Shown here one piece after another: positions 1 through 64,000 of a stretch of DNA of 64,000 nucleotides. A program made the position numbers and the translations under genes. This DNA is from Desulfomicrobium sp. ZS1 (GTDB lineage: Bacteria; Desulfobacterota; Desulfovibrionia; Desulfovibrionales; Desulfomicrobiaceae): NCBI RefSeq assembly GCF_024204645.1, contig NZ_CP100351.1:2754001-2818000 (forward strand). Direction: 5' to 3'. Under the pieces are notes generated by a model. It saw only the letters and a program-made list of their open reading frames with translations, did not search any database and had not been told where the DNA came from. The first letter of the stretch is position 1. Every line of letters begins with the position of its first letter.

Positions 1-87
1 GTTCTTTGGCCGTTACGCGCAGGAACTGCTCTCAAGGCCAGATTAAAAGCACGCTTCAACGACTGCGCCGGGCATTACGAGACGATC

Positions 88-621
88 ATGAACGCATTTC
101 TGGCCATGCAGTCCGGACTCGATGCGGGCCTCCTCCAGCAACTTCACACTGACCTGCTTGAAGACCGCGCCCTTTTCCAGAAGGTCCTTCGCCACGAACG
201 GCGGATCTATAATGAGGATACGGATCTGCTGGGGCTCAAAATCCGAACCCTAGAAAAATGCGGAGGCCATCTACAGACCATGCTGCAGGCGTTAAACAGC
301 GAACAAGAACAAGGCTACGAAATCTTGATGAAAAATGAACTACGTGAACTCGTATCCAGCACCGTAGACACCATGCGCAGCATTGCCTCCGGCTCCGTCC
401 TGCATAGAGACAGGCTTGATCACGCCCTAAAAAAGGCCGAAAATCGTTTGTGGGAATTACGCAAAGACGGTGCGACCAGACGCTTCGATCTCCAGAAGAT
501 GATTCAATTTTTCGCCTTCTTCCACAGCGCCCAGGCCATGGGCCGGGACATCCGCACGTATGGACAGGATCCGCTGTTCGAGGTTCCGTCGCGGATGCGA
601 GAAAAACAATGCCCGCAATGA
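88..621 (+). CDS. Hypothetical helical protein, possibly 5'-truncated by window edge
   Basis: The product is about 177 residues, rich in Leu, Glu, Arg and Gln, and looks almost entirely alpha-helical with coiled-coil stretches. No signal peptide, membrane segment or catalytic motif is visible. I do not recognise the family. The reading frame stays open from the ATG at 88 back to base 1, and the extra residues also look helical, so the true start may lie outside the window; the ATG has only a weak ribosome-binding site. It is followed by the promoter of an OmpA-like lipoprotein gene, so it is probably the end of a separate transcript. Confidence 0.55.
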   Translation: MNAFLAMQSGLDAGLLQQLHTDLLEDRALFQKVLRHERRIYNEDTDLLGLKIRTLEKCGGHLQTMLQALNSEQEQGYEILMKNELRELVSSTVDTMRSIASGSVLHRDRLDHALKKAENRLWELRKDGATRRFDLQKMIQFFAFFHSAQAMGRDIRTYGQDPLFEVPSRMREKQCPQ

Positions 622-670
622 TGAAAGGGATTCTGGAATGCTCGCCGGTGGTCAATGTCCGGTCATGACA

Positions 671-698
671 TTGACCCGCCTGCAGAAAGTTTTATAAA
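671..698 (+). promoter_or_regulatory. Sigma-70-type promoter of the OmpA-like lipoprotein gene
   Basis: TTGACC at 671-676 and TATAAA at 693-698 are separated by 16 bases. They lie about 45 bases upstream of the lipoprotein start codon, which has an AAGGAAG ribosome-binding site. This is a prediction from sequence only. Confidence 0.5.
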
Positions 699-743
699 AT
701 AAGAATGACCGATAAATTTTAGCCGAGTAAGGAAGACATAGCC

Positions 744-1418
744 ATGAAAAAATCGATTCTCATCGTACTTGTCGTCGCAATCGCCATCAGCGGCTGCGCC
801 ACCATGGATCAGCAATCCAAAACAACCAAGGGAGCCACCTATGGCGCGGCTGGTGGCGCTGCGGCAGGAGCTATCGTGGGGCAGATCATCGGCAAGGATA
901 CCAAGGGAACTCTCATCGGCGCGGCAGCCGGAGCAGCCATCGGCGGCCTGGCCGGAGCCGGAGTCGGGCGCATGATGGACAACCAGGAAGCGGATATGCG
1001 CCAAGCCCTGTCCCAGTCCGAAGAAGTGGCCGTCCGGCGCGAGGGCGACCTCTTGGCCCTGACCCTCAAAGGAGACGTGACCTTTGCCGTGGACTCCGAC
1101 GTGGTCCTGCCCGGCCTCTACACCGAGATTGAACGAATCGCCCAGATCCTGGTCAAGTACCCCCAGACCACCATCGTGGTCGAGGGCCATACGGACAGCA
1201 CCGGCTCCGACGCCTACAACCAGGGCCTGTCCGAGCGCCGCGCCTGGAGCGTGCAGCGACTGCTTGTCGAACGCGGGGTCAACCCGTCCCGCATAACGGC
1301 CATGGGCTACGGCGAATCCCGCCCAGTGGCCACCAACGACACCCCGGAAGGCCGCCAAATGAACCGCCGCGTGGAAATCCGCGTCAATCCGAACACCAGC
1401 GGCCAGCAGCCCTACTAG
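744..1418 (+). CDS. OmpA-family outer-membrane lipoprotein with glycine-zipper domain
   Basis: A lipoprotein signal peptide ends in the lipobox AISGC with the acylated Cys at residue 18. Residues about 30-80 are Gly/Ala-rich and resemble glycine-zipper segments of outer-membrane lipoproteins. The C-terminal half is an OmpA/Pal-type peptidoglycan-binding domain, with the typical VEGHTDSTGSDAYN stretch and the later GYGESRPVATN and NRRVEIRV motifs. It probably tethers the outer membrane to peptidoglycan. At 224 residues it matches YiaD/YfiB-like proteins. It is transcribed alone, between a predicted promoter and a strong hairpin. Confidence 0.9.
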   Translation: MKKSILIVLVVAIAISGCATMDQQSKTTKGATYGAAGGAAAGAIVGQIIGKDTKGTLIGAAAGAAIGGLAGAGVGRMMDNQEADMRQALSQSEEVAVRREGDLLALTLKGDVTFAVDSDVVLPGLYTEIERIAQILVKYPQTTIVVEGHTDSTGSDAYNQGLSERRAWSVQRLLVERGVNPSRITAMGYGESRPVATNDTPEGRQMNRRVEIRVNPNTSGQQPY

Positions 1419-1466
1419 CGCCTTGCCCGGCCTGTGGCCGGACAACCCGCCCAACTTTCAAAAACC

Positions 1467-1498
1467 AACGGGCCTGTGCTTTGCAGCGCAGGCCCGTT
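1467..1498 (+). terminator. Hairpin terminator after the OmpA-like gene
   Basis: A perfect 10-base-pair stem (AACGGGCCTG with CAGGCCCGTT) encloses a 12-base loop about 50 bases after the stop codon. The T-tract behind it is poor, so termination efficiency is uncertain. Confidence 0.55.
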
Positions 1499-1542
1499 CT
1501 AGTGTTCATGAAAGTGATCGGATTCAAGACATTAAGGTAAAC

Positions 1543-1629
1543 TTGGCGGCTACGAAAAAAGGTGAGGCATGCAAATGTGAAGCGTGTGGTACCGTCGTGC
1601 TCGAGAACGAAGGCGGCGAGGAAGACTGA
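1543..1629 (+). CDS. Possible micro-ORF, desulforedoxin-like CKCEACG segment
   Basis: This open stretch has a TTG start preceded by AAGG at a plausible distance and gives 28 residues, including CKCEACGTVVLENEGG. The spacing Cys-x-x-Cys-Gly followed by a Gly-Gly segment resembles the first iron ligand pair of desulforedoxin or the N-terminal domain of desulfoferrodoxin, but the second cysteine pair and the rest of the fold are missing. It may be a decayed fragment or a genuine small metal-binding peptide. Coding status is uncertain. Confidence 0.25.
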   Translation: MAATKKGEACKCEACGTVVLENEGGEED

Positions 1630-1717
1630 GCAGATTTTGCACCCCTTTTGGAGTGTCAATAAACGCCAGCCAATTCATTGTTGCCTTTGAAATCTGACGG
1701 CACAACAACGCTGCTAC

Positions 1718-2392
1718 TCAAAAAAACCAATTCACTCCTATGCAAGGCCCCAGCGTGTTCACCCCTTGGTTGGGTTTGGACAGGCCGGCAGAGGAAATGT
1801 GAAGAAAGTGGATCTCGAAGTTGACCGCAACGTCGCTTGTAAAAAAATAGTTCACTCCAACCGCCGCTTGTTCATTGAATTGGAACGATGCGCCAAGGTC
1901 GGGGGCACGGATTTCGGTGAACGCAATGCCCATACCGACATCGACGTAGGGAATCCAGCGCGTGCCGGTGGCAAAGTTATAGCGCAGATGGGGCGTCAGT
2001 CCGATGGTCCAGTAGCCATCGGAATTGACCTGCGGAGCGAGAAAGACCTCCCCACGCACCTCGAAATTCCCTCCGTACCACTGTCCGCCTCCCACAACAT
2101 CGCCAACCATGCGGCCGTAAGAAACCGTCATCGGGAGGAGGTCGTGCCGATCCTGAGCCCCGAGAATCTTTATTCCGTAACCCATCCCGACACCAAGACG
2201 AAACGTCTGCGCCCCGGCGCGAAAGCCGTGGCCCACCGCGCCCGACCAGATATCCGTGGACCCGGAAGGTGACCCATCCACCGCATTGAACCCAAAATCG
2301 GCGGCAGGCTCAAGGTCCTCCGCATGAACGGAACAGGGCAGGAGCAAAAACAGGCAGACGACGAACACGTTCATTGGTTGAAGCATCTTCAC
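1718..2392 (-). CDS. PagL-like outer-membrane lipid A deacylase family protein
   Basis: A Sec signal peptide ends near residue 24 (CSVHA-ED). The mature part alternates short beta strands rich in Gly and aromatic residues and ends in a C-terminal aromatic pair (WFF), as outer-membrane barrels do. Near the C-terminus the stretch HISSAGLSKPNQGVN aligns with the PagL/acyloxyacyl hydrolase active-site motif, keeping the catalytic His and the Ser two residues later. The position of the PagL catalytic Glu (14 after the His) is Asn here. The family removes 3-O-linked acyl chains from lipid A. It stands alone and is transcribed toward the OmpA-like gene; enzymatic activity is uncertain. Confidence 0.7.
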   Translation of the reverse strand: MKMLQPMNVFVVCLFLLLPCSVHAEDLEPAADFGFNAVDGSPSGSTDIWSGAVGHGFRAGAQTFRLGVGMGYGIKILGAQDRHDLLPMTVSYGRMVGDVVGGGQWYGGNFEVRGEVFLAPQVNSDGYWTIGLTPHLRYNFATGTRWIPYVDVGMGIAFTEIRAPDLGASFQFNEQAAVGVNYFFTSDVAVNFEIHFLHISSAGLSKPNQGVNTLGPCIGVNWFF

Positions 2393-2584
2393 GAGCGACT
2401 CTCCTGGTACATTGTCAACCGGACTTTAAATCACAAATCCGATTCGTTCAACCGAACTGTATCCTTCCGTGGTCAGCATGTTCGCATGCCGGCAAAAAGG
2501 AGAAATTTATCCGAAGATACTCTCCCCAGCTAGGTCATACAAGAGAGAACGTTCCTGTTCGGCAATACATCGATCACGCAACGA

Positions 2585-2725
2585 TTACGCCAAGATGGTC
2601 CTCGGATAATATTTCGTAACATAGTTGTGTGCGTCACGTTCTGCAATTTCTTCCACGGCATGACGGGTAAGCTCAAGCAGCTGGCGACCGAGAATGGGTC
2701 CCCACAAATCACGACAGTCGGCCAT
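2585..2725 (-). CDS. Small hypothetical ORF divergent from hipBA
   Basis: A 46-residue frame starting MADCRDLWGP and ending YYPRTILA, read divergently from hipB with only 66 bases between the two start codons. The composition looks protein-like (amphipathic helix through residues 10-35), but there is no clear ribosome-binding site and I recognise no family. It is the only coding candidate in the 399-base gap between the PagL-like gene and hipB; in the rest of that gap (2393-2584) I see nothing. Confidence 0.3.
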   Translation of the reverse strand: MADCRDLWGPILGRQLLELTRHAVEEIAERDAHNYVTKYYPRTILA

Positions 2726-2736
2726 AGTTTATAATA

Positions 2737-2765
2737 TTGTCTTCGTCTCGTATTTTAGCTATTAT
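2737..2765 (+). promoter_or_regulatory. Sigma-70-type promoter of hipBA
   Basis: TTGTCT at 2737-2742 and TATTAT at 2760-2765 have an ideal 17-base spacer, 26 bases before the hipB ATG and upstream of an AAGGA ribosome-binding site. HipB proteins repress their own promoter, so operator sites would be expected here, but no clear palindrome is visible. Confidence 0.5.
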
Positions 2766-2791
2766 TTGCAAAATCCAAACTAAGGAATAAA

Positions 2792-3103
2792 ATGCTAGAC
2801 TCAATCCTCAAAACTCCTCAAGAAGTCCGCTGTGATATTGCCGCCAGGGCTCAGGCTCGGCGTCTCGCGCTCAATATGAGCCAGAAGGAACTGGCAGCGC
2901 GTAGCGGTGTTTCTCTTGGTTCAGTGAAGCGCTTTGAGACAACGGGAGAAATCTCTCTGTCTTCTCTCTTGTCCATTGCAATGGTCCTTAACGACCTTGG
3001 GGCCTTTGCGGAGTTGTTCAGCCTTCCACGCCCAGAGAACCTGTTCACACTGGAAGAGCCCACACCCCGTAAAAGAGCCGGGAGAAAACGCCATGAATCT
3101 TGA
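2792..3103 (+). CDS. hipB: HipB-type antitoxin, XRE-family helix-turn-helix regulator
   Basis: The 103-residue protein has an XRE helix-turn-helix at about residues 25-65 (MSQKELAARSGVSLGSVKRF). A basic C-terminal tail (KRAGRKR) follows. Its stop codon overlaps the start of the HipA-type kinase by 11 bases, the classical antitoxin-first order of type II hipBA modules. It should bind the operon promoter and neutralise HipA. Confidence 0.85.
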   Translation: MLDSILKTPQEVRCDIAARAQARRLALNMSQKELAARSGVSLGSVKRFETTGEISLSSLLSIAMVLNDLGAFAELFSLPRPENLFTLEEPTPRKRAGRKRHES

Positions 3104-4235
3104 TGTCCATCTACACGCCCATGGCGAACGCCGCTATATGGGCAAGCTTGCCGAACAGGGCGGCACTATACTGTTCCAGTATGCACCGGAGTTTCTCGAT
3201 TCTGGCATCAACATCTCGCCGTTTAAACTCCCCCTAAGCCCGGAGGTCAAGGAAGACCCCAAGCGCACCTTTGACGGTCTGTTCGGTGTCTTTAACGACA
3301 GTTTGCCGGACGGATGGGGGCTGCTCCTGCTGGACAGGGCCTTGCGCAAGAAAGGCACGTCTCTGCATGCCTGTTTGCCTCTTCAACGTCTTGCCATGGT
3401 GGGCACGCATGGAATGGGGGCACTCGAGTACACCCCCGCAAATGATCGGGCCGACGAGGTTGTTTCTGTGACGGAATTGGATGCGTTGGCCGAAGAATCC
3501 CTCAAGGTCTTGCGTGACGCCCCAGTGGATGCAAACCAGTTGGACAGACTCATCCAGCTTAATGGCTCATCCGCCGGGGCCAGGCCCAAAATTCTGGTGA
3601 ACGTTGCCGATGATTATTGCATTGCGCCTCAAGGCGCGGATGGAGAGCCCTGGATTATCAAATTTCGCTCCGCGCACGAGTCACCAGATACCGGGCTGAT
3701 GGAATATACTTATTCCATCGCTGCCAGAGAAGCCGGGCTCGATATGCCTGAGACCCATCTCTTCCCGTCCGAGACCACACCAGGCTACTTTGGTGTCAAA
3801 CGCTTTGACAGAATGCAGGGCATGAAAGTGCATGTGCACACCGCCTGCGGCCTGCTGCACGCCTCGCATCGCGAACCGTCGCTAACCTATGAAAGTCTGT
3901 TGCGCCTGACACTGCTGCTCACCAAGGACATGCGCGAAGTACAAAAGATGGTCCGCCTCATGGTGTTCAACGTGCGTTCCGGCAACAAGGACGATCATTC
4001 CAAAAACTTTTCCTTCCTGCTGGACAAGGATAATCAGTGGCGCATGGCCCCGGTTTATGACCTGAACCCTTCCGAAGGTATCAACGGGGAACAGACCTGC
4101 ATGGTGAACAACAAAGGGCTGAACATTACCGAAAAGGATCTGCAGGCCGCAGCCGCCACCGTTGATGTTGACGCACGGACAGTGCGTGAAATGATCCAGC
4201 AGGTGGATGAGGCTTTGGCGAAGGCGAAAAAATAG
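3093..4235 (+). CDS. hipA: HipA-type serine/threonine kinase toxin
   Basis: HipA toxins phosphorylate translation factors such as glutamyl-tRNA synthetase and induce dormancy. The start at 3093 gives MNLDVHLH and 380 residues, somewhat shorter than E. coli HipA (440). Visible motifs are the GSSAGARPK loop around residue 150 (ATP-binding / autophosphorylation region), the catalytic GNKDDHSKNFSF segment and the metal-binding YDLNPS. All key residues appear intact, so the kinase is probably functional. The product begins directly with the N-subdomain 1 region, which in some modules is a separate HipS protein. It overlaps hipB by 11 bases. Confidence 0.87.
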   Translation: MNLDVHLHAHGERRYMGKLAEQGGTILFQYAPEFLDSGINISPFKLPLSPEVKEDPKRTFDGLFGVFNDSLPDGWGLLLLDRALRKKGTSLHACLPLQRLAMVGTHGMGALEYTPANDRADEVVSVTELDALAEESLKVLRDAPVDANQLDRLIQLNGSSAGARPKILVNVADDYCIAPQGADGEPWIIKFRSAHESPDTGLMEYTYSIAAREAGLDMPETHLFPSETTPGYFGVKRFDRMQGMKVHVHTACGLLHASHREPSLTYESLLRLTLLLTKDMREVQKMVRLMVFNVRSGNKDDHSKNFSFLLDKDNQWRMAPVYDLNPSEGINGEQTCMVNNKGLNITEKDLQAAAATVDVDARTVREMIQQVDEALAKAKK

Positions 4236-4386
4236 AACTGGCTGCTCAGATGGAAGCCTTCATTGCCGAGTTGTGAGAGACTTCTAGGGGCGACGAGGGC
4301 AGAACCCGAATCTTGAACTACTCAACCCTGATAACATAACCAGTCAACCGGAATCGATGGCCGCAGTGGGCCATTGAATAAAGAAT

Positions 4387-4416
4387 AAGGGCCTGGATTT
4401 TTACATCCAGGCCCTT
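4387..4416 (-). terminator. Terminator downstream of tRNA-Ser, probably bidirectional
   Basis: A perfect 12-base-pair stem (AAGGGCCTGGAT with ATCCAGGCCCTT) lies 12 bases beyond the CCA end of the tRNA. An A/T-rich stretch sits on each side, so it can also stop transcripts from hipA on the other strand. Confidence 0.75.
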
Positions 4417-4428
4417 GAATTATTTAAA

Positions 4429-4524
4429 TGGCGGAGAGGGTGGGATTCGAACCCACGTACCGGGGATTAGCCGGTAACTCGATTTCGAGTCGAGCGCGTT
4501 ACGGCCGGACTTCGCTACCTCTCC
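4429..4524 (-). tRNA. tRNA-Ser (anticodon CGA)
   Basis: Read on the minus strand, the gene starts GGAGAGGTAGCGAAG. Its anticodon loop CTCGAAA carries CGA, a long variable arm is typical of class II serine tRNAs, the T-loop reads GGTTCGAATCC, and the acceptor stem closes GGAGAGG/CCTCTCC with encoded CCA. It decodes UCG. Its first ten bases (4515-4524) are shared with the last codons of tadA, so the tRNA must be cut from, or started within, the tadA transcript. A strong terminator follows. Confidence 0.95.
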
Positions 4525-5087
4525 GCGAGGTTTTTTGAAATTTTCTTTTCCTGGCGGCGTTTCTGGAAAAAGCCGCTCAGTTTCGCGCTGCATTCCTGCT
4601 CAAGCACCCCGCCCAAAGACCAGAAATGATGATTGCTCCAAGGCAGCTCGGCGCCGCTCATGCGGCTGACCAGGCATCCGGCCTTGGGATCCTTGGCCGC
4701 GTAGACGACCCCGGCCAATCTGGCCTGGATGACCGCGCCCAGACACATGATGCAGGGCTCCAGGGTGACCACCAGGACCGCATCGGTCAGGCGGTGATTT
4801 CCGGCCTTCGCGCCAGCTTGGCGCAGCGCCAGGATTTCGGCGTGGGCCGTGGGGTCGTTTTCAAATATGGTCCGGTTTTCGCCCCGGCCCAGAATGCGGC
4901 CATTCCCGTCGACCACCACCGCGCCCACCGGGACGTCTCCCCGCCCTTCTGCCAGACCGGCAAGCTGCAGGGCTTCGCCCATGAAGGGCTCCCAAAGCAG
5001 AAGGTCATCTGGGCCCGGCGTCGGGGAAGGCGCACAGTAGAAAGTCACGGGGGCGCTGTCAATGATCTTTGCATCCTCTTTGGACAC
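4515..5087 (-). CDS. tadA: tRNA-specific adenosine deaminase TadA
   Basis: TadA converts A34 to inosine in tRNA-Arg(ACG). The cytidine/deoxycytidylate deaminase zinc motifs are intact: HAE in DPTAHAEILALRQAG and PCxxC in LEPCIMCLGAVIQ. At 190 residues it is a little longer than E. coli TadA because of a 30-residue N-terminal extension. The C-terminal codons and the stop lie inside the tRNA-Ser gene, a ten-base overlap on the same strand. purQ lies 13 bases upstream, so the two are likely co-transcribed. Confidence 0.93.
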   Translation of the reverse strand: MSKEDAKIIDSAPVTFYCAPSPTPGPDDLLLWEPFMGEALQLAGLAEGRGDVPVGAVVVDGNGRILGRGENRTIFENDPTAHAEILALRQAGAKAGNHRLTDAVLVVTLEPCIMCLGAVIQARLAGVVYAAKDPKAGCLVSRMSGAELPWSNHHFWSLGGVLEQECSAKLSGFFQKRRQEKKISKNLAER

Positions 5088-5100
5088 GTTTTACAACCGC

Positions 5101-5913
5101 CTATCTGGCCTTCAGATACTCGATCCCGCCTCTCAAAAGCGCCGTACCGAGCGTGGACGTCTCGCCCCTGGTCCAGCGCGGGTGGTTGGTCGGGTGGTTG
5201 TAGGCCTCGGGATGCGGCATCAGTCCCAGAATCCGGCCGGAAGGGTCGGTCAGCCCGGCGATACCCAAAGGCGAGCCGTTGGGGTTGGCCGGATATTCCT
5301 GGGTCACTTCCTTTGTCTCCGGATCCACGTACTGCAAGGCGATGAGGTTCTGCTCCTGCAGGCGCGGCAAGGTCGTCTCGTCGCCGGGCACGAGCTTACC
5401 CTCACCGTGGCGCACGGGGATGTACAGGTAGTCGAGACCCTTGGTGAACACGCAGGGGGAATCCGCATTGATCTTGAGCGTCACCCAGCGGTCCTCGTAT
5501 TTGGCCGAATCATTGTGGCTGAGCGAGACCTGGCGGGTGAAATAGGCCCCGTCCAGAGCGGGCAGCAGGCCCAGCTTGACCAGCAACTGAAAACCGTTGC
5601 AGATGCCCAGGATGAGGCCGCCGGCGTCGAGAAAGCTTTTGAGCTCTTCCATCAGCGACTTGCCGCTCGCGGTCTTCATGTGCCGCCAGCGCAGGGCCGC
5701 CGCCTGAGCCGAGCCAAGATCATCGCCATCAAGAAAACCGCCGGGCAGGATCAGAAAATTGTAGTCGGCCAGCGTAATCTTGTCCGCCGTCAGGTCGGAA
5801 AAATAGGCGATAGTGGTCTGGTCCGAACCAGCCTGATCCGCCGCAAAGGCGCATTCCCGCTCGCAATTCGTACCGTAGCCGGTAATTACCAATGTTTTGA
5901 CCTGAGCCATCAC
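5101..5913 (-). CDS. purQ: Phosphoribosylformylglycinamidine synthase, glutaminase subunit
   Basis: PurQ supplies ammonia to FGAM synthase in purine synthesis. It is a class I glutamine amidotransferase: the nucleophile elbow LGICNGFQLL holds the catalytic Cys, an N-terminal GYGTNCERECAFA segment matches the substrate loop, and the C-terminal LMPHPEAYNHP holds the catalytic His and Glu. At 270 residues it is longer than Bacillus PurQ and resembles the amidotransferase domain of large PurL. A GGAGGGG ribosome-binding site precedes the ATG. tadA follows. Confidence 0.9.
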   Translation of the reverse strand: MMAQVKTLVITGYGTNCERECAFAADQAGSDQTTIAYFSDLTADKITLADYNFLILPGGFLDGDDLGSAQAAALRWRHMKTASGKSLMEELKSFLDAGGLILGICNGFQLLVKLGLLPALDGAYFTRQVSLSHNDSAKYEDRWVTLKINADSPCVFTKGLDYLYIPVRHGEGKLVPGDETTLPRLQEQNLIALQYVDPETKEVTQEYPANPNGSPLGIAGLTDPSGRILGLMPHPEAYNHPTNHPRWTRGETSTLGTALLRGGIEYLKAR

Positions 5914-7870
<1,957 letters not shown>

Positions 7871-7876
7871 AATACC

Positions 7877-8683
7877 ATGATCGACTGTTCCACCCTGGTC
7901 GCCGGACGCCCGTTCCTCATCGCCGGTCCCTGCGTGCTCGAAAGCCTGGACCTGGCCATGACCGTGGCCGTGGAGTTGCAGGCCATCGCCCGCAACCTGA
8001 ACCTGCCGCTCATCTTCAAAAGTTCCTACGACAAGGCCAACCGCACGGCCGGAGCGAGCTTTCGGGGCCCGGGGCTGGACATGGGCCTCGATTGGCTGGC
8101 CCAGATCAAGAGCCGCACCGGGCTGCCCGTGATCACGGACATCCACGAGCCGCGCCAGGCCTCCCTAGTGGCCGAGGTGGCCGACGTGCTGCAGATCCCG
8201 GCCTTCCTCTGCCGCCAGACCGACCTCTTGCTTGCCGCCGCCCGCACCGAGCGCATCGTAAACATCAAGAAAGGCCAGTTCATGGCGCCCTGGGACATGC
8301 AGGGGCCGGTGGAAAAGATACGCTCCGAAGGCTTCGACCGCATCTGGCTGACCGAGCGCGGCTCCATGTTCGGCTACAACAATCTGGTCGTGGATTTCCG
8401 GTCCCTGATCATCATGAAGCAGTTCGGCTGCCCGGTGATCTTCGACGCCACCCATTCGGTGCAGCTGCCCGGCGGACAGGGCACGTCCTCCGGCGGCCAG
8501 CGCGAATTCGTGCCACCCCTGGCCCGGGCCGCCGTGGCCTGCGGCTGCCAGGGTCTGTTCATGGAAATCCATCCGGACCCGGACAAAGCCCTGTGCGACG
8601 GCCCCAATTCCTGGCCCCTGGCCAAGGCCCGCACGCTGCTCTCCGAACTGGCTGCCATCTGGAGCATCCCCAATGAATGCTGA
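7877..8683 (+). CDS. kdsA: 3-deoxy-8-phosphooctulonate synthase
   Basis: KdsA condenses phosphoenolpyruvate and arabinose 5-phosphate to Kdo 8-phosphate for the LPS inner core. Family motifs are visible: AGPCVLES near the start, [11 protein letters not shown], the metal/substrate segment [21 protein letters not shown], and [13 protein letters not shown]. The length (268) is normal. It follows pyrG by six bases and overlaps kdsC by 11, so the two Kdo enzymes are translationally coupled. Confidence 0.96.
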
Positions 8684-9197
8684 GCGCCTCGCCCGGGACG
8701 TTCGCCTCATGATTCTGGACGTGGATGGAGTGCTGACCGACGGAGGCCTCTACTATGACGAATCGGGCTGCGTGCTGAAGCGCTTCAACGTTCAGGACGG
8801 GCTGGCCATCAAGATGGCCCCCCAGGCGGGGCTGGAGTTCGCGGTCATCACCGGCCTGGACTCTCCGGCCGTGCGCCGCAGGGTCACTGAGCTTGGCATC
8901 ACCCACTACCATCCCGGCCATCACCGCAAGGCCCCGATCCTGCGCCAAATTTCCGAGCAGACCGGCATTCCCTTCTCGAACATGGCCTATGTCGGGGACG
9001 ACTGGGTCGACGCCGCGCCCATGTCCCTGGTCGGACTGCCCATCGCCGTGCCCAACGCCCGGCCTGAAATACTCAAACTCGCAGTCTGGACCACCAGGGC
9101 CATGGGCGGCCAGGGCGCGGTGCGCGAAGCCATCGATTTCGTGCTGCGCGCCCAGGGCAAACTCGAAGACATGTGGCAGGGCTGGGTCCGGGAATGA
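8673..9197 (+). CDS. kdsC: 3-deoxy-D-manno-octulosonate 8-phosphate phosphatase
   Basis: A HAD-superfamily phosphatase of the tetrameric KdsC type with no cap domain (174 residues). Motif I is [16 protein letters not shown], with the nucleophile Asp, and the late motif [10 protein letters not shown] supplies the Mg-binding acidic residues. It releases phosphate from Kdo 8-phosphate, the product of the KdsA gene that overlaps its start. Its stop codon overlaps the ATG of lptC. Confidence 0.94.
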
Positions 9198-9730
9198 AAC
9201 GCGTGATGATCGGCCTTGTGGCCCTTGCCGTCCTGGCCGGAATCGCCATGCTGGGCAAACGGCTGCTCTGGCCCGAACGGCTGGAGAACCTGTCGATCGA
9301 AAATCTGGACGTGGACCTCAGCCTCAAAGGCGTGAACTTAAGTCAGGGCAAGGACGGCAAAAAGCTGTGGAACCTGAACGCCACGGGCGCCGACTATGCC
9401 GAAAACGGTGACGAATTGACACTCACCGACCCGATCATAGTTTACTGGGGCGAGGAAGGCGGAGCACCTATTGAAGTCCGGGCTCCCGAGGGCCAGGTCT
9501 GGCAGAAAGAAGACCGGGCCAGGATGTGGGGCGGGGTTCACGGCACCCAGGGCCAATACGTGATGCGCTCCGAAACCCTTGACTACACCGGCCAAAACCG
9601 CACTCTTCTCCTCGGCGGCACGGTTGAACTGACTGGCGAATCCATGCAGGGTCGCTCAGACACTCTGACATATTTTCTGGACACAGGGGACTTCCTGGCC
9701 CAAGGCAACGTCCAGGTTATCATGAACTGA
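9194..9730 (+). CDS. lptC: LPS export protein LptC
   Basis: LptC is the bitopic inner-membrane partner of LptFG that hands LPS to LptA. The start at 9194 (ATGA overlap with kdsC) gives [20 protein letters not shown], a single N-terminal membrane anchor, followed by a beta-jellyroll periplasmic domain of about 155 residues. Family assignment rests on size, topology and the order kdsC-lptC-lptA-lptB. Sequence conservation is low in this family, as usual. Confidence 0.88.
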   Translation: MKRVMIGLVALAVLAGIAMLGKRLLWPERLENLSIENLDVDLSLKGVNLSQGKDGKKLWNLNATGADYAENGDELTLTDPIIVYWGEEGGAPIEVRAPEGQVWQKEDRARMWGGVHGTQGQYVMRSETLDYTGQNRTLLLGGTVELTGESMQGRSDTLTYFLDTGDFLAQGNVQVIMN

Positions 9731-9744
9731 CAAGCGGGTTACCA

Positions 9745-10272
9745 ATGCGCTCACTCATACTTTTTCTCTTCCTTGCCTGCGCGACTCCACTCTGGGCCGC
9801 ACAAACCGCCCCGGCCAAAGACGTCCCGGTCAAGATCACTTCCGACACCATGACCTACACCCAGAAAGGGGATCAGGTGGTCTTCACCGGCTCCGTGTAC
9901 GTCATCCGCCAGGACATCCAGCTGTGGTCCGATACGCTGACCGTGCTCCTGGAAAAAAAGGAAGGCTCCGGCAATGCCACCCGAAGCGTGGCTGACGAGC
10001 AGGGGTCCATCAAGAAGATCATCGCCAAGGGCAACGTGCGCATCAAGGCGGACCAGGGCCGCACCGGCACCTGCGGCAAGGCGACCTACGAAGCCGACAA
10101 GGACCTCTTGACCATGGAAGACAATCCCATGCTCATGGAAGGCGCCAACAAGATCCAGGGCGAGGTCATAAAGCTCTTCATCAAAGAAAGCCGCAGTGAA
10201 GTTCTGGGCGGCAAAGGGCGGGTCGAAGCCATTTTCAACACTCCCGCAAGCAAGCCGGGGGCCGGGCAGTGA
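9745..10272 (+). CDS. lptA: LPS transport periplasmic protein LptA
   Basis: LptA forms the periplasmic bridge for LPS. A Sec signal peptide ends around residue 19 (LWA-AQ). The OstA-like domain shows repeated short strands such as KITSDTMTYTQKGDQVVFTG, where most LptA proteins have similar sequence, and VKITSD is the expected opening. At 175 residues the length is normal. The gene ends in the GTGA overlap with lptB, so bridge and ATPase are made together. Confidence 0.92.
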   Translation: MRSLILFLFLACATPLWAAQTAPAKDVPVKITSDTMTYTQKGDQVVFTGSVYVIRQDIQLWSDTLTVLLEKKEGSGNATRSVADEQGSIKKIIAKGNVRIKADQGRTGTCGKATYEADKDLLTMEDNPMLMEGANKIQGEVIKLFIKESRSEVLGGKGRVEAIFNTPASKPGAGQ

Positions 10273-10991
10273 CCACGCTGACCGGCCAGAAGCTGGCCAA
10301 GCGCTACGGGCTCAGGGATGTCGTACGCGACATCGACCTTGATGTGCGTCAGGGGGAGGTAGTTGGAGTGCTCGGTCCCAACGGGGCCGGCAAGACGACG
10401 ACCTTTTACATGCTGGCGGGCATCGTGCCGCCGACGCGGGGCCAGGTTCTTCTGGACGGCGTGGACATCACCCGCTGGCCTCTGCACAAACGGGCCCGCG
10501 CAGGCATGAGCTATCTGCCGCAGGAAAGCTCGATCTTTCGAAAACTGACCGTGCGCCAAAACCTGCAACTGATCCTGGAATACTCCGGTTTCTCCAAGGA
10601 CGAGCAGCAGCGCACGGCGGACAGGCTTCTGGACGAGCTGGGCATCACCCGTCTTGAGGGTCAACTGGCGGCCTTTCTGTCCGGTGGAGAGCGCCGCAGG
10701 CTGGAAATTGCCCGCGCCCTGATCCAGAATCCGAAATTCATTCTTCTGGACGAACCCTTCGCCGGCATCGACCCCCTGGCCGTGGACGACATCCAGACCA
10801 TCATCCAGGATCTTCGCGGCAAAGGCATCGGCGTGCTCATCTCCGACCATAATGTCCGTGAGACGCTTCAGATCTGCGACCGGGCGTACCTGGTCTACGA
10901 CGGCCAGATCATCTTGAACGGCAGCCCCGCAGAGATCGTCGCCGACCCGGGCGCACGCAAGGTGTACCTCGGCGAGGGATTCAGCCTCTGA
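10269..10991 (+). CDS. lptB: LPS export ABC transporter ATPase LptB
   Basis: The cytoplasmic ATPase that powers LPS extraction by LptFGC. Walker A is GPNGAGKTT, the signature is LSGGERRRLEIARAL, and Walker B with its glutamate is FILLDEPFAGIDPLA; the H-loop reads ISDHNVRE. It starts at a GTG overlapping the lptA stop. The length (240) is standard. lptF and lptG are not in this window. Confidence 0.95.
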   Translation: MTTLTGQKLAKRYGLRDVVRDIDLDVRQGEVVGVLGPNGAGKTTTFYMLAGIVPPTRGQVLLDGVDITRWPLHKRARAGMSYLPQESSIFRKLTVRQNLQLILEYSGFSKDEQQRTADRLLDELGITRLEGQLAAFLSGGERRRLEIARALIQNPKFILLDEPFAGIDPLAVDDIQTIIQDLRGKGIGVLISDHNVRETLQICDRAYLVYDGQIILNGSPAEIVADPGARKVYLGEGFSL

Positions 10992-11097
10992 CAGACACGA
11001 TTTTCCAAGGATTGCCAGGGCCTAACCTTTATGGCAGATTCGGTACTAGGTAGTTTTCTTGTCTGCAATCCTCTGACACGGTGAGACCACATCCATT

Positions 11098-12525
11098 ATG
11101 GGCCTTGAACTCCGACAAAACCTCAAGCTGACGCAGCAGCTGGTCATGACCCCACAGCTGCAGCAGGCTATCAAGCTGCTCCAGCTCTCCCGATTCGAGC
11201 TCCTTGAAGCCGTTCAGCAAGAGCTCTTGGAGAACCCCATGCTTGAAGAAGGGGTCAAGGAAGTTTCCGAAGAGCACGACATCCAGGCTCCGATGGAATC
11301 ACGTCCCGAAGTTTCGCACGAAGACGCGGAACTAATGCGCAACGCGGACTGGGAAAACTACCTCGGCGATTTTTCAAGCACCGCCAAGCAGGTGCAGTTC
11401 AAGGAGACCGAAGCCCTGGAAGAGATGATGTCCTACGAGGCCAGGCTCTCGGGCAAGCCATCCCTGGATGGACATCTCTTGTGGCAGCTCTGTCTGTCCA
11501 ACATCACCGAAGAAGAGGAGATGATCGGCGAAGCCATCATCGGCAACCTCGATTCCCAAGGCTATCTGATGAGCTCGGCCGAGGATATCGCCTCCGAGAC
11601 GCTCTCTCCCTTGGCCCTGGTCGAGTCCATGCTGCATCGCCTGCAGCGCTTCGACCCCGTGGGCGTTGCCGCTCGCTCGCCCAAGGAGTGCCTGCTCATC
11701 CAGCTGGAAATGCTCGGCCAGGATGATCCGATTCTCGTTTCCCTGGTGGCCGACCATCTCGAAGACATCGAAAAACGCCGCTACAAACCGCTCCTGCGCA
11801 AGTTCAAGATCCAGATGGAAGATCTGAAAGCCTATCTGGACATCATCCAGTCCCTGGACCCCATGCCCGGAGCCAGCTATGGTAGCGAGAGCACCATCTA
11901 TGTCAGCCCGGATGTTTTCGTATACGAATACGAGGGGGATTTCGTCATTGTCATGAACGACGACGGCCTGCCCAAGCTGCAGCTGAGCCCCTATTACATG
12001 GACGACATGCACCTCGCGGTCAAAGGCCCGGACCGGGAATACCTGCACGACAAGATGCGATCCGCCATGTGGCTCATGAAGAGCTTGCACCAAAGGCAAA
12101 GAACATTATATAAAGTGGTTGAAAGCATTGTCAGATTCCAGCGGGGCTTTTTCGAGCACGGGGTGACCAAGCTGAAACCACTGATTTTAAAAGATGTGGC
12201 AGACGACATTGAAATGCACGAATCCACGGTCAGCCGGATCACCACGAACAAATACGTGGCCACCCCGCATGGCATCATGGAACTGAAATTTTTCTTCAAC
12301 TCCGCGCTGGAAATGGATGACGGCACCCAGGTCGGCTCCGAGTCGGTCAAAGCCATCATCAAGAAGATGGTCAGCGAGGAGGACCCCAAGCATCCCTTCA
12401 GCGATGAAAAGATCGCGGCGGTGCTGAAGGAAACACTGGATGTGAACATCGCCCGGCGCACCGTCGCCAAGTATCGCGCGGTGCTGGGGATAGATTCTTC
12501 ATCCAAGCGAAAACAAGTTTTTTGA
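11098..12525 (+). CDS. rpoN: RNA polymerase sigma-54 factor
   Basis: RpoN directs transcription from -24/-12 promoters with enhancer-binding activators. Region I is Gln/Leu-rich (LKLTQQLVMTPQLQQAIKLL), region II is acidic, and the C-terminus carries the DNA-binding domain with the RpoN box ARRTVAKYR. Length 475 is typical. It lies in the conserved order lptB-rpoN-hpf-ptsN-rapZ. At least one strong and one possible -24/-12 promoter occur elsewhere in this window (47829 and 28587). Confidence 0.96.
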   Translation: MGLELRQNLKLTQQLVMTPQLQQAIKLLQLSRFELLEAVQQELLENPMLEEGVKEVSEEHDIQAPMESRPEVSHEDAELMRNADWENYLGDFSSTAKQVQFKETEALEEMMSYEARLSGKPSLDGHLLWQLCLSNITEEEEMIGEAIIGNLDSQGYLMSSAEDIASETLSPLALVESMLHRLQRFDPVGVAARSPKECLLIQLEMLGQDDPILVSLVADHLEDIEKRRYKPLLRKFKIQMEDLKAYLDIIQSLDPMPGASYGSESTIYVSPDVFVYEYEGDFVIVMNDDGLPKLQLSPYYMDDMHLAVKGPDREYLHDKMRSAMWLMKSLHQRQRTLYKVVESIVRFQRGFFEHGVTKLKPLILKDVADDIEMHESTVSRITTNKYVATPHGIMELKFFFNSALEMDDGTQVGSESVKAIIKKMVSEEDPKHPFSDEKIAAVLKETLDVNIARRTVAKYRAVLGIDSSSKRKQVF

Positions 12526-12593
12526 CACCCCGCCCTCGGGCCGCTCCGCTTGGACGGACCACGGGCTGACCCTCAACAATCGAGGAGGCTTCC

Positions 12594-13139
12594 ATGAGGA
12601 TTACCTTCAATTTCAAAAACTTCGATCCTTCCGACCATTTGCGCAAATACGCCAAGGACCGCTTCGGCAAGCTCGCCAAATACATGTCCGGCACGCCCGA
12701 CGCCGACCTGCAGGTCAACCTCGAAGTGGAGAAATTCCGGCATATTGCCGATATAGTGCTGACGGGCAAGAATGTGCATATCTCCGCCCGCGAAGACAGC
12801 GAGGACATGTACTCCACCGTCGACATGGTCTGGGACAAGCTTGAAGCCCAGATGCGCAAGACCCGCGACAAGGACAAGAGCCGTCGCAAAGGCGGCAGCG
12901 ACAGCCCTCGCATGGACGCCGGCGGTTTTGACGACGACGCGGACGCCAAGCGCAAGCCCGTTATCCAAAAGACCGAAGACGACTTCTCGCCCAAGCCCAT
13001 GATCGTTGAAGAAGCCGCCCTGCAGCTCGAAAGCACGGACAACGAATTCCTTGTTTTCCTCAACGCGGAAAGTGAAAGGATCAATGTCATCTATCGTCGC
13101 AAAACCGGAGACTTCGGTTTGATCGACCCCGGGGTATAG
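12594..13139 (+). CDS. hpf: Ribosome hibernation promoting factor, long form
   Basis: The N-terminal domain (about residues 1-100, starting MRITFNFKNFDPSDHLRKYA) matches the S30AE/YfiA ribosome-binding fold. A charged linker (residues 100-125) leads to a C-terminal dimerisation domain ending with FLVFLNAESERINVIYRRKTGDFGLIDP split over two strands. The long form forms 100S ribosome dimers on its own. A GAGGAGG ribosome-binding site precedes the ATG. It sits between rpoN and ptsN. Confidence 0.92.
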   Translation: MRITFNFKNFDPSDHLRKYAKDRFGKLAKYMSGTPDADLQVNLEVEKFRHIADIVLTGKNVHISAREDSEDMYSTVDMVWDKLEAQMRKTRDKDKSRRKGGSDSPRMDAGGFDDDADAKRKPVIQKTEDDFSPKPMIVEEAALQLESTDNEFLVFLNAESERINVIYRRKTGDFGLIDPGV

Positions 13140-13142
13140 GGA

Positions 13143-13592
13143 ATGAAGCTTGCTGAATACCTGGACAAGGATTTGATCATCTCCGACCTCTCGGCCAGGA
13201 CCAAACCCGAGGTCCTGGCCGAACTCGTTTCGCGGCTGTCGGCCAAATACCCCGATCTTGACCCCAAACGCGTGACCCAGGTCCTCATGGATCGGGAACT
13301 GCTCGGAACCACGGGCATCGGGGATGGAATAGCCATACCTCATGGCAAGCTGGACAGTATCGATCAGGTTCTGGTCATTGTCGGCCGCAGCCACGAAGGA
13401 GTAGATTTTGCCAGTCTGGACCACAAGCCGGCCAGCATCTTTTTCACGGTGCTGGCCCCTTCAAGCGTGGTCGGCCTGCATTTGAAACTTCTGGCCACGG
13501 TCTCCCGCCTGCTAAAAGACAGCTCGTTCCGTCAGGCCTTTACCAACTCTCCCGGCCAGGAAGGACTGTGGCAACTGCTGCAGACCGTCTAG
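13143..13592 (+). CDS. ptsN: Nitrogen-type PTS EIIA (PtsN)
   Basis: A regulatory phosphotransferase protein with a PTS EIIA type-2 fold. The phosphorylated His lies in TGIGDGIAIPHGK around residue 65. The length (149) is normal for PtsN. It starts three bases after hpf and precedes rapZ and a mannose-type PTS, a neighbourhood where these proteins usually serve regulation rather than sugar uptake. Confidence 0.92.
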   Translation: MKLAEYLDKDLIISDLSARTKPEVLAELVSRLSAKYPDLDPKRVTQVLMDRELLGTTGIGDGIAIPHGKLDSIDQVLVIVGRSHEGVDFASLDHKPASIFFTVLAPSSVVGLHLKLLATVSRLLKDSSFRQAFTNSPGQEGLWQLLQTV

Positions 13593-13619
13593 GCCGAACG
13601 AACCTGTCCGGAGAACTCC

Positions 13620-14507
13620 ATGCAGCTGGAATCTGAACAGAAAAACGTGGTCATTGTCTCCGGCATGTCCGGTTCAGGCAAAAGCACGGCGCTCAAGGTC
13701 TTCGAGGACATGGGCTTTTTCTGTGTCGATGGGCTTCCGGCGCGCATGGCCCCGGCCCTCATCGAGCTATTCTTCAATTCCTCGGCCAAGGACTACCCCG
13801 GACTGGCCATGGGCATGGACCTGCGCCAACCCGATTTCGTAGGGCAGTGGAAGGAAGTGCTGCTTGATATCCAGAAGTTTTCCGTGCGGCCGACGGTCAT
13901 CTTCACGGATTCTTCCAACCAGGTTCTGCTGCGCAGATACGCCACCACCCGCCGCCCGCATCCCCTGACCTCGGGCAACCTCGGTCTGGAAGGGGCGCTG
14001 GAGAGGGAGCGGGAAATACTCGAGCCCATCCGCACCCAGGCGGATCTGGTCATCGACACATCGCATTATTCGGTGCACGATCTGCGCCGGGTCATTCAGG
14101 ACAAATGGGAGAGCCTCTCCTCCCGCAGCCAGGGCATGCGGGTGCACCTGATCTCGTTCGGCTTCAAGTACGGCGCCCCGACCGAGGCGGACAACGTCAC
14201 GGACCTGCGCTTTCTGCCGAACCCCTATTTCGACGAGGCGCTGCGACCCATGTCCGGAAAGGATGAGGCCATCGCCAACTACGTACTGGGCAGCAACCCC
14301 GGCCGCGAGTATCTGCGCAGACTTCTTGAATTTCTGGATTTTGCCCTGCCGCTCTATGCGACGGAAGGGCGCTACCGTTTGACCATGGCCTTCGGCTGTA
14401 CGGGCGGCCGCCATCGTTCCGTGGCCGTGACCGAGGCCGTGCTGGCACATCTGCGCGGTCAGGGTTTCAATGTATCTGTCGAACATCGGCATTTCAGTCT
14501 TGGATAA
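13620..14507 (+). CDS. rapZ: RNase adapter / nucleotide-binding protein RapZ
   Basis: A P-loop protein with Walker A GMSGSGKSTAL near residue 15 and the conserved C-terminal GCTGGRHRSVAV segment that binds small RNA or signalling nucleotides in E. coli RapZ. At 295 residues it is slightly longer than the E. coli protein (284). In gamma-proteobacteria it targets GlmZ RNA to RNase E; whether that holds here is unknown. It is flanked by ptsN and PTS genes as in many proteobacteria. Confidence 0.92.
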   Translation: MQLESEQKNVVIVSGMSGSGKSTALKVFEDMGFFCVDGLPARMAPALIELFFNSSAKDYPGLAMGMDLRQPDFVGQWKEVLLDIQKFSVRPTVIFTDSSNQVLLRRYATTRRPHPLTSGNLGLEGALEREREILEPIRTQADLVIDTSHYSVHDLRRVIQDKWESLSSRSQGMRVHLISFGFKYGAPTEADNVTDLRFLPNPYFDEALRPMSGKDEAIANYVLGSNPGREYLRRLLEFLDFALPLYATEGRYRLTMAFGCTGGRHRSVAVTEAVLAHLRGQGFNVSVEHRHFSLG

Positions 14508-14519
14508 TCTGGAGGAGTA

Positions 14520-14930
14520 ATGGTTGGAGTGATCGTGGTGACCCATGGCCAGTTTGGCAAATACCTGCTTGAAGCGGCCCAGACGATTTTGGGACCGCAG
14601 GAGCAGTGCGCCCACATAGCTGTGGAAGGAACCGTGGAAATGAGCGCCTTGCTCTCGGATCTCAAACAAACCGTCAAACAGATGGAAACAGGCGACGGCG
14701 TGATCATCCTGACCGACATGTTCGGGGGCACTCCGTCCAATATCAGCCTGTCTCTTTTGCAACCGGGCAAAGTCGACGTCCTGACCGGCGCCAACCTGCC
14801 CATGCTGCTCAGAATCCTGGGAATGCGCACCCAGGACCTGTCCCAACTGGCCACGGACGCCAAAAACGCGGCCATTCAGGGCATTGTTGTCGCCGGCGAA
14901 GTATTGACCCGCAAAATCACCGAGGCGTAA
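14520..14930 (+). CDS. PTS mannose/fructose-type EIIA component
   Basis: A 136-residue cytoplasmic EIIA of the mannose superfamily. The active His is in VVTHGQFGKYLLEAA (about residue 9), and the conserved DMFGGTPSN loop follows around residue 65. It accepts phosphate from HPr and passes it to EIIB. HPr and enzyme I genes are not present here. A GGAGG ribosome-binding site lies upstream. It is the first of three linked PTS genes. Confidence 0.92.
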   Translation: MVGVIVVTHGQFGKYLLEAAQTILGPQEQCAHIAVEGTVEMSALLSDLKQTVKQMETGDGVIILTDMFGGTPSNISLSLLQPGKVDVLTGANLPMLLRILGMRTQDLSQLATDAKNAAIQGIVVAGEVLTRKITEA

Positions 14931-14932
14931 GA

Positions 14933-15397
14933 GTGCTCTGGTTCCGTATCGACAACCGACTCGTCCACGGCCAGATCATCGAGGCCTGGCTACCGCACAT
15001 CAGGGCCAAAACCCTGCTGGTGGTTAACGACGACCTCGCCGCCGATGAATTGCGGCAGGAAATCATGAGCCTGGCCGTTCCGAGCAGCATCTCCTTTCTA
15101 TGCTGTCCGGTGTCCGAAGCTGCTACGATGTTGAAAAGCATCCGCACGAAAAACCCGGACCATCATGTGCTGATTCTTTTTTCCGACTGCGTCGATGCCA
15201 AAACCGCACACATGTCCGGGCTGTCCTTTTCCCTGGTCAACATCGGCAATCTGCATTACGGACCGGGCAAAGAGCAGGTTTGCGAGCACATTGCCCTGGG
15301 AGCGGAAGACCGCTCCTGCCTGAAGTATTTCACCGATCACGGCGTGGAAATCGACTTCCGCTGCGTGCCATCGGCAACGGCCAAGATTACTTTATGA
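14933..15397 (+). CDS. PTS mannose-type EIIB component
   Basis: The protein begins VLWFRIDNRLVHGQIIEAWL from a GTG at 14933; the His of RLVHGQ is the phosphorylation site of the EIIB-Man/Sor family. The length (154) is standard. The start lies two bases after the EIIA stop, so translation is coupled. The EIIA-EIIB pair could still exchange phosphate even if the following EIIC is not made. Confidence 0.9.
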   Translation: MLWFRIDNRLVHGQIIEAWLPHIRAKTLLVVNDDLAADELRQEIMSLAVPSSISFLCCPVSEAATMLKSIRTKNPDHHVLILFSDCVDAKTAHMSGLSFSLVNIGNLHYGPGKEQVCEHIALGAEDRSCLKYFTDHGVEIDFRCVPSATAKITL

Positions 15398-15422
15398 TGA
15401 AAACGTCTCAACCCAAATCGGC

Positions 15423-16102
15423 ATGGTAAGCACTCACGACCTCATCCTGTTGGCCGGAGGAAGTTTTTTTTTGCCCTCCTGTCCCTGACCCGGGTCGCCA
15501 TTGACCTCGGCTTCATCCATCGTCCGCTTTTCGCCGCCCTGCTCTGGGCGGGACTGTCCTTCAACCTCCAGCCGGCTTTAAGCGCGGGCATTTTCTTCGA
15601 ACTGCTCTGGCTTGATCTGTTCCCGGCCGGAACCTACATCCCGCCCCAGGCGCTCTTTTCCCTGGCCGCCACGCTGACCATTCTGGCCTGCCTGCCGGAT
15701 GCCGACATGCGCACTACCGTGCTGGTCGTCATCGCGACCCTGCCTCTGGCCTACCTTGGCGCGTGGGTCGAACAACTCTTCCGCAAACGGCAAAACGCCG
15801 GCTATAACCAACTTTTGACCTGGAACCGCAAGGGCAGCACAAGCATCTTCGCGCCGCACCGGCTCACCGTAAGGGCTTTGGTAGAATTTTTCCTGCTCAA
15901 TTTTTCCCTCTTTTGGCTCTGCCTGCTGCCGCTCTTGATCGGCCTGAAAACTGTCCGGCCCTGGATTGCCGGAGGTCCGCAGCCAACGTGGACCATGCTC
16001 TGGATCGCAGCTTGCGCCGGGGCCATTCTCGCTCTGCGTGTACGCAAGGCCTACGCTTTGGCCGCTGTCAGCCTACTTCTCGGCGTCCTCTTTGGTCTGT
16101 GA
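15423..16102 (+). pseudogene. PTS mannose-type EIIC component, frame broken at T9 run
   Basis: The frame from the ATG at 15423 runs MVSTHDLILLAGGSFF and meets a stop at 15486. A second frame, open from the base after a run of nine T (15464-15472), encodes the rest of a polytopic membrane protein ending in SLLLGVLFGL. Joining the two by a -1 shift at the T run gives about 226 residues with several hydrophobic segments, the size and topology of EIIC-Man. Explanations are a sequencing error, a real mutation, transcriptional slippage or programmed frameshifting. No EIID gene follows, although mannose-type systems normally need one. Confidence 0.7.
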
Positions 16103-16118
16103 CCCTTAATGTTCTCTC

Positions 16119-16147
16119 TTGGCAGCCGCGAATAATTGTGATATTTA
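16119..16147 (+). promoter_or_regulatory. Sigma-70-type promoter of ppaC
   Basis: TTGGCA at 16119-16124 and TATTTA at 16142-16147 have a 17-base spacer. The predicted start is about 40 bases upstream of the ppaC ATG, which has a perfect AGGAGG. Together with the terminator behind ppaC this makes a self-contained transcript. Confidence 0.5.
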
Positions 16148-16192
16148 GCACAATGTCTTTGTTTGCCAATAAACCCTTGTAGGAGGAATACC

Positions 16193-17113
16193 ATGTCCGT
16201 TTATGTTTTTGGTCACAAGAATCCCGATTCCGATACCGTTTGCAGCGCCATCGCGCTGGCCGACCTGAAGAGCAAGCTCGGCGTAGCCTGCACCCCCACC
16301 GCCCAGGGCGAACTGGCCCCCGAGACCAAGTTCATCCTTGAGAAGTTCGGCGTTGCCGCTCCCGCCGTAAAGACCGAATATGCCGGCGAGAAAGTTTTCC
16401 TGGTCGACACCTCCGACCTGGCTCAGCTGCCCGACGACATCAAGCAGGCTGAAGTGCTCGGCATCGTCGACCACCACAAGCTGGGCGACCTGACCACCTC
16501 CAGCCCCCTGGAATGCTGGATCTGGCCCGTTGGCTGCACCGCCACCGTTCTGACCGCCATGTACAAGTTCCACGGCGTTGAAGTTCCCAAGAACATCGCC
16601 GGCATCATGCTCTGCGCCATTCTGAGCGACACCGTCATCTTCAAGTCCCCGACCTGCACCCCGGCCGACAAGGAAGCCGCTGCCGAACTGGGCAAGATCG
16701 CCGGCATCTCCGACTTGGCCGCCCTGGGCATGGAAATGTTCAAGGTCAAGTCCGCCGTTGAAGGCACCCCGGCCCGCGAGCTGGTTCTGCGCGACTACAA
16801 AGATTTCAACATGAACGGCACCAAGGTCGGCATCGGCCAGCTGGAAGTCGTCGATCTGTCCATCCTCGACGCCGTCAAGGGCGACCTGGCCGCCGACATC
16901 AAGGCCCTGAAGGCCGAGAAGGGCAACCACTCCATTTTCCTGCTGCTGACCGACATCATGAAGGAAGGCTCCGAGATCCTGATCGCCTCCGACGACGCCG
17001 CCGTGGTCGAGAAGGCCTTCGGCGTCAAGCCCGTGGACGGAAAGGCATGGCTGCCCAAAGTCATGTCCCGCAAAAAGGACGTTGTGCCCAAGTTCGAAAA
17101 GGCTTTCGCCTAA
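16193..17113 (+). CDS. ppaC: Manganese-dependent inorganic pyrophosphatase (family II)
   Basis: A DHH-superfamily pyrophosphatase that hydrolyses PPi, pulling forward biosynthesis and, in sulfate reducers, sulfate activation. Metal-binding motifs are visible: FGHKNPDSDT, LVDTSD and GIVDHHKLGD, with a C-terminal DHHA2 domain ending in RKKD. No CBS insert is present (306 residues). I chose the ATG at 16193 because AGGAGG lies seven bases upstream. Codon use is unusually uniform (GCC, CTG, AAG, GGC), suggesting very high expression. Confidence 0.95.
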   Translation: MSVYVFGHKNPDSDTVCSAIALADLKSKLGVACTPTAQGELAPETKFILEKFGVAAPAVKTEYAGEKVFLVDTSDLAQLPDDIKQAEVLGIVDHHKLGDLTTSSPLECWIWPVGCTATVLTAMYKFHGVEVPKNIAGIMLCAILSDTVIFKSPTCTPADKEAAAELGKIAGISDLAALGMEMFKVKSAVEGTPARELVLRDYKDFNMNGTKVGIGQLEVVDLSILDAVKGDLAADIKALKAEKGNHSIFLLLTDIMKEGSEILIASDDAAVVEKAFGVKPVDGKAWLPKVMSRKKDVVPKFEKAFA

Positions 17114-17132
17114 GCCTTGGTTTTTTGAATGC

Positions 17133-17166
17133 AAAAAGCCCGTCCAGGTTCGCCTGGGCGGGCTTT
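17133..17166 (+). terminator. Terminator of ppaC
   Basis: A 15-base-pair stem (AAAAGCCCG-t-CCAGG with CCTGG-g-CGGGCTTTT) closed by a TTCG tetraloop starts 20 bases after the ppaC stop. Confidence 0.88.
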
Positions 17167-17252
17167 TCATATTCCATCTGACCAGGTCCCTTGACCAAGG
17201 ACGCCTGCTTCACTAGGTCTATTAAGACAACGACGCATACTGGGGGGTACCC

Positions 17253-17459
17253 ATGATTGATCTGCATCCCAGCTATCTTGTGGACGAACAGGCACAGCGA
17301 AAGGCGGTGGTTTTGTCCATTAAAGAATGGACCCACGTCCTTGAGGCTTTGGAAGAACTGGATGACATCCGGATGTATGATGAAGCCAAAGCCCGAAAAG
17401 ACCAAGCCGTCCCACTCGAAAAAATTCTCCAGGAATCTTTAGCTGACTACTCTTCATGA
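17253..17459 (+). CDS. Antitoxin of a RelBE/ParDE-like pair
   Basis: A 68-residue acidic protein that begins MIDLHPSYLVDEQAQRKAVV and contains a helical segment with LEALEELDDIRMYDEAKA, the usual shape of RelB/Phd-type antitoxins that precede a RelE toxin. Its stop codon overlaps the ATG of the toxin gene (ATGA). Because that toxin carries an internal stop, this antitoxin may be an orphan in practice. Confidence 0.7.
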   Translation: MIDLHPSYLVDEQAQRKAVVLSIKEWTHVLEALEELDDIRMYDEAKARKDQAVPLEKILQESLADYSS

Positions 17460-17713
17460 CGTACCGCGTCGAAATTCTGCGCTCGGCAGCCAAAGAACTG
17501 CAACGGATTCATCCTGACGACCGCGTAAGAATCATTGCCGCCCTGCAAAACCTGGCCACCGATCCTCGCCCGTCCGGCAGTAAAAAACTCACCAACCGCC
17601 CAGCATAGCGTATACGCATTGGCGCATACCGTATCATTTATGAGATTCATGACCGGGAACTGATGGTTTTGATTGTAGCCACAGGCAAACGAAGCGAAAT
17701 ATACCGGACCTGA
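17456..17713 (+). pseudogene. RelE-family toxin, inactivated by in-frame TAG
   Basis: The frame from the ATG at 17456 encodes MTYRVEILRSAAKELQRI and stops at codon 51 (TAG, 17606-17608). The same frame then continues without a shift through RIRIGAYRIIYEIHDRELM to the natural TGA at 17711. RelE/ParE toxins normally have a Trp just before RIRIG, so a single TGG-to-TAG change is the simplest explanation. The lost half contains the conserved RIIYEI strand and terminal basic residues, so the short product should be inactive unless the stop is suppressed. Confidence 0.8.
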
Positions 17714-17754
17714 TCGTGTGGCGGGTCCAGTCTTCCGTACCGCGCACGCGCTGT

Positions 17755-17832
17755 GTCATTCCCGCGAAGGCGGGAATCCATCTTGCTTCCCGTGCAACCA
17801 AATGCATGGATTCCCGCCTTCGCGGGAATGAC
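17755..17832. repeat. Paired dRS3-like inverted repeats
   Basis: Two copies of GTCATTCCCGCGAAGGCGGG-type sequence face each other (17755-17780 and 17807-17832). Each contains ATTCCC-N8-GGGAAT, the pattern known as dRS3 in Neisseria and common in many proteobacterial intergenic regions. The pair can form one long hairpin. A related pair lies at 20701-20777. Confidence 0.8.
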
Positions 17833-17907
17833 GTTGAGGCAGGGCACGAGGCCTTGACTTGGTCCGAACGCTTGCACACCTATCGAAAAACAAACCTTAT
17901 CCGGGAG

Positions 17908-18210
17908 TCACTGAGGGGTGTGGCGGTTGTCTCGGACAGGGGGAGATTCAAGACAGTAGTTGCCTCGCACTCTCATTCGTCAGACATGCATTCATTCCAA
18001 ATTTTCGTTCAGCCATTCTTCGAAAAACCCGAACACAGGAGTCGCAGCGGGGTGTGGCGGTTGTTTCGGGCAGGGGGAGATTCAAGACTGTGGCTGCCGC
18101 GCACTCTCGTTCATCAGACATGCATTTATTTCAAATTTCCGCTCATCCACTCTTTGAAAACCCGAACACAGGAGTCGCAGCGGGGTGTGGCGGTTGTCCC
18201 GGACAGGGGC
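17908..18210. repeat. Tandem repeat, about 133 bp, 2.3 copies
   Basis: The segment beginning with GGGGTGTGGCGGTTGT recurs at 17915, 18049 and 18182, giving periods of 134 and 133 bases. Units share long stretches such as AGATTCAAGAC and the ATGCATT-CAAATTT region, with scattered substitutions. The third copy is truncated and supplies the left outer arm of the hairpin element that follows. Frames through it are open but do not look like a known protein. Confidence 0.8.
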
Positions 18211-18360
18211 CGCCGACTGTCTGACTGAGCGTGGCATCGTTTGTTGAATCATCGCGGGCCGCTTGAAAAACGGTATGTGTTCGACAGGGGCGATGATTCA
18301 ACTCTACGAGGCCTGCGAAGGAGTTTCGGCGGTTCCTGTCCGGGACAACCGCCGCACCCC
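18182..18360. repeat. Dispersed covarying hairpin element, copy A
   Basis: Outer arms 18182-18206 and 18336-18360 are 25 bases long and complementary with one mismatch. Inner arms GTTGAATCATCGC and GCGATGATTCAAC (18243-18255, 18290-18302) also pair. Between arms lie the two strands conserved in all copies: GACTGTCTGACTGAGC (from 18215) and CTACGAGGCCTGCGAAGGAG (from 18303). It sits between convergent genes. No protein is encoded. Confidence 0.75.
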
Positions 18361-18390
18361 GTCCTCGACCAGGCAACACCCCTCTGCCTT

Positions 18391-18858
18391 CTATTGCACC
18401 TTCGCGCCACCCACGTCCGCCCGCAGGGCCGCGACCTTTCCGCGCAAATATTCCGCCACCAGATCGCCCATGTCATCCGCGCCGGAATGCTTGCGTGCGT
18501 ATTCCCGCAAATCGTCCTCGGTCTGCTTTTCCATGCGATCGGACTCCATGAACATCAGAAAAACCAGCCCCAGGGCGGCGTTATTTTCCACCGTGCCGTC
18601 GCACAAGTGCTGCAATTGTTCGTCCGGCACTGTTTCGAAGAGCCTGTCGGCAAATTCGCCGATCCATTTGGAATACAGGTCAGGCATGAGATCCGGGATG
18701 AGTTCCGCGAGCCGCTTGGCCGCGTCCTCCGGGACATTGGGCATGGTCACCAGAAAATACTCGGCCAGCGCCTCCTGGCGGCGCTCGGCGCTGCCGGAGA
18801 ATCTATCCAGAATGACAAGAAAGATATGGGCCCGCAGCTGGGCCAAAGACAAGGACAT
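18391..18858 (-). CDS. Conserved-looking hypothetical protein
   Basis: A 155-residue, mostly helical acidic protein beginning MSLSLAQLRAHIFLVILDRF. It has no signal peptide, membrane segment or recognisable catalytic motif. It starts eight bases after the stop of the exonuclease gene on the same strand, which suggests co-transcription with hypE and the exonuclease. I do not recognise the family. Codon use matches its neighbours, supporting a real gene. Confidence 0.6.
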   Translation of the reverse strand: MSLSLAQLRAHIFLVILDRFSGSAERRQEALAEYFLVTMPNVPEDAAKRLAELIPDLMPDLYSKWIGEFADRLFETVPDEQLQHLCDGTVENNAALGLVFLMFMESDRMEKQTEDDLREYARKHSGADDMGDLVAEYLRGKVAALRADVGGAKVQ

Positions 18859-18866
18859 ATATGCTC

Positions 18867-19400
18867 CTATATTCCGAAAGGAGTCAGACAGCAGGGGTTT
18901 TCATCCACGGCGGCCATGACGATGCGGGCGCAGGCCTCGGCATCGGACCCAGCATGGTGATGATTGAGGTCAAGGCCCAGGTGACGGCAGACGTCCGGCA
19001 ATTTGGTGGGGCGCAGATTCCACTGGTTGCGGGCCAGGTCCACGGTGCAAACAAAGGGCAGATTCGGCGCAGGCAGCCCGGCCATGGTGCAACAGGCATC
19101 AAGCACCGAGCGATCGAATCTGGCGTTGTGCGCGGCCAGAAAATGAACGCCTTCCAGAAAACCCGCGTTTTCGATCCAGAATTCCCGAAAAGGGGGCGCG
19201 TCCTTAACGTCGGACCAATGGATGCCGTGCACGTTCACGCAGAATGGAGAAAAACGCGAACGCGGCGGACGGATCAGGCCATAGAGCCGGTCCACTATCT
19301 CGCCGCCGTGGACCTTGGTCAGGCCCACGGCGCAGGCGCTGTCGCGACGCGAATCAGCCGTTTCAAAATCGATGGCCACATAGACCAGGGAACAACTCAT
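18867..19400 (-). CDS. DnaQ-like 3'-5' exonuclease (DEDDh)
   Basis: The start at 19400 gives MSCSLVYVAIDFETADSRRD, with motif I DFET. Motif II lies in HFLAAHNARFDRSVLD, and motif III HHHAGSDAEACARI carries the His and Asp of the DEDDh class. At 177 residues it is a single exonuclease domain, like the short PolC/DnaQ-type proofreading proteins found alone in many bacteria. An in-frame upstream extension into hypE lacks resemblance. It begins one base after the hypE stop, so it is likely translated from the same message. Confidence 0.88.
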   Translation of the reverse strand: MSCSLVYVAIDFETADSRRDSACAVGLTKVHGGEIVDRLYGLIRPPRSRFSPFCVNVHGIHWSDVKDAPPFREFWIENAGFLEGVHFLAAHNARFDRSVLDACCTMAGLPAPNLPFVCTVDLARNQWNLRPTKLPDVCRHLGLDLNHHHAGSDAEACARIVMAAVDENPCCLTPFGI

Positions 19401-19401
19401 A

Positions 19402-20403
19402 TCAGCAGATACGTGGTAACTGTTCGCCTTCGAGCATATCCATGAGCCGGGTGCCGCCCAGGGGCGTTTCCAGCACGACCTTGCCGGGATGCTCGCCGCG
19501 CACGTCGCCGATCTGCGCCGCGTCCGCGCCAAGCGGGTCCGAGCGCATGATGGCCAGGGCCGCCTCGGCGTGCTCCTGGGGCAGGATGCAGATGAACTTG
19601 CCCTCGTTGGCCAGATACAGAGGATCGAGGCCCAGGAAGGAGCACCCACCGCTGACTTCGGGACGGACAGGAATCTTGGATTCAAAAATCCGGCATTCCA
19701 CGCCCGACTGTCCGGCGATTTCGTTCAGAGTCGTGGCCAGGCCGCCCCGAGTGGGATCACGCAGCACGTGCACGGACGGGATGGCTTCGAGCAAACGCAC
19801 AATAAGATGATTGAGGGACGCGCAGTCCGAAAGCACAGGGGCCTCGAAGGTCAGGCCTTCGCGCTTGGATAGGATCGCGAGGCCATGGTCGCCCATGAAG
19901 CCGCTGATCAGGATCGCGTCTCCGGGGGCGGCGCGATGCCCGCTTGGGGCCTCGTCCACAAAAATTTCGCCGATGCCGGTGGTGTTGATGAAAATCTTGT
20001 CCACCGTGCCCTTGGGCACAACCTTGGTGTCGCCCGAGACCACCAGCACGCCGGCCTCGCGGGCGGCTTCCCCCATGGACTGAACAATGCGCTCCAGCTC
20101 GGCCATGGGCAGGCCTTCTTCAATGATGAATCCGCAGGTCATGTATTTTGGGCGTGCGCCGAGCATGGCCACGTCATTGACCGTTCCGTGCACGGCCAGA
20201 GAGCCTATATCGCCGCCGGGGAAAAAAATGGGGTCCACGGTGAAGGTGTCGGTGCTCATGGAAATGGGGCTGCTGACATGCAGGAGGGCCGCATCATCGA
20301 GACGGTCAAGAACCTCGTTACCCAAGTATTTGAGAAAAAGCTCACCGATGAGCCGATGCGAAGCCTTGCCGCCACTGCCGTAATCAAGAAGAACTCTTTC
20401 CAC
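19402..20403 (-). CDS. hypE: Hydrogenase maturation protein HypE
   Basis: HypE dehydrates a carbamoyl group on its C-terminal Cys to cyanide for the NiFe hydrogenase centre. The protein ends in PRIC, the required C-terminal Cys. AIR-synthase-family signatures are visible: LLDYGSGGKASHRLI at the start, STDTFTVDPIFFPGGDIG, and SGDTKVVPKG. Length 333 is normal. Start is GTG with GGGGGAAG upstream. Unlike most clusters, it is separated from hypD by a 494-base repeat-filled gap. Confidence 0.95.
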   Translation of the reverse strand: MERVLLDYGSGGKASHRLIGELFLKYLGNEVLDRLDDAALLHVSSPISMSTDTFTVDPIFFPGGDIGSLAVHGTVNDVAMLGARPKYMTCGFIIEEGLPMAELERIVQSMGEAAREAGVLVVSGDTKVVPKGTVDKIFINTTGIGEIFVDEAPSGHRAAPGDAILISGFMGDHGLAILSKREGLTFEAPVLSDCASLNHLIVRLLEAIPSVHVLRDPTRGGLATTLNEIAGQSGVECRIFESKIPVRPEVSGGCSFLGLDPLYLANEGKFICILPQEHAEAALAIMRSDPLGADAAQIGDVRGEHPGKVVLETPLGGTRLMDMLEGEQLPRIC

Positions 20404-20484
20404 TCGCTTCCCCCTTGCGTGACACCTTTGTAACCAACTGATCTGAATAGAAAAACAACCAAAGACTCAAAATATGCGGCACGC

Positions 20485-20661
20485 GGCTCGTTGTCGGCAT
20501 GGCCCACGGCCCCGCCGGAACTCCTTCGCTGGCCTCGTAGAGTTGAATCGTTGCGTGATAGGCGGCAAACCCGCGCCGCACGCCAGGCAACGATTCAACA
20601 AACGATGCCTCTGGCTCAGTCAAACAGCCGACGAGGCCGTGGGCCATGCCGACAACGAGCC
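20485..20661. repeat. Dispersed covarying hairpin element, copy B
   Basis: The outer arms 20485-20511 and 20635-20661 are a perfect 27-base inverted repeat around GTTGTCGGCATGGCCCACGG. The inner arms GTTGAATCGTTGC and GCAACGATTCAAC also pair perfectly. The conserved strands appear in reverse orientation relative to copy A: GGAACTCCTTCGCTGGCCTC then GGCTCAGTCAAACAGCC. It lies inside the hyp cluster. Confidence 0.75.
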
Positions 20662-20700
20662 TTGAGGGACTTGCGGGTGTACTTTTCCGCTTCGCGCCAA

Positions 20701-20777
20701 GTCATCCCCTTGAAGAAGGGGATCCATGCCTTTTAAGCACTTGAAAAAGCATAGATTCCCGCCTGCGCGGGAATGAC
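20701..20777. repeat. Paired dRS3-like inverted repeats, second copy
   Basis: GTCATCCCCTTGAAGAAGGG and, in reverse, ATTCCCGCCTGCGCGGGAAT face each other across a short spacer. They are related to the pair at 17755-17832; the left unit has diverged in its stem but stays self-complementary. Confidence 0.7.
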
Positions 20778-20799
20778 ACTCAGGTTCTTTCGCGACTTT

Positions 20800-20897
20800 T
20801 TTGCAGTGGCCGATTTTGGAAGGTGAAGTGTAGCCGACTACATGAACCTTTCAAAATCGGTGAGCAACGCAGTCCAAAATCAATTTTCAGCGGTCTC
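20800..20897. repeat. Palindromic intergenic element next to hypD
   Basis: The inner arms CCGATTTTGGAAGGT (20810-20824) and ACCTTTCAAAATCGG (20846-20860) flank a GTAGCCGACTAC mini-palindrome. Outer flanks (TTTGCAGTGG and its partner near TTTTCAGCGG) continue the fold. Read on the other strand it contains CTGCGTTGCT, which resembles the element at 41461-41579, so the two may belong to one family of deltaproteobacterial intergenic repeats. Confidence 0.6.
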
Positions 20898-21980
20898 CTA
20901 AATTCTGTATTTAAAATATGCCGCGCACGACCCTTCGGTGGAGACCATGCACGGTCCTACCGGAGAGGCGGGCGTGCAGGCCTTGCCGAAAAGCGGACAC
21001 TTGTCCGGCGACATCTTGCCCTTGAGCACGTCGCCGCAGCGGCAGCCCTTGATTTCCGGAACATCGTGCAACTGCATGTCGAAAATGCGCATGGCGTCAT
21101 AGTCCGCGTACTCGTCGCGAATCGTGAGCCCGCTACCCGGAATAAGGCCGATGCCCCGCCACAGTGCGTCGCAGGGCGAAAAAACCTCGTTCATGACGGA
21201 CATGGCCTTGGGGTTGCCCTCATCGGACACGACCCGCGTGTAGGCGTTGGCGACCTCGATCTTGCCTTCGTTGCGCATGGTCACAAACATGTACAGAGCC
21301 TGCAGTATGTCCACGGGCTCGAACCCTGCCACCACGGCCGGCAAGCCGTGTTTGGACGCCAGAAAACGGTACGGTTCCACGCCGATGATGGCGGCGACGT
21401 GGCCGGGCAGGAGAAAAGCCTGCACCTTGAGCTCCGGATCCCCGATCAGGGCGTCCAGGGCCGGAGGAACGAGCTTATGAAAGCAGAGTACGGAAAAATT
21501 GCTGATGCCCTGCTCGCGGGCCACCTTGACCGTGGCGGCGATGGCCGGAGCCGTGGTCTCAAAACCAACGCCCAGGAAAACGACCTTGTCATGCGGGTTG
21601 TCCTGGGCGATCTTCAGGGCGTCAAAAGGTGAATAGACAACCTTGACGCGGGCTCCTTCGGCCTGGGCGCTCTTTAGAGTTTTCTTTTCCGGACCAGGCA
21701 CGCGCATCAGATCGCCGAAGGTGGTGATGATGGCGTTCTTGCCGGCCAGTTCGAGAAAGGCGGCCACTTCGCTGTCATGAGTCACGCAAACCGGACAGCC
21801 CGGGCCGGAAAGATGCACGACCTTGTCGGAAAGCAGAGAGCGCACTCCGCTGCGAAAAATGGAAACCGTATGCGTTCCGCACACTTCCATGAACCTGAGT
21901 TCCCCGTCCAGTTCGGCGTGGATGCGAGCCAGCAGGGTCTTGCACAGCTGGGGATCCTTGAAATTGTCAAACAAGTTCAA
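20898..21980 (-). CDS. hypD: Hydrogenase maturation protein HypD
   Basis: HypD is the iron-sulfur scaffold on which Fe(CN)2CO is built with HypC. Conserved cysteine motifs are present: MEVCGTHTVS, LSGPGCPVCVT, and the C-terminal cluster region with GCRCGDVLKG and KCPLFGKACTP. The length (360) is typical. The start is a TTG at 21980, overlapping the end of hypC by 14 bases, consistent with tight coupling of the two partners. Confidence 0.95.
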   Translation of the reverse strand: MNLFDNFKDPQLCKTLLARIHAELDGELRFMEVCGTHTVSIFRSGVRSLLSDKVVHLSGPGCPVCVTHDSEVAAFLELAGKNAIITTFGDLMRVPGPEKKTLKSAQAEGARVKVVYSPFDALKIAQDNPHDKVVFLGVGFETTAPAIAATVKVAREQGISNFSVLCFHKLVPPALDALIGDPELKVQAFLLPGHVAAIIGVEPYRFLASKHGLPAVVAGFEPVDILQALYMFVTMRNEGKIEVANAYTRVVSDEGNPKAMSVMNEVFSPCDALWRGIGLIPGSGLTIRDEYADYDAMRIFDMQLHDVPEIKGCRCGDVLKGKMSPDKCPLFGKACTPASPVGPCMVSTEGSCAAYFKYRI

Positions 21981-22194
21981 TGTTCAGCCCTTCCTCGAAA
22001 AGTTTCAGGGTGGCGATGGCTTCCTCCCGGTCCAGGCGGGTCAGGGCGAAGCCGGCATGGACGATAACGTAGTCGCCCACTTCCGGGAATTCAGAAATCA
22101 CATCCAGCCGAACAACATGCCGCGTCCCGCCAACCTGCACCTCGGCATTTTGTCCCTCAATCTTGAGCACTTCCATTGGAATCGCTAGGCACAT
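21967..22194 (-). CDS. hypC: Hydrogenase maturation chaperone HypC
   Basis: HypC carries the Fe(CN)2CO unit to the hydrogenase large subunit. I chose the ATG at 22194 over one nine bases upstream because it gives MCLAIPMEV, placing the essential Cys at position 2. The 75-residue length and the GDYVIVHAGFAL segment fit the family. It is the first gene of hypCD and is read divergently from an HD-domain gene. Confidence 0.94.
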   Translation of the reverse strand: MCLAIPMEVLKIEGQNAEVQVGGTRHVVRLDVISEFPEVGDYVIVHAGFALTRLDREEAIATLKLFEEGLNIELV

Positions 22195-22299
22195 GGCGTA
22201 CATCTCCCGCTTTGCTTTTTGTCAACGCTGTTGCTAAATCCCTGGATGTCTTGTGTCAATGAACTCTTCCCGCGCCAGCAAGCCCTTAAAGGTCAGCAC

Positions 22300-22929
22300 A
22301 TGTACCACCACGACGTCCCCTTGACCCTCATCCCCACCGAATCATGGGGTCGCATCCCGAGCGACGTCGAATGCCGGGAATGGTGGGATACGTATGGGAT
22401 GCTGGGGCATATAAAAGACCACAGCGAACTGGTGGCGGGAGTGGCCACGACCTTGGCCGTGTTCGCGGCACGGAAGGGGCTTGGCAATCCGGGCGGACTC
22501 GGTCAAGACGACTTCGTGCAATCGGTCCGCGTAGCAGGACTCCTGCACGATCTGGGCAAGACCTACTCCATCGAACACGGCGGAAATCACAGCCAGATCG
22601 GCGCGGCATGGGTCATGGACCTGATCCGAAACCCCCGCATCGCCCAAGGGGTCGTGCACCATGTCTACTGGCCGGGGGCCCTGGACTTGGACAAGCATTT
22701 CCTGCCGCTAGCCATCATTTACGCGGACAAACGGGTCAAACACGACACCATCGTCAGCATGGAGGAGCGTTTCGCGGACCTCTTCGACCGTTACGGACAC
22801 ACCGAGCGCAGCCGGGAATGGATAGCCCGCGCCTTCAATCAGGGCCGCGAGCTCGAACACATATTCAGCACTTTTTTGGGAGAAGATATACATGAATATC
22901 CTTTTGATCGCCGGCGGCTGGTCCGGTGA
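22300..22929 (+). CDS. HD-domain phosphohydrolase-like protein
   Basis: The metal-binding HD motif is in RVAGLLHDLGKTYSIEHGG, with a further His pair in VVHHVYWPG and an Asp in IIYADKRVKHD, the usual HD-superfamily layout. From the ATG at 22300 the protein has 209 residues; an in-frame start at 22219 would add 27 without clear support. Related proteins are often nucleotide or phosphate-ester hydrolases, but the substrate is unknown. Its end overlaps ddl by 38 bases, so it belongs to the ddl-waaA-kdsB-carA transcript. Confidence 0.8.
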   Translation: MYHHDVPLTLIPTESWGRIPSDVECREWWDTYGMLGHIKDHSELVAGVATTLAVFAARKGLGNPGGLGQDDFVQSVRVAGLLHDLGKTYSIEHGGNHSQIGAAWVMDLIRNPRIAQGVVHHVYWPGALDLDKHFLPLAIIYADKRVKHDTIVSMEERFADLFDRYGHTERSREWIARAFNQGRELEHIFSTFLGEDIHEYPFDRRRLVR

Positions 22930-23800
22930 ACGCGAAGTCGCTTTAAGCGGCGCCAGACAGATCGAAAATGGCCTGCTCACTCTGGGCCACCACGTCACCC
23001 TCTTCGATCCCGCCCGCGATCTGCGCGGCCTGTACGAAGCGGCAGCGGGCCATGAATTCGCCTTCATCAACCTGCACGGATCACCCGGCGAAGACGGGCT
23101 CGTCCAGTGTCTGCTGGAGCGTGTCGCTATGCCGTACCAGGGTTCGGACTCCCGCGCTTCGCTCCTGGCCCTGAACAAGGCCGTTTCCAAGCAGATTTTC
23201 GAAGCCGCTGGCCTCCCCACTCCGGCCTGGGAATTCGTGCCTGCGAGCCATGTCGCCGAGTGGCGGCCGCTCTTGCCTTTTCCTCTGGTGGTCAAGCCGA
23301 ATACCGGCGGCTCCAGCCTTGGCGTTGGCATCGTCACGTCCGAAGACGAGCTCGAAGCCTATCTGGCCCAGCCTGAAATCGCAGGACAGGATCTTTTGGC
23401 GGAAGCGCTGATCTGCGGCCAGGAGCTGACCTGCGGGGTGCTCGAAGGCTGCGTCCTGCCGCCCATCCTTATCCGCCCCAAAAGCGGAGAATTTTTTGAC
23501 TACGAAAGCAAATATGTGGCCGGAGCCACGGAAGAGATCTGCCCGGCCCCGATTCCGGCGGAGCTGACCGAACGGTTGCAGACCATGGCCCGCGCCGCCC
23601 ACGACGCGCTTGGGCTGTCCGATTACAGCCGCGCGGATTTCATAGTCACGGCGGACGGCATGCCGTACCTGCTGGAAGTCAACACCCTCCCCGGCATGAC
23701 CGCCACCAGCCTCCTGCCGCAGGAGGCCCAGGCCGTGGGCCTGTCTTTCGAGCAACTCCTGACCCGGCTCATCGAGCTTGGGCTGCGCAAAAAATCGTGA
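22892..23800 (+). CDS. ddl: D-alanine--D-alanine ligase
   Basis: An ATP-grasp enzyme that makes D-Ala-D-Ala for peptidoglycan. Recognisable segments are GGWSGEREVALSGA near the N-terminus, LHGSPGEDGLVQ, VVKPNTGGSSLGVGIV in the ATP-grasp domain, and the C-terminal RADFIVTADGMPYLLEVNTL. Length 302 is normal. It is not in a dcw cluster here but sits with LPS genes, and it overlaps waaA by a GTGA. Confidence 0.94.
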   Translation: MNILLIAGGWSGEREVALSGARQIENGLLTLGHHVTLFDPARDLRGLYEAAAGHEFAFINLHGSPGEDGLVQCLLERVAMPYQGSDSRASLLALNKAVSKQIFEAAGLPTPAWEFVPASHVAEWRPLLPFPLVVKPNTGGSSLGVGIVTSEDELEAYLAQPEIAGQDLLAEALICGQELTCGVLEGCVLPPILIRPKSGEFFDYESKYVAGATEEICPAPIPAELTERLQTMARAAHDALGLSDYSRADFIVTADGMPYLLEVNTLPGMTATSLLPQEAQAVGLSFEQLLTRLIELGLRKKS

Positions 23801-25062
23801 GGCCACGTCTTGCCCAGGCAGAGGGCCTGCTTTTTGGCCAGCTCTTTGGATTGGCCTACACCCTGCTGTGGTGCCTGGCCGGGCCGCTCGCCTTTTTCTC
23901 CCCCAGAATGCGTCAAGGCTGGAAAGAGCGGCTCGGGCTGGGTAAACCAGCTCCTTGCGAAATCTGGGTCCAAGGAGCCTCCGCCGGGGAATGCGCCCTG
24001 GTGGCGAGCCTTCTTGAACATCTGCCGGACGTGCCGGTCCTGGTCACGACCTGTACCAGCCAAGGGCTTGATGTCCTGAACAGGATAAACTCGCCGAGCC
24101 TGCAGGCCCGCATGATACCCCTTGACCTGCCGCTGCTCATGGGCCGGATGCTGGATGCGGCCAAACCAAAGGCGGTGATACTCCTTGAAACCGAGATCTG
24201 GCCGGGCCTGCTCATGGCCTGCGCGGCCAGAGGCGTGCCCGTGATTGTCGTCAACGCGCGTATGACGGCCAAATCCCTGGCCGGCTACCTGTTCCTTGGG
24301 CCGCTGCTGCGCCTCTGGGCGCCGCAACGCATCGGGGCCATGGCCCCGGCCGACGCGCTGCGCTTCGGGCTGATCTTCGGAGCCCAAAGAACGACGGTCA
24401 CCGGCAATATCAAGTTCGACCGCGCCATGAACACCCCGATTCTGCCCCTCGACGAAAACCCACTGGCCGGGCTCGTCCCCCGGGATCACCCGTTTGTGGT
24501 GCTCGGCTCCGTGCGCGAGCAGGAAGAGCCGCTGGTGCTGGAACTGATCCGGCAACTGCGCGAGGGCAATTCGCATTGCGTCATCGGCCTATTTCCCCGA
24601 CACATGCACCGCATCCCGGCCTGGGAAGGGCTGCTTGCCCGTAGCGGAATACCTTTCGCTCTGCGCAGCGCACTGCACGATCAGGCGCAGCCGGGAAGCG
24701 TCGTGCTCTGGGATGCATTCGGCGAAATGAACCCGGCCTACGCCCTGGCGAGTCGCGCCTTTGTGGGCGGCAGCCTGGCGCGACTAGGGGGGCAGAACTT
24801 TCTTGAACCCCTGGCGCAGGGCGTGCTGCCCTGTGTGGGCCCGCACACCCGAAATTTCGACTGGGTGGGCGGGGAAATATTCGGCAGCCTGGTTTTCAAA
24901 TCCGCTTCCATCCCGGAACTCGCGCGCTTCCTGCTCTCCCCTGCGCCGCCACGCAGCGAGGTGCGCGCAGCAGCCCTGACGTACGTGCACGCACGGCAAG
25001 GAGCCACGGCCGCATCCATTGCGCTCATCCGCCCTTACCTTTACCGGAGTTCCCATGCCTGA
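23797..25062 (+). CDS. waaA: Kdo transferase (lipid A Kdo transferase)
   Basis: WaaA transfers Kdo from CMP-Kdo to lipid IVA at the inner membrane. An N-terminal hydrophobic anchor (about residues 12-32) is followed by the GT30 domain: WVQGASAGECALVASLLEHL, ILLETEIWPGLL and, near the C-terminus, GGSLARLGGQNFLEPLAQG. The length (421) is typical. It starts at a GTG overlapping the ddl stop and overlaps kdsB, which makes its donor substrate. Confidence 0.94.
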   Translation: MRPRLAQAEGLLFGQLFGLAYTLLWCLAGPLAFFSPRMRQGWKERLGLGKPAPCEIWVQGASAGECALVASLLEHLPDVPVLVTTCTSQGLDVLNRINSPSLQARMIPLDLPLLMGRMLDAAKPKAVILLETEIWPGLLMACAARGVPVIVVNARMTAKSLAGYLFLGPLLRLWAPQRIGAMAPADALRFGLIFGAQRTTVTGNIKFDRAMNTPILPLDENPLAGLVPRDHPFVVLGSVREQEEPLVLELIRQLREGNSHCVIGLFPRHMHRIPAWEGLLARSGIPFALRSALHDQAQPGSVVLWDAFGEMNPAYALASRAFVGGSLARLGGQNFLEPLAQGVLPCVGPHTRNFDWVGGEIFGSLVFKSASIPELARFLLSPAPPRSEVRAAALTYVHARQGATAASIALIRPYLYRSSHA

Positions 25063-25792
25063 GGTCATCGCCATCATTCCGGCCAGATACGAAAGCTCCC
25101 GTTTTCCGGGCAAGCCGCTGGCCCTCATCCACGGCAAGCCCATGTTCTGGCACGTCATGCGGCGGGCAAGCCTGTGTCCGCAGGTGGGCACCGTGGCCCT
25201 GGCCACGGACGACGAGCGCATTTTCAGCGCCGCCCGGAACTTCGGGCTCACCGCGCTCATGACCAGCCCAGGTCACGCCAGCGGCACGGACCGAGTGCTT
25301 GAGGCCGCCCGCCTCCTGAGCGCGGCCCCGGACAGCGTCATCGTCAATGTCCAGGGCGACGAGCCGGCCTTGAACCCCGAAATGCTGACCGAACTGATCC
25401 AGCCCTTCGATGATCCGCTCGTACAGGTCACCACCCTGGGGCACTTTATAAGCGCCGCAGAGGCCGAGTCTGCGGACCGGGTCAAGATAGTGCGCGCGGC
25501 AGATGGCCGGGCGCTCTATTTCTCCCGCGCCAAGGTCCCCTTCGGACGCGACAACACACCGGAATATATAGGACATATCGGTCTTTACGGACTGCGCATG
25601 CACGTCCTTGAAAAATTCAGCGCTTTGGGCGAGAGTCCCTTGGAGAAAATGGAAAAACTGGAACAGCTGCGGCTACTCGAAGCCGGCATCCCCATCCATG
25701 TGGCCCTCACGCGGCACAAGAGCCACGGCGTGGACCGCCCAGAAGATCTGCCCACAGTCACAGCACTCATGCGAGGAGAACATCATATATGA
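25055..25792 (+). CDS. kdsB: CMP-Kdo synthetase (3-deoxy-manno-octulosonate cytidylyltransferase)
   Basis: KdsB activates Kdo with CTP. The start at 25055 gives [20 protein letters not shown], the family signature, followed by GTDRVLEAA and [12 protein letters not shown]. Length 245 is standard. It overlaps waaA by eight bases and carA by four, so CMP-Kdo production and use are co-expressed here, separate from kdsA-kdsC at 7.9-9.2 kb. Confidence 0.95.
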
Positions 25793-26925
25793 AAGCTATT
25801 TTGGCCCTTGAGGACGGCACCTGGTTTGCGGGGCAGTCCTTCACCGGCCCCGGCGAAGCCGGCGGCGAAGTCATCTTCAACACCGGCATGTCCGGATATC
25901 AGGAAATCCTGACCGATCCGTCCTATTACGGACAGATGGTCTGCATGACCTACCCGCTCATCGGCAACTACGGCGTCAACCTGGAGGACGTGGAATCTTC
26001 ACGCATCCACTGCCCGGCCATGATCGTCAAGGAATGCTGCAAGAAGCCCTCGAACTGGCGCTCCACGGAGAGCCTGCCGGACTACCTGAAGCGCCACGGC
26101 ATCATGGGCATGGAAGGGATCGACACCCGCGCGCTGACCCGCCACCTGCGCATTCAAGGCGCCATGCGTGGTGTCATCTCCACGGCCGACCTGACTCCGG
26201 AAGAGCTCGTCGCCAAGGCAAAAGCCCTGCCCTCCATGGAAGGTGCCAACCTAGTCGAATTCGTGGCCCCCAAGGAGCCCTATTACTGGAACGGGACAGG
26301 CCCGGTGCCCGCGAAAATGGACGGCGATCTGCCTAAGTGGCCCGAAAATTCCGAGGGCAGCCTGCGCATTGTCGTGTATGACTACGGCATCAAGTGGAAC
26401 ATCCTGCGCTTGCTCGCAGCCCAAAACCTGACCATCTTGGCCGTACCCCCGACCTTTCCGGTGGAAATGGTCAAAAAATTGGCTCCCAGCGGCGTCTTCC
26501 TGTCCAACGGCCCCGGCGATCCGGCCACCCTGAAAAAAGAGATCACCATCATAAAAGAGCTGTGCGAACTCTACCCCGTGGGCGGCATCTGCCTCGGGCA
26601 TCAGCTCCTTGGCATCGCCTTGGGCGGAACCAGTTTCAAGCTCAAATTCGGGCATCACGGCATCAACCATCCCGTGCGCGACGATATTACCCGAAAGATC
26701 GAAATTTCTTCACAAAACCACGGTTTTTGCGTAGACATTTCCAACGTGGACTTCCTGGAGCAGACCCACCTCAATCTGAACGATCAGACTTTGGAAGGTT
26801 TCCGGCACAAGACGAGGCCCATTTTCAGCGTGCAGCACCACCCCGAAGCCGGGCCCGGTCCACACGACAGCCAGTATTTTTTTGCGCGCTTCAGGCGCAT
26901 GGTCGAAACCGGCCAAGTCCAATAA
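25789..26925 (+). CDS. carA: Carbamoyl-phosphate synthase small subunit
   Basis: CarA hydrolyses glutamine to feed ammonia to CarB for arginine and pyrimidine synthesis. The N-terminal domain contains [17 protein letters not shown]. The class I amidotransferase domain has the nucleophile in [16 protein letters not shown] and [11 protein letters not shown] near the end. The length (378) is normal. carB is not adjacent. Confidence 0.95.
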
Positions 26926-26960
26926 CCACCTAAATCGCGCACGTCGCGCAAGGAGCGCCC

Positions 26961-27764
26961 ATGTCAGCAGAGATTCTCAAGGCCAAAAAACAGCTTGGAG
27001 AAGTCAATATGCTGCTCAAACAGGGAAAGCTCCTTGCCGCCGTGGCCAATCTGCATGAAGCGGTCGGATTCATCCTCAAGGCCGAACTCATGAAGCATGA
27101 GATGCAGTCCTTCACCGAATCCCTGGACAAGGCTGCCTACCACCTCGCCAACGACCGCGAACTCAAGAAAATCTACCCTCTCCAGATCAGCTACAAGCCC
27201 GGCGAAGAACGGGAACTTCTTGCCAGTCTCTATGGCCTTTTGACCTTTCTGCAGGAAAATCTTGCCGACGAGGCCAACTCGCACCTGGCGGCGCTGGCGG
27301 AATACCGGCGCAAGCAACTGGAGCTGGCCAAAAAACTGCTTCAGTCCGACGAAACCGCCAAGGCCCAGCAGGTCTGCGGTCGGCTCATTGACGCGGCCAA
27401 AACCGACACGGAACTTAAAATCGCCGTGGCCGACATCTTCCTGGAATTCGGGAAATACGACGAAGCGCTGGAATACCTGAAATCGGCCTACGCGGACAAC
27501 CCGGACTCGGCCCACATCTTCAACAAGCTGGGCATGGCCCTGCGCAAATCCGGCAGGCTCGAAGAAGCCGAAAAGTTCTACATCCAAGCCCTGGAACGCC
27601 AGCCCCACGACGAGGTCATCTACTTCAACCTGGGCCGGGTCTATCTGGACATGAAACGCTGGAAAAACGCCATTGCCGCCGCCGACCGCGCCCTGGCCGT
27701 CAATGCCGAATTCGCCGAAGCGCGAAAGATGAAGATGTACGCGACCAAGCAGATGGGGGGATGA
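26961..27764 (+). CDS. Tetratricopeptide-repeat protein
   Basis: The N-terminal 130 residues are helical without recognisable motifs. From about residue 150 there are TPR units, for example EFGKYDEALEYLKSAYADNP and KSGRLEEAEKFYIQALERQP. No signal peptide is present, so it is probably cytoplasmic and acts as a scaffold. AAGGAG precedes the start. It follows carA by 35 bases and abuts a nucleotidyltransferase gene. Confidence 0.82.
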   Translation: MSAEILKAKKQLGEVNMLLKQGKLLAAVANLHEAVGFILKAELMKHEMQSFTESLDKAAYHLANDRELKKIYPLQISYKPGEERELLASLYGLLTFLQENLADEANSHLAALAEYRRKQLELAKKLLQSDETAKAQQVCGRLIDAAKTDTELKIAVADIFLEFGKYDEALEYLKSAYADNPDSAHIFNKLGMALRKSGRLEEAEKFYIQALERQPHDEVIYFNLGRVYLDMKRWKNAIAAADRALAVNAEFAEARKMKMYATKQMGG

Positions 27765-27775
27765 AGGGGGAAGCA

Positions 27776-28114
27776 ATGAAGGCCACGCATCCATCCCATT
27801 CACATCAGGATAAATACCTGAACCAAATGCGAATGCTGGCACTTAAGGTCACCAAGGACCTCGATTGCACCATTTTCTTGTTTGGCTCGCGGGCACGCAA
27901 GACTCAACGACGCAGTTCCGACATCGACATTGGTTTCAGCGGGCTGGATGAGAAAACCTTTCTCAAAACTCGTGACCGCCTTCTGACTGAACTGGAAGAC
28001 AGCATCATTCCCCACCGGGTGGATCTCGTAAACATGGACACCGCACCTCCAGAATTCAAGAACATCGCCACGCAAGAGGTTGTCGTATGGAAACAAAACT
28101 CGCGCGCAAATTGA
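27776..28114 (+). CDS. MNT-family nucleotidyltransferase (HEPN/MNT module)
   Basis: A minimal polymerase-beta nucleotidyltransferase. The motif FLFGSRARKTQRRSSDIDIGF supplies the GSx pair and two catalytic Asp residues, split here over GSRARKTQR and SSDIDIGF, and the third Asp is in HRVDLVNMD. Such MntA proteins are antitoxins that block the HEPN partner, in some systems by AMPylation. The start at 27776 follows GGGGGAAG. Its end overlaps the HEPN gene by 28 bases. Confidence 0.85.
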   Translation: MKATHPSHSHQDKYLNQMRMLALKVTKDLDCTIFLFGSRARKTQRRSSDIDIGFSGLDEKTFLKTRDRLLTELEDSIIPHRVDLVNMDTAPPEFKNIATQEVVVWKQNSRAN

Positions 28115-28458
28115 ACAACCTAGATGATGCGCTCTCAAATTTCAGCGATGCACTAACCCTCGAACCAACATCATTTCAAGAATTAGTAGCCGACAATATC
28201 AAGTCGGGCCAAATACAAAAATTTGAGTTCACAATAGAACTATTGTGGAAAACAATCCAGGCGTTTCTTTACGAAGTGGATGGCGTTGATGTCGTGACTT
28301 CAAAATCTGTTGCAAAAGAATTCGTGGAAGCTTGTTACTGTGATTATCCAATGTATGAACTTTTCATCCAGGCAATCAATGACAGAAATCAGCTCAGCCA
28401 TATCTACCGCCAAGAGATGGCAGAATCCATCTGGAGCAGACTTCCTGAATACGAATAG
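28087..28458 (+). CDS. HEPN-family protein (HepT-like, HI0074 type)
   Basis: A 123-residue all-helical protein of the nucleotidyltransferase substrate-binding family. The RX4H motif, the RNase signature of HEPN toxins, is seen in DRNQLSHIY near residue 100. Its base composition is more AT-rich than the genes before it. With the overlapping MNT gene it forms a toxin-antitoxin-like module; the gene order MNT then HEPN occurs in many such pairs. Confidence 0.82.
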   Translation: METKLARKLNNLDDALSNFSDALTLEPTSFQELVADNIKSGQIQKFEFTIELLWKTIQAFLYEVDGVDVVTSKSVAKEFVEACYCDYPMYELFIQAINDRNQLSHIYRQEMAESIWSRLPEYE

Positions 28459-28584
28459 CTCGCAAAACATTCCGCTGCAATCATGCGTGAAAAGTATTTC
28501 GGAAAAGAGTAAAATCCCAAACCTCTTCACAGTCCACCGCCGATTCTTCAGCAAATCTAAACCGTTCTTTTGTGCCGTCAGCCC

Positions 28585-28601
28585 TTGGCACGCGACGTGC
28601 T
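28585..28601 (+). promoter_or_regulatory. Possible sigma-54 promoter upstream of the epimerase gene
   Basis: TTGGCACG-CGAC-GTGCT places GG (28587-28588) and GC (28599-28600) exactly ten bases apart, as -24/-12 promoters require. The -24 half is perfect and the -12 half has GTGC instead of TTGC. The start codon is 67 bases downstream. No activator binding site was identified. Confidence 0.35.
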
Positions 28602-28667
28602 AAACATTGTCAGACAGCCCCAAGCTGAAAATAATTTGACACCTCTTGCCAGGATGGCGGGATACAC

Positions 28668-29633
28668 ATGCACTTACGAAAACGAGTCCTTGTCACAGGC
28701 GGTTCCGGATTTCTGGGATCACACCTCTGCGAACGTCTGCTGGATGAAGGCTGCGAAGTCATCTGCGTTGACAACTTCTTCACCAGCTCGCGCCAGAACA
28801 TCGAGCACCTGCTCCCGAACCCGCGCTTCGAGCTGATCCGCCACGACGTGACCTTCCCGCTCTATCTGGAAGTGGACGAGATCTACAACCTAGCCTGCCC
28901 GGCCTCGCCCATCCACTACCAGCACGACCCGGTACAGACCATCAAGACCTGCGTGCACGGGGCCATCAACATGCTGGGCCTGGCCAAGCGCCTGCGCATC
29001 CCAATCTTCCAGGCCTCGACCTCCGAAGTTTACGGCGACCCGGACGTCCATCCACAGCCGGAGTCCTACTGGGGCAACGTCAACCCCATCGGTCACCGCT
29101 CCTGCTACGACGAAGGCAAACGCTGCGCGGAATCCCTCTTCTTCGCCTACCACCGCCAACACGGCCTGCCCATCAAGGTCGGAAGATTGTTTAACACATA
29201 CGGACCGCGGATGCACCCCAACGACGGCCGGGTGGTATCTAATTTCATCATGCAGGCCCTGCAAGGCAAGCCCATCACCATCTACGGGGATGGCTCGCAG
29301 ACACGGTCTTTTTGCTATGTGGACGATCTGGTGGAGCTTATGCTGCGATTCATGCGGAATGATCATGAGTTCTGCGGGCCGCTGAATATGGGGAATCCTG
29401 GGGAATTCACGATTCTGGAACTGGCGAAGCAGGTTGTTGAAATGACGGGAAGTTCGTCGACGATTTATTTTGCCCGGCTGCCCACAGACGACCCGAAGCA
29501 ACGAAAGCCTGATATTACACTGGCCAAGGATCGTTATGGATGGGAACCCCAGGTTCGCTTACGGGAAGGACTCGTCCAAGCGATCGCCTATTTTGAAAAT
29601 CTTCTGACGTCCGGCAAGTTACGGGAGGGATAG
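28668..29633 (+). CDS. UDP-glucuronate decarboxylase (UDP-xylose synthase)
   Basis: An extended short-chain dehydrogenase. The NAD-binding site is [15 protein letters not shown], and the catalytic Ser/Thr, Tyr and Lys lie in [10 protein letters not shown] and [11 protein letters not shown]. The SCYDEGKR stretch and [11 protein letters not shown]-like segment ([15 protein letters not shown]) are characteristic of UDP-xylose synthases. Length 321 fits. It converts UDP-glucuronate to UDP-xylose for surface glycans and opens the glycan island. Confidence 0.88.
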
Positions 29634-29780
29634 AAAATTATTGAAGAACTTCCGCGATTGTACCATGAACAGTCACATACACTCGGCTCGCGCAAGGCCC
29701 AATTACTCCTAACCGTAACAATTGATCTTCCTGAGGGTCAGACGGAGGCAATACGCACCTTACTGGGTCAGGCATTATAA
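29634..29780 (+). other. Short open remnant in frame after the epimerase stop
   Basis: Directly after the epimerase TAG the same frame stays open for 48 codons (KIIEELPRLYHEQSHTLG through IRTLLGQAL, then TAA). It has no ATG, GTG or well-placed TTG start and no recognised family. It may be the tail of a deleted gene or chance. From 29781 to the methyltransferase start at 29923 I see nothing. Confidence 0.25.
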
Positions 29781-29922
29781 TTATCAGAGCACATATGGAA
29801 GCTACGACTGTAGCGCATCACTTATGTAGGGCATCGAATGTATCCACGCTGCGCTATTTGTTTGTTTTGCACTATAAACTAGCTGTTTTTTTTTGAAATC
29901 CGTGCAACACAAAGGAATCAAC

Positions 29923-30750
29923 ATGAATATCGCAAAAAGCTTGTCTTCAACTTTGAATATAGAGCCAAATTTATTGTCGACAACTATTTGGAAAAATATT
30001 ACATCATATAATGAAGTATGTGAATGGTCCATAATTAATGATTTTGTATTTTCAAATTTTAAAAAACACCCACATTATAAAAAAGTTTTAGAGCACGTTA
30101 CTCAAGAACAAGGCCAAGAATATCTAATTGAAATAAAGAAAACAAAAACTATAAACATTAAATGTGCGAAAAATATTCTCGCAAAAAATGATATGATTGG
30201 CAACACAGATATTTTCGACTATGGTAATGAAGGGAAATACTCCCCAACAACGCTACGATACGCCAAAGTTACTTCAGATATAATTGATAAATTTCAAATT
30301 TGCAAAGAAAAATTACCGATTACGATTGTAGAAATAGGATCAGGATACGGCGGACAATGCTTATTGCTTGATCAATTTATAAATATAAAATCGTACACTC
30401 TTATAGATACATCATCTGCACTTAAATTAGCAAAAAAATATCTTGAACAGCATGTAACAAATTGCAAGCTCCAATTTTACACTATTAATGAAATAGACTC
30501 ACTAGAAGTTGATATTTTGATAAGTAATTATGCTTTTTCAGAGCTTTGCAGAGATCTTCAAGATGCGTACTTAAAAAAAATTATTTATAATTCTAGATGC
30601 GGATATATTACGTATAACCATATAACGGATCAGAGTTTTAACACATACACAGCGGACGAATTCTTGAATGTATTACCTTTTCCTGCGTACAAGAACACCG
30701 AGAAACCGTTAACGCACCCAAATAATGTTATCATTACTTGGGAGAGATAG
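29923..30750 (+). CDS. Putative sugar O-methyltransferase
   Basis: A 275-residue protein with a Rossmann-type SAM site: IVEIGSGYGGQCLLLDQF at about residues 138-155, followed by an acidic strand end (YTLIDTSSALKLAK) and ILISNYAFSEL. The layout fits class I methyltransferases of the putative-sugar type found in glycan clusters. The start at 29923 has AAAGGA upstream. It is strikingly AT-rich with AAA/ATA/AAT codons, unlike uxs just upstream, suggesting recent transfer. Confidence 0.75.
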   Translation: MNIAKSLSSTLNIEPNLLSTTIWKNITSYNEVCEWSIINDFVFSNFKKHPHYKKVLEHVTQEQGQEYLIEIKKTKTINIKCAKNILAKNDMIGNTDIFDYGNEGKYSPTTLRYAKVTSDIIDKFQICKEKLPITIVEIGSGYGGQCLLLDQFINIKSYTLIDTSSALKLAKKYLEQHVTNCKLQFYTINEIDSLEVDILISNYAFSELCRDLQDAYLKKIIYNSRCGYITYNHITDQSFNTYTADEFLNVLPFPAYKNTEKPLTHPNNVIITWER

Positions 30751-30752
30751 GT

Positions 30753-30992
30753 AAGCGTAGGCTTCCAAATCATCACGCCTACGGCACGGTGAGCGACGCC
30801 CGGATGTCGATCATGGAATACATGGATTGGTACAACCAAAAGCGGTCGCATTCACGGTTGGGCAAGAAAACGCATGACGAGGCTTACGACGAGCGAAAGC
30901 CGCCAGTGAGAATGGGAGTGCGAGAAACGCTGAGATTCCACTTAAGAAACGGGCGAACGTGTTCAAACAAACTGACCCACTTCTATCTCTGA
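30753..30992 (+). pseudogene. IS3-family transposase OrfB, C-terminal remnant
   Basis: The frame encodes NHHAYGTVSDARMSIMEYMD and WYNQKRSHSRLGKKTHDEAY, matching the end of the IS3 OrfB integrase core (YNxxRxHSxLGxxTPxExY). The DDE residues upstream are absent and no intact terminal inverted repeats are seen. GC is higher than in the flanking genes. It is a scar of an insertion in the AT-rich island. Confidence 0.8.
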
Positions 30993-31230
30993 CCTGTTTT
31001 ATCGTCTCAAGACGGCGTAACGAAAGGGCCATTAGGCTGCATTCCTGTGAGTATTGCGTCAGAAAACTGTAAAAAGTCAGCTCTCGGAATTATTAAAGCG
31101 ACAAATGTTCTTCAATTAAAAATTTTCAAGCCGAAAATCGCATGGTTTTCTGAAAAGTATGCTTGAAAAATCGAACTCACAACTTTGACAATACCTGTTC
31201 ACGAATTCAGGCGACAAACTTGGAAAACAC

Positions 31231-31848
31231 ATGAAAAACCCTCAGAAAAAACTTATTAAAAGGACGCCAATATACTCAGCCCGAAGAGCCCAAGAGCTAG
31301 AAAAATGGGAGAGGAGCGGAAGACCCATTCCTCCACCACATATTGTCAAGCAACTCACGATTAGGCATTTCGCAGAGGTGTTCGGAACGAGAGTCTTGAT
31401 TGAAACAGGGACCTACTACGGCGACATGGTTGAGGCGATGAAGCACTATTTTAATCAAATATACTCGATTGAGTTAAGCAAAGATCTGTATGAAAAAGCA
31501 AAGCGAAGATTTGCTGATGATGATAATATAATGATTATTCATGGCGATAGCGGAGTTGAACTTGAAAAATTAATCGCTAAATTAGATGAACCGGCTTTGT
31601 TTTGGCTCGACGGGCACTACTCCGCAGGAGTGACAGCTAGGGGTGTAAAAGATACACCGATCTATGAAGAACTAGAACATATATTTAGCAGTCCACAAAA
31701 GGGGCATGTCATTATTATTGATGATGCAAGGTGTTTCGGAGCAGATCCCGCTTACCCAAGCATTAATGAACTATGTGAATTTATAAGACCAAATTATCCT
31801 AATGCTAAAATTACAGTTGAAAATGATAGCATCAGGATTATACCGTGA
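31231..31848 (+). CDS. Class I SAM-dependent methyltransferase-like protein
   Basis: The 205-residue product has a methyltransferase-like core: VLIETGTYYGDMVEAM (glycine-rich site), IYSIELSKDLYEKA (acidic strand) and HGDSGVELEKL. It then reads LFWLDGHYSAG and VIIIDDARCFG, segments typical of a family found beside glycosyltransferases. No membrane segment is present. It is AT-rich. The preceding gap (30993-31230) shows only AT-rich DNA and an IS remnant end. Confidence 0.65.
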   Translation: MKNPQKKLIKRTPIYSARRAQELEKWERSGRPIPPPHIVKQLTIRHFAEVFGTRVLIETGTYYGDMVEAMKHYFNQIYSIELSKDLYEKAKRRFADDDNIMIIHGDSGVELEKLIAKLDEPALFWLDGHYSAGVTARGVKDTPIYEELEHIFSSPQKGHVIIIDDARCFGADPAYPSINELCEFIRPNYPNAKITVENDSIRIIP

Positions 31849-31910
31849 AGACAAATCGACTAAAAAGACGCGTCAACGTACGGCAACTCCACAGAGTTTC
31901 CGGATAGACA

Positions 31911-32042
31911 TTTTTTGAAGACATAATTGTATTTTTATCAGAAGAATACAAAATATGCAGAATATTAAGAGATGGATACAGAGAAATTAAAAAATACAAA
32001 GAATGTCATAAAATATTTATCTATCCAAATTTTATGCAATAG
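31911..32042 (+). pseudogene. Methyltransferase C-terminal remnant (FkbM-like)
   Basis: A frame of 43 codons ending in TAG encodes FFEDIIVFLSEEYKICRILR followed by DGYREIKKYKECHKIFIYP. This resembles the C-terminal end of FkbM-type methyltransferases. A stop codon precedes it and no start is available, so it is a fragment left by deletion. The rest of the gap (31849-32093) holds nothing I can identify. Confidence 0.4.
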
Positions 32043-32093
32043 ATTAATAAATCTAATTATGATTTGAAGTTCAAACAAAAAAATCACACAAAA

Positions 32094-34808
32094 ATGAAAA
32101 AGACAAACTTAATATCTGCAATAATATTTAGCAAAGACAGGGCTCTTCAGCTAGAATTGTGTCTTCGTACATTATTTGAAAACTGCACAGACATACATAA
32201 AATTGATGTAAAAATTATATACAAATGCAGCGATAAGATTCACGCAAACCAATATAATATACTAAAAAATGAATATAAAACTGTACAATTTCTTAAAGAA
32301 ACAAATTTTTATAACAACCTAATACAATGCATTAGCGATCACCCTTTTATACTCTTCGTTGTCGATGACAACATTTTTTTTAATAGATTTTCTATCACAT
32401 CAACAACAAAAGCCTTAAAAAACAACAAAAATGCCATCGGATTTTCATTGAGATTAGGAAAAAACATAACATATCATTATCCTACAAATAGCGATCAACA
32501 ATCACCAAAATTCACGAAATTATCACACAACATTTATTTTTCAAATTGGTCACATAGTACAAAATATTTTGGATACCCTTTGGAAGTCTCAAGTTCTATA
32601 TATAGATCTGAAATAATACTTCCTTTGATTTTTAATGACAAAACAATAACAAACCCTAATAAACTCGAAACAAACCTTCATTTGCGACGAAATAAAGTTT
32701 CAAATCATCCATTTTTACTTTTTTTTGAAAATTCTGTTGCGTTTTGCAACCCACTTAACTTAGTCCAGTCAGAATACTCAAACAGGCATGCTGGAGGAAT
32801 TCAAAATAGTGCTAAGCAGTTTGCAGATCGTTTTGAAAAAGGAGAAAAACTCTTTCCAAACGGACTAAAAGGATTCACTCCTAAATCATGCCATCAAGAA
32901 GTAAAAATTAATACAAATATTAAATTATTTTATGAGCCTTTCATATCTATCTGCATACCAACTTACAATAGAGACAAGTATATTAAAGAATCAATAGAGA
33001 GCGCTCTTGCACAAAATTACAACAAATTTGAGATCGTTATCGTTGACGACGGCTCCACTGACAATACCGAAAATATCGTCAGATCCATTGAATCTGATAA
33101 AGTTAGATACGTAAAAAAAGAACATTCAAACGCACCCGACACGCGCAACATATGCATTCAAGAGGCTCAAGGTGAATTCATCCTCTGGCTGGACAGTGAC
33201 GACCACCTTGCCGCCAACTTGTTAACACGCTTTCAAGAACTGCTAGCCGATTTTCCCGACATTGATGTCTGCTACGGAGACGTCCAGCCGTTTGGCGACA
33301 CAGGGACCTTTGTCAACAAAACCATCCGTTACGCCGACTATTATAAAAAAAACAACGAGCTGCTCGCCGAACTGGTCACGGGCAACAAAATCCCCAACCC
33401 AGGCACTTTCATCAGAAAGAATCTCTTTCTGAAAACTGGACTCTACGACACGAAATTCAGACGCGCCCACGATTATGAATTCTGGACTCGCGCATCCGAA
33501 ACAGCCTTATTTAAACATATAGGGATGATTTCGATAAACTGGAGGTGGCATGATGACAACATGTCATCCGAAAACAAGAGCTATGACACCTCTTTCGAGT
33601 CACGAATCCTGCAACGACTCATCGAAAAGCACCCCCTGCCGAACCTGTTCCCGACCCTGGAATGGAACAATCAAACCAGCGCCGTAATGCTCGCCCGAGG
33701 AGAACTCGCACGCATGTTCTTCCACTGGAAGGATTGCAATCAGGCGGCACAGCAACTGGAACGCGCCCTCGAGACCCTGGGCCTGAACATTTCCGCCTCC
33801 AAACATGGCGCAAACAAGCTTGAATTTTTTAGCCAATGCTACCAACGACTGTTTCAAGCGACCGGGAACGAATATTTTCGAGGCCTGGCTAACCTCATCG
33901 CTCACATGCGAGCGACCACGGCCAAACGACAAACCGTTATTAGCCGAACACGATCTAATTCGCGGCCTATGGTCTCTGTCATTATCCCAACCTACAATCG
34001 GCCGGAACAACTTGTTGCCGCCATCCAAAGCGTCCTAGCACAGACGTTCAGCGACTTCGAAATTCTTGTCGTTGACGACTGCGGAGTTGATGTTTCGAAG
34101 GTTGTACAAAAAATTAATGACTGGCGCATCTCTTACATACGCCACGAAACGAACAAAGGCCTCGCCGCGACAAGAAACACCGCCCTTCGCTCTGCAAATG
34201 GGAAATATATCGCCTACCTTGATGACGACGACGAATACTACCCATATCACCTTGAAACACTATTGCAAACTCTGGAATCAAGTCGAGCCAAAGTCGCCTA
34301 TACAGATGCTGAAAAATGCATCTATGAATCCAAGAATAACAAAATTAATTTTAAAACAAAATTCGTTGAACACTCAGAAGAGTTTGACCGAATTCGACTG
34401 CTTGTTCAAAATTATATTCCTGTCCTCTGCCTGATGCATGAAAAATCATGCTTAGATGAAGTCGGTTTGTTTGACGAAGCTATGAGCGTTCACGAAGACT
34501 GGGATCTCTGGATACGTCTTGCTCACAAATACCCATTCAAGCACATTAAAAAAATTACCTGTGGATATACACTCATTCTCAACAGCAATAAAAACCTTAC
34601 AACAACAAAAAGACTCGAATTTATAAAAACAATGCAATCTATATATATTAAAAACAAGATTATTTCATCAAGAATTCAAAATACAAATTCGATGCAAAAA
34701 AAATGTCTTAAACATTTAACGCTCTCAATGATAAACATACCAGAATCGTCAATCATGATCGATGACAATTATAAAATTTTTGTCGACAACAACGAACTAT
34801 GCTTGTGA
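32094..34808 (+). CDS. Large glycosyltransferase with two GT2 domains
   Basis: The start at 32094 (MKKTNLISAIIFSKDRALQ) gives 904 residues. Residues 1-280 look like a divergent GT-A-type domain (SKDRALQLELCLRTLF) with an acidic VVDDN motif. A full GT2 domain begins near residue 283 (SICIPTYNRDKYIKESIES, IVIVDDGSTDNTE, WLDSDDH). A second begins near residue 626 (VSVIIPTYNRPEQLVAAIQS, LVVDDCG, YLDDDDE). It is cytoplasmic and probably builds a surface polysaccharide. Base composition switches from AT-rich to balanced and back within the gene, as if assembled by recombination. Confidence 0.82.
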   Translation: MKKTNLISAIIFSKDRALQLELCLRTLFENCTDIHKIDVKIIYKCSDKIHANQYNILKNEYKTVQFLKETNFYNNLIQCISDHPFILFVVDDNIFFNRFSITSTTKALKNNKNAIGFSLRLGKNITYHYPTNSDQQSPKFTKLSHNIYFSNWSHSTKYFGYPLEVSSSIYRSEIILPLIFNDKTITNPNKLETNLHLRRNKVSNHPFLLFFENSVAFCNPLNLVQSEYSNRHAGGIQNSAKQFADRFEKGEKLFPNGLKGFTPKSCHQEVKINTNIKLFYEPFISICIPTYNRDKYIKESIESALAQNYNKFEIVIVDDGSTDNTENIVRSIESDKVRYVKKEHSNAPDTRNICIQEAQGEFILWLDSDDHLAANLLTRFQELLADFPDIDVCYGDVQPFGDTGTFVNKTIRYADYYKKNNELLAELVTGNKIPNPGTFIRKNLFLKTGLYDTKFRRAHDYEFWTRASETALFKHIGMISINWRWHDDNMSSENKSYDTSFESRILQRLIEKHPLPNLFPTLEWNNQTSAVMLARGELARMFFHWKDCNQAAQQLERALETLGLNISASKHGANKLEFFSQCYQRLFQATGNEYFRGLANLIAHMRATTAKRQTVISRTRSNSRPMVSVIIPTYNRPEQLVAAIQSVLAQTFSDFEILVVDDCGVDVSKVVQKINDWRISYIRHETNKGLAATRNTALRSANGKYIAYLDDDDEYYPYHLETLLQTLESSRAKVAYTDAEKCIYESKNNKINFKTKFVEHSEEFDRIRLLVQNYIPVLCLMHEKSCLDEVGLFDEAMSVHEDWDLWIRLAHKYPFKHIKKITCGYTLILNSNKNLTTTKRLEFIKTMQSIYIKNKIISSRIQNTNSMQKKCLKHLTLSMINIPESSIMIDDNYKIFVDNNELCL

Positions 34809-34811
34809 ATC

Positions 34812-35912
34812 ATGCATTTTTCATTAATAATTCCTTCTTACAACAATTTATTACTACTTCTCAAATGCATTCAAAGTATTCAAAAAACCGAATCGACTAT
34901 TGCGCATGACATAATTATCATCGATAACGCATCATCAAAAGACACACTGCAATATCTTCAGTGCTTGCAAAAATTAACATCAATACGGATAATTTTCAAC
35001 AAAACTAACTTTGGGTTTGCCAAAGCATGCAATCAAGCGGTCAAAATCGCCAAAGGCGAACATCTCATATTTCTCAACAACGACACGGAAGTCACTCATG
35101 GTTGGATTGAAGGGCTAGCGCGTTGCATACTCTCCGACCGCCGCATTGGCGTCGTGGGCTGCAAACTGCTCTACCCAGACAACACAGTCCAGCACGCCGG
35201 CGTAGCCTTCAACCAAGTCAAGGTTCACCATATTTACAGAAACTTCAGTCCCTCTCATCCGGCCGTCAATAAGCTCCGGGAATTCCAGGCAGTCACCGCC
35301 GCATGCATGCTGGTTCCGCGAAAACTCTTTCTCTCCCTCGGAGGCTTCGACGAATCCTTCATCAACGGATTTGAAGATCTTGATTTCTGTTTCCGGGCCA
35401 GAAGCAAGGGGCTCAAGGTGATGTACACCCCTGAAAGCGTCGTCATCCACCACGAAAGCAAAACTCCCGGTCGCCACGATCACCACGCGCATAATGCCAG
35501 CCTTTTCACCTCTCGTTGGTTGCCCAGCGTGGATCACGACCTGGACAAAATCTATGCAGAAGACGGGTTGCGACGACAAGTTGAATACGAAAAAGAAATC
35601 GGCGGAAAATGGCTCGAAGACTCGAATCCGAACCATTTCTGGAACCAGGCCAGATCGCTGGTAGTTTCTGGTGACTATGTTGAGGCCGAAAAAATTTTTG
35701 CCCACGCTTTGTCCTTCAATCCGTACGACGTCCGCAGACTCTCCATCGCTGAAGAGCTTTCCGACTTGTACATGAAATGGGGCCGATTCTCGGATGCGCA
35801 GGCATGCCTCGACGCGATCATCCGGGTAACCCCCTCAAAGCACCTACTCCAGAAAAAAAATCTGATCGCAACGCTGGACCCCAGCATCCCAACGGATTCA
35901 CCTCAAAAATGA
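34812..35912 (+). CDS. GT2 family glycosyltransferase with TPR-like tail
   Basis: The N-terminal GT2 domain opens FSLIIPSYNNLLLLLKCIQS and shows NFGFAKACNQA, FLNNDTEV and GFEDLDFCFRA, the signature of the WcaE/rhamnosyltransferase-like group. The C-terminal 90 residues are helical and resemble TPR units (VEAEKIFAHALSFNPYDVR). The first third is AT-rich and the rest normal, marking the island edge. It starts four bases after the preceding gene and overlaps the next by ATGA. Confidence 0.85.
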   Translation: MHFSLIIPSYNNLLLLLKCIQSIQKTESTIAHDIIIIDNASSKDTLQYLQCLQKLTSIRIIFNKTNFGFAKACNQAVKIAKGEHLIFLNNDTEVTHGWIEGLARCILSDRRIGVVGCKLLYPDNTVQHAGVAFNQVKVHHIYRNFSPSHPAVNKLREFQAVTAACMLVPRKLFLSLGGFDESFINGFEDLDFCFRARSKGLKVMYTPESVVIHHESKTPGRHDHHAHNASLFTSRWLPSVDHDLDKIYAEDGLRRQVEYEKEIGGKWLEDSNPNHFWNQARSLVVSGDYVEAEKIFAHALSFNPYDVRRLSIAEELSDLYMKWGRFSDAQACLDAIIRVTPSKHLLQKKNLIATLDPSIPTDSPQK

Positions 35913-36943
35913 ACGCAAGCCACTGCATCAAAATCGCAGTCTATTCCTTGGATCTCCCTCACTACGCCTGCGCTGATTTACGACTCGTCACTCCTTTTCG
36001 CAGACTTCGAGAACACCTGGATTTCAGATGGGCTGTTCAGGATTGCAACGGCCAGTCACGAATCGACGCTGATCCGGTCGAATGGGCTGACCTGATTGTC
36101 GTGCAACGCTATTTCCCACTCAAGGAAACATCTGCGCTCCTCGAAATCATTCTTGCCTCGGGCAAACCCGTTGTCTTTGAGATTGACGATTACCTGCTCG
36201 AAGTTCCTCCGTCGCACCCCCTTTACCACAACTTTCAGAGGACGGCCCCGTTCATCCGTGACTTTATCCCCAGGGTTAACCTCGTCACAGTGAGCACTGA
36301 CGCCATGCGCGAACGTCTTCTCGGGTTCAACCCGAATACGGTGACGCTTCCAAACCTCATCGACGAGGCGGCCGTCACGCCAGCCATTCCTGTAGCAGAC
36401 CCAACGAAAACCGTCATCGCGTACATGGGCAGCCCCACGCATGACCAGGACCTCAAGCTCATCGAGGAAGCACTCTTCCGGGTCAAAGAGAAATTCGGGG
36501 AAGCGACTGAATTCATTTTCTGGGGATGCGCTGGAACGCGGCTGGCAGAACTGGGCAGGGTCATTCCATTCGACGACAGCTACGCATCATTCCTTAAAAC
36601 CCTTGGCAAGATCCATTTCGACATCGGGCTTGCTCCCCTGGCAGACAACCCGTTCAATCGCTGCAAAAGCAACATCAAATGGTTGGAATATTCCGCCCAC
36701 GCCCGGGCAGGAATCTTCTCTGACCTGGAGCCCTACCGCGAAAGCGTGGCGCATGGGAAAACGGGGATGCTGGTCGGAGCCGACCCGAAAGAATGGTTTG
36801 CAGCGCTGGAATATCTGATCTCTCACCCCGATCAACGAAAAGCCATGGGGCGAGCGGCCCGCAAGGATGCTTTTGCCCGTTTCGGACTTTCAAAGGGCGT
36901 TCACCGCTATCTGGAACTCTACAAGGGTTTGCTGAAGCGATAA
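35909..36943 (+). CDS. Glycosyltransferase, GT4-like C-terminal fold
   Basis: The start at 35909 (MNASHCIKIAVYSLDL) overlaps the previous stop and gives 344 residues. The layout is GT-B: an N-terminal domain with VVFEIDDYLLEVPP, a nucleotide-sugar half with VIAYMGSPTHDQDL, and the NIKWLEYSAHARAGIFS segment before a C-terminal helix. The donor and acceptor are unknown. It is the last gene of the rightward glycan group and converges on the next gene. Confidence 0.78.
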   Translation: MNASHCIKIAVYSLDLPHYACADLRLVTPFRRLREHLDFRWAVQDCNGQSRIDADPVEWADLIVVQRYFPLKETSALLEIILASGKPVVFEIDDYLLEVPPSHPLYHNFQRTAPFIRDFIPRVNLVTVSTDAMRERLLGFNPNTVTLPNLIDEAAVTPAIPVADPTKTVIAYMGSPTHDQDLKLIEEALFRVKEKFGEATEFIFWGCAGTRLAELGRVIPFDDSYASFLKTLGKIHFDIGLAPLADNPFNRCKSNIKWLEYSAHARAGIFSDLEPYRESVAHGKTGMLVGADPKEWFAALEYLISHPDQRKAMGRAARKDAFARFGLSKGVHRYLELYKGLLKR

Positions 36944-36957
36944 CAATACGCGCGAAT

Positions 36958-38181
36958 CTATGCACGTCTGCCCATGTGGTGCGTAGACCATCGTCTACAA
37001 ACATCCAGCAGCACATCGTCACGAGAGTCCACTGCCCATCGCTGAATGGCCATGATTTTTTTTTGGATGTCTTTGGAGGCCCCTTCCTGACGCAATTGCT
37101 CAAAGGTGTTGCGGCAATTTGTCAACAGTTCCGCATCACCCAATCGGCTGGCCACCCGAGCCAAATCCGTGACCACCTTTTCCGTCGAAAAATAGCTCTG
37201 CTGCAACTGGAGGACGTCCAACGCGGCATCCCACATCCTCTGTTTGAAGAAAAGTTCCAGCAGGCGTTCGTACCCTGCCTCCCACAGCGGCTCCGCAAGA
37301 ACTTCCGCCCACAGGCGCTCCATTCCAAACTCTCTTGTTTCGACTTCGGAGCGAACACGCACGATGTTCGCCGTGAGGGTCGAGGTGAGCCGGAGCTCAT
37401 AACCGTCCGCATGAGCAAACCTGTGCATGTCTGGATAAAACGCCCCTTGGCAGCGGCGGGCAAGCACCTGTGAATTATGGCTCTCCGCATTAAACCGTCC
37501 CGGCGTCTGGCTGGTAAGATGATACACCCGGCTTTCTGGCTCGCAACGCAACGTCAGACCCAATGAACGAATCTTCCAGCACAAATCCAGGTCCTCATAT
37601 CCGTTGCGATATTCCTCCCAAAACATTCCGGCTTGCCTGAAAACTCCATCTGGAATCATGAGCGCGGCGCCGGTGATGGCCTGCAGGTTTCGCTCGCGGG
37701 CGACAACCGGATGCGTGCTCGGAAAATAGTGATAGAGGTGCGTGACGTGATTGGTTGGCGTAAAGGTCACGCCCAAGTGCTGAATCCGATCCCGATCGGG
37801 ATAGAGCAAGAGCGGCCCCACGGCTCCCAGTTTCGGACGCTTTTCAAAAGCGCCCAGCAGCGGCGACAGCCATCCCGGAGTCAGCAGCGTATCGTTATTC
37901 AAAAAAAACAAAAAATCAGCATCCGCCCGGCTTGCGCCCAGGTTGCAGCCGGGTCCGAAATTGATGTTTTCATCCAGACGTACATGTTCGAAACGCTCCC
38001 CGAACAATTCACGCCCGAGCGCCCCGCATGCCCCGGCAGTCTCGTCCGTTGAACCGTTGTCGACCACGATGACCTGCACGTCCTCGTCCGGCGTATGTTC
38101 GCGCAGGCTGAGCAGACAATCCCTCGTCAGCGCCCACTGGTTGAACACGGGGATGATCACCGCGACCTTGTATTTTGACAT
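36958..38181 (-). CDS. GT2 family glycosyltransferase with helical C-terminal domain
   Basis: A GT2 domain (about residues 5-260) with VAVIIPVFNQWALTRDCLLS, VVDNGSTDET, NFGPGCNLGAS, FLNNDT and NGYEDLDLCWK. The last 130 residues are helical, like those of the GT2 protein at 34812-35912, so the two are probably paralogues now facing each other. Its normal GC content contrasts with the island to the left. It is the distal member of a four-gene leftward group. Confidence 0.85.
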   Translation of the reverse strand: MSKYKVAVIIPVFNQWALTRDCLLSLREHTPDEDVQVIVVDNGSTDETAGACGALGRELFGERFEHVRLDENINFGPGCNLGASRADADFLFFLNNDTLLTPGWLSPLLGAFEKRPKLGAVGPLLLYPDRDRIQHLGVTFTPTNHVTHLYHYFPSTHPVVARERNLQAITGAALMIPDGVFRQAGMFWEEYRNGYEDLDLCWKIRSLGLTLRCEPESRVYHLTSQTPGRFNAESHNSQVLARRCQGAFYPDMHRFAHADGYELRLTSTLTANIVRVRSEVETREFGMERLWAEVLAEPLWEAGYERLLELFFKQRMWDAALDVLQLQQSYFSTEKVVTDLARVASRLGDAELLTNCRNTFEQLRQEGASKDIQKKIMAIQRWAVDSRDDVLLDVCRRWSTHHMGRRA

Positions 38182-38193
38182 AACACTCCCTTC

Positions 38194-38919
38194 CTAATCC
38201 ATTTCCCGGAAATCTCCGGACATCTGTTTCATCAATTCACGGAAATCCGGGCCGAATCTATCCGAAAGATAACTTTTTTCCGCCTCCGCCGCCCGCTCCA
38301 GAAACCCGCCCACTTCCCTGGCCGTGGAGTGGTATCGGTGCCGAATGACCACCTGATGATCGACCACGCAGGCAAACCCAAGCTCCTTCACCCTGCTCGA
38401 AAACCAGACATCCACCCCATAGCCGAACGGATTGCCAGCATGATCGATGCCGCCCGCAAGGCGCCAGAAATCGACAGCGACCAGCGGGGCGATTCCATCC
38501 ACATAGCGCACTCTCCTGAATTGCCCGCCAGCGCGCTCCACCATCTGCGGATGGTAGGGGTTGGCCGTCACTGCAGGGGAATACACGCCCACCGGGCCTG
38601 CCAAACGTTCAGCCCGCGCGAGCCGCTGGCGTACGCGTTCGATGAGCGGCGGTTTCGAGACAAAGAGCGCGTCGTTGTTCAGAAACCAGACATGAGACGC
38701 GCCTTGTTCCGCCAAAATCCCCATGACATGTTCAAACGCCCCGGCCCAGTAAAGGTTCTGTTCCGCACGCAGCCACGCGCCGTCGTAGGGTTCGGGGCTT
38801 GCGTTGTCGAAGACCAGGATCATCTCCCGCTGCGCGGGATCGGCCGCGAGCAGTTGCTCATGCAGACGCCTGGTCCTCTCCACGGGGCCGTAATGCAGGA
38901 CCACTGTGTACAGATTCAT
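38194..38919 (-). CDS. Small GT2-like glycosyltransferase
   Basis: The start at 38919 (MNLYTVVLHYGPVERTRRLH) overlaps the stop of the upstream gene and gives 241 residues. GT2-like features include LVFDNASPEPYDG, WFLNNDALFVSKP and FGYGVDVWFSSR. An in-frame extension further upstream lies wholly inside the neighbouring gene and is not supported. The substrate is unknown. Confidence 0.78.
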   Translation of the reverse strand: MNLYTVVLHYGPVERTRRLHEQLLAADPAQREMILVFDNASPEPYDGAWLRAEQNLYWAGAFEHVMGILAEQGASHVWFLNNDALFVSKPPLIERVRQRLARAERLAGPVGVYSPAVTANPYHPQMVERAGGQFRRVRYVDGIAPLVAVDFWRLAGGIDHAGNPFGYGVDVWFSSRVKELGFACVVDHQVVIRHRYHSTAREVGGFLERAAEAEKSYLSDRFGPDFRELMKQMSGDFREMD

Positions 38920-40103
38920 GCGGGGGTTCCGTACATCTTCTTCATGTTCGCGCAAATCGTTTCGATGCGGTGGGCGTAGGAATGCTCCCGCTCGATACGT
39001 GCCCGCGCCCGCAGGGATATTTCCCGGCGAGCGGAAGGGTTGGCCAGATAGTGACGGACAAGGTCGCCGATCTCTTCCACGCCGTGATAGCAAACGACCT
39101 CACGCCCCACCTCGAAGGCGGCGTCCAGTTGCTCGCGATAGTCCGTGAGCAGAAACCCGCCGCTGGCCGGGACGTCGAAGACGCGTTGGTTGAGGGCTCC
39201 TTTCATCTGCATGCTGGTAGTGTTGAAATTGATCTTGGTCGAGCGATAGAAATCAGGCAGATCGGAGTAATAATGCAGCGGCCTGGTGTACGCCCAGGAA
39301 GCTTCCGCGCCGATCAGCGCTCTCCAATGCTCATCACCCGCCACCACCGGCCCAAACTGCAGGAGCGCTTCCATGCAATCCCGCCTGTAACGCTGGGTCG
39401 CCCGCCAGTACACGAAACTGTCCAGGGCGGCCTGTGGGCCGGAATCGCAGCTTTCGCGCAACGCATGAGCTTCAAGATTCTCCCCGGCAACAAATTCAGG
39501 CAGATCACGCAGCGCACTGGCCGCGAATTTTCCGGCAACATCCTCCCACAGCCCCCTCAGGGTGTCCGGTTGTCCAGAACGTTTCCAGCATTTGTCCGTT
39601 GCGGCCTGCATGGAGTTGCCCACAAAGGCCACATCGCGCAGGGGCGCTGCGTCCGGGATAAAATGCATACGGCCCAGATCGGCAGCAAGTGGCAGATGAA
39701 AGGCCCGCCCATACCCCCCAATCTCAAGGAGCCTTACCGCATCGGCATCCCAAACCGCATAGACGATAAATGGGTTGTCCAGATTGCCATACTGCGGAAG
39801 AAAAAGATCAGGCCGGTCCACGAACCAGCTCAGCACGGGCAGCTCCCGCTGACGGCAGAACTCGCTGACCAGCCCTTCGCGGTCCAGCCCGAGGTGATTC
39901 ATGGTTAAAAGAAAATCAGGGGAAAACCTGTCCACCTCGCCGCGCAACTTCTCCTCAAGCTCTGCCGACGATGAAATCCCGCCCAGAAACAGATAGGCAT
40001 GCTCCAAACCCAGGGCTTGACATCCGGCGATCAATTCGGCCATGAGATAGTGCTTCGCCGAAATAAGCAGGATTCTTGGATGCTTGCGTGTTGCGCTGGT
40101 CAT
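38916..40103 (-). CDS. CgeB-like glycosyltransferase
   Basis: A 395-residue protein that opens with a DUF3880-like half (ILLISAKHYLMAELIAGCQA, DFLLTMNHLGLDREG, SWFVDRPDLF) and ends with a GT-B C-terminal half (RVFDVPASGGFLLTDYREQL, then IGDLVRHYLANPSARREI). This arrangement matches CgeB/spore-maturation-type glycosyltransferases that often modify flagellin or surface glycans in deltaproteobacteria. It shares one base with the upstream gene and four with the downstream one. Confidence 0.82.
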   Translation of the reverse strand: MTSATRKHPRILLISAKHYLMAELIAGCQALGLEHAYLFLGGISSSAELEEKLRGEVDRFSPDFLLTMNHLGLDREGLVSEFCRQRELPVLSWFVDRPDLFLPQYGNLDNPFIVYAVWDADAVRLLEIGGYGRAFHLPLAADLGRMHFIPDAAPLRDVAFVGNSMQAATDKCWKRSGQPDTLRGLWEDVAGKFAASALRDLPEFVAGENLEAHALRESCDSGPQAALDSFVYWRATQRYRRDCMEALLQFGPVVAGDEHWRALIGAEASWAYTRPLHYYSDLPDFYRSTKINFNTTSMQMKGALNQRVFDVPASGGFLLTDYREQLDAAFEVGREVVCYHGVEEIGDLVRHYLANPSARREISLRARARIEREHSYAHRIETICANMKKMYGTPA

Positions 40104-41080
40104 CAGACTGTACCGTTCTGCGTCAACGCATCCACGATTTCGCGCCGCTGGTCGTCACTGCCATACGTGGCGACAGTCTGGGCCATTTGAGTGGGAACAG
40201 CCAAACCTTGAGACAATGCCTGCACGGCCCCCTCCAACCCCAGCACCGCTCCCAGCACATCCCCGTCCGCCGACCACCAGCCGTTGCCGCCCCAGGGCAC
40301 GTCGCGCAGCGCATACCCATGCGGCGCATATCCGTTCGGCTCGACCTGGCGCATGTAATCCCAGCCGCCAAAGCCGGTGAAACCCACGCAGAGGCAGCCG
40401 CAGGCCATGGCTTCGAGCGGCGGCAGCGGGCAGCCTTCGGGGAATCCCGTGACCAGGAAAACATGGCAGGAGCGTAGCGCCTCGGCCACGCCGGAGCGGT
40501 CCAGGCCGTGGATCGGCAACCATTCCACCTTTGCACGCGGGTTGCGCTCCTCGAAGATGCGCCGGATCTGCTCGGCCAGGGCCTTGTTCTTGCGCGGCAT
40601 GAAGCCGATGCGGAGCGTTCCTTCGGGCTTGGACGCACGTGAATGAAAAAGCCGCGTGTCCAGGGCCGGGCGGATGATCGGTGGCCGTTTGCCCAGGACC
40701 TGTTCCATGTGCCAGGCCACGGGGTCTGACACGGCCAAAAATTCCACGGGCAGGTCCCGCCAGCGCACTCCCGGCTCCAGACCGTGAAAGAGATAGGACC
40801 AGTTCTGGCAGTAGACCAGGGTGCGGCATCCGCGCCGTAGGCCCAGCACCAGGGCGTTGGGCCAACCCTCGGGCACCACATAGGTGTCCCCGACCGCCAT
40901 GCCCGCCGCGCCGGCCTTGACCCAGGGCAATCCCGCGCACTCGGTCCCGTCCGGCGGCTCGTCCCAGTACAGAATACCGCCCAGCCTGCCCAGGGCCTGC
41001 AACTGCCGAGCGATCTGCAGGAGCACCATGCAGCCGCCGGACATGGCCTTGAGAGGCGGATAGAAAATCCATGTTTTCAT
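40103..41080 (-). CDS. Group 1 (GT-B) glycosyltransferase
   Basis: The start at 41080 gives MKTWIFYPPLKAMSGGCMVL and 325 residues. The C-terminal half has FPEGCPLPPLEAMACGCLCV, the EX7E-type donor-binding region of GT4 enzymes, and GFMPRKNKALAEQI before it. Upstream in-frame codons lack support. It is the first gene of the leftward glycan group; the promoter must lie in the 41081-41581 gap. Confidence 0.82.
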   Translation of the reverse strand: MKTWIFYPPLKAMSGGCMVLLQIARQLQALGRLGGILYWDEPPDGTECAGLPWVKAGAAGMAVGDTYVVPEGWPNALVLGLRRGCRTLVYCQNWSYLFHGLEPGVRWRDLPVEFLAVSDPVAWHMEQVLGKRPPIIRPALDTRLFHSRASKPEGTLRIGFMPRKNKALAEQIRRIFEERNPRAKVEWLPIHGLDRSGVAEALRSCHVFLVTGFPEGCPLPPLEAMACGCLCVGFTGFGGWDYMRQVEPNGYAPHGYALRDVPWGGNGWWSADGDVLGAVLGLEGAVQALSQGLAVPTQMAQTVATYGSDDQRREIVDALTQNGTV

Positions 41081-41232
41081 GAGCCATACCCCGAGTCGGA
41101 CCTGATGCGGGTCATGCCGCAAAGAAATAATGACACCATGCCCGCAGATCAGCAAAAAAAAGGCCAGCATCACCTATCTGCATGAATGCTCATTGCGCGA
41201 CGCCCAGCCTGCACGCACCAGACCTGTTCCGA

Positions 41233-41287
41233 GACTACCGTTACGGAACTTCCGTTACGACACTTCCGGAACGACACTTCCGGAACG
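41233..41287. repeat. 14-bp tandem repeats upstream of the glycosyltransferase group
   Basis: Four units in a row: GACTACCGTTACG, GAACTTCCGTTACG, ACACTTCCGGAACG and ACACTTCCGGAACG. The last two are identical. The array begins 153 bases upstream of the first gene of the leftward glycan group. It could be an operator array or a simple expansion. The repeat unit contains TTCCGGAA, itself a palindrome. Confidence 0.65.
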
Positions 41288-41327
41288 GAATGACCTCCTG
41301 CTTTCCAGCCTGGCGAACCTTCGGATA

Positions 41328-41357
41328 AAAAAAGGCCACGCATAACGCATGGCCTCA
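41328..41357 (-). terminator. Terminator-like hairpin in the 41 kb gap
   Basis: On the minus strand GGCCATGCG-TTAT-GCGTGGCC-type pairing (GGCCA with TGGCC, interrupted once) is followed by a run of T. It would stop leftward transcripts from the acyl-CoA ligase gene before they enter the glycan group. Confidence 0.55.
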
Positions 41358-41377
41358 AAATAAATCCCCTACCCGGG

Positions 41378-41423
41378 TCAAGGGGCGCGCCCCTTGCGGG
41401 GTGCGGGGCAGCGCCCCGCTCTC
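41378..41423. repeat. GC-rich palindromic intergenic sequence
   Basis: AAGGGGCGCGCCCCTTG is followed by a second palindrome, CGGGGCAGCGCCCCG. Sequences of this style recur in Desulfovibrionales intergenic regions. A related one is at 55310-55352. Confidence 0.5.
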
Positions 41424-41460
41424 TCCCCTAACTGATTGTTAAAAAAACAAAATTCGCAGA

Positions 41461-41579
41461 CCGTTCAAAAATGGTGAGATGCAAGGAAACGAAAAAATCC
41501 AGGACGCGCGGTGTATTACGCATACATAAGCGGTCTGGATTTTTTCGTTGACGCAGCAGATCGCCGTTTTTGGGCGGCC
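41461..41579. repeat. Palindromic intergenic element, second member of the 20.8 kb type
   Basis: The inner arms CGAAAAAATCCA (41490-41501) and TGGATTTTTTCG (41536-41547) pair perfectly around GTATTACGCATACATAAGC. The outer flanks TTCAAAAATGG and CGTTTTTGGGCGG continue the fold. On the other strand it contains CTGCTGCGTCAACG, close to the CTGCGTTGCT of the element at 20800-20897. It ends two bases before the acyl-CoA ligase stop codon, just as that one abuts the hypD stop. Confidence 0.65.
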
Positions 41580-41581
41580 TG

Positions 41582-43222
41582 CTACGCCTCGTCCTTGGCC
41601 CGGATCTCAGCGCGTTTGATCTTGCCGCTGATGGTCTTGGGCAGTTCTTTGACGTAGTCGATGATGCGCGGATATTTATAGGGCGCAGTCACTTTCTTGA
41701 CGTGGTCCTGCAGTTCTTTGGTCAGTGCGGGTGAAGGCTCATAGCCTGCGGCCAGGGTGACGGTGGCTTTGACGGCCTGGCCCCGGTCGGGATCGGGCAC
41801 GCCGGTCACGGCCGCTTCGACCACGGCGGGGTGGGTGATGAGGGCACTTTCGACTTCGAAGGGCCCGATGCGATAACCGGAGCTCTTGATCAGGTCATCG
41901 ATGCGGCCCAGGAACCAGAAGTAGCCGTCCTCGTCCATCCAGGCCTTGTCGCCGGTGCGGTAGAAGCCGCCATGCATGACGCTTGCGGTCTTGGCCTCGT
42001 CCTGCAGGTAGCAACTGAACAGGCCCATCGGACGGGTGGGCTCTATGCCGATGCAAATCTCCCCTTCCACGCCGGGAGGGCAGGGCTCGTCGTTTTCGTC
42101 CAGGAGCCGGATGTCCCAACCGGGACAGGGCTTGCCGATGGACCCCGCTTTAGGTTTCATGAAGGGGAAGGTCGCGATCTGCAGGGTGGTTTCGGTCTGG
42201 CCGTAGCCTTCGTATATGGGCATGCCCATCTTCTCCACCCAGGTCTCGAACACGCTGTCATTCAAAAGTTCGCCGGCGGTGGTGCAATGACGCAAGGATG
42301 AGAGGTCGTAGGCTAAAAGATCTTCGCGGATCAGGAAGCGGTAGACCGTGGGCGGCGCGCAGAAATTGGTGACCTTGTTCTGGGCAATGACTTTAAGCAG
42401 CCTGGCCGGCTCGAACTTGCCCCTGAAATCCCAGACGAAAACCACGCCCCCGGCCAGCCACTGCCCGTAGAACTTGCCCCATGTGGACTTGGCCCAGCCC
42501 GTGTCGGCCAGGGTCAGGTGCAGATTGCCGGGCTCTATGTCGTGCCAGTAGGAACCGGTCATGACGTGCCCGAAGGGGTAGTTGAAATTGTGCAGCACCA
42601 TCTTGGGGTGTCCGGTTGTGCCGGAGGAAAAGAAAATGGTCGCCGGATCCTCGCCGCAGGCCGCGTCGGCCGGGCGGGGGTAGGACGGGGAAGCGCCTGC
42701 CACGATCTGCGAGAAGCTGTGCCAATCGCCTTCCGCCTGATCAAGGCCCGCCAGCACCTGCACGGTCAGGGTCGGGCAGTCGAGCTTGGCAGCTTCCACG
42801 GTGGCGCGCACGGACGTGTCGACGATGGCGCCCTTGATGGAGGCGAAATTGACCCGGTAGGTGATATCCTTGGCCGTCAGGAGCGCAGGCGACGGCACGC
42901 CCAGCGCGCCGAGCTTGTGCAGGGCGAGCATGACGGTCCAGAACTCCACCCGGCGGTGCAGGATGATCATGACCTTGTCGCCGCGCCCGATACCGAGGTT
43001 CTGCAGCGCTCCCGCCAGACGGCTCGACTGTTCGGAAAAATAGCCGAACGTGTATTCGCGGCGCACATCTGCGTCATCCACGTGGACCATGGCCAAGCGG
43101 GTCGGATCCGCCAAAGCGGCTACATCGACCATATCAAAGGCGAAATTGTACTTATCCGGGATATCCAGAGAAAAAGAGGCCTGAAACTCTTCATAAGACG
43201 AAGGGCGCAATTTTGTATGCAT
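41582..43222 (-). CDS. AMP-forming acyl-CoA synthetase
   Basis: A member of the ANL adenylating family that activates a carboxylic acid to its acyl-CoA. Motifs: IFFSSGTTGHPKMVLHN (P-loop), YEGYGQTETTLQ (A5), and FWFLGRIDDLIKSSGYRIGP with the hinge, ending in KTISGKIKRAEIR with the catalytic Lys. The start at 43222 gives 546 residues. Resemblance is to medium-chain/acetyl-CoA-type synthetases; the substrate cannot be told. The neighbouring XRE-cupin gene is a likely regulator. Confidence 0.9.
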   Translation of the reverse strand: MHTKLRPSSYEEFQASFSLDIPDKYNFAFDMVDVAALADPTRLAMVHVDDADVRREYTFGYFSEQSSRLAGALQNLGIGRGDKVMIILHRRVEFWTVMLALHKLGALGVPSPALLTAKDITYRVNFASIKGAIVDTSVRATVEAAKLDCPTLTVQVLAGLDQAEGDWHSFSQIVAGASPSYPRPADAACGEDPATIFFSSGTTGHPKMVLHNFNYPFGHVMTGSYWHDIEPGNLHLTLADTGWAKSTWGKFYGQWLAGGVVFVWDFRGKFEPARLLKVIAQNKVTNFCAPPTVYRFLIREDLLAYDLSSLRHCTTAGELLNDSVFETWVEKMGMPIYEGYGQTETTLQIATFPFMKPKAGSIGKPCPGWDIRLLDENDEPCPPGVEGEICIGIEPTRPMGLFSCYLQDEAKTASVMHGGFYRTGDKAWMDEDGYFWFLGRIDDLIKSSGYRIGPFEVESALITHPAVVEAAVTGVPDPDRGQAVKATVTLAAGYEPSPALTKELQDHVKKVTAPYKYPRIIDYVKELPKTISGKIKRAEIRAKDEA

Positions 43223-43293
43223 GGGTACTCCGCTGGTGTTGGATTGATTTTTCGGGGCAGTGACTTGCGGGGGTGGAGCTTGCGGCCCGCCCC

Positions 43294-43854
43294 CTAGATA
43301 ATCACGTCCAAAAATTCGGCCGGTTGGCCATCCAGACCACGCAGAGCGTGGGGAGTACACGAGGTGAAATACAGGCTGTCGCCGGGCTCCATGACATGAA
43401 CCGTGGAGCCTAGGGTGATTTCGAGTTTGCCGGAGAGGACGTAAATAAATTCCTGGCCGGGGTGCTCGTTGAAGGTCAGGGAATGCGCGTCTTTGGGGGG
43501 AACCGTAACGACGAAGGGCTCCATCTTGCGGCCGACGAAGCGGTAGGCCAGGCTCTTGTAATCATAGTCCTTGCGCCGCTCCACGCTCATGCCCTTGCCC
43601 TTCTTGACCAGGGATGCGGTGTGCAGGTGCGCTTCCTTGCCGGACATGAGCACGGTCAGGTCGACCTGAAAGGCCTGGGCCACGTTGAAAAGATAACTGA
43701 CCGGGATCTCTTGCTCTCCGGACTCGTAACCGAGGACATCAGCGGCCGTCACGCCCACCTGCGCGGCCATATCCTCCTCGCTCAAATCCATGGCATCCCG
43801 GAGCCCCCGCAAACGGGGCGCAATATCCTTATAGGCGGGTTGTTGCGCATCCAT
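43294..43854 (-). CDS. XRE-family regulator with C-terminal cupin domain
   Basis: The start at 43854 gives 186 residues. The N-terminal helix-turn-helix reads RLRGLRDAMDLSEEDMAAQV and VTAADVLGYESGEQEI. The C-terminal cupin has FNEHPGQEFIYVLSGKLEIT and MEPGDSLYFTSCTPHALRG, with the usual metal or ligand-binding His and Glu. Such proteins sense a small molecule. It is 71 bases upstream of the acyl-CoA ligase on the same strand, a pairing that suggests it controls that gene. Confidence 0.87.
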   Translation of the reverse strand: MDAQQPAYKDIAPRLRGLRDAMDLSEEDMAAQVGVTAADVLGYESGEQEIPVSYLFNVAQAFQVDLTVLMSGKEAHLHTASLVKKGKGMSVERRKDYDYKSLAYRFVGRKMEPFVVTVPPKDAHSLTFNEHPGQEFIYVLSGKLEITLGSTVHVMEPGDSLYFTSCTPHALRGLDGQPAEFLDVII

Positions 43855-43963
43855 AGTCTGCTCCTTGTACTGAAAATGTATGAAAACAGGGGCAGAAATT
43901 ACGGACTTCGCGTTCAAAAAGCAATGCGTAAGCGATAATCGAGTACGGGTTTATGCTTGCCGC

Positions 43964-44272
43964 CTAGACGTCGACAACGGAGTTTTCGCAATTTCCATAC
44001 TCGCTGTAGCAATAGGAATCCGCGCTCCAGTCGTTCTCCCAGCGATCATCGTCGAGCAGATAACGAAACTGGTATGTAGTGCCGCCGGGCAGGTCGATTG
44101 TCAGCTTGAAGGAGCCGTCTTTAAGTCTCTTCATGGGCAGCGTGTGCATGGCCCAGTCGTTGAATTCCCCCACCAGAAACGCCGTCTCGGCCCCGCCTGC
44201 ACCGCCGGCCGGCAGATGAAAGGTGACCTTGCAAATGTTCTTTGTCTTCAGATATTTTTTTTCAACACTCAT
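43964..44272 (-). CDS. Stand-alone CBM48-like glycogen-binding protein
   Basis: A 102-residue protein with an early-set domain: [40 protein letters not shown] and [20 protein letters not shown]. These match the glycogen-binding CBM48/AMPK-beta-type fold (GxFNxW, YxYKYxVDGxW). The start at 44272 has GGAGG at the right distance. It overlaps the end of glgA by four bases, so it is made with glycogen synthase and may target it or another enzyme to the polymer. Confidence 0.8.
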
Positions 44273-45750
44273 AGTATCCTCCATGTGTCTAAAAGATCTC
44301 CGTGCAGGGATGTGTAGACATCCATATACTTGCGCGCGGAGTTTTCCCAGGAAAACCGTGTTTGCATGGCGCTGACCTGAACTTCTCTCCAGGCATTGCG
44401 ATCTTCCCAGACCTGCACCGCCTTGCGCACCGTGGCCAACAGCGCCTCAGCCGTGGGGTCGGCGAAAATGAAACCATTGGCGCCGGAGCCGGGATAGGGG
44501 GTGATGGTGTCCCGCAGGCCGCCCACTGCGGTGGCCACGGGCGGAGTGCCGTAGCTCAGGCTGTACATCTGCGTCAGTCCGCACGGCTCGTAACGTGACG
44601 GCATGAGAAAAATATCCGCCCCGGCCTGAATGAGATGCGACATCTCCTCCGTATAGCCGATGATCCCCACGATCCTGCCCGGATAGTCCTCCATGATGCT
44701 CATGAGCATGGCCTCGAACTCGGCGCGTCCCTCGCCCAGAACCACCAGACCCACATCGAGCTTCATGAGTTCGGGGATGATCTCGAGCACGATGTCGATG
44801 CCCTTCTGGCCACGCAGGCGCCCGATGAAGCCCAAAAGCGGGCGCTCAGCCAAACCTGGCGACAACCCGAGCATGCCCATGAGGTGCTTCTTGCAATCCT
44901 CCTTGCCTTCGGGCTTGTCCGCCGAATAGGTGCACTCCAGAACCTGGTCGTTTTCCGGACTCCAGATGGAATAGTCCGCGCCGTTCAAAATCCCGATCAG
45001 GTCGGCCGCACGGCGGGTCAAGATGCCCTCCAGTCCGCACCCGAACTCCGGGGTCATGATCTCGGCGGCATAGCTGGGGCTGACCGTGGTGATCTTGTCG
45101 GCATAGGCGATGCCGGCCTTGAGCAGGTTGAAGCTGTTGTAGAACTCCACGCCCTCCATGTTCCAGGCATCGAGGGGCAGCCCTGATTGCTCGAAGAGCC
45201 GGTAGGAAAAACGCCCCTGATACGCCAGATTGTGGATGGACATGACCGTACGCACACCCGCCCAGAAAGGATCGATACGCCGCCAGAAAGCCAGATAGGC
45301 CATGGCCAGGCCTGCGTGCCAGTCCTGGGCATGAACAATGCGCGCGCCCATGTCCAGGTGTCGGATGGCGGCAAGAGCTGCACGGCAGAAAAAAATGAAC
45401 CGCTCGCAGTTGTCGAAATAATCGCCTTTGTGCGTGCAATAGTACTGACGGCGATCGAAATACTCGCCGCGCTCTATGAAATAGACGGGCAGGCCGTGAT
45501 AATCGGCCAGGTAGATGTCGGCCGTGGTGTCGGCCCAGGGGTAGCCCACCGGGCAATTCTCCTGCACCAGGTGGACAGGGTAATGTCCCGTGGACAGCCT
45601 GCCGTAGAAGGGCGTGATCACGGCCACCCGTACCCCCATGCGGGACAGGGTCAGGGGCAGGATCCCCATGACGTCGGCCAATCCTCCGGACTTGGAGAAA
45701 GGATAAATTTCAGAAGTCAGGAAAACAATATCGTGGGGCGGTGTGATCAT
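44269..45750 (-). CDS. glgA: Glycogen synthase (ADP-glucose type)
   Basis: A GT5 enzyme of 493 residues that extends alpha-1,4-glucan chains. The N-terminal signature is [20 protein letters not shown], with KxGGL binding ADP-glucose, and the C-terminal half contains [15 protein letters not shown] and [20 protein letters not shown]. It overlaps the NUDIX gene upstream and the CBM48-like gene downstream by four bases each. Other glycogen genes are not in the window. Confidence 0.95.
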
Positions 45751-46211
45751 GCGCTCCTGCTTATTTTCTTGGCAAAATCAGCAATGATTCTGCGGTGATC
45801 AAAGGCCATGTCAGTCGGCAATGCGTCCAGAGGGAAAAACCGGGCATTTTTGGCGTCGTCTCCTGCGCACGGGATCTCATTGTCGTCGCACTGCGCCATG
45901 TACGCCACGCTCAGAGTATGAAAACGCGGGTCACGATCCGGATCGGAATAAACACCAAGCAGCCCGGTCAGACGCACGTCGAGGCCGGTCTCTTCCAGCG
46001 CCTCGCGAACGGCAGCCTGCTCGGCGCTTTCCCCGTAATCGATGAACCCGCCGGGTAGCGCCCATCCATGCGGCGGGTTGCGGCGCTCGATGAGCAATAT
46101 CCCCTGACCGGCGCGGTGAAGCACAATATCCACCGTTGGAAAGGGATTTCTCGGCGCCACCGCGAAGCCGCACTGTGAACAGGCGATGGTAAATGTCCGG
46201 GTTTTGTGCAT
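45747..46211 (-). CDS. NUDIX hydrolase with N-terminal zinc-ribbon-like motif
   Basis: The NUDIX box is complete: [20 protein letters not shown] followed by ETG, fitting GX5EX7REUXEEXGU. An N-terminal CSQCG could be half of a zinc ribbon as in NudC-like and ADP-ribose pyrophosphatase-like proteins. At 154 residues it is a single domain. Coupling to glgA by a four-base overlap suggests it acts on a nucleotide sugar, but this is inference. Confidence 0.88.
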
Positions 46212-46482
46212 GGCATCCTCGTATCTTTCTTATGCCAATTCTCTTGAAATTTGCCTAGCACCATTTTTTCAGGACTTGAAGCAGGAAACTTGGCTTACAC
46301 AGAATCGTGACAGAAGGCCTCAAAAGCCAAAAATTTTGCGCCCGGATTCGCCACCCTTCAAAACAAAGGCTTCCCCCTGCTCACAGAAGCCATCATCCCC
46401 GTAAAGCAAACATGTACCCGTCAACGTAAATCCATCTTCCCAGAGACAACCACAACAAAAATATGCCCCGCCAACGCCTCAA
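46212..46482. other. Intergenic region upstream of the NUDIX gene
   Basis: No coding sequence is convincing here. It should hold the promoter of the NUDIX-glgA-CBM48 transcript. Near its right end (46454-46478) is ACAAAAATATGCCCCGCCAA, which recurs with few changes at about 46699, on the far side of the hairpin element. Confidence 0.5.
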
Positions 46483-46658
46483 GGCCCGTTGTCGGCATGG
46501 CCTTGAGGCCTGCCGGCTGTCTGACTGCGCCAGGCATCGTTTGTTGAAGCGTTGCCGCACGCACTGCCTGAATTTTCCGCACTGACGCGCAACGGTTCAA
46601 CTCTACGAGGCCGGCAAAGGAGTTCCGGCGGGTCTCAAGGCCATGTCGACAACGGGCC
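46483..46658. repeat. Dispersed covarying hairpin element, copy C
   Basis: Outer arms 46483-46507 and 46634-46658 pair over 25 bases with one mismatch (GGCCCGTTGTCGGCATGGCC and its partner). Inner arms GTTGAAGCGTTGC and GCAACGGTTCAAC pair with one mismatch. The conserved strands are GGCTGTCTGACTGCGCCAGG and CTACGAGGCCGGCAAAGGAG. Its orientation matches copy A. The outer arm shares GTTGTCGGCATGGCC with copy B. Confidence 0.75.
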
Positions 46659-46757
46659 GCTTGTCGTGAAATAAATCCTTCTTCCTTATAACAGCCGCGA
46701 CAAAAATACGCCCCGCCAGCGCCTAAAAGCCATGCCGACAGCGAGCCGCTTATCGTT
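46634..46757. repeat. 89-bp duplication of the right arm of copy C
   Basis: The arm CTCAAGGCCATGTCGACAAC with the following GGGCCGCTTGTCGT recurs 89 bases further as CTAAAAGCCATGCCGACAGC with GAGCCGCTTATCGT. The second occurrence is not part of any long hairpin. This parallels the tandem duplications beside copies A and D. Confidence 0.6.
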
Positions 46758-46819
46758 TTTAAAAAAGGTCCTAAACAGCACGTGCGCGAAGCTGCGCCCC
46801 ATTTTTCGGAATTCAAACA

Positions 46820-46857
46820 AAATAGGCCCCCGCACCGTGAAGTGCGGGGGCCTATTT
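46820..46857. terminator. Strong bidirectional terminator
   Basis: A 16-base-pair perfect stem (AAATAGGCCCCCGCAC with its complement) has a six-base loop, with A-rich and T-rich flanks on both sides. It lies between the repeat cluster and the Sua5-type gene. From 46858 to 47065 I see only AT-rich non-coding DNA. Confidence 0.8.
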
Positions 46858-47065
46858 TGGCAAAAAGAGGAAGTTATTTTCTAACTAGCAAATGGCGGGC
46901 CAAAACAAACCAGGCTTGAATTTTCATAAAAAAAGTCATAACATTCTAAAATAATTCATTCTTATTTTTTACCGCCAAGGCCTGAATCCAACCGTAAAAT
47001 TCAAATTTTTAAACCCCATTTTCATAAGACCCCGGAACAACACGACCGGCGAAAAAAAATTTGTA

Positions 47066-47680
47066 CTAGGAGACCACCTCGAACCCTGCGGCGGATATCT
47101 CTTCCATAGGTATCGCTCCCGCCCGCAAAATTCGCACGGAGTTCGCCCCCACGATTTCCACCAGGGTGGACGGCAGTCCTCCGCCGGGCCATGGAGAGTC
47201 CGTAATGACCAACGCCTCCGACAGCCGCACGAGCTCGGGGTCGAGCTCTTCGGGCCTGCACGCGGGTGGCCGCCCGCTGCGGTTGGCGCTGGAAGACACC
47301 AGCGGACCACCGGCTTCCCGGCAGAGCTGCGCGGCAATGGCGTGCGGCGACATGCGCACGGCCGAACGGCCGCCACTGTCCTGTGCAAGCGGACTCACGC
47401 GCTGATCGACTTTAACCACGATGGAAAGCGGCCCCGGCCAAAATTTCCGGGCCAGCGCCTCCTCGACGTTCGTGAGCCGCAAAAAGCGCTCCGCCATCTG
47501 CCAATCGGAGATAATGAGCGGCAGAGGCTTGCCCTTCGGCCGCCCCTTGACCGAAAAAATCCTCTCCACAGCAGAGTGTACGGTGGCCAGACAGCCCAGG
47601 GCGTAAAACGTCTCCGTCGGGTAGATGACCAGCCTTCCTCTTGCAAGTTCAAGCAGTTCGGCTTCATGTACCGCACTCAT
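47066..47680 (-). CDS. L-threonylcarbamoyladenylate synthase (Sua5/YrdC family)
   Basis: Makes threonylcarbamoyl-AMP for the t6A37 modification of ANN-decoding tRNAs. The YrdC domain is recognised by YPTETFYALGCLA, KGRPKGKPLPLIIS, KFWPGPLSIVVK and PLVSSSANRSGRPPA. The start at 47680 gives 204 residues, the short form without the Sua5 C-terminal domain. It is read alone, divergently from a sigma-54-controlled gene. Confidence 0.93.
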   Translation of the reverse strand: MSAVHEAELLELARGRLVIYPTETFYALGCLATVHSAVERIFSVKGRPKGKPLPLIISDWQMAERFLRLTNVEEALARKFWPGPLSIVVKVDQRVSPLAQDSGGRSAVRMSPHAIAAQLCREAGGPLVSSSANRSGRPPACRPEELDPELVRLSEALVITDSPWPGGGLPSTLVEIVGANSVRILRAGAIPMEEISAAGFEVVS

Positions 47681-47826
47681 GCGTCCGGCCCTCCACTGCG
47701 CATTGACCGGGGTCCGGGCAGGCTGGTACATGCCCAATATGAGCGCACATGACGGGGCCCGGCAAACCTTTCCGCCCCATCTAAATAAATTTCAAGTATT
47801 TTCATATCTTACAATCAAAGCTCGTC

Positions 47827-47843
47827 TTGGCAGGGACTTTGCT
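47827..47843 (+). promoter_or_regulatory. Sigma-54 (-24/-12) promoter
   Basis: TTGGCAGGGACTTTGCTT matches the consensus TGGCAYG-N4-TTGCW with one change. The GG (47829-47830) and GC (47841-47842) are exactly ten bases apart. Transcription should start near 47854, 18 bases before the ATG and just before the AAGAAGGAG ribosome-binding site. This is the best -24/-12 site I found in the window. Confidence 0.7.
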
Positions 47844-47871
47844 TGATCTGGTAAAAAAGAAGGAGATGGCC

Positions 47872-48330
47872 ATGAAAATCACCCCGGATCAATTGGCTGC
47901 CCTGCAGCTCCAGCAAAAAAACACGGCCCGGAACACTCCAGGCGAAGGATTCGCAAAGGCTCTGGCCCAGGAGCTGGGATCGGAATCCACCGCCGAGACC
48001 AGCAACGCCGCGCCTGCGACCGGTCCCATGGTTCGACTTGATCAGGCCTTGCAGGCCGCCATGCTACAAAAACCAACAGAGCAGACGGTCATGGACAAGA
48101 TGAATGCATTGCTTTCCAAGTGGGAAGATTATTCCCAAATAATCGGCTCGGAAGACGGCAACCTGCGGGAAGGCTACAGTCTGCTCGCGGACATTCGCCA
48201 AAACATCCAGGAGGTCAAGGGCGACCTGCCCCAAACCTCCGATCAGGGGCTCGCGGCCATGGTCGAAGAGCTGGATATCCTGACCACCACGGAAGAGTTC
48301 AAGTTCAACCGCGGCGACTATCTGAACTGA
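47872..48330 (+). CDS. Small hypothetical protein under a sigma-54 promoter
   Basis: The ATG at 47872 follows AAGAAGGAG and gives 152 residues (MKITPDQLAALQLQQKNTAR). It has no signal peptide or membrane segment. The N-terminal half is low-complexity and Ala/Thr-rich; the C-terminal half is helical and acidic (SLLADIRQNIQEVKGDLP). I do not recognise the family. A sigma-54 promoter, single-gene transcript and terminator suggest tight regulation; flagellar or export association is a guess from known sigma-54 regulons. Confidence 0.75.
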   Translation: MKITPDQLAALQLQQKNTARNTPGEGFAKALAQELGSESTAETSNAAPATGPMVRLDQALQAAMLQKPTEQTVMDKMNALLSKWEDYSQIIGSEDGNLREGYSLLADIRQNIQEVKGDLPQTSDQGLAAMVEELDILTTTEEFKFNRGDYLN

Positions 48331-48364
48331 CGCCCGGTTCCGGTGCCATTTCTCCCGTTTTTTT

Positions 48365-48392
48365 CGGCGCTTCACCTGAAGCGCCGTTTTTT
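48365..48392 (+). terminator. Terminator after the sigma-54-controlled gene
   Basis: CGGCGCTTCA-CCTG-AAGCGCCG forms a 9-base-pair stem followed by six T. It lies 35 bases after the stop and just before the end of the opposing pncC gene. Confidence 0.88.
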
Positions 48393-48396
48393 ATGA

Positions 48397-48867
48397 TCAG
48401 AGCAGTCCTAAAAGGGCCTCACGCACGCTTGAATTTTTGATCTCCCGGCGCGAACCCTGAAACCGAAATTCCCGGCTCCAGACCCTGCGGTTAACCCGCC
48501 ACGCCATCCAGACCAACCCCACAGGTTTTTCCGGAGTGCCCCCGTCCGGACCCGCGATGCCGGAAATGGCCAGGGCAACGGGGACCTTCATCAGCTCGCA
48601 CACTCCATGGACCATGCTCTCCACGCAGGCCTGACTGACCGCGCCATGGCGAATCAATATCTCTTCCGGCACGCCAAGCAGACGCATCTTGACGCGGTTG
48701 TCATAGGCCACGACGCCGCCCTCGAACCAGCGCGAACTTCCCGCCACATCCGTCAGCGTACTGGCCACCAGCCCGCCGGTGCAGGATTCGGCCGTGGCCA
48801 TGCGGGCGCCCTGAAGAAGCAGGGATTCTCCCAACCGAGCGACCATGGTTTCCACATCCAGTTCCAT
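48397..48867 (-). CDS. pncC: Nicotinamide-nucleotide amidohydrolase (CinA C-terminal family)
   Basis: PncC deamidates NMN in pyridine-nucleotide salvage. The signature ATAESCTGGLVASTLTDVAG, with the active-site Ser/Cys region, and VALAISGIAGPDGGTPEKPV are clear. The start at 48867 gives 156 residues, a stand-alone CinA C-terminal domain. The upstream 48868-49127 gap shows no gene; it is the divergent region with the GH94 gene. Confidence 0.9.
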   Translation of the reverse strand: MELDVETMVARLGESLLLQGARMATAESCTGGLVASTLTDVAGSSRWFEGGVVAYDNRVKMRLLGVPEEILIRHGAVSQACVESMVHGVCELMKVPVALAISGIAGPDGGTPEKPVGLVWMAWRVNRRVWSREFRFQGSRREIKNSSVREALLGLL

Positions 48868-49127
48868 CAACCCTCCGCAACGCAGCCGAAGCGCAATTCC
48901 TTGCGCCGCAAAAATAAAAAGAGGCCCGGACGCCAAAAACAGCTCACCGGCACCGAGCCTGGACAACCATCACCCTGAAATCCAAAGAGTATTCTACTCG
49001 CACACCAGGGATCAAGGCAAGTCTTGAATTCAAGACCAACAGGTGAGAAGAATACGCCATCACGGGCACTTCTGCGCCACAACCGTTCGCAGCAGCCCCC
49101 GGCACCCTTAGCCACAGCGGACACCTC

Positions 49128-52100
49128 GTGAAAACTCCCCCCGCCCAGCCATGGTCCTCCCGGCTCGGATTCTGCGCACTCCTGTTCCTTTTCATCCCGG
49201 CGGCCGCCCTGGTTTTCGGAACGCGACCGCCCATCCCCTTTCCAGCCACGCCCGCCGCCACGGCCATCCTGGCCGGAGCCATCGGGCTCCTGTCGGCGAC
49301 GGGACTCACGCTGGTCACGGCGCACCGCCTGCCAGGCCTCCTGGCCGCCCTGAGCGATTTTTCCATCCCGGCAATCTTCACCCTAGCTGCAAACCCAGGC
49401 GTCACCCTCTGGCAGGCTCCGTCGAACTGGCCCGACCTGCTCCGGGTTGGACCGTTGTGCGCGTCATTTTTTGCCTTGAGCCACATCCTGCTTGTGGCCT
49501 TCTCCCTGACGCGCAGGGGAAAACACCCATCACTCCTGGCTCAGGCCAGCCTCCTGGCCGTGCCGTTCATCTTCAACTGGCTCCTGCTCCTGCAGTCTCC
49601 GCACCTGCTGCAGCAACTGACAGGTGCCCTGCCCGGCATCGACGTCCTGTCTCCCCGCGCCCTGGAACTCGGCGGACGGGTCGTGGTCCTGGCCGTGTTC
49701 AACGTCTTCTCGGCCGTCATACTCAACGCCCTGTGCATCGGCGACCTGCTGCGTGAAGCAAAGACCTTCGCCCTGCTGGCCGGCAGCGCCACTCTGGCCG
49801 GTCTGAGTCCCCTGGCCGCCGACCTGGGCTCGTCCCAAGCCGCCGCAACCCTCCCCCAGGGCCTTTCCGTCCTGGCCGCCGTCGCCGCCGTGGCGGTGGC
49901 CCAGGCTGGGCTGTGGAGCCAGACGTTCCTCATGACCGGCCTGCTCATGGACGCATTGAAAGGCAGACGGCCCGCCGGGTATTGGGGGGCGCACCACTTC
50001 CGGGAAGGTCTGGGCAAAGGGGCGATGTACAGCGCCCTCTTCCTGGGGCTCCTTTTCCTGGTCCGGACCATGGCCGAGTCCCCGTTGATGGAGGCGCTCA
50101 GGCTGATCCTCCCCCTGGCCACGCACCTGGCCGTGGGCGCGATGTTCATGCCCCTGGCCAAGACCATTCTCGAAACTTTTGACGGCAGCCCTACGTTTTT
50201 CTCACGCCTTGTAAACAACGCCTGCAGCACCCATCTCTACCTTCGCGGAGCGCTGCTCGGTTTCGGCCTGCATCTGATCCCGATCCACGAACTCATGCAC
50301 AAGAATCCGGGAATCCGCTTCCTGCTCGGGGCGGGCATGGGGGCCATGGTCTACGCCGGCGCAGGCATGGCTTTGGACCTGCTGGAAAAATTCCGGGGCA
50401 GGCGGCAACGATTGCAGAACTGGCGCGTCTACCTGAACGGGACGCTGCTGGGTGGCTTCGTGGGCGGGGCCATCGCCTGGTACGTGGACCCCAGCCAGTC
50501 CGCCGTGGTGCTGAACAAATTCCGCATGTACGTCACCCTGCACGTCCAGAACCCGCAGGACTACGTCATCTACCCTCTGTTCAGCAAATGGGGGGCCATG
50601 AACCTGGGGCCCCAGACCGGCAGCGCGCGGCTGCTCTTCAACGAGTCCGTGTCGGGCGTGATCAACTGGTCCCTGGCCGCGCCCCTCTTCAGCGTCAATT
50701 TCTTCTTCCTGACGGCCCTCTTCGCCCGCAGCTGGGCCCCGGTGCGGCTCATGGCCAGCCGCCAAGGCGTCATCGCCATCGCCGAGCAGACCGTTCGCGT
50801 CCTGCGCTGGGGACTGTGGATGGCGCCGGTCATCTACTCCCTGCTGCGCATCTCCCCGGACCCCACCTGGTACAACCAGGACGGCGCCATCCGCACCCTG
50901 GCCGCCATCTGGCAGAGCATCGTGCTCACGCCCGGGGCCTTCCGGGGCTGGAGCATCGAGACATTTCTGCACCTTTTGGCCTACGACTGGGTGCGCATCC
51001 TCATCTGGTTCGACCACATGGGCCTGCGCGTGGCCACCCTGGTCAACCTGTCCTTTGTCGGCGGCGACGCCCTGGACGAATTTCTGGCGCGCTTTCAGGG
51101 ACACGCCGGGCGCACGCGCTGCATCCCCGAAGCCCTGCGCCGCTTCGCCACATGGGCCCCGCTGCTCATCCCCTTCTTCCTGCCCATGGGCGCGGACTGG
51201 GCCCATGTCTGGGATGGGGCTGAAGCCATCCAGAAGACGGGACAGGGGCAGGCTTCGCCTCTGGCGGCGCTCATCGTCCTTTTCACTGTCGTCGCGCTCG
51301 GAGTCGGCATCGTCAGGGCGCGCGGCCGCAAACAGCCGACGGGCGGCGTGCGCCCGGCCCACGGACCACAGCGGCCAAATTTGCGCCCCGCAGACGAGAT
51401 CGCCCTGTGCAATGGCGTATACACGGCCCTCTTCACGCAGGACGGCCGTGGATACAGCCGCGTCTTCAGTTCCATAAGACACGGGATGGAATACGACCTG
51501 ACCAATCGCCCCACATCCCGAGCCCACATTGCCGGCAAATTCATCTACCTGCGCGATGAGCACGGGGAAGCATGGTCCCTGGGTTTTAGTCCCATCACGC
51601 GCGACGACGCGCAGACCTCCGTGGAGCGAACCTCGCCCCTCTCGGTCGCGCTGAGCTGCCGCTGCCGGAACATCGAGACCAAAGCCGACGTGACCGTCCC
51701 CGCGGAACTGAGCGCGGAAACATGCCGCATCCGCATCACGAACACGGGCGCCACGCCGCGCCGCATCGACCTGGTCTCGTACCGGGAAATCTGCCTGAAC
51801 GACCCCAATCCCCAGCTGCGCCACCCCTTCTACAACCGCCAGCATATCGCCACGTGGTTCGTCCGGGAACAGCAGGTCGTCTTCGCCCGCAACCGCATGA
51901 TCAAGACCCTAGGCAACGCGCGCGGCGGACCGAGACCCTCGCCCGAAGTCTATTTCCACGCAGCCCATCTCCCGAACCCTGCCCGGGTTTGCCTGCTCGG
52001 CTACCAAGACAGCCGCGCGGCCTTCTTGGGCGACAGAACCCTGCGCGATCCCGAAGGGCTGGACCAGGCGCCTCTGAAAACCGACAACACGGACCTGCAC

Positions 52101-54632
52101 TACACCTTCGACCCCATCGCCAGCCTTTTTTTGCGCTTCGAGCTCGAACCGGGGGAATCGGCCGAAGCGGTGCTTATCGACGGATACGCCCCGGAGGCGG
52201 AAGCCGGCTCCCGGCTCCTGAGCCGCATTCTGGATCAGACCTCCAGCGCAGTCGACCATCCGAACAAAAGCGCCAGCGCATCGCGGCAAATCCGCGAGCC
52301 CTCCATCGAAGAAATGCTCCTGCCCGCGCAGGAAAGCGCCTACAGCTTCTCGGAGAACGGGGAACAACTCCGCCTCAATTGGAAAACACCGCGCCGCTGG
52401 GAGCATCTCATGGTCAATGATCTGGGGTACGGCACCCTCGTGACCAACGACGGCTCCTTTTCCTCATTCATGGGCAACTCCCAGCAGAACGCCATCACGC
52501 CCTTCGCCCCGGACACCATGACCACCCAGGAACCGGGCCAAGTGCTCTTCCTGCGGGACGCGGACACCGGCGAGTTGTCCTCTCCCACATACATCCCCTT
52601 CCGGGAAAAGGACGCGACCCTGGACGTGACGTTCGGCCTGGGCCACTGCGTGTTCCGCAAGACCAGGGGAAGCGTCACCACGGAATTAACGGCCTTCGTG
52701 CGCCACGACCAGCCCATGGAGGCCCGGCTGCTGCGCATCGTCAACGCAGGGGATCGGCCGGTATCCTACGACGTGACCTTCTTCGCGCAGATCATCCTGG
52801 CCGAGATACCCATGGACTCCGCCGGACAGATCGTCACGGAGGAGGATCGGGAAAAAGGCGTCCTCTTTTTCAGCCGGCCGGAGAACAGGTTTCAGCGGGG
52901 CTGGGCCTTCGTGGCATCGAGCCTGCCCTGCACGGCCATGGAGACCAGCCTGAACCGCTTCATGGGCGCAGGCCGGACCATTTCCACTGCGTACATGGTG
53001 GAAACCGGCGAGCCCGACATGGATCAAGATGACGACGGATACCGCGTGGCCGCAATTTCCGGACGCATAACCGTACCGGCCAGGGGGGAGGCCCACATGC
53101 ACGTACTCGTGGGGCAGGTGCCGGAGCGGGACGACTGCCGGCGGCTCATATCCTCCATGCGCAGGACCGACGATGTTCTGGCCGCCCTTCGCCGCACCAC
53201 AGCCATGTGGCGCGAGATGCTCGGAACCATCCGCATCGAAACGACCAGCCGGGCCTTCGACCGCCTGGTCAACATCTGGCTGCCCTACCAGATTCTGACG
53301 GCCCGCCTCTGGGGCCGGTTGGGGCCGCAACAGCGCAGCGGAGCCTACGGTTTCAGGGACCAGCTTCAGGACGTGCTGCCCCTGACCATGCTGCGGCCCA
53401 GCCTGGCCCGCGCACAGATCCTGCTGCACGCGCGCCAGCAGTTCCTGGCTGGCGATGTGCTGCAGTGGTGGCACCAGACCTGCGACGGACGCACGGGCCT
53501 TGGCATCCGCAACCGCGCCTCCGACCCGCACCTGTGGCTGGCCTACATGACCTGCCGCTATGTAGAGGTCACGGGCGACCGCGCCATTCTGTCCGAACCC
53601 ATCCCCTTCATCGAGGGTCCGTCGATCCCGCGCGGTCAAGAAGGCATCGCCTTTGTCCCCCGACTTTCGCAGGATCAAGGGTCGCTGCTGGAGCACTGTG
53701 TGCGCGGCGTGGATCTGACGCTCTCGCGCCTGGGGCGAAACGGACTGCCCCTCATGGGTGCCCACGACTGGAACGACGGGCTGTCGGCCGTGGGAGCGAA
53801 AGAAAAGGGAACAAGCGTCTGGCTCGGCTTCTTCCTGCACGATGTGCTGCGGACCATCACGCCCCTGGTGGAGGAGGGCGGCGGCAAAGCCAAGGCCGAG
53901 AATTACAGGTTCCAGGCGGCCCGACTGCGCGAGGCCCTGGACAGGATGTGGAAGAACGGCCACTTTGCCCGGGCCGTTTCCGACACGGGAGAGATCCTCG
54001 ATTACGTTGACGCGCTGTGTTCCGCCTGGCCCCTGCTGTCCGGGGCGGCGGACCCGATCAAGGACGAAACCGCCCTTCTGACGGGCCTTGCGCGTCTGGA
54101 GAAGGAAAACATGGTGCTGCTGCTGACCCCATTCTTCGACGAGGAGTCCAAACCCTATCCCGGCCGCATCGCCGACTATCCTCCGGGAGTGCGTGAGAAC
54201 GGCGGCCAGTATTCCCACGGCGCGTCCTGGCTGGTGGACGCCCTGACCATGCTTTCGCGCCGGGCTTTGGAGAACGGGGACGCGGACTGCGCTGCCAAGC
54301 TACGCCGCGATGCGCTGCGGGTCTGGCTCAAGATATCGCCCCTGGCCCATGCCCGGGGGGAGGAACTGCAGACCTACGGGCTGCCACCCCACCAGCAGGC
54401 GGCCGACATTTTCCACGGCCCCGGCTTCGAAGGTCGTGGAGGTTGGAGTTGGTACACGGGCGCGGCGGCGCGCATGCTTTGGGCTGCATACGACCTCTTG
54501 GGCATCGGCGTGCGCGGCGGCGAGCCACATCTGGACAGGACGGCTCTCGAAATGGACGGGGCTATCCGCGTGCGCAGGGTTTGGATGCACGGCAAGGAAA
54601 TTTTTACGGCAAAGGAGAAAAATGATGACTGA
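49128..54632 (+). CDS. Giant membrane-anchored GH94-type protein (NdvB-related)
   Basis: An 1834-residue protein starting at GTG. Residues 1-730 are largely hydrophobic with more than ten predicted membrane segments, and no GT84 glycosyltransferase motif stands out. From about residue 755 come two glycosyl-phosphorylase N-terminal beta-sandwich domains (YTALFTQDGRGYSRVFSSI, then a second copy near 1090 with GYGTLVTNDGSFSSFMG). From about 1370 an alpha/alpha barrel follows, containing GAYGFRDQLQDVLPL and the catalytic HDWNDGLS near 1546, where GH94 phosphorylases have the general acid Asp. It resembles the phosphorylase part of cyclic beta-1,2-glucan synthase, which trims glucan chains. Its substrate is unknown. 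Confidence 0.85.
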   Translation: MKTPPAQPWSSRLGFCALLFLFIPAAALVFGTRPPIPFPATPAATAILAGAIGLLSATGLTLVTAHRLPGLLAALSDFSIPAIFTLAANPGVTLWQAPSNWPDLLRVGPLCASFFALSHILLVAFSLTRRGKHPSLLAQASLLAVPFIFNWLLLLQSPHLLQQLTGALPGIDVLSPRALELGGRVVVLAVFNVFSAVILNALCIGDLLREAKTFALLAGSATLAGLSPLAADLGSSQAAATLPQGLSVLAAVAAVAVAQAGLWSQTFLMTGLLMDALKGRRPAGYWGAHHFREGLGKGAMYSALFLGLLFLVRTMAESPLMEALRLILPLATHLAVGAMFMPLAKTILETFDGSPTFFSRLVNNACSTHLYLRGALLGFGLHLIPIHELMHKNPGIRFLLGAGMGAMVYAGAGMALDLLEKFRGRRQRLQNWRVYLNGTLLGGFVGGAIAWYVDPSQSAVVLNKFRMYVTLHVQNPQDYVIYPLFSKWGAMNLGPQTGSARLLFNESVSGVINWSLAAPLFSVNFFFLTALFARSWAPVRLMASRQGVIAIAEQTVRVLRWGLWMAPVIYSLLRISPDPTWYNQDGAIRTLAAIWQSIVLTPGAFRGWSIETFLHLLAYDWVRILIWFDHMGLRVATLVNLSFVGGDALDEFLARFQGHAGRTRCIPEALRRFATWAPLLIPFFLPMGADWAHVWDGAEAIQKTGQGQASPLAALIVLFTVVALGVGIVRARGRKQPTGGVRPAHGPQRPNLRPADEIALCNGVYTALFTQDGRGYSRVFSSIRHGMEYDLTNRPTSRAHIAGKFIYLRDEHGEAWSLGFSPITRDDAQTSVERTSPLSVALSCRCRNIETKADVTVPAELSAETCRIRITNTGATPRRIDLVSYREICLNDPNPQLRHPFYNRQHIATWFVREQQVVFARNRMIKTLGNARGGPRPSPEVYFHAAHLPNPARVCLLGYQDSRAAFLGDRTLRDPEGLDQAPLKTDNTDLHYTFDPIASLFLRFELEPGESAEAVLIDGYAPEAEAGSRLLSRILDQTSSAVDHPNKSASASRQIREPSIEEMLLPAQESAYSFSENGEQLRLNWKTPRRWEHLMVNDLGYGTLVTNDGSFSSFMGNSQQNAITPFAPDTMTTQEPGQVLFLRDADTGELSSPTYIPFREKDATLDVTFGLGHCVFRKTRGSVTTELTAFVRHDQPMEARLLRIVNAGDRPVSYDVTFFAQIILAEIPMDSAGQIVTEEDREKGVLFFSRPENRFQRGWAFVASSLPCTAMETSLNRFMGAGRTISTAYMVETGEPDMDQDDDGYRVAAISGRITVPARGEAHMHVLVGQVPERDDCRRLISSMRRTDDVLAALRRTTAMWREMLGTIRIETTSRAFDRLVNIWLPYQILTARLWGRLGPQQRSGAYGFRDQLQDVLPLTMLRPSLARAQILLHARQQFLAGDVLQWWHQTCDGRTGLGIRNRASDPHLWLAYMTCRYVEVTGDRAILSEPIPFIEGPSIPRGQEGIAFVPRLSQDQGSLLEHCVRGVDLTLSRLGRNGLPLMGAHDWNDGLSAVGAKEKGTSVWLGFFLHDVLRTITPLVEEGGGKAKAENYRFQAARLREALDRMWKNGHFARAVSDTGEILDYVDALCSAWPLLSGAADPIKDETALLTGLARLEKENMVLLLTPFFDEESKPYPGRIADYPPGVRENGGQYSHGASWLVDALTMLSRRALENGDADCAAKLRRDALRVWLKISPLAHARGEELQTYGLPPHQQAADIFHGPGFEGRGGWSWYTGAAARMLWAAYDLLGIGVRGGEPHLDRTALEMDGAIRVRRVWMHGKEIFTAKEKNDD

Positions 54633-54870
54633 GACAAGCCGGGATACGGACCGCAGCGTCCTGCGGCCAGGCCGATACCGGCATTTCAAAGGCGGAGAAT
54701 ACGAAGTTCTGGGCGTAGCCAGGCACAGCGAAGGTCTGGAGGATATGGTGGTGTACCGCCCGCTTTACAACGACACAGGCCTGTGGGTCCGCCCGTTGTC
54801 CATGTTCACGGAGACCGTCGAGCGGGACGGGAAAACACAACCACGCTTCACCCTCCTGAAAGAAAGCTGA
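54622..54870 (+). CDS. DUF1653-family small protein
   Basis: An 82-residue protein starting at 54622 (AAAGGAG upstream), overlapping the GH94 gene by 11 bases. It contains RPGRYRHFKGGEYEVLGVAR, HSEGLEDMVVYRPLY, WVRPLSMFTETV and the ending RF. This is the DUF1653 pattern, a small beta-rich domain of unknown function. Coupling to the giant phosphorylase gene suggests shared expression rather than a proven shared role. Confidence 0.85.
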   Translation: MMTETSRDTDRSVLRPGRYRHFKGGEYEVLGVARHSEGLEDMVVYRPLYNDTGLWVRPLSMFTETVERDGKTQPRFTLLKES

Positions 54871-54930
54871 CGTTTCCCAACGGCGAAGCTCCCTTCTGAA
54901 AGAAACATCCGTCACGGATGCGAAAATCGC

Positions 54931-55083
54931 GTGTCGGCGCGGCTCAGGGACGGCCTGCCGAGTATATGGATTTCGTACCATATGCGAAAGGCGCGTGTCG
55001 GCGCGGCTCAGGGATGGCCTGCCGAGTATATGGATTTCGTACCATATGCGAAAGGCGCGTATCGGCGCGGCACAGGGATGGCC
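54931..55083. repeat. 64-bp tandem repeat beside copy D
   Basis: GTGTCGGCGCGGCTCAGGGA begins at 54931 and recurs at 54995 and, slightly changed, at 55059, giving an exact 64-base period. Each unit carries the element's outer-arm sequence (GGCGCGG-AGGGATGGCCTGCCG) plus TATGGATTTCGTACCATATG. The third unit leaves the array at GCCG and becomes the left arm of the hairpin. Confidence 0.85.
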
Positions 55084-55229
55084 TGCCGGAACTCCTTCGC
55101 GGGCCTCGTAATGCTTCCCGGCCTTGAGATCTCGTCTTTCTTTCTCGCCCTGTAGCGTAAGGCGGCCGGGAAGCAAACGATTCCTGGCTCAGTCAGACAG
55201 CCGACAGGCCATCCCTGTGCCGCGCCGAC
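55062..55229. repeat. Dispersed covarying hairpin element, copy D
   Basis: Outer arms 55062-55083 and 55208-55229 are a perfect 22-base inverted repeat around GGCGCGGCACAGGGATGG. Inner arms GCTTCCCGGCC and GGCCGGGAAGC differ completely from those of copies A-C yet still pair. Conserved strands: GGAACTCCTTCGCGGGCCTC and GGCTCAGTCAGACAGCC. Orientation as copy B. It lies between convergent genes (DUF1653 and ftsK). Confidence 0.75.
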
Positions 55230-55309
55230 ACGCTTGAGCCGAGGGAGAGTACCGCTGAAAATCCGGCTATCTTCAATCGAAATTGGTTCGTTAAGGATGA
55301 CGCTTCCTC

Positions 55310-55352
55310 CCCCCCTGAAAGGGGTGCAGGGGACGCGTCCCCTGCCCGCCGG
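55310..55352. repeat. GC-rich palindromic intergenic sequence
   Basis: CCCCTGAAAGGGG is followed by CAGGGGACGCGTCCCCTG, two adjacent palindromes just beyond the ftsK stop codon. The style resembles 41378-41423. It could act as terminator for ftsK, though no T-tract is present. Confidence 0.5.
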
Positions 55353-55371
55353 AGGCATCTTCCCCTTTCCC

Positions 55372-57567
55372 CTAATCCTTCTTACCGCGCACCAGTCGGG
55401 GCTTGCTGCCGTCCTGGGGTCCGATGACGCCGTCCATTTCCATTTGTTCGATAAAGCGGGCGGCGCGGTTGAAGCCGATGCGCAGGCGGCGCTGGATCAT
55501 GGAGATGGAGGCTCGGCCCTGGTCCGTGACAAAATCGATGGCCTCGCTGTATTTGGGATCGTCGAGGACGTCGCTTGATCCGCCGTTGCCTTCGCCTCCG
55601 CTCTCACCGGCGGTGTTCCACTCGGCGAAATCCAGTTCGAAACGCTGGGGCCGCTGTTTCTCCCAATATTTGACCACGCGTGCGATCTCGTCGTCGCCCA
55701 CGAAGGCGCCATGCACGCGCTGTATGTTGCCGCCGCTGAGTTTGAAGAGCATGTCGCCGTGGCCGAGGAGGTATTCCGCGCCGATGCCGTCGAGGATGGT
55801 CCGCGAATCATGCTTGGAACTGACCTGGAAGGCGATGCGCGAGGGGAAGTTGGCCTTGATGATGCCTGTGACCACGTCCACGGAAGGGCGCTGGGTGGCC
55901 AGGATGAGGTGAATGCCCGAGGCCCGCGCCAACTGGGCCAGGCGGACGATGCTGCCTTCCACTTCCTTGGCCGCCGTCATCATCATGTCGGCCAGCTCGT
56001 CGACCACGATGATGAGATAGGGAAAGGGTTTCAGGTCACGCATGTCCTCAGGGCGGTCGTCACCCATCTCGGAGAGCTTCTGATTGTAGGTGGTGATGTG
56101 GCGCACGCCTGTTCTGGCCATGGCCTCGTAGCGCTGCTCCATTTCGTAGACCGCCCATTCCAGGGCATTTTTGGCCAGATGCATGTCCGTGACCACGGGA
56201 TGAACCAGGTGCGGAAGCGTTCCGTAGACGGCCAGCTCGATGCGTTTGGGGTCGACCAGCAGCAGCTTCACATGCTCGGGATCGTGCTTGTAGACGATGC
56301 TCAGGAGCAGGCAGTTGAGGCACACGGACTTGCCCGCGCCGGTTGCGCCGGCCACGAGCATGTGCGGCATTTTGGCCAGATCGGCGATCTTGGGGTTGCC
56401 TTGGATGTCCATGCCCAAAGCCAGGGGCAGCTGGGCCTTGGTGTCGGCAAAGGCCGGATCATCGATGATTTCGCGCAGGTAGACGATTTGGCGTTGTTCG
56501 TTGGGAATTTCAATGCCCACGGTGTCGCGCCCGGGGAGCGGGGCCACGATACGCACGGCCCGGGCTTTCAGGGCCAAGGCCAGGTCATCGCTCATATTGG
56601 CGATGCGGCTGACCTTGACGCCCGGCGCGGGTTTGAACTCGAACATGGTGATGACCGGTCCGGGCTGCACTCCCTGCACCTCGCCCTGAATACCGAAATC
56701 GGCGAAACAGGAGGTCAGGGCCTGGGACTGCCTGTCCAGAACCGCCTTCGGGATCGCAATGCGCGAGGCCGGCACCTGGGCCAAAAGATCAAGGGGCGGC
56801 AGGCTGCTGCCGGAAGTTGCCGGTCTGGCAGGAGCGGCAGACTTCACTGGTTTGGGCTGGGGCTTGGATATGTTGGATATGACCCGGGGTTCTGCCGCAC
56901 GCGCGTCCTCTGCGGGCTTGCGCGGTTTGGCAGGCGGTCGCTGTGCCTGGGGAGATGCGGAAACTTCGACCGCAATGGAGCGTTCTGACCGCCAGTCCCG
57001 AAATCTTTGAAAAAAGCGCCGCACCAACGACAACCAGCCCGCGCATTTTTCCACCAACGCGCGGTATGACATGCCAAAAAGCAGTCGGCCGGCGATCAGG
57101 GTCAGGCAGACGGCAACAAGCACAAAGCCGTAGTTGCCGAAGACGCGCTGCAGCAGCGCATACAGGGTCCGGCCGACAAATCCGCCGCTGACCATGCCTG
57201 ATTCGGACAGATCCAGACTCAGGACCGCAAAATGCAGCCAGAGCGGAACCAGGATCGCGAGCATGATGCCGCCGATCCAGCGCAGCCAGTGCGGCCGAAA
57301 GCTGGGGAAAAAGAGCATCGCCGCGGCCAGGGCGAAGAAAACAGGCCACAGCCATGCCGCCGCGCCACAAAGATCGACCAGCCCTCCGGCCACATATGCG
57401 CCCAGGGTGCCGACCAGATTCTGCGTTTTGTGACCGGCCACGGACTGATGGTTGAACCCGGGGTCGGCGGGAGAAAAGGAATACAGGGCCAAGGTCACAA
57501 GTGCCAGGGAACAGGCAAAGACCAGCGCGCAAATTTCCCGTACGAGCTTGTTGCCGTCTTTAGTCAT
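55372..57567 (-). CDS. ftsK: DNA translocase FtsK/SpoIIIE
   Basis: FtsK pumps chromosomal DNA at the division septum. Start 57567 (MTKDGNKLVREICALVFACS) gives 731 residues. Four or five N-terminal membrane segments (residues 10-170) lead to a Pro/Ala-rich linker to about 270 and the motor domain with Walker A VAGATGAGKSVCLN, Walker B YLIIVVDELADMM, and the C-terminal winged-helix gamma domain (QRRLRIGFNRAARFIEQMEM). All parts are present. A terminator separates it from efp upstream. Confidence 0.94.
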   Translation of the reverse strand: MTKDGNKLVREICALVFACSLALVTLALYSFSPADPGFNHQSVAGHKTQNLVGTLGAYVAGGLVDLCGAAAWLWPVFFALAAAMLFFPSFRPHWLRWIGGIMLAILVPLWLHFAVLSLDLSESGMVSGGFVGRTLYALLQRVFGNYGFVLVAVCLTLIAGRLLFGMSYRALVEKCAGWLSLVRRFFQRFRDWRSERSIAVEVSASPQAQRPPAKPRKPAEDARAAEPRVISNISKPQPKPVKSAAPARPATSGSSLPPLDLLAQVPASRIAIPKAVLDRQSQALTSCFADFGIQGEVQGVQPGPVITMFEFKPAPGVKVSRIANMSDDLALALKARAVRIVAPLPGRDTVGIEIPNEQRQIVYLREIIDDPAFADTKAQLPLALGMDIQGNPKIADLAKMPHMLVAGATGAGKSVCLNCLLLSIVYKHDPEHVKLLLVDPKRIELAVYGTLPHLVHPVVTDMHLAKNALEWAVYEMEQRYEAMARTGVRHITTYNQKLSEMGDDRPEDMRDLKPFPYLIIVVDELADMMMTAAKEVEGSIVRLAQLARASGIHLILATQRPSVDVVTGIIKANFPSRIAFQVSSKHDSRTILDGIGAEYLLGHGDMLFKLSGGNIQRVHGAFVGDDEIARVVKYWEKQRPQRFELDFAEWNTAGESGGEGNGGSSDVLDDPKYSEAIDFVTDQGRASISMIQRRLRIGFNRAARFIEQMEMDGVIGPQDGSKPRLVRGKKD

Positions 57568-57600
57568 GCGTTTTTTCCATGCTGGGACAGTTGCAAAAAC

Positions 57601-57630
57601 AAAAGGCCACAGAGCGCTCTCCATGGCCTT
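57601..57630 (-). terminator. Terminator between efp and ftsK
   Basis: AAAGGCCA and TGGCCTTT form the outer stem, with an inner GAGCGCTC palindrome. On the minus strand it lies 24 bases after the efp stop. Confidence 0.65.
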
Positions 57631-57653
57631 TTGGATGCTGTCGATCAACCAAA

Positions 57654-58211
57654 CTATTCGCGGCCGAGATATTCGCCCGTTTCCGTATTGACCTTGATCT
57701 TGGTTCCAATCTCGACGAAAAGCGGGACGTTGACCACAATCCCCGTCTCCAGGGTCGCGGGTTTGGAGGCGCCCGTAACAGTATCGCCCTTCATGCCGGG
57801 ATCGGTCATGGTCACTTCCAGGATCACGGAACCGGACATTTCCAGATCCAGAGGACGCCCTTGATACAGCATGACCTTGTAGGCCTGGGCTTCCTTCAGG
57901 TAGCCGCCCTTTTCACCGATGAGATCGTGCGGGACGGAAATCTGTTCAAAGGTTGTCATATCCATAAAGGCGTAGCTGTCGCCTTCATTGTACAGGTACT
58001 GCATTTCCCGGACTTCCAGGTCCGGCTTAGGGAATTTGATCCCGGAACGGAAATTCTGCTCGACCACTGATCCGGTGAGCAGGTTGCGGTACTTGGTGCG
58101 CATGAACGCACCGCCCTTGCCCGGCTTGTAATGATTGCACTCCAGAATCTCGCACGGAGCGCCGTCAATCTCTATCTTCTTGCCTTTCTTGAAATCACTC
58201 GTAGCTAACAT
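57654..58211 (-). CDS. efp: Elongation factor P
   Basis: EF-P relieves ribosome stalling at polyproline. The first domain carries the loop NHYKPGKGGAFMRTKYRN, whose Lys is modified in many bacteria. The length (185) is standard, with the second and third OB-like domains ending in VNVPLFVEIGTKIKVNTETG. No epmA or ymfI-type modification gene is nearby. It follows aroQ by 52 bases on the same strand. Confidence 0.95.
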   Translation of the reverse strand: MLATSDFKKGKKIEIDGAPCEILECNHYKPGKGGAFMRTKYRNLLTGSVVEQNFRSGIKFPKPDLEVREMQYLYNEGDSYAFMDMTTFEQISVPHDLIGEKGGYLKEAQAYKVMLYQGRPLDLEMSGSVILEVTMTDPGMKGDTVTGASKPATLETGIVVNVPLFVEIGTKIKVNTETGEYLGRE

Positions 58212-58263
58212 GCTTGCCTTGCTTCCTCCATAGATTTGTCCCTGTCGACGCTTTGACAGAGTC

Positions 58264-58713
58264 TCAGGGCTGGGTCAGGCGCTGCCAAAGCGCCTGGACT
58301 GCGAGCGCATAGCTCATAATGCCGAAACCGGCAATAGCCCCGATACAGTGCCGCGCGATAAGACTCGTGTGTCGCATGGCGGACTGACGGGCGTGCACGT
58401 TGCTCAAATGGACCTCGACACAGGGAATCCTGATCCAGGCAAGGCAATCGGCCAGGGCAAGGCTGGTGTGGGTGTAGGCCCCGGCGTTAAGGACAATCCC
58501 GTCGCTCTTAACCTTCCACGCCTCTTCCAGGCGGTCAATGAGCGCGCCTTCGGAATTGGACTGAAACTGCGTCAGGCGAATGCGAGCGGCGTCGTCCCCG
58601 AGCAGTCTTTCAACCATCCCAGGGAGCGCGTCCATACCTGCCGCTCCGTATATTTCCGGCTGACGCTGTCCCAAAAAGCCCAGATTGGGACCATTTATAA
58701 CCACAAATTCCAT
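58264..58713 (-). CDS. aroQ: Type II 3-dehydroquinate dehydratase
   Basis: Catalyses the third step of the shikimate pathway. Typical motifs: VINGPNLGFLGQRQPEIYG split over INGPNLGFLG and RQPEIYG, QFQSNSEGALIDRL, LNAGAYTHTSLALADCL and EVHLSNVHARQ with the catalytic His. The normal GPNLN is GPNLG here. Length 149 is standard. The order lipoprotein-aroQ-efp is tight, suggesting one transcript. Confidence 0.94.
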   Translation of the reverse strand: MEFVVINGPNLGFLGQRQPEIYGAAGMDALPGMVERLLGDDAARIRLTQFQSNSEGALIDRLEEAWKVKSDGIVLNAGAYTHTSLALADCLAWIRIPCVEVHLSNVHARQSAMRHTSLIARHCIGAIAGFGIMSYALAVQALWQRLTQP

Positions 58714-58716
58714 ACG

Positions 58717-59532
58717 CTATTTCTGCTCCGAGGGCTCGCTGACGGTATCGGAATGCGGCGGCAGAACCACCACCGTGTCGGGCTCGTCCTGGGCAATGAC
58801 GGCATCCGGATCCAGGGCTGCCACATCGACGTTCATGAGAAAAATGCGATCTCCGGCCTCGACCTCACGGTCGCTGACCACGATCTCAAGATTGCACAAT
58901 ATCCCCGTCGCTCCGCCCTGCTCTTTGGGCAACGCGACAGTATTATCCTGCATGAGCTGCTTGATTTCGGCCATGCCGATAACGCGATAAAAGCTGCTGC
59001 CAAGTTCGCCGACAGGCTCCGCGATGGCGACGTAGGACGGCAAGGTTTCGGGCACCGTCTGATAGAGCATGGCGTAGAGCACATCATGCATGCCGGCGAT
59101 ATAGCGGTCCTCTTCCAGAGAGATTATCTGTCCCCCGAGGGCCAGGTCGCCGACAAAACTGGTCGAGACCAGAAAGTTCTGGACCAGATCGCCGGTCTCC
59201 GGATCTCCCTGGGTATTGAGCAGCCCGCTCTGGCTATACTCCCCGTCCATTTGCCCCAGCGGAGTCATTCCGGCCACGGGGACGATGACGATATTCTTGT
59301 TCAAAATCTTGTTGAAGACCTTGATGAGCCCTGCGTTCCTGGCCTCGGTCCAGATCCCGGTGTCGGCATCCACGTATTTGGTCAGTTCCATCTCACTCAG
59401 ACGCAATTCGACAGTGGCCTCTTCTTCCACCCGGAGGGGCTCCTGGGCAGCGCTGGCCGAAACCAACTTCACTTCCTTGGTACACCCGCTCAACATGAAA
59501 ACGGCGCTCAAGAGCACGAGCAACGCACGCAT
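58717..59532 (-). CDS. Lipoprotein of unknown function
   Basis: The start at 59532 has GGAGG upstream and gives MRALLVLLSAVFMLSGC, with the lipobox Cys at 17 and 271 residues. The mature part resembles periplasmic stress or penicillin-binding-associated lipoproteins in composition, with strands such as NKNIVIVPVAGMTPLGQMDG and GDRIFLMNVDVAALDPDA; no named family is certain. It is upstream of aroQ with three bases between them and divergent from engB. Confidence 0.7.
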   Translation of the reverse strand: MRALLVLLSAVFMLSGCTKEVKLVSASAAQEPLRVEEEATVELRLSEMELTKYVDADTGIWTEARNAGLIKVFNKILNKNIVIVPVAGMTPLGQMDGEYSQSGLLNTQGDPETGDLVQNFLVSTSFVGDLALGGQIISLEEDRYIAGMHDVLYAMLYQTVPETLPSYVAIAEPVGELGSSFYRVIGMAEIKQLMQDNTVALPKEQGGATGILCNLEIVVSDREVEAGDRIFLMNVDVAALDPDAVIAQDEPDTVVVLPPHSDTVSEPSEQK

Positions 59533-59636
59533 AGTATGCCTCCAATTAATTATTGATAACCAAGACAATTCTTTCTATCACTGCCTGATCAAAACGCATT
59601 TCGTCAAGAACCCTAGCCCCGGGAAATGGTAGTTTC

Positions 59637-60233
59637 ATGCCCAGCACCGTAATTTTGGAAAAGACAATCTACACCATCGATCAACTGGAAGAAATGCCGC
59701 TTCCCCAACTCGCTCTCGCCGGACGATCCAATGTCGGGAAATCGTCCCTGTTGAACAAACTCACCGGCAGGAAAAACCTTGCGAAAATCAGCTCCACTCC
59801 CGGCAAAACCCGCAGCCTGAACTTTTACAGGGTCACCCCGGAAGAATTCTATCTCGTGGACCTTCCGGGATACGGATATGCCCGTTGCTCCAAAACGGAA
59901 CGCGAAAAATGGGCCACGCTCATCAACAGATACTTAAAAAACAACCCCCGCCTCTTTGGAGTGGTCGCCCTGCTTGATTCACGGCTCCCGCCCCAGGCCC
60001 TCGACATAGAATTGATCACATACATCAGGGCTCAAGGGATGGATGTATTCCCCGTGATGACCAAGGCCGATAAATGCAAGCAGCCTGTCCGAAGCGCAAA
60101 TCAAGTCGCATGGCAACGACTTCTGGGCACGGAAAAACCACCTTTGCTCATCTCCAGCCATTCCGGCATGAATATCGACAAACTTTGGCAATTCTTCCTT
60201 GATAAATTTTCCGCAGTGCAGCCACACGAATAA
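59637..60233 (+). CDS. engB: Ribosome biogenesis GTPase EngB (YihA/YsxC)
   Basis: A small TRAFAC GTPase for large-subunit assembly. G1 is LAGRSNVGKSSLLN, G2 STPGKTRSLNFY, G3 VDLPGYGYARC, and G4 MTKADKCK. The length (198) is normal. It is read divergently from the lipoprotein gene with a 104-base shared upstream region. Confidence 0.94.
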   Translation: MPSTVILEKTIYTIDQLEEMPLPQLALAGRSNVGKSSLLNKLTGRKNLAKISSTPGKTRSLNFYRVTPEEFYLVDLPGYGYARCSKTEREKWATLINRYLKNNPRLFGVVALLDSRLPPQALDIELITYIRAQGMDVFPVMTKADKCKQPVRSANQVAWQRLLGTEKPPLLISSHSGMNIDKLWQFFLDKFSAVQPHE

Positions 60234-60598
60234 GAATTTGTGCATAGGTGAATACGAAATTATTTCAAGATTGAACAGTTTTTTATCCCGTCTGACGCCA
60301 AAAAAACATCTCTGAGAGTCCTGCGTGCTCTTCGCCAAAAACAATGGCGCAGACGGACATGTTTTATTTTGCCCAACCCGGTTGACGCAATCCATTTGGA
60401 ACATCTAAGCTCAGGTTTGGTTCAATTTCACGGCTGGCGTTCACGGGGTTGATCGTTGCCAACCGGCAATCCTGCCGGAACAACGCGATAATTCCCGCAG
60501 AATGATGCGACGTCGACAGAGTTCTTGGTCACCAAAGCAGATAAACGCTCACAACGTCGTGGGCCGAAGCATTCCAAGCAAGCCACTGCGAGCACGAC
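60234..60598. other. Intergenic region between engB and an antiporter remnant
   Basis: I see no gene, known repeat or strong terminator here. TTGACG at about 60384 could be a -35 box, but no good -10 follows. Confidence 0.4.
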
Positions 60599-60895
60599 AT
60601 GAATGTACTCATTCTCATCCTGCTCCCACTCCTGGGAGCCGCGCTCCCGCCCCTGACCATACGCTTCGGACGCAACATCTGCACCTGGTCGGCCATGGCC
60701 GTGACCGCATGCACCCTTGTGCTGACCGTGACGCCGCTCATGCAGGCGTTTCAAGGCAATCCCGCGTCCATGCACCGATCCTGGCTGGACGGCGCCGGTC
60801 TTGCCCTGACCCTGCGCATGGACGGCCTGGCCGCCTTGACCGGACAGGAGGGGAGGAATAGGAAGGGGCACGCAATTTTAAGCTTCCAGCGGTAG
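60599..60895 (+). pseudogene. Truncated Na+/H+ antiporter subunit A (MrpA/NuoL-type) N-terminus
   Basis: The frame starts MNVLILILLPLLGAALPPLT and continues for about 80 residues with membrane segments and the WLDGAGLALTLRMDGLAALT stretch that precedes the first conserved helix pair of MrpA-type antiporter subunits. It then departs at about 60845 into unrelated residues and stops at 60895. The remaining 400-700 residues expected are missing, and upp follows 33 bases later, so a deletion joined the fragment to upp. Confidence 0.7.
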
Positions 60896-60928
60896 CAATC
60901 ACATCGACCATGGCAAGGAGAGACACAT

Positions 60929-61555
60929 ATGGCAGTATTCGTGGCGGACCATCCACTCATCAAGCACAAGCTCGGACTCATGCGCAAGCATGACATCAGC
61001 ACCAAGAATTTTCGGGAACTCGCGTCCGAAGTCGCCAGACTGCTGACCTACGAGGCCACCAAAGACCTGGAAACCGAAAAGAAGACCGTGCAAGGGTGGG
61101 CCGGACCCGTCATGGTGGACGTCATCAAGGGCAAGAAGATAACCGTCGTGCCGATCCTTCGCGCGGGCCTGGGCATGCAGGACGGCGTGCTTGATCTGAT
61201 CCCCGGCGCCAAAGTCAGCGTTGTCGGTTTCTACCGCAATGAAGAGACCCTGCAGCCCGTGGAATACTATGTGAAGCTGGCCAAAAACATCAACAAGCGC
61301 ATGGCTCTGATTCTCGATCCCATGCTGGCCACGGGCGGAACCCTGGACGCGACCATCCGCTGCCTGAAGAACGCCGGCTGCACCAGCATCCGCGGCCTCT
61401 TTCTGGTCGCGGCGCCCGAAGGCTTGAAACGCATCACCGAGGCGCACCCCGACGTGGACATCTACGTCGCGGCCGTGGACGAGCGCCTGAACGAAAACGG
61501 CTACATCCTGCCAGGCCTTGGCGACGCCGGGGACAAGATCTTCGGCACCAAATAG
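60929..61555 (+). CDS. upp: Uracil phosphoribosyltransferase
   Basis: Salvages uracil to UMP. PRPP-binding motif [17 protein letters not shown] and the uracil-binding C-terminal [18 protein letters not shown] are clear. The length (208) is standard. AAGGAGAG precedes the ATG. It ends at a strong terminator. No uraA permease gene is adjacent. Confidence 0.96.
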
Positions 61556-61573
61556 TCCGCTTTTCACTGCTCC

Positions 61574-61614
61574 AAAAAAGAACGCCCGATCTTCCGACCG
61601 GGCGTTCTTTTTTT
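61574..61614. terminator. Bidirectional terminator between upp and hisA
   Basis: AAAGAACGCCCG and CGGGCGTTCTTT form a long stem with A-run before and T7 after it. It serves upp rightward and the hisB-lipoprotein-hisA transcript leftward. Confidence 0.9.
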
Positions 61615-61631
61615 GGAGATAACGAAAAAAA

Positions 61632-62363
61632 CTAGTTCTGCGCCGCCAGCCAGTCCAGGGCGGCTTTGAGGTCCAGGCTTCCGGCGTAGATGGCCTTGCC
61701 GGTGATGACTCCGGCCAGGCCCCGCTCGGCCAGGGGATGCACGGCCTGAACGTCCTCCAGGGTCGAGATGCCGCCGGCGATGAGCACGGGCCGGTCCGTC
61801 ATGCCCAGCAGAGATTCGAGAGCCGGAATGTTGACCCCGGACTGCATCCCGTCGCGGCTGATGTCGGTGTAGATGAAAAACGCCGCCCCGGCGGCTTCGA
61901 GTTCCGGCACCACGTCGGCTACGGTCTTGCCCGCGTCCTCGACCCAGCCCTTGGTCTTCAGATGGCCGTCGCGGGCATCAAGGGACACGCCGATACGGCC
62001 CGGATAGGCCTGACAGAGTTCACGGAAGAGGGCCGGATCTTCGAGCGCCACGGTGCCGATGATAAGGCGCGTCACCCCGGCTTCCAGATACTTGCCCGCG
62101 ACATCAAGGCTCCTGATTCCGCCGCCGAGCTGCACGGGGATGGACACGGCGGAACACAGCTCGCGAATCAGTTCCATGTTACGCGGCGTGCCGCTGAAAG
62201 CCCCGTCAAGATCGATGACGTGCAGCCATCTGGTCCCGGCCTCTACCCACTGCCGGGCCATGGCCACCGGATCGTCGGAAAAAACCGTGACCTGATCTTC
62301 AGCCCCCTGACGCAAGCGCACGCACTTGCCATCCTTTATGTCCACCGCCGGAAATATGTTCAT
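61632..62363 (-). CDS. hisA: ProFAR isomerase HisA
   Basis: Catalyses the Amadori rearrangement of ProFAR in histidine synthesis. A (beta/alpha)8 barrel with the first catalytic Asp in [15 protein letters not shown], the second in [15 protein letters not shown], plus [11 protein letters not shown] and [12 protein letters not shown] phosphate-binding turns. Length 243 is normal. It overlaps the lipoprotein gene by four bases. Confidence 0.96.
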
Positions 62364-62983
62364 AAACCCAAAACCCTTGTCCCTTCTTCCAGTGCTTCGG
62401 CCGCGATCTCCAGCGGAGTGATCCAGCGACCCTTGCGTTTAAAGAAACGGCCGCCCTTGAGCAGGTTTTCGGCCAGCCCCTGCTGCTCTTCCTCAAAATG
62501 ATAACGGCGGACTTCTCCGCTGGCCGTCTTGATCAGATACAGGTCCAGTGTCACACTGGCCGGGCGGGTCACGCCCCATTCGCCGCCCTCGCGCTCCTGC
62601 CACTGGGAAACATAGGGCACGAGCAGGTAGTCGGCCTTGATGCACGTGCCCACGCTCTTCCAGTACTCAAGGGTCTCGAAACGCGGACGCTCCTTTTCAG
62701 CCTGCACGATTTCCTCGCAGCCCTGCACCGAGGCGGCATGCAGGACCGTGCGCAGGTCGCTTTTCTCCAGCAGGGCGGCCAATTGCCCGTCCAGGGCATC
62801 CAAAGATTCCTGAGTGACCACCGAAACTTCCTCGGGCAGCACTCCGGCCATGAGTTCCCAGTCATGCTGCGGATGGACAAAATGCGCCACAGCCAGCGTG
62901 ACCTGGGACTCAACCGCCGGCCAGGGCGTGGTACCGGCGCAGGCCGTACAGACAAGAAGCAAAGCCAGAATGATATATCTCAT
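62360..62983 (-). CDS. Hypothetical lipoprotein inside the his cluster
   Basis: The signal peptide [15 protein letters not shown] gives a lipobox with Cys 15 (an earlier Cys 12 is possible). The 207-residue protein is soluble beyond that, with segments like [17 protein letters not shown] and [20 protein letters not shown]. These resemble outer-membrane-associated lipoproteins of unknown function. It overlaps hisA and hisB by four bases each, so it is firmly in the operon although unrelated to histidine synthesis. Confidence 0.75.
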
Positions 62984-63570
62984 GAGTCAAGACCTCCCTT
63001 GGTGCTGAGTACGTCTTCGCGTTCCACGCGCACGGCCTGACGCAAGGCCAGCCCGAGTCCCTTGAATACCGATTCCAGCAGATGATGACCGTTTTGTCCG
63101 TAAAGCATGCGCACATGCAGGTTCATGCCCGCCTTGGACGCCAGCGATTTCAGAAATTCACGCCACAGATCCTTCTCCTGCCCGGCGATGACGGCCGGCA
63201 AGACGTTTTCTTCATATACCAGATAGGGCCTTCCCGAAAGATCTAAACAGACCTCGGTCAAGGCCTCGTCCATAGGCACCTTTGCGCAACCGACCCGTGC
63301 GATGCCGCGACGCTCACCGAGGGCCATGTTCAAGGCGTTGCCCAGACACAATCCGATGTCCTCCAGAGAATGATGCGCATCGATATGCAGATCGCCCGTG
63401 CAGGAAATCTCCAGATCAAAACCGGCCCAATGCCCCAACAGATCAAGCATGTGATCGGCGAATCCGAAGCCTGTCCGCACGGAGCAGACGCCCTTTCCGT
63501 CGAGATTGACGACCACGGAAATCTGAGTTTCCCGGGTCTGGCGATCGATACGGCCTGTACGAGGATGCAT
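62980..63570 (-). CDS. hisB: Imidazoleglycerol-phosphate dehydratase HisB
   Basis: Monofunctional IGP dehydratase with the two Mn-binding His motifs: [18 protein letters not shown] and [14 protein letters not shown]. The opening [16 protein letters not shown] fits. The length (196) is normal; no HisB phosphatase domain is fused. A hairpin separates it from tatC upstream. Confidence 0.96.
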
Positions 63571-63586
63571 AGCGTCTCCTGCAATG

Positions 63587-63615
63587 AAAAGGCCAGGCTC
63601 ATGAACCCGGCCCTT
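63587..63615 (-). terminator. Hairpin between tatC and hisB
   Basis: AAAGGCCAGG and CCCGGCCCTTT can pair with one mismatch, on the minus strand directly after the tatC stop. T-tract is short, so read-through into hisB is likely. Confidence 0.45.
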
Positions 63616-63618
63616 TGG

Positions 63619-64000
63619 TTATCCCTTGGCGTCCGCTGCCGCGTCCTCTTCCACCGGGGCCTCTTTGGGCTTCTTCTTCTTTTCGACTAGGTAGGCCACC
63701 CAAATGCCCACTTCATACAGCAGACACAGCGGTCCGGCCATGAGGCACTGCGAGACAACGTCCGGCGGGGTGAGCACAGCTGCGACGACAAAACTTCCCA
63801 GTATGGCGAATTTGCGGAATTTGCGCAATGTCGCGTGCTTCACAAGCCCCAAGGCCGAAAGAAAAAACATGAACAGCGGCAATTCAAAAATAAATCCGAA
63901 CGCAAAAAGCATGCTGGTCGAGAAGCTGAAGTACTCCTTGACCGAGGGCATGGGTTTGATGACATCGGAAGCATAACCCAGAAAAAACTGAAAACCAAAC
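63619..64000 (-). CDS. tatC: Twin-arginine translocase subunit TatC (C-terminal part)
   Basis: The gene runs off the right edge; about 127 C-terminal residues are visible. Segments FQFFLGYASDVIKPMPSVKE, FGFIFELPLFMFFLSALGLV and LTPPDVVSQCLMAGPLCLLYE match the last three membrane helices and periplasmic loops of TatC. The charged tail KKKKPKEAPVEEDAAADAKG is longer than in E. coli. Folded-protein export by Tat is expected for periplasmic hydrogenases, consistent with hyp genes in the window. Confidence 0.92.
   Translation of the reverse strand, partial: FGFQFFLGYASDVIKPMPSVKEYFSFSTSMLFAFGFIFELPLFMFFLSALGLVKHATLRKFRKFAILGSFVVAAVLTPPDVVSQCLMAGPLCLLYEVGIWVAYLVEKKKKPKEAPVEEDAAADAKG

Follow-up and report, generated by a model that had tools for sequence, protein, structure and literature searches.

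A conserved sigma-54-type gene of Desulfomicrobium encodes a putative FliX-type partner of a FlbD-like flagellar activator

The DNA analysed here (the window) is a stretch of 64,000 nucleotides from Desulfomicrobium sp. ZS1. It contains a small gene with its own promoter and terminator, set between two genes of the opposite strand:

47066..47737, minus strand: divergent neighbour of the Sua5/YrdC family, outside the system (PF01300, E 6.7e-45).
47761..47773, plus strand: palindromic enhancer-like site GGCAAACCTTTCC within a conserved block, candidate site of a FlbD-like activator.
47828..47842, plus strand: -24/-12 sigma-54-type promoter TGGCAGGGACTTTGC, read as TGGCA-N6-TTGC with GG-N10-GC spacing.
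47860..47865, plus strand: Shine-Dalgarno AAGGAG, read from the sequence, in a region conserved within the genus (genus alignment).
47872..48330, plus strand: gene for a candidate FliX-like protein of 152 aa with the C-terminal end KFNRGDYLN; ATG at 47872, stop ending at 48330.
48365..48386, plus strand: intrinsic-terminator-like hairpin of 9 pairs followed by T6, read from the sequence.
48397..48966, minus strand: convergent neighbour of the CinA family, outside the system (PF02464, E 3.6e-54).

Because the Sua5/YrdC and CinA genes that flank it both lie on the opposite strand, the FliX-like gene forms a single-gene unit, and the interval 48330-48400 has a fold z of -4.7. The initial annotation had described a 152-residue single gene followed by a terminator, and that description holds. 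Two details of its layout need correction. It began the feature at 47827, the promoter position, where a longer frame also begins with TTG; the ATG itself is at 47872. It also put the promoter 18 bases before a ribosome-binding site; the site is present, but the gap is 15 bases, counted from the end of the 18-base stretch TTGGCAGGGACTTTGCTT at 47827-47844. Further along the window, 49128-54632 on the plus strand encodes an 1834-aa protein with GH94 domains, which we take to resemble cyclic beta-glucan synthases.

The claim of a near-perfect sigma-54 promoter with exact -24/-12 spacing was confirmed. By itself the motif is within chance, since TGGCACG-N4-TTGC with up to three mismatches occurs 207 times in the window against 237 expected, and forms with a single mismatch occur in at least 4 places. 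It is conservation across homologous loci that marks the promoter as real. Among the 70 loci fetched of the 77 found, TGGCA-N6-TTGC lies within 150 nt before the start codon in exact form in 62 and with one mismatch in 8 (of which L066 is a poor example), compared with chance values of 0.26% and 3.7% in dinucleotide-preserving shuffles. The element is retained although identity to the window protein drops to about 27-30%. The proposed check on promoter conservation upstream of orthologues thus gave a clear answer, with at most one mismatch in 70 of 70 loci. Genome-wide, TTGGCA-N6-TTGC occurs in 21 copies and the reversed pattern in 3; by a simple rule, 10 of these 21 copies have no ORF just downstream. 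One exact element lies 79 bases before a NifH-looking ORF, so named by eye (L273, G000:C1:937931), and is a plausible positive control for the motif. Separately, the leaders of several homologues, for example L031 and L033, carry ACAGGAT-AGGAG-like stretches around the Shine-Dalgarno sequence, which presumably resemble a CsrA site.

Upstream of the promoter, the palindrome sits inside the block CCCGGCAAACCTTTCCGCC (47758-47776), conserved in an alignment of ten genus genomes. Its core form is GGCA-N5-TGCC, with one mismatch in this species, where the form GGCA-N4-TGCC has no upstream match within one mismatch. Up to 300 nt from the start codon, the N5 form is found exactly in 22 of the 70 loci and within one mismatch in 44, compared with 0.6% and 10.9% in plain shuffles. 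In 49 of the 70 loci, a degenerate expression composed after the alignment was seen, GG[ACT]A-N5-T[TGA]CC, has a match 65-70 bases ahead of the -24 T; for a fixed interval of ten start positions, the chance rate is 0.13%. Most other placements are of two kinds: 41-43 bases after the -24 T in 8 of the 70 loci (L018, L019, L021, L022, L024, L035, L049 and L060, all one family), and at about -150 or -180 in another 8. Five loci lack a palindrome at the main positions, two of which have one at -75 and -78. This fixed-distance palindrome is a new point, beyond what the initial annotation had described.

The Caulobacter FlbD site is CCCGGCA-N5-TGCCGGG, and that of the Desulfovibrio regulator DVU1063 is GGCA-N4-TGCC (PMC3333781); the palindrome described here is like the Caulobacter site in its GGCA-N5-TGCC core. 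Elsewhere in this genome, a clear palindrome was not seen at the sigma-54-type promoters of FliD-like and TPR-like genes (by scan) or of one flagellin gene and flgF (by eye). A weak promoter candidate at 205077 has a palindrome at -89. The palindrome string has one other exact copy in the genome (G000:C1:3078986), and no -24/-12 element with at most one mismatch closely follows it. Because the palindrome is not evident at the other flagellar sigma-54-type promoters of the genome, its assignment to a FlbD-like protein is one that we infer.

The gene had been called an unrecognised orphan. The window protein alone indeed matches no family, but homologues are present in 77 of 101 related genomes, and their occurrence in about 100 of the phylum's sampled genomes beyond the order further contradicts the orphan label. 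The distribution follows that of flagella. FliP was found in 88 of the 101 genomes and in 86 after two were set aside (G054 and G091), in which the match scores like second copies elsewhere (E about 1e-65) and appears to be a type III secretion homologue. The gene is present in 77 of the 86 genomes with flagellar-type FliP and in none of the 15 others (Fisher p 4e-12, kinship ignored). The suggested check for co-occurrence with flagellar genes therefore came out positive: all 77 carriers have FliP, and 0 of the 15 genomes without flagellar-type FliP carry the gene. The protein very probably has a flagellar role. As for the earlier proposal of a new sigma-54 regulon member, a conserved sigma-54-type gene is what we find, and promoter, FliP and palindrome point to the flagellar regulon; its newness is improbable.

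In Desulfovibrio sp. A2, which we take to be a near relative, aminotransferase and Usp genes flank the homologue on one side, and a glucokinase gene lies about 3 kb from it on the opposite side, an order that presumably agrees with that around DVU1032 in D. vulgaris. Among open-licence PMC papers, none was found for the gene numbers next to DVU1032. By this gene order, DVU1032, a member of the DVU1063 regulon, is probably the D. vulgaris counterpart and so the same gene as the one in the window. Published work places DVU1032 among the targets of the FlbD-like regulator DVU1063, in the latter's flagellar regulon (PMC4641369). The DVU1032 promoter and three others seeded the Desulfovibrio sigma-54 motif, and the promoters are said to fit 5'-RNA-seq; the accessible part of that paper gives DVU1032 no function (PMC4641369). 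Given this listing and the matching gene order, membership of the regulon is probably known already, and the idea of a candidate new member probably falls, its presumed counterpart being a listed target of DVU1063 (PMC4641369).

What does appear to be new is a relationship to FliX, of which the initial annotation made no mention. Alone, the window protein gives nothing significant in Pfam or NCBIfam; it has no Pfam FliX match and falls below every FliX cut-off, reaching 12.1 bits (E 0.19) against one NCBIfam FliX model with a cut-off of 153. When 51 homologues from the order were scanned singly, FliX led in Pfam (9 of 51, best E 2.5e-7), and three NCBIfam FliX models matched 9, 6 and 4 of the 51 (best 2.7e-4). 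FliX also led in Pfam for a second set, made up of the window protein and 40 out-of-order homologues (9 of 41, best 7.1e-4), for which the NCBIfam FliX models matched 9, 6 and 1 of the 41 (best 8.1e-6), followed by a flagellin model at 9.5e-5. One homologue, L034, exceeds the Pfam FliX cut-off (PF10768; 31.7 versus 25 bits), its residues 8-139 aligning to positions 6-130 of the 135 in the model. It is the only over-cut-off match in the 101 genomes; among 14 control genomes, Caulobacter alone exceeds the cut-off.

Other families were also matched. DUF7260 ties FliX in number in the order set (9 of 51) with weaker scores (best 6.6e-4), and in the out-of-order set it is matched only by the window protein (E 0.03); we rejected it as a candidate. 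Single members match unrelated families at E 7.8e-5 and 2.3e-4 in the order set and at 9.5e-5 in the out-of-order set, and for this reason values near 1e-4 are weak. With the DUF7260 tie and unrelated families reaching down to 7.8e-5, only the 2.5e-7 match and the agreement of the two libraries carry weight.

We also searched in the reverse direction with a profile of 110 homologues against 6876 ORFs of 100-300 aa from the loci plus 1000 shuffles of an Erythrobacter plasmid FliX, with filters off and family members removed by rule. This FliX, so named in its record and the one alphaproteobacterial FliX compared, ranked first among the non-family sequences (E 1.3e-4), followed by an extended version of the same ORF, with its start further upstream, and then by a match at 0.088. 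A profile built without the four close homologues gave it E 3.7e-5, the rank among non-family sequences coming only from the full profile. The order-only profile did not find it (E 3.2, rank 11). With hhalign, the values were 50% and 39%, and 4% for the order alignment. FliX was found on one of nine plasmid records, and a search of all plasmids with the Erythrobacter protein returned only itself. A sequence search of the PDB with the order profile (E up to 1) gave 20 sequences, of which the best was a designed protein (E 0.001) and the others, many of them helical proteins, scored 0.016 or worse. Taken together, these comparisons make distant homology of the window protein family to FliX likely but not proven. 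Among open-licence PMC papers, whole-word searches found no literature on FliX in Desulfovibrio or Deltaproteobacteria flagella, and by titles and abstracts no paper treating FliX in Desulfobacterota was apparent among those listed.

The FlbD-like protein of this genome (L240, 469 aa, G000:C1:3662121-3663527) has a receiver without the usual acidic residues, as judged by eye. It shares the helix-turn-helix GISVRT[LM]RNK with the FlbD-like protein of the FliX-carrying Erythrobacter plasmid, the single NtrC-type protein found there. Among the 29 of 40 own-genome matches to that protein that were compared, L240 came second (254 bits), after L221 (256 bits), whose receiver is ordinary-looking. Orthologues of the L240 receiver were found in 73 of the 101 genomes at E<=1e-14, a threshold put in a visible gap (next match 7.1e-10). 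They occur in 69 of the 77 gene carriers and are missing in 8 (kinship ignored), and the orthologue occurs in the gene's absence in 4 genomes, of which three have a completeness of 63-88% and the fourth, at 99%, is in 530 contigs. Across the 86 flagellated genomes, both are present in 69, the gene only in 8, the FlbD-like protein only in 4 and neither in 5 (p 0.003), a weaker association. The Desulfovibrio FlbD-like regulator likewise has an atypical receiver, and its partner goes unnamed in the accessible part of the source (PMC3333781). Another sigma-54 activator of this genome (L229, a 353-aa frame at G000:C1:3604287-3605267) has no receiver and is possibly like DVU2894; some 2.3 kb away, at 3607583, there is a match to a small rod-type flagellar protein.

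Beyond the order, the order profile matches 116 of 395 sampled genomes of the phylum, and about 100 of these are outside the order, a figure that rests on the 16 of 17 genomes of the order matched among the genomes listed, a list that leaves out 259 genomes with no match; a few of the weakest out-of-order matches fall in long unrelated frames. We examined 40 out-of-order loci. A sigma-54 element within one mismatch is present in 15 (chance 0.9% each), a sigma-28-like element within three mismatches in 11 (chance 3%), and one or the other in 25. In the 150 nt upstream of the homologue in L168-L207, the promoter type alternates between sigma-54 and sigma-28-like, as if the gene had moved between flagellar classes. 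Genes for flagellar proteins, chemotaxis proteins or sigma-54 activators, identified for the most part by eye, adjoin the homologue in about 15 of the 40 loci. Small rod-type proteins adjoin the gene, by eye, in L168, L174, L175, L176, L179 and L192; all three of these neighbours that were tested exceed the PF06429 cut-off (best E 2.2e-12), one of them exceeding that of PF00460 too. A CheR neighbour is present in L178 and, by eye, in L185 and L197, with a CheB-like neighbour in L205 and a CheW-like one in L203 (both by eye). Sigma-54 activators lie downstream in L182, L186, L188 and L202. In L186 the order is CheB-like, CheZ-like, CheY-like, the FliX-like gene and an NtrC-type activator with a normal receiver score. 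At the remaining loci, the neighbours are unrelated or unrecognised.

Some of these loci share other small ORFs. In L170, L171, L181, L183 and L195, a co-linear downstream ORF of about 110-120 aa starts YN-LG--GP-Y-RPEYRPP; it is a candidate new flagellar protein, and the one tested has no Pfam match. Immediately before the homologue in L172, L196 and L204 comes an ORF of about 100-110 aa whose tail resembles YQYDRLRE or YRYEHLR; the two tested have no Pfam match. One record titled Betaproteobacteria (L135, WRKB01000205.1) carries the gene, otherwise seen in Desulfobacterota-type records, and is perhaps a misnamed bin.

We consider it probable, on sequence comparison, that the gene encodes a divergent FliX-type partner of the FlbD-like activator, within that activator's own regulon and outside the Alphaproteobacteria. 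This reading draws on the conserved promoter, the palindrome at fixed distance, the restriction to genomes with flagellar-type FliP, the co-occurrence with the FlbD-like protein and the distant FliX relation. In the proposed mechanism, a FlbD-like sigma-54 activator, whose receiver is seemingly unfit for ordinary phosphorylation, would bind the palindrome about 67 bases upstream and fire the -24/-12 promoter of the FliX-like gene. The small FliX-like protein would in turn bind the activator, restraining it while the early flagellar base is incomplete and then releasing or stimulating it, the sign of the effect being the presumed one. Later flagellar genes would then be expressed only when their products are usable. 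Because the gene is itself a target of the activator, the checkpoint would regulate its own supply, a putative feedback.

Alternatively, the protein could belong to the flagellar sigma-54 regulon without being a regulator, as an export chaperone or as a rod- or hook-associated assembly factor. The small rod-type proteins beside the gene in 6 of the 40 out-of-order loci (by eye; three tested over PF06429) suggest such a role, as do weak FliE matches in three out-of-order members (best E 0.029). However, FliX leads in both libraries and in both sets, FlgN and FlgM are absent from the 25 families listed of 83 and of 79, and in four loci the downstream gene instead encodes a sigma-54 activator; we therefore regard a non-regulatory role as unlikely. 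A protein of some other sigma-54-controlled process that merely tracks flagellated lifestyles would account for the neighbours in this genome, which are unrelated to flagella, and for the many out-of-order loci, the majority, in which no flagellar neighbour was recognised by eye. It is nonetheless very improbable given the gene's absence from all 15 genomes without flagellar-type FliP, the FlbD-type site upstream, the flagellar or chemotaxis neighbours and sigma-28-like promoters in part of the out-of-order loci, and the place of DVU1032, if it is the same gene, in the flagellar regulon. A promoter match arising by chance, with the gene transcribed some other way, would fit the lack of motif enrichment in the window but is scarcely credible, with the element within one mismatch in 70 of 70 loci and no sigma-70-like site found across 47700-48500.

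The FliX-type reading of the window gene has a wider and more tentative extension, in which a FliX-type checkpoint spread through the phylum would act on flagellar sigma-54 activators with altered receivers and also on adjacent ones with ordinary phosphorylatable receivers; this may be so, but we lean slightly against it. If true, the FliX-FlbD switch would be an old and general gate on flagellar genes, one whose output would, in this order, govern its own input. FliX has been described in polarly flagellated Alphaproteobacteria (PMC3096577), and the candidate relative here lies outside them. It is an open question how an activator that lacks a kinase could sense flagellar assembly (PMC7064773; PMC3930126). 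The gene offers a candidate partner, one that is amenable to testing in D. vulgaris. The diverse natural sequences, from 77 genomes and about 100 more, could be used for mapping the contact with the activator.

In Caulobacter, FliX binds FlbD, restraining it before the flagellar base is built and stimulating it afterwards, and FlbD is not under kinase control (PMC3096577; PMC3930126). The family described here resembles Caulobacter crescentus FliX (PF10768) in its similar length, in the nearly complete coverage of the model by L034 and in its tie to a sigma-54 flagellar activator. It differs in lying outside the Alphaproteobacteria, in its very low similarity and in its C-terminal KF-RGDY tail, which is not found in the one FliX compared, from Erythrobacter. 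Regulation differs as well: the gene here has a sigma-54-type promoter and a FlbD-type site, whereas Caulobacter fliX is an early gene under CtrA (PMC3930126). The NtrC-type flagellar regulators FlgR, FlrC and FleR likewise place a sigma-54 checkpoint on flagellar assembly (PMC7064773), but they use a histidine kinase, in place of which we propose a FliX-like partner here.
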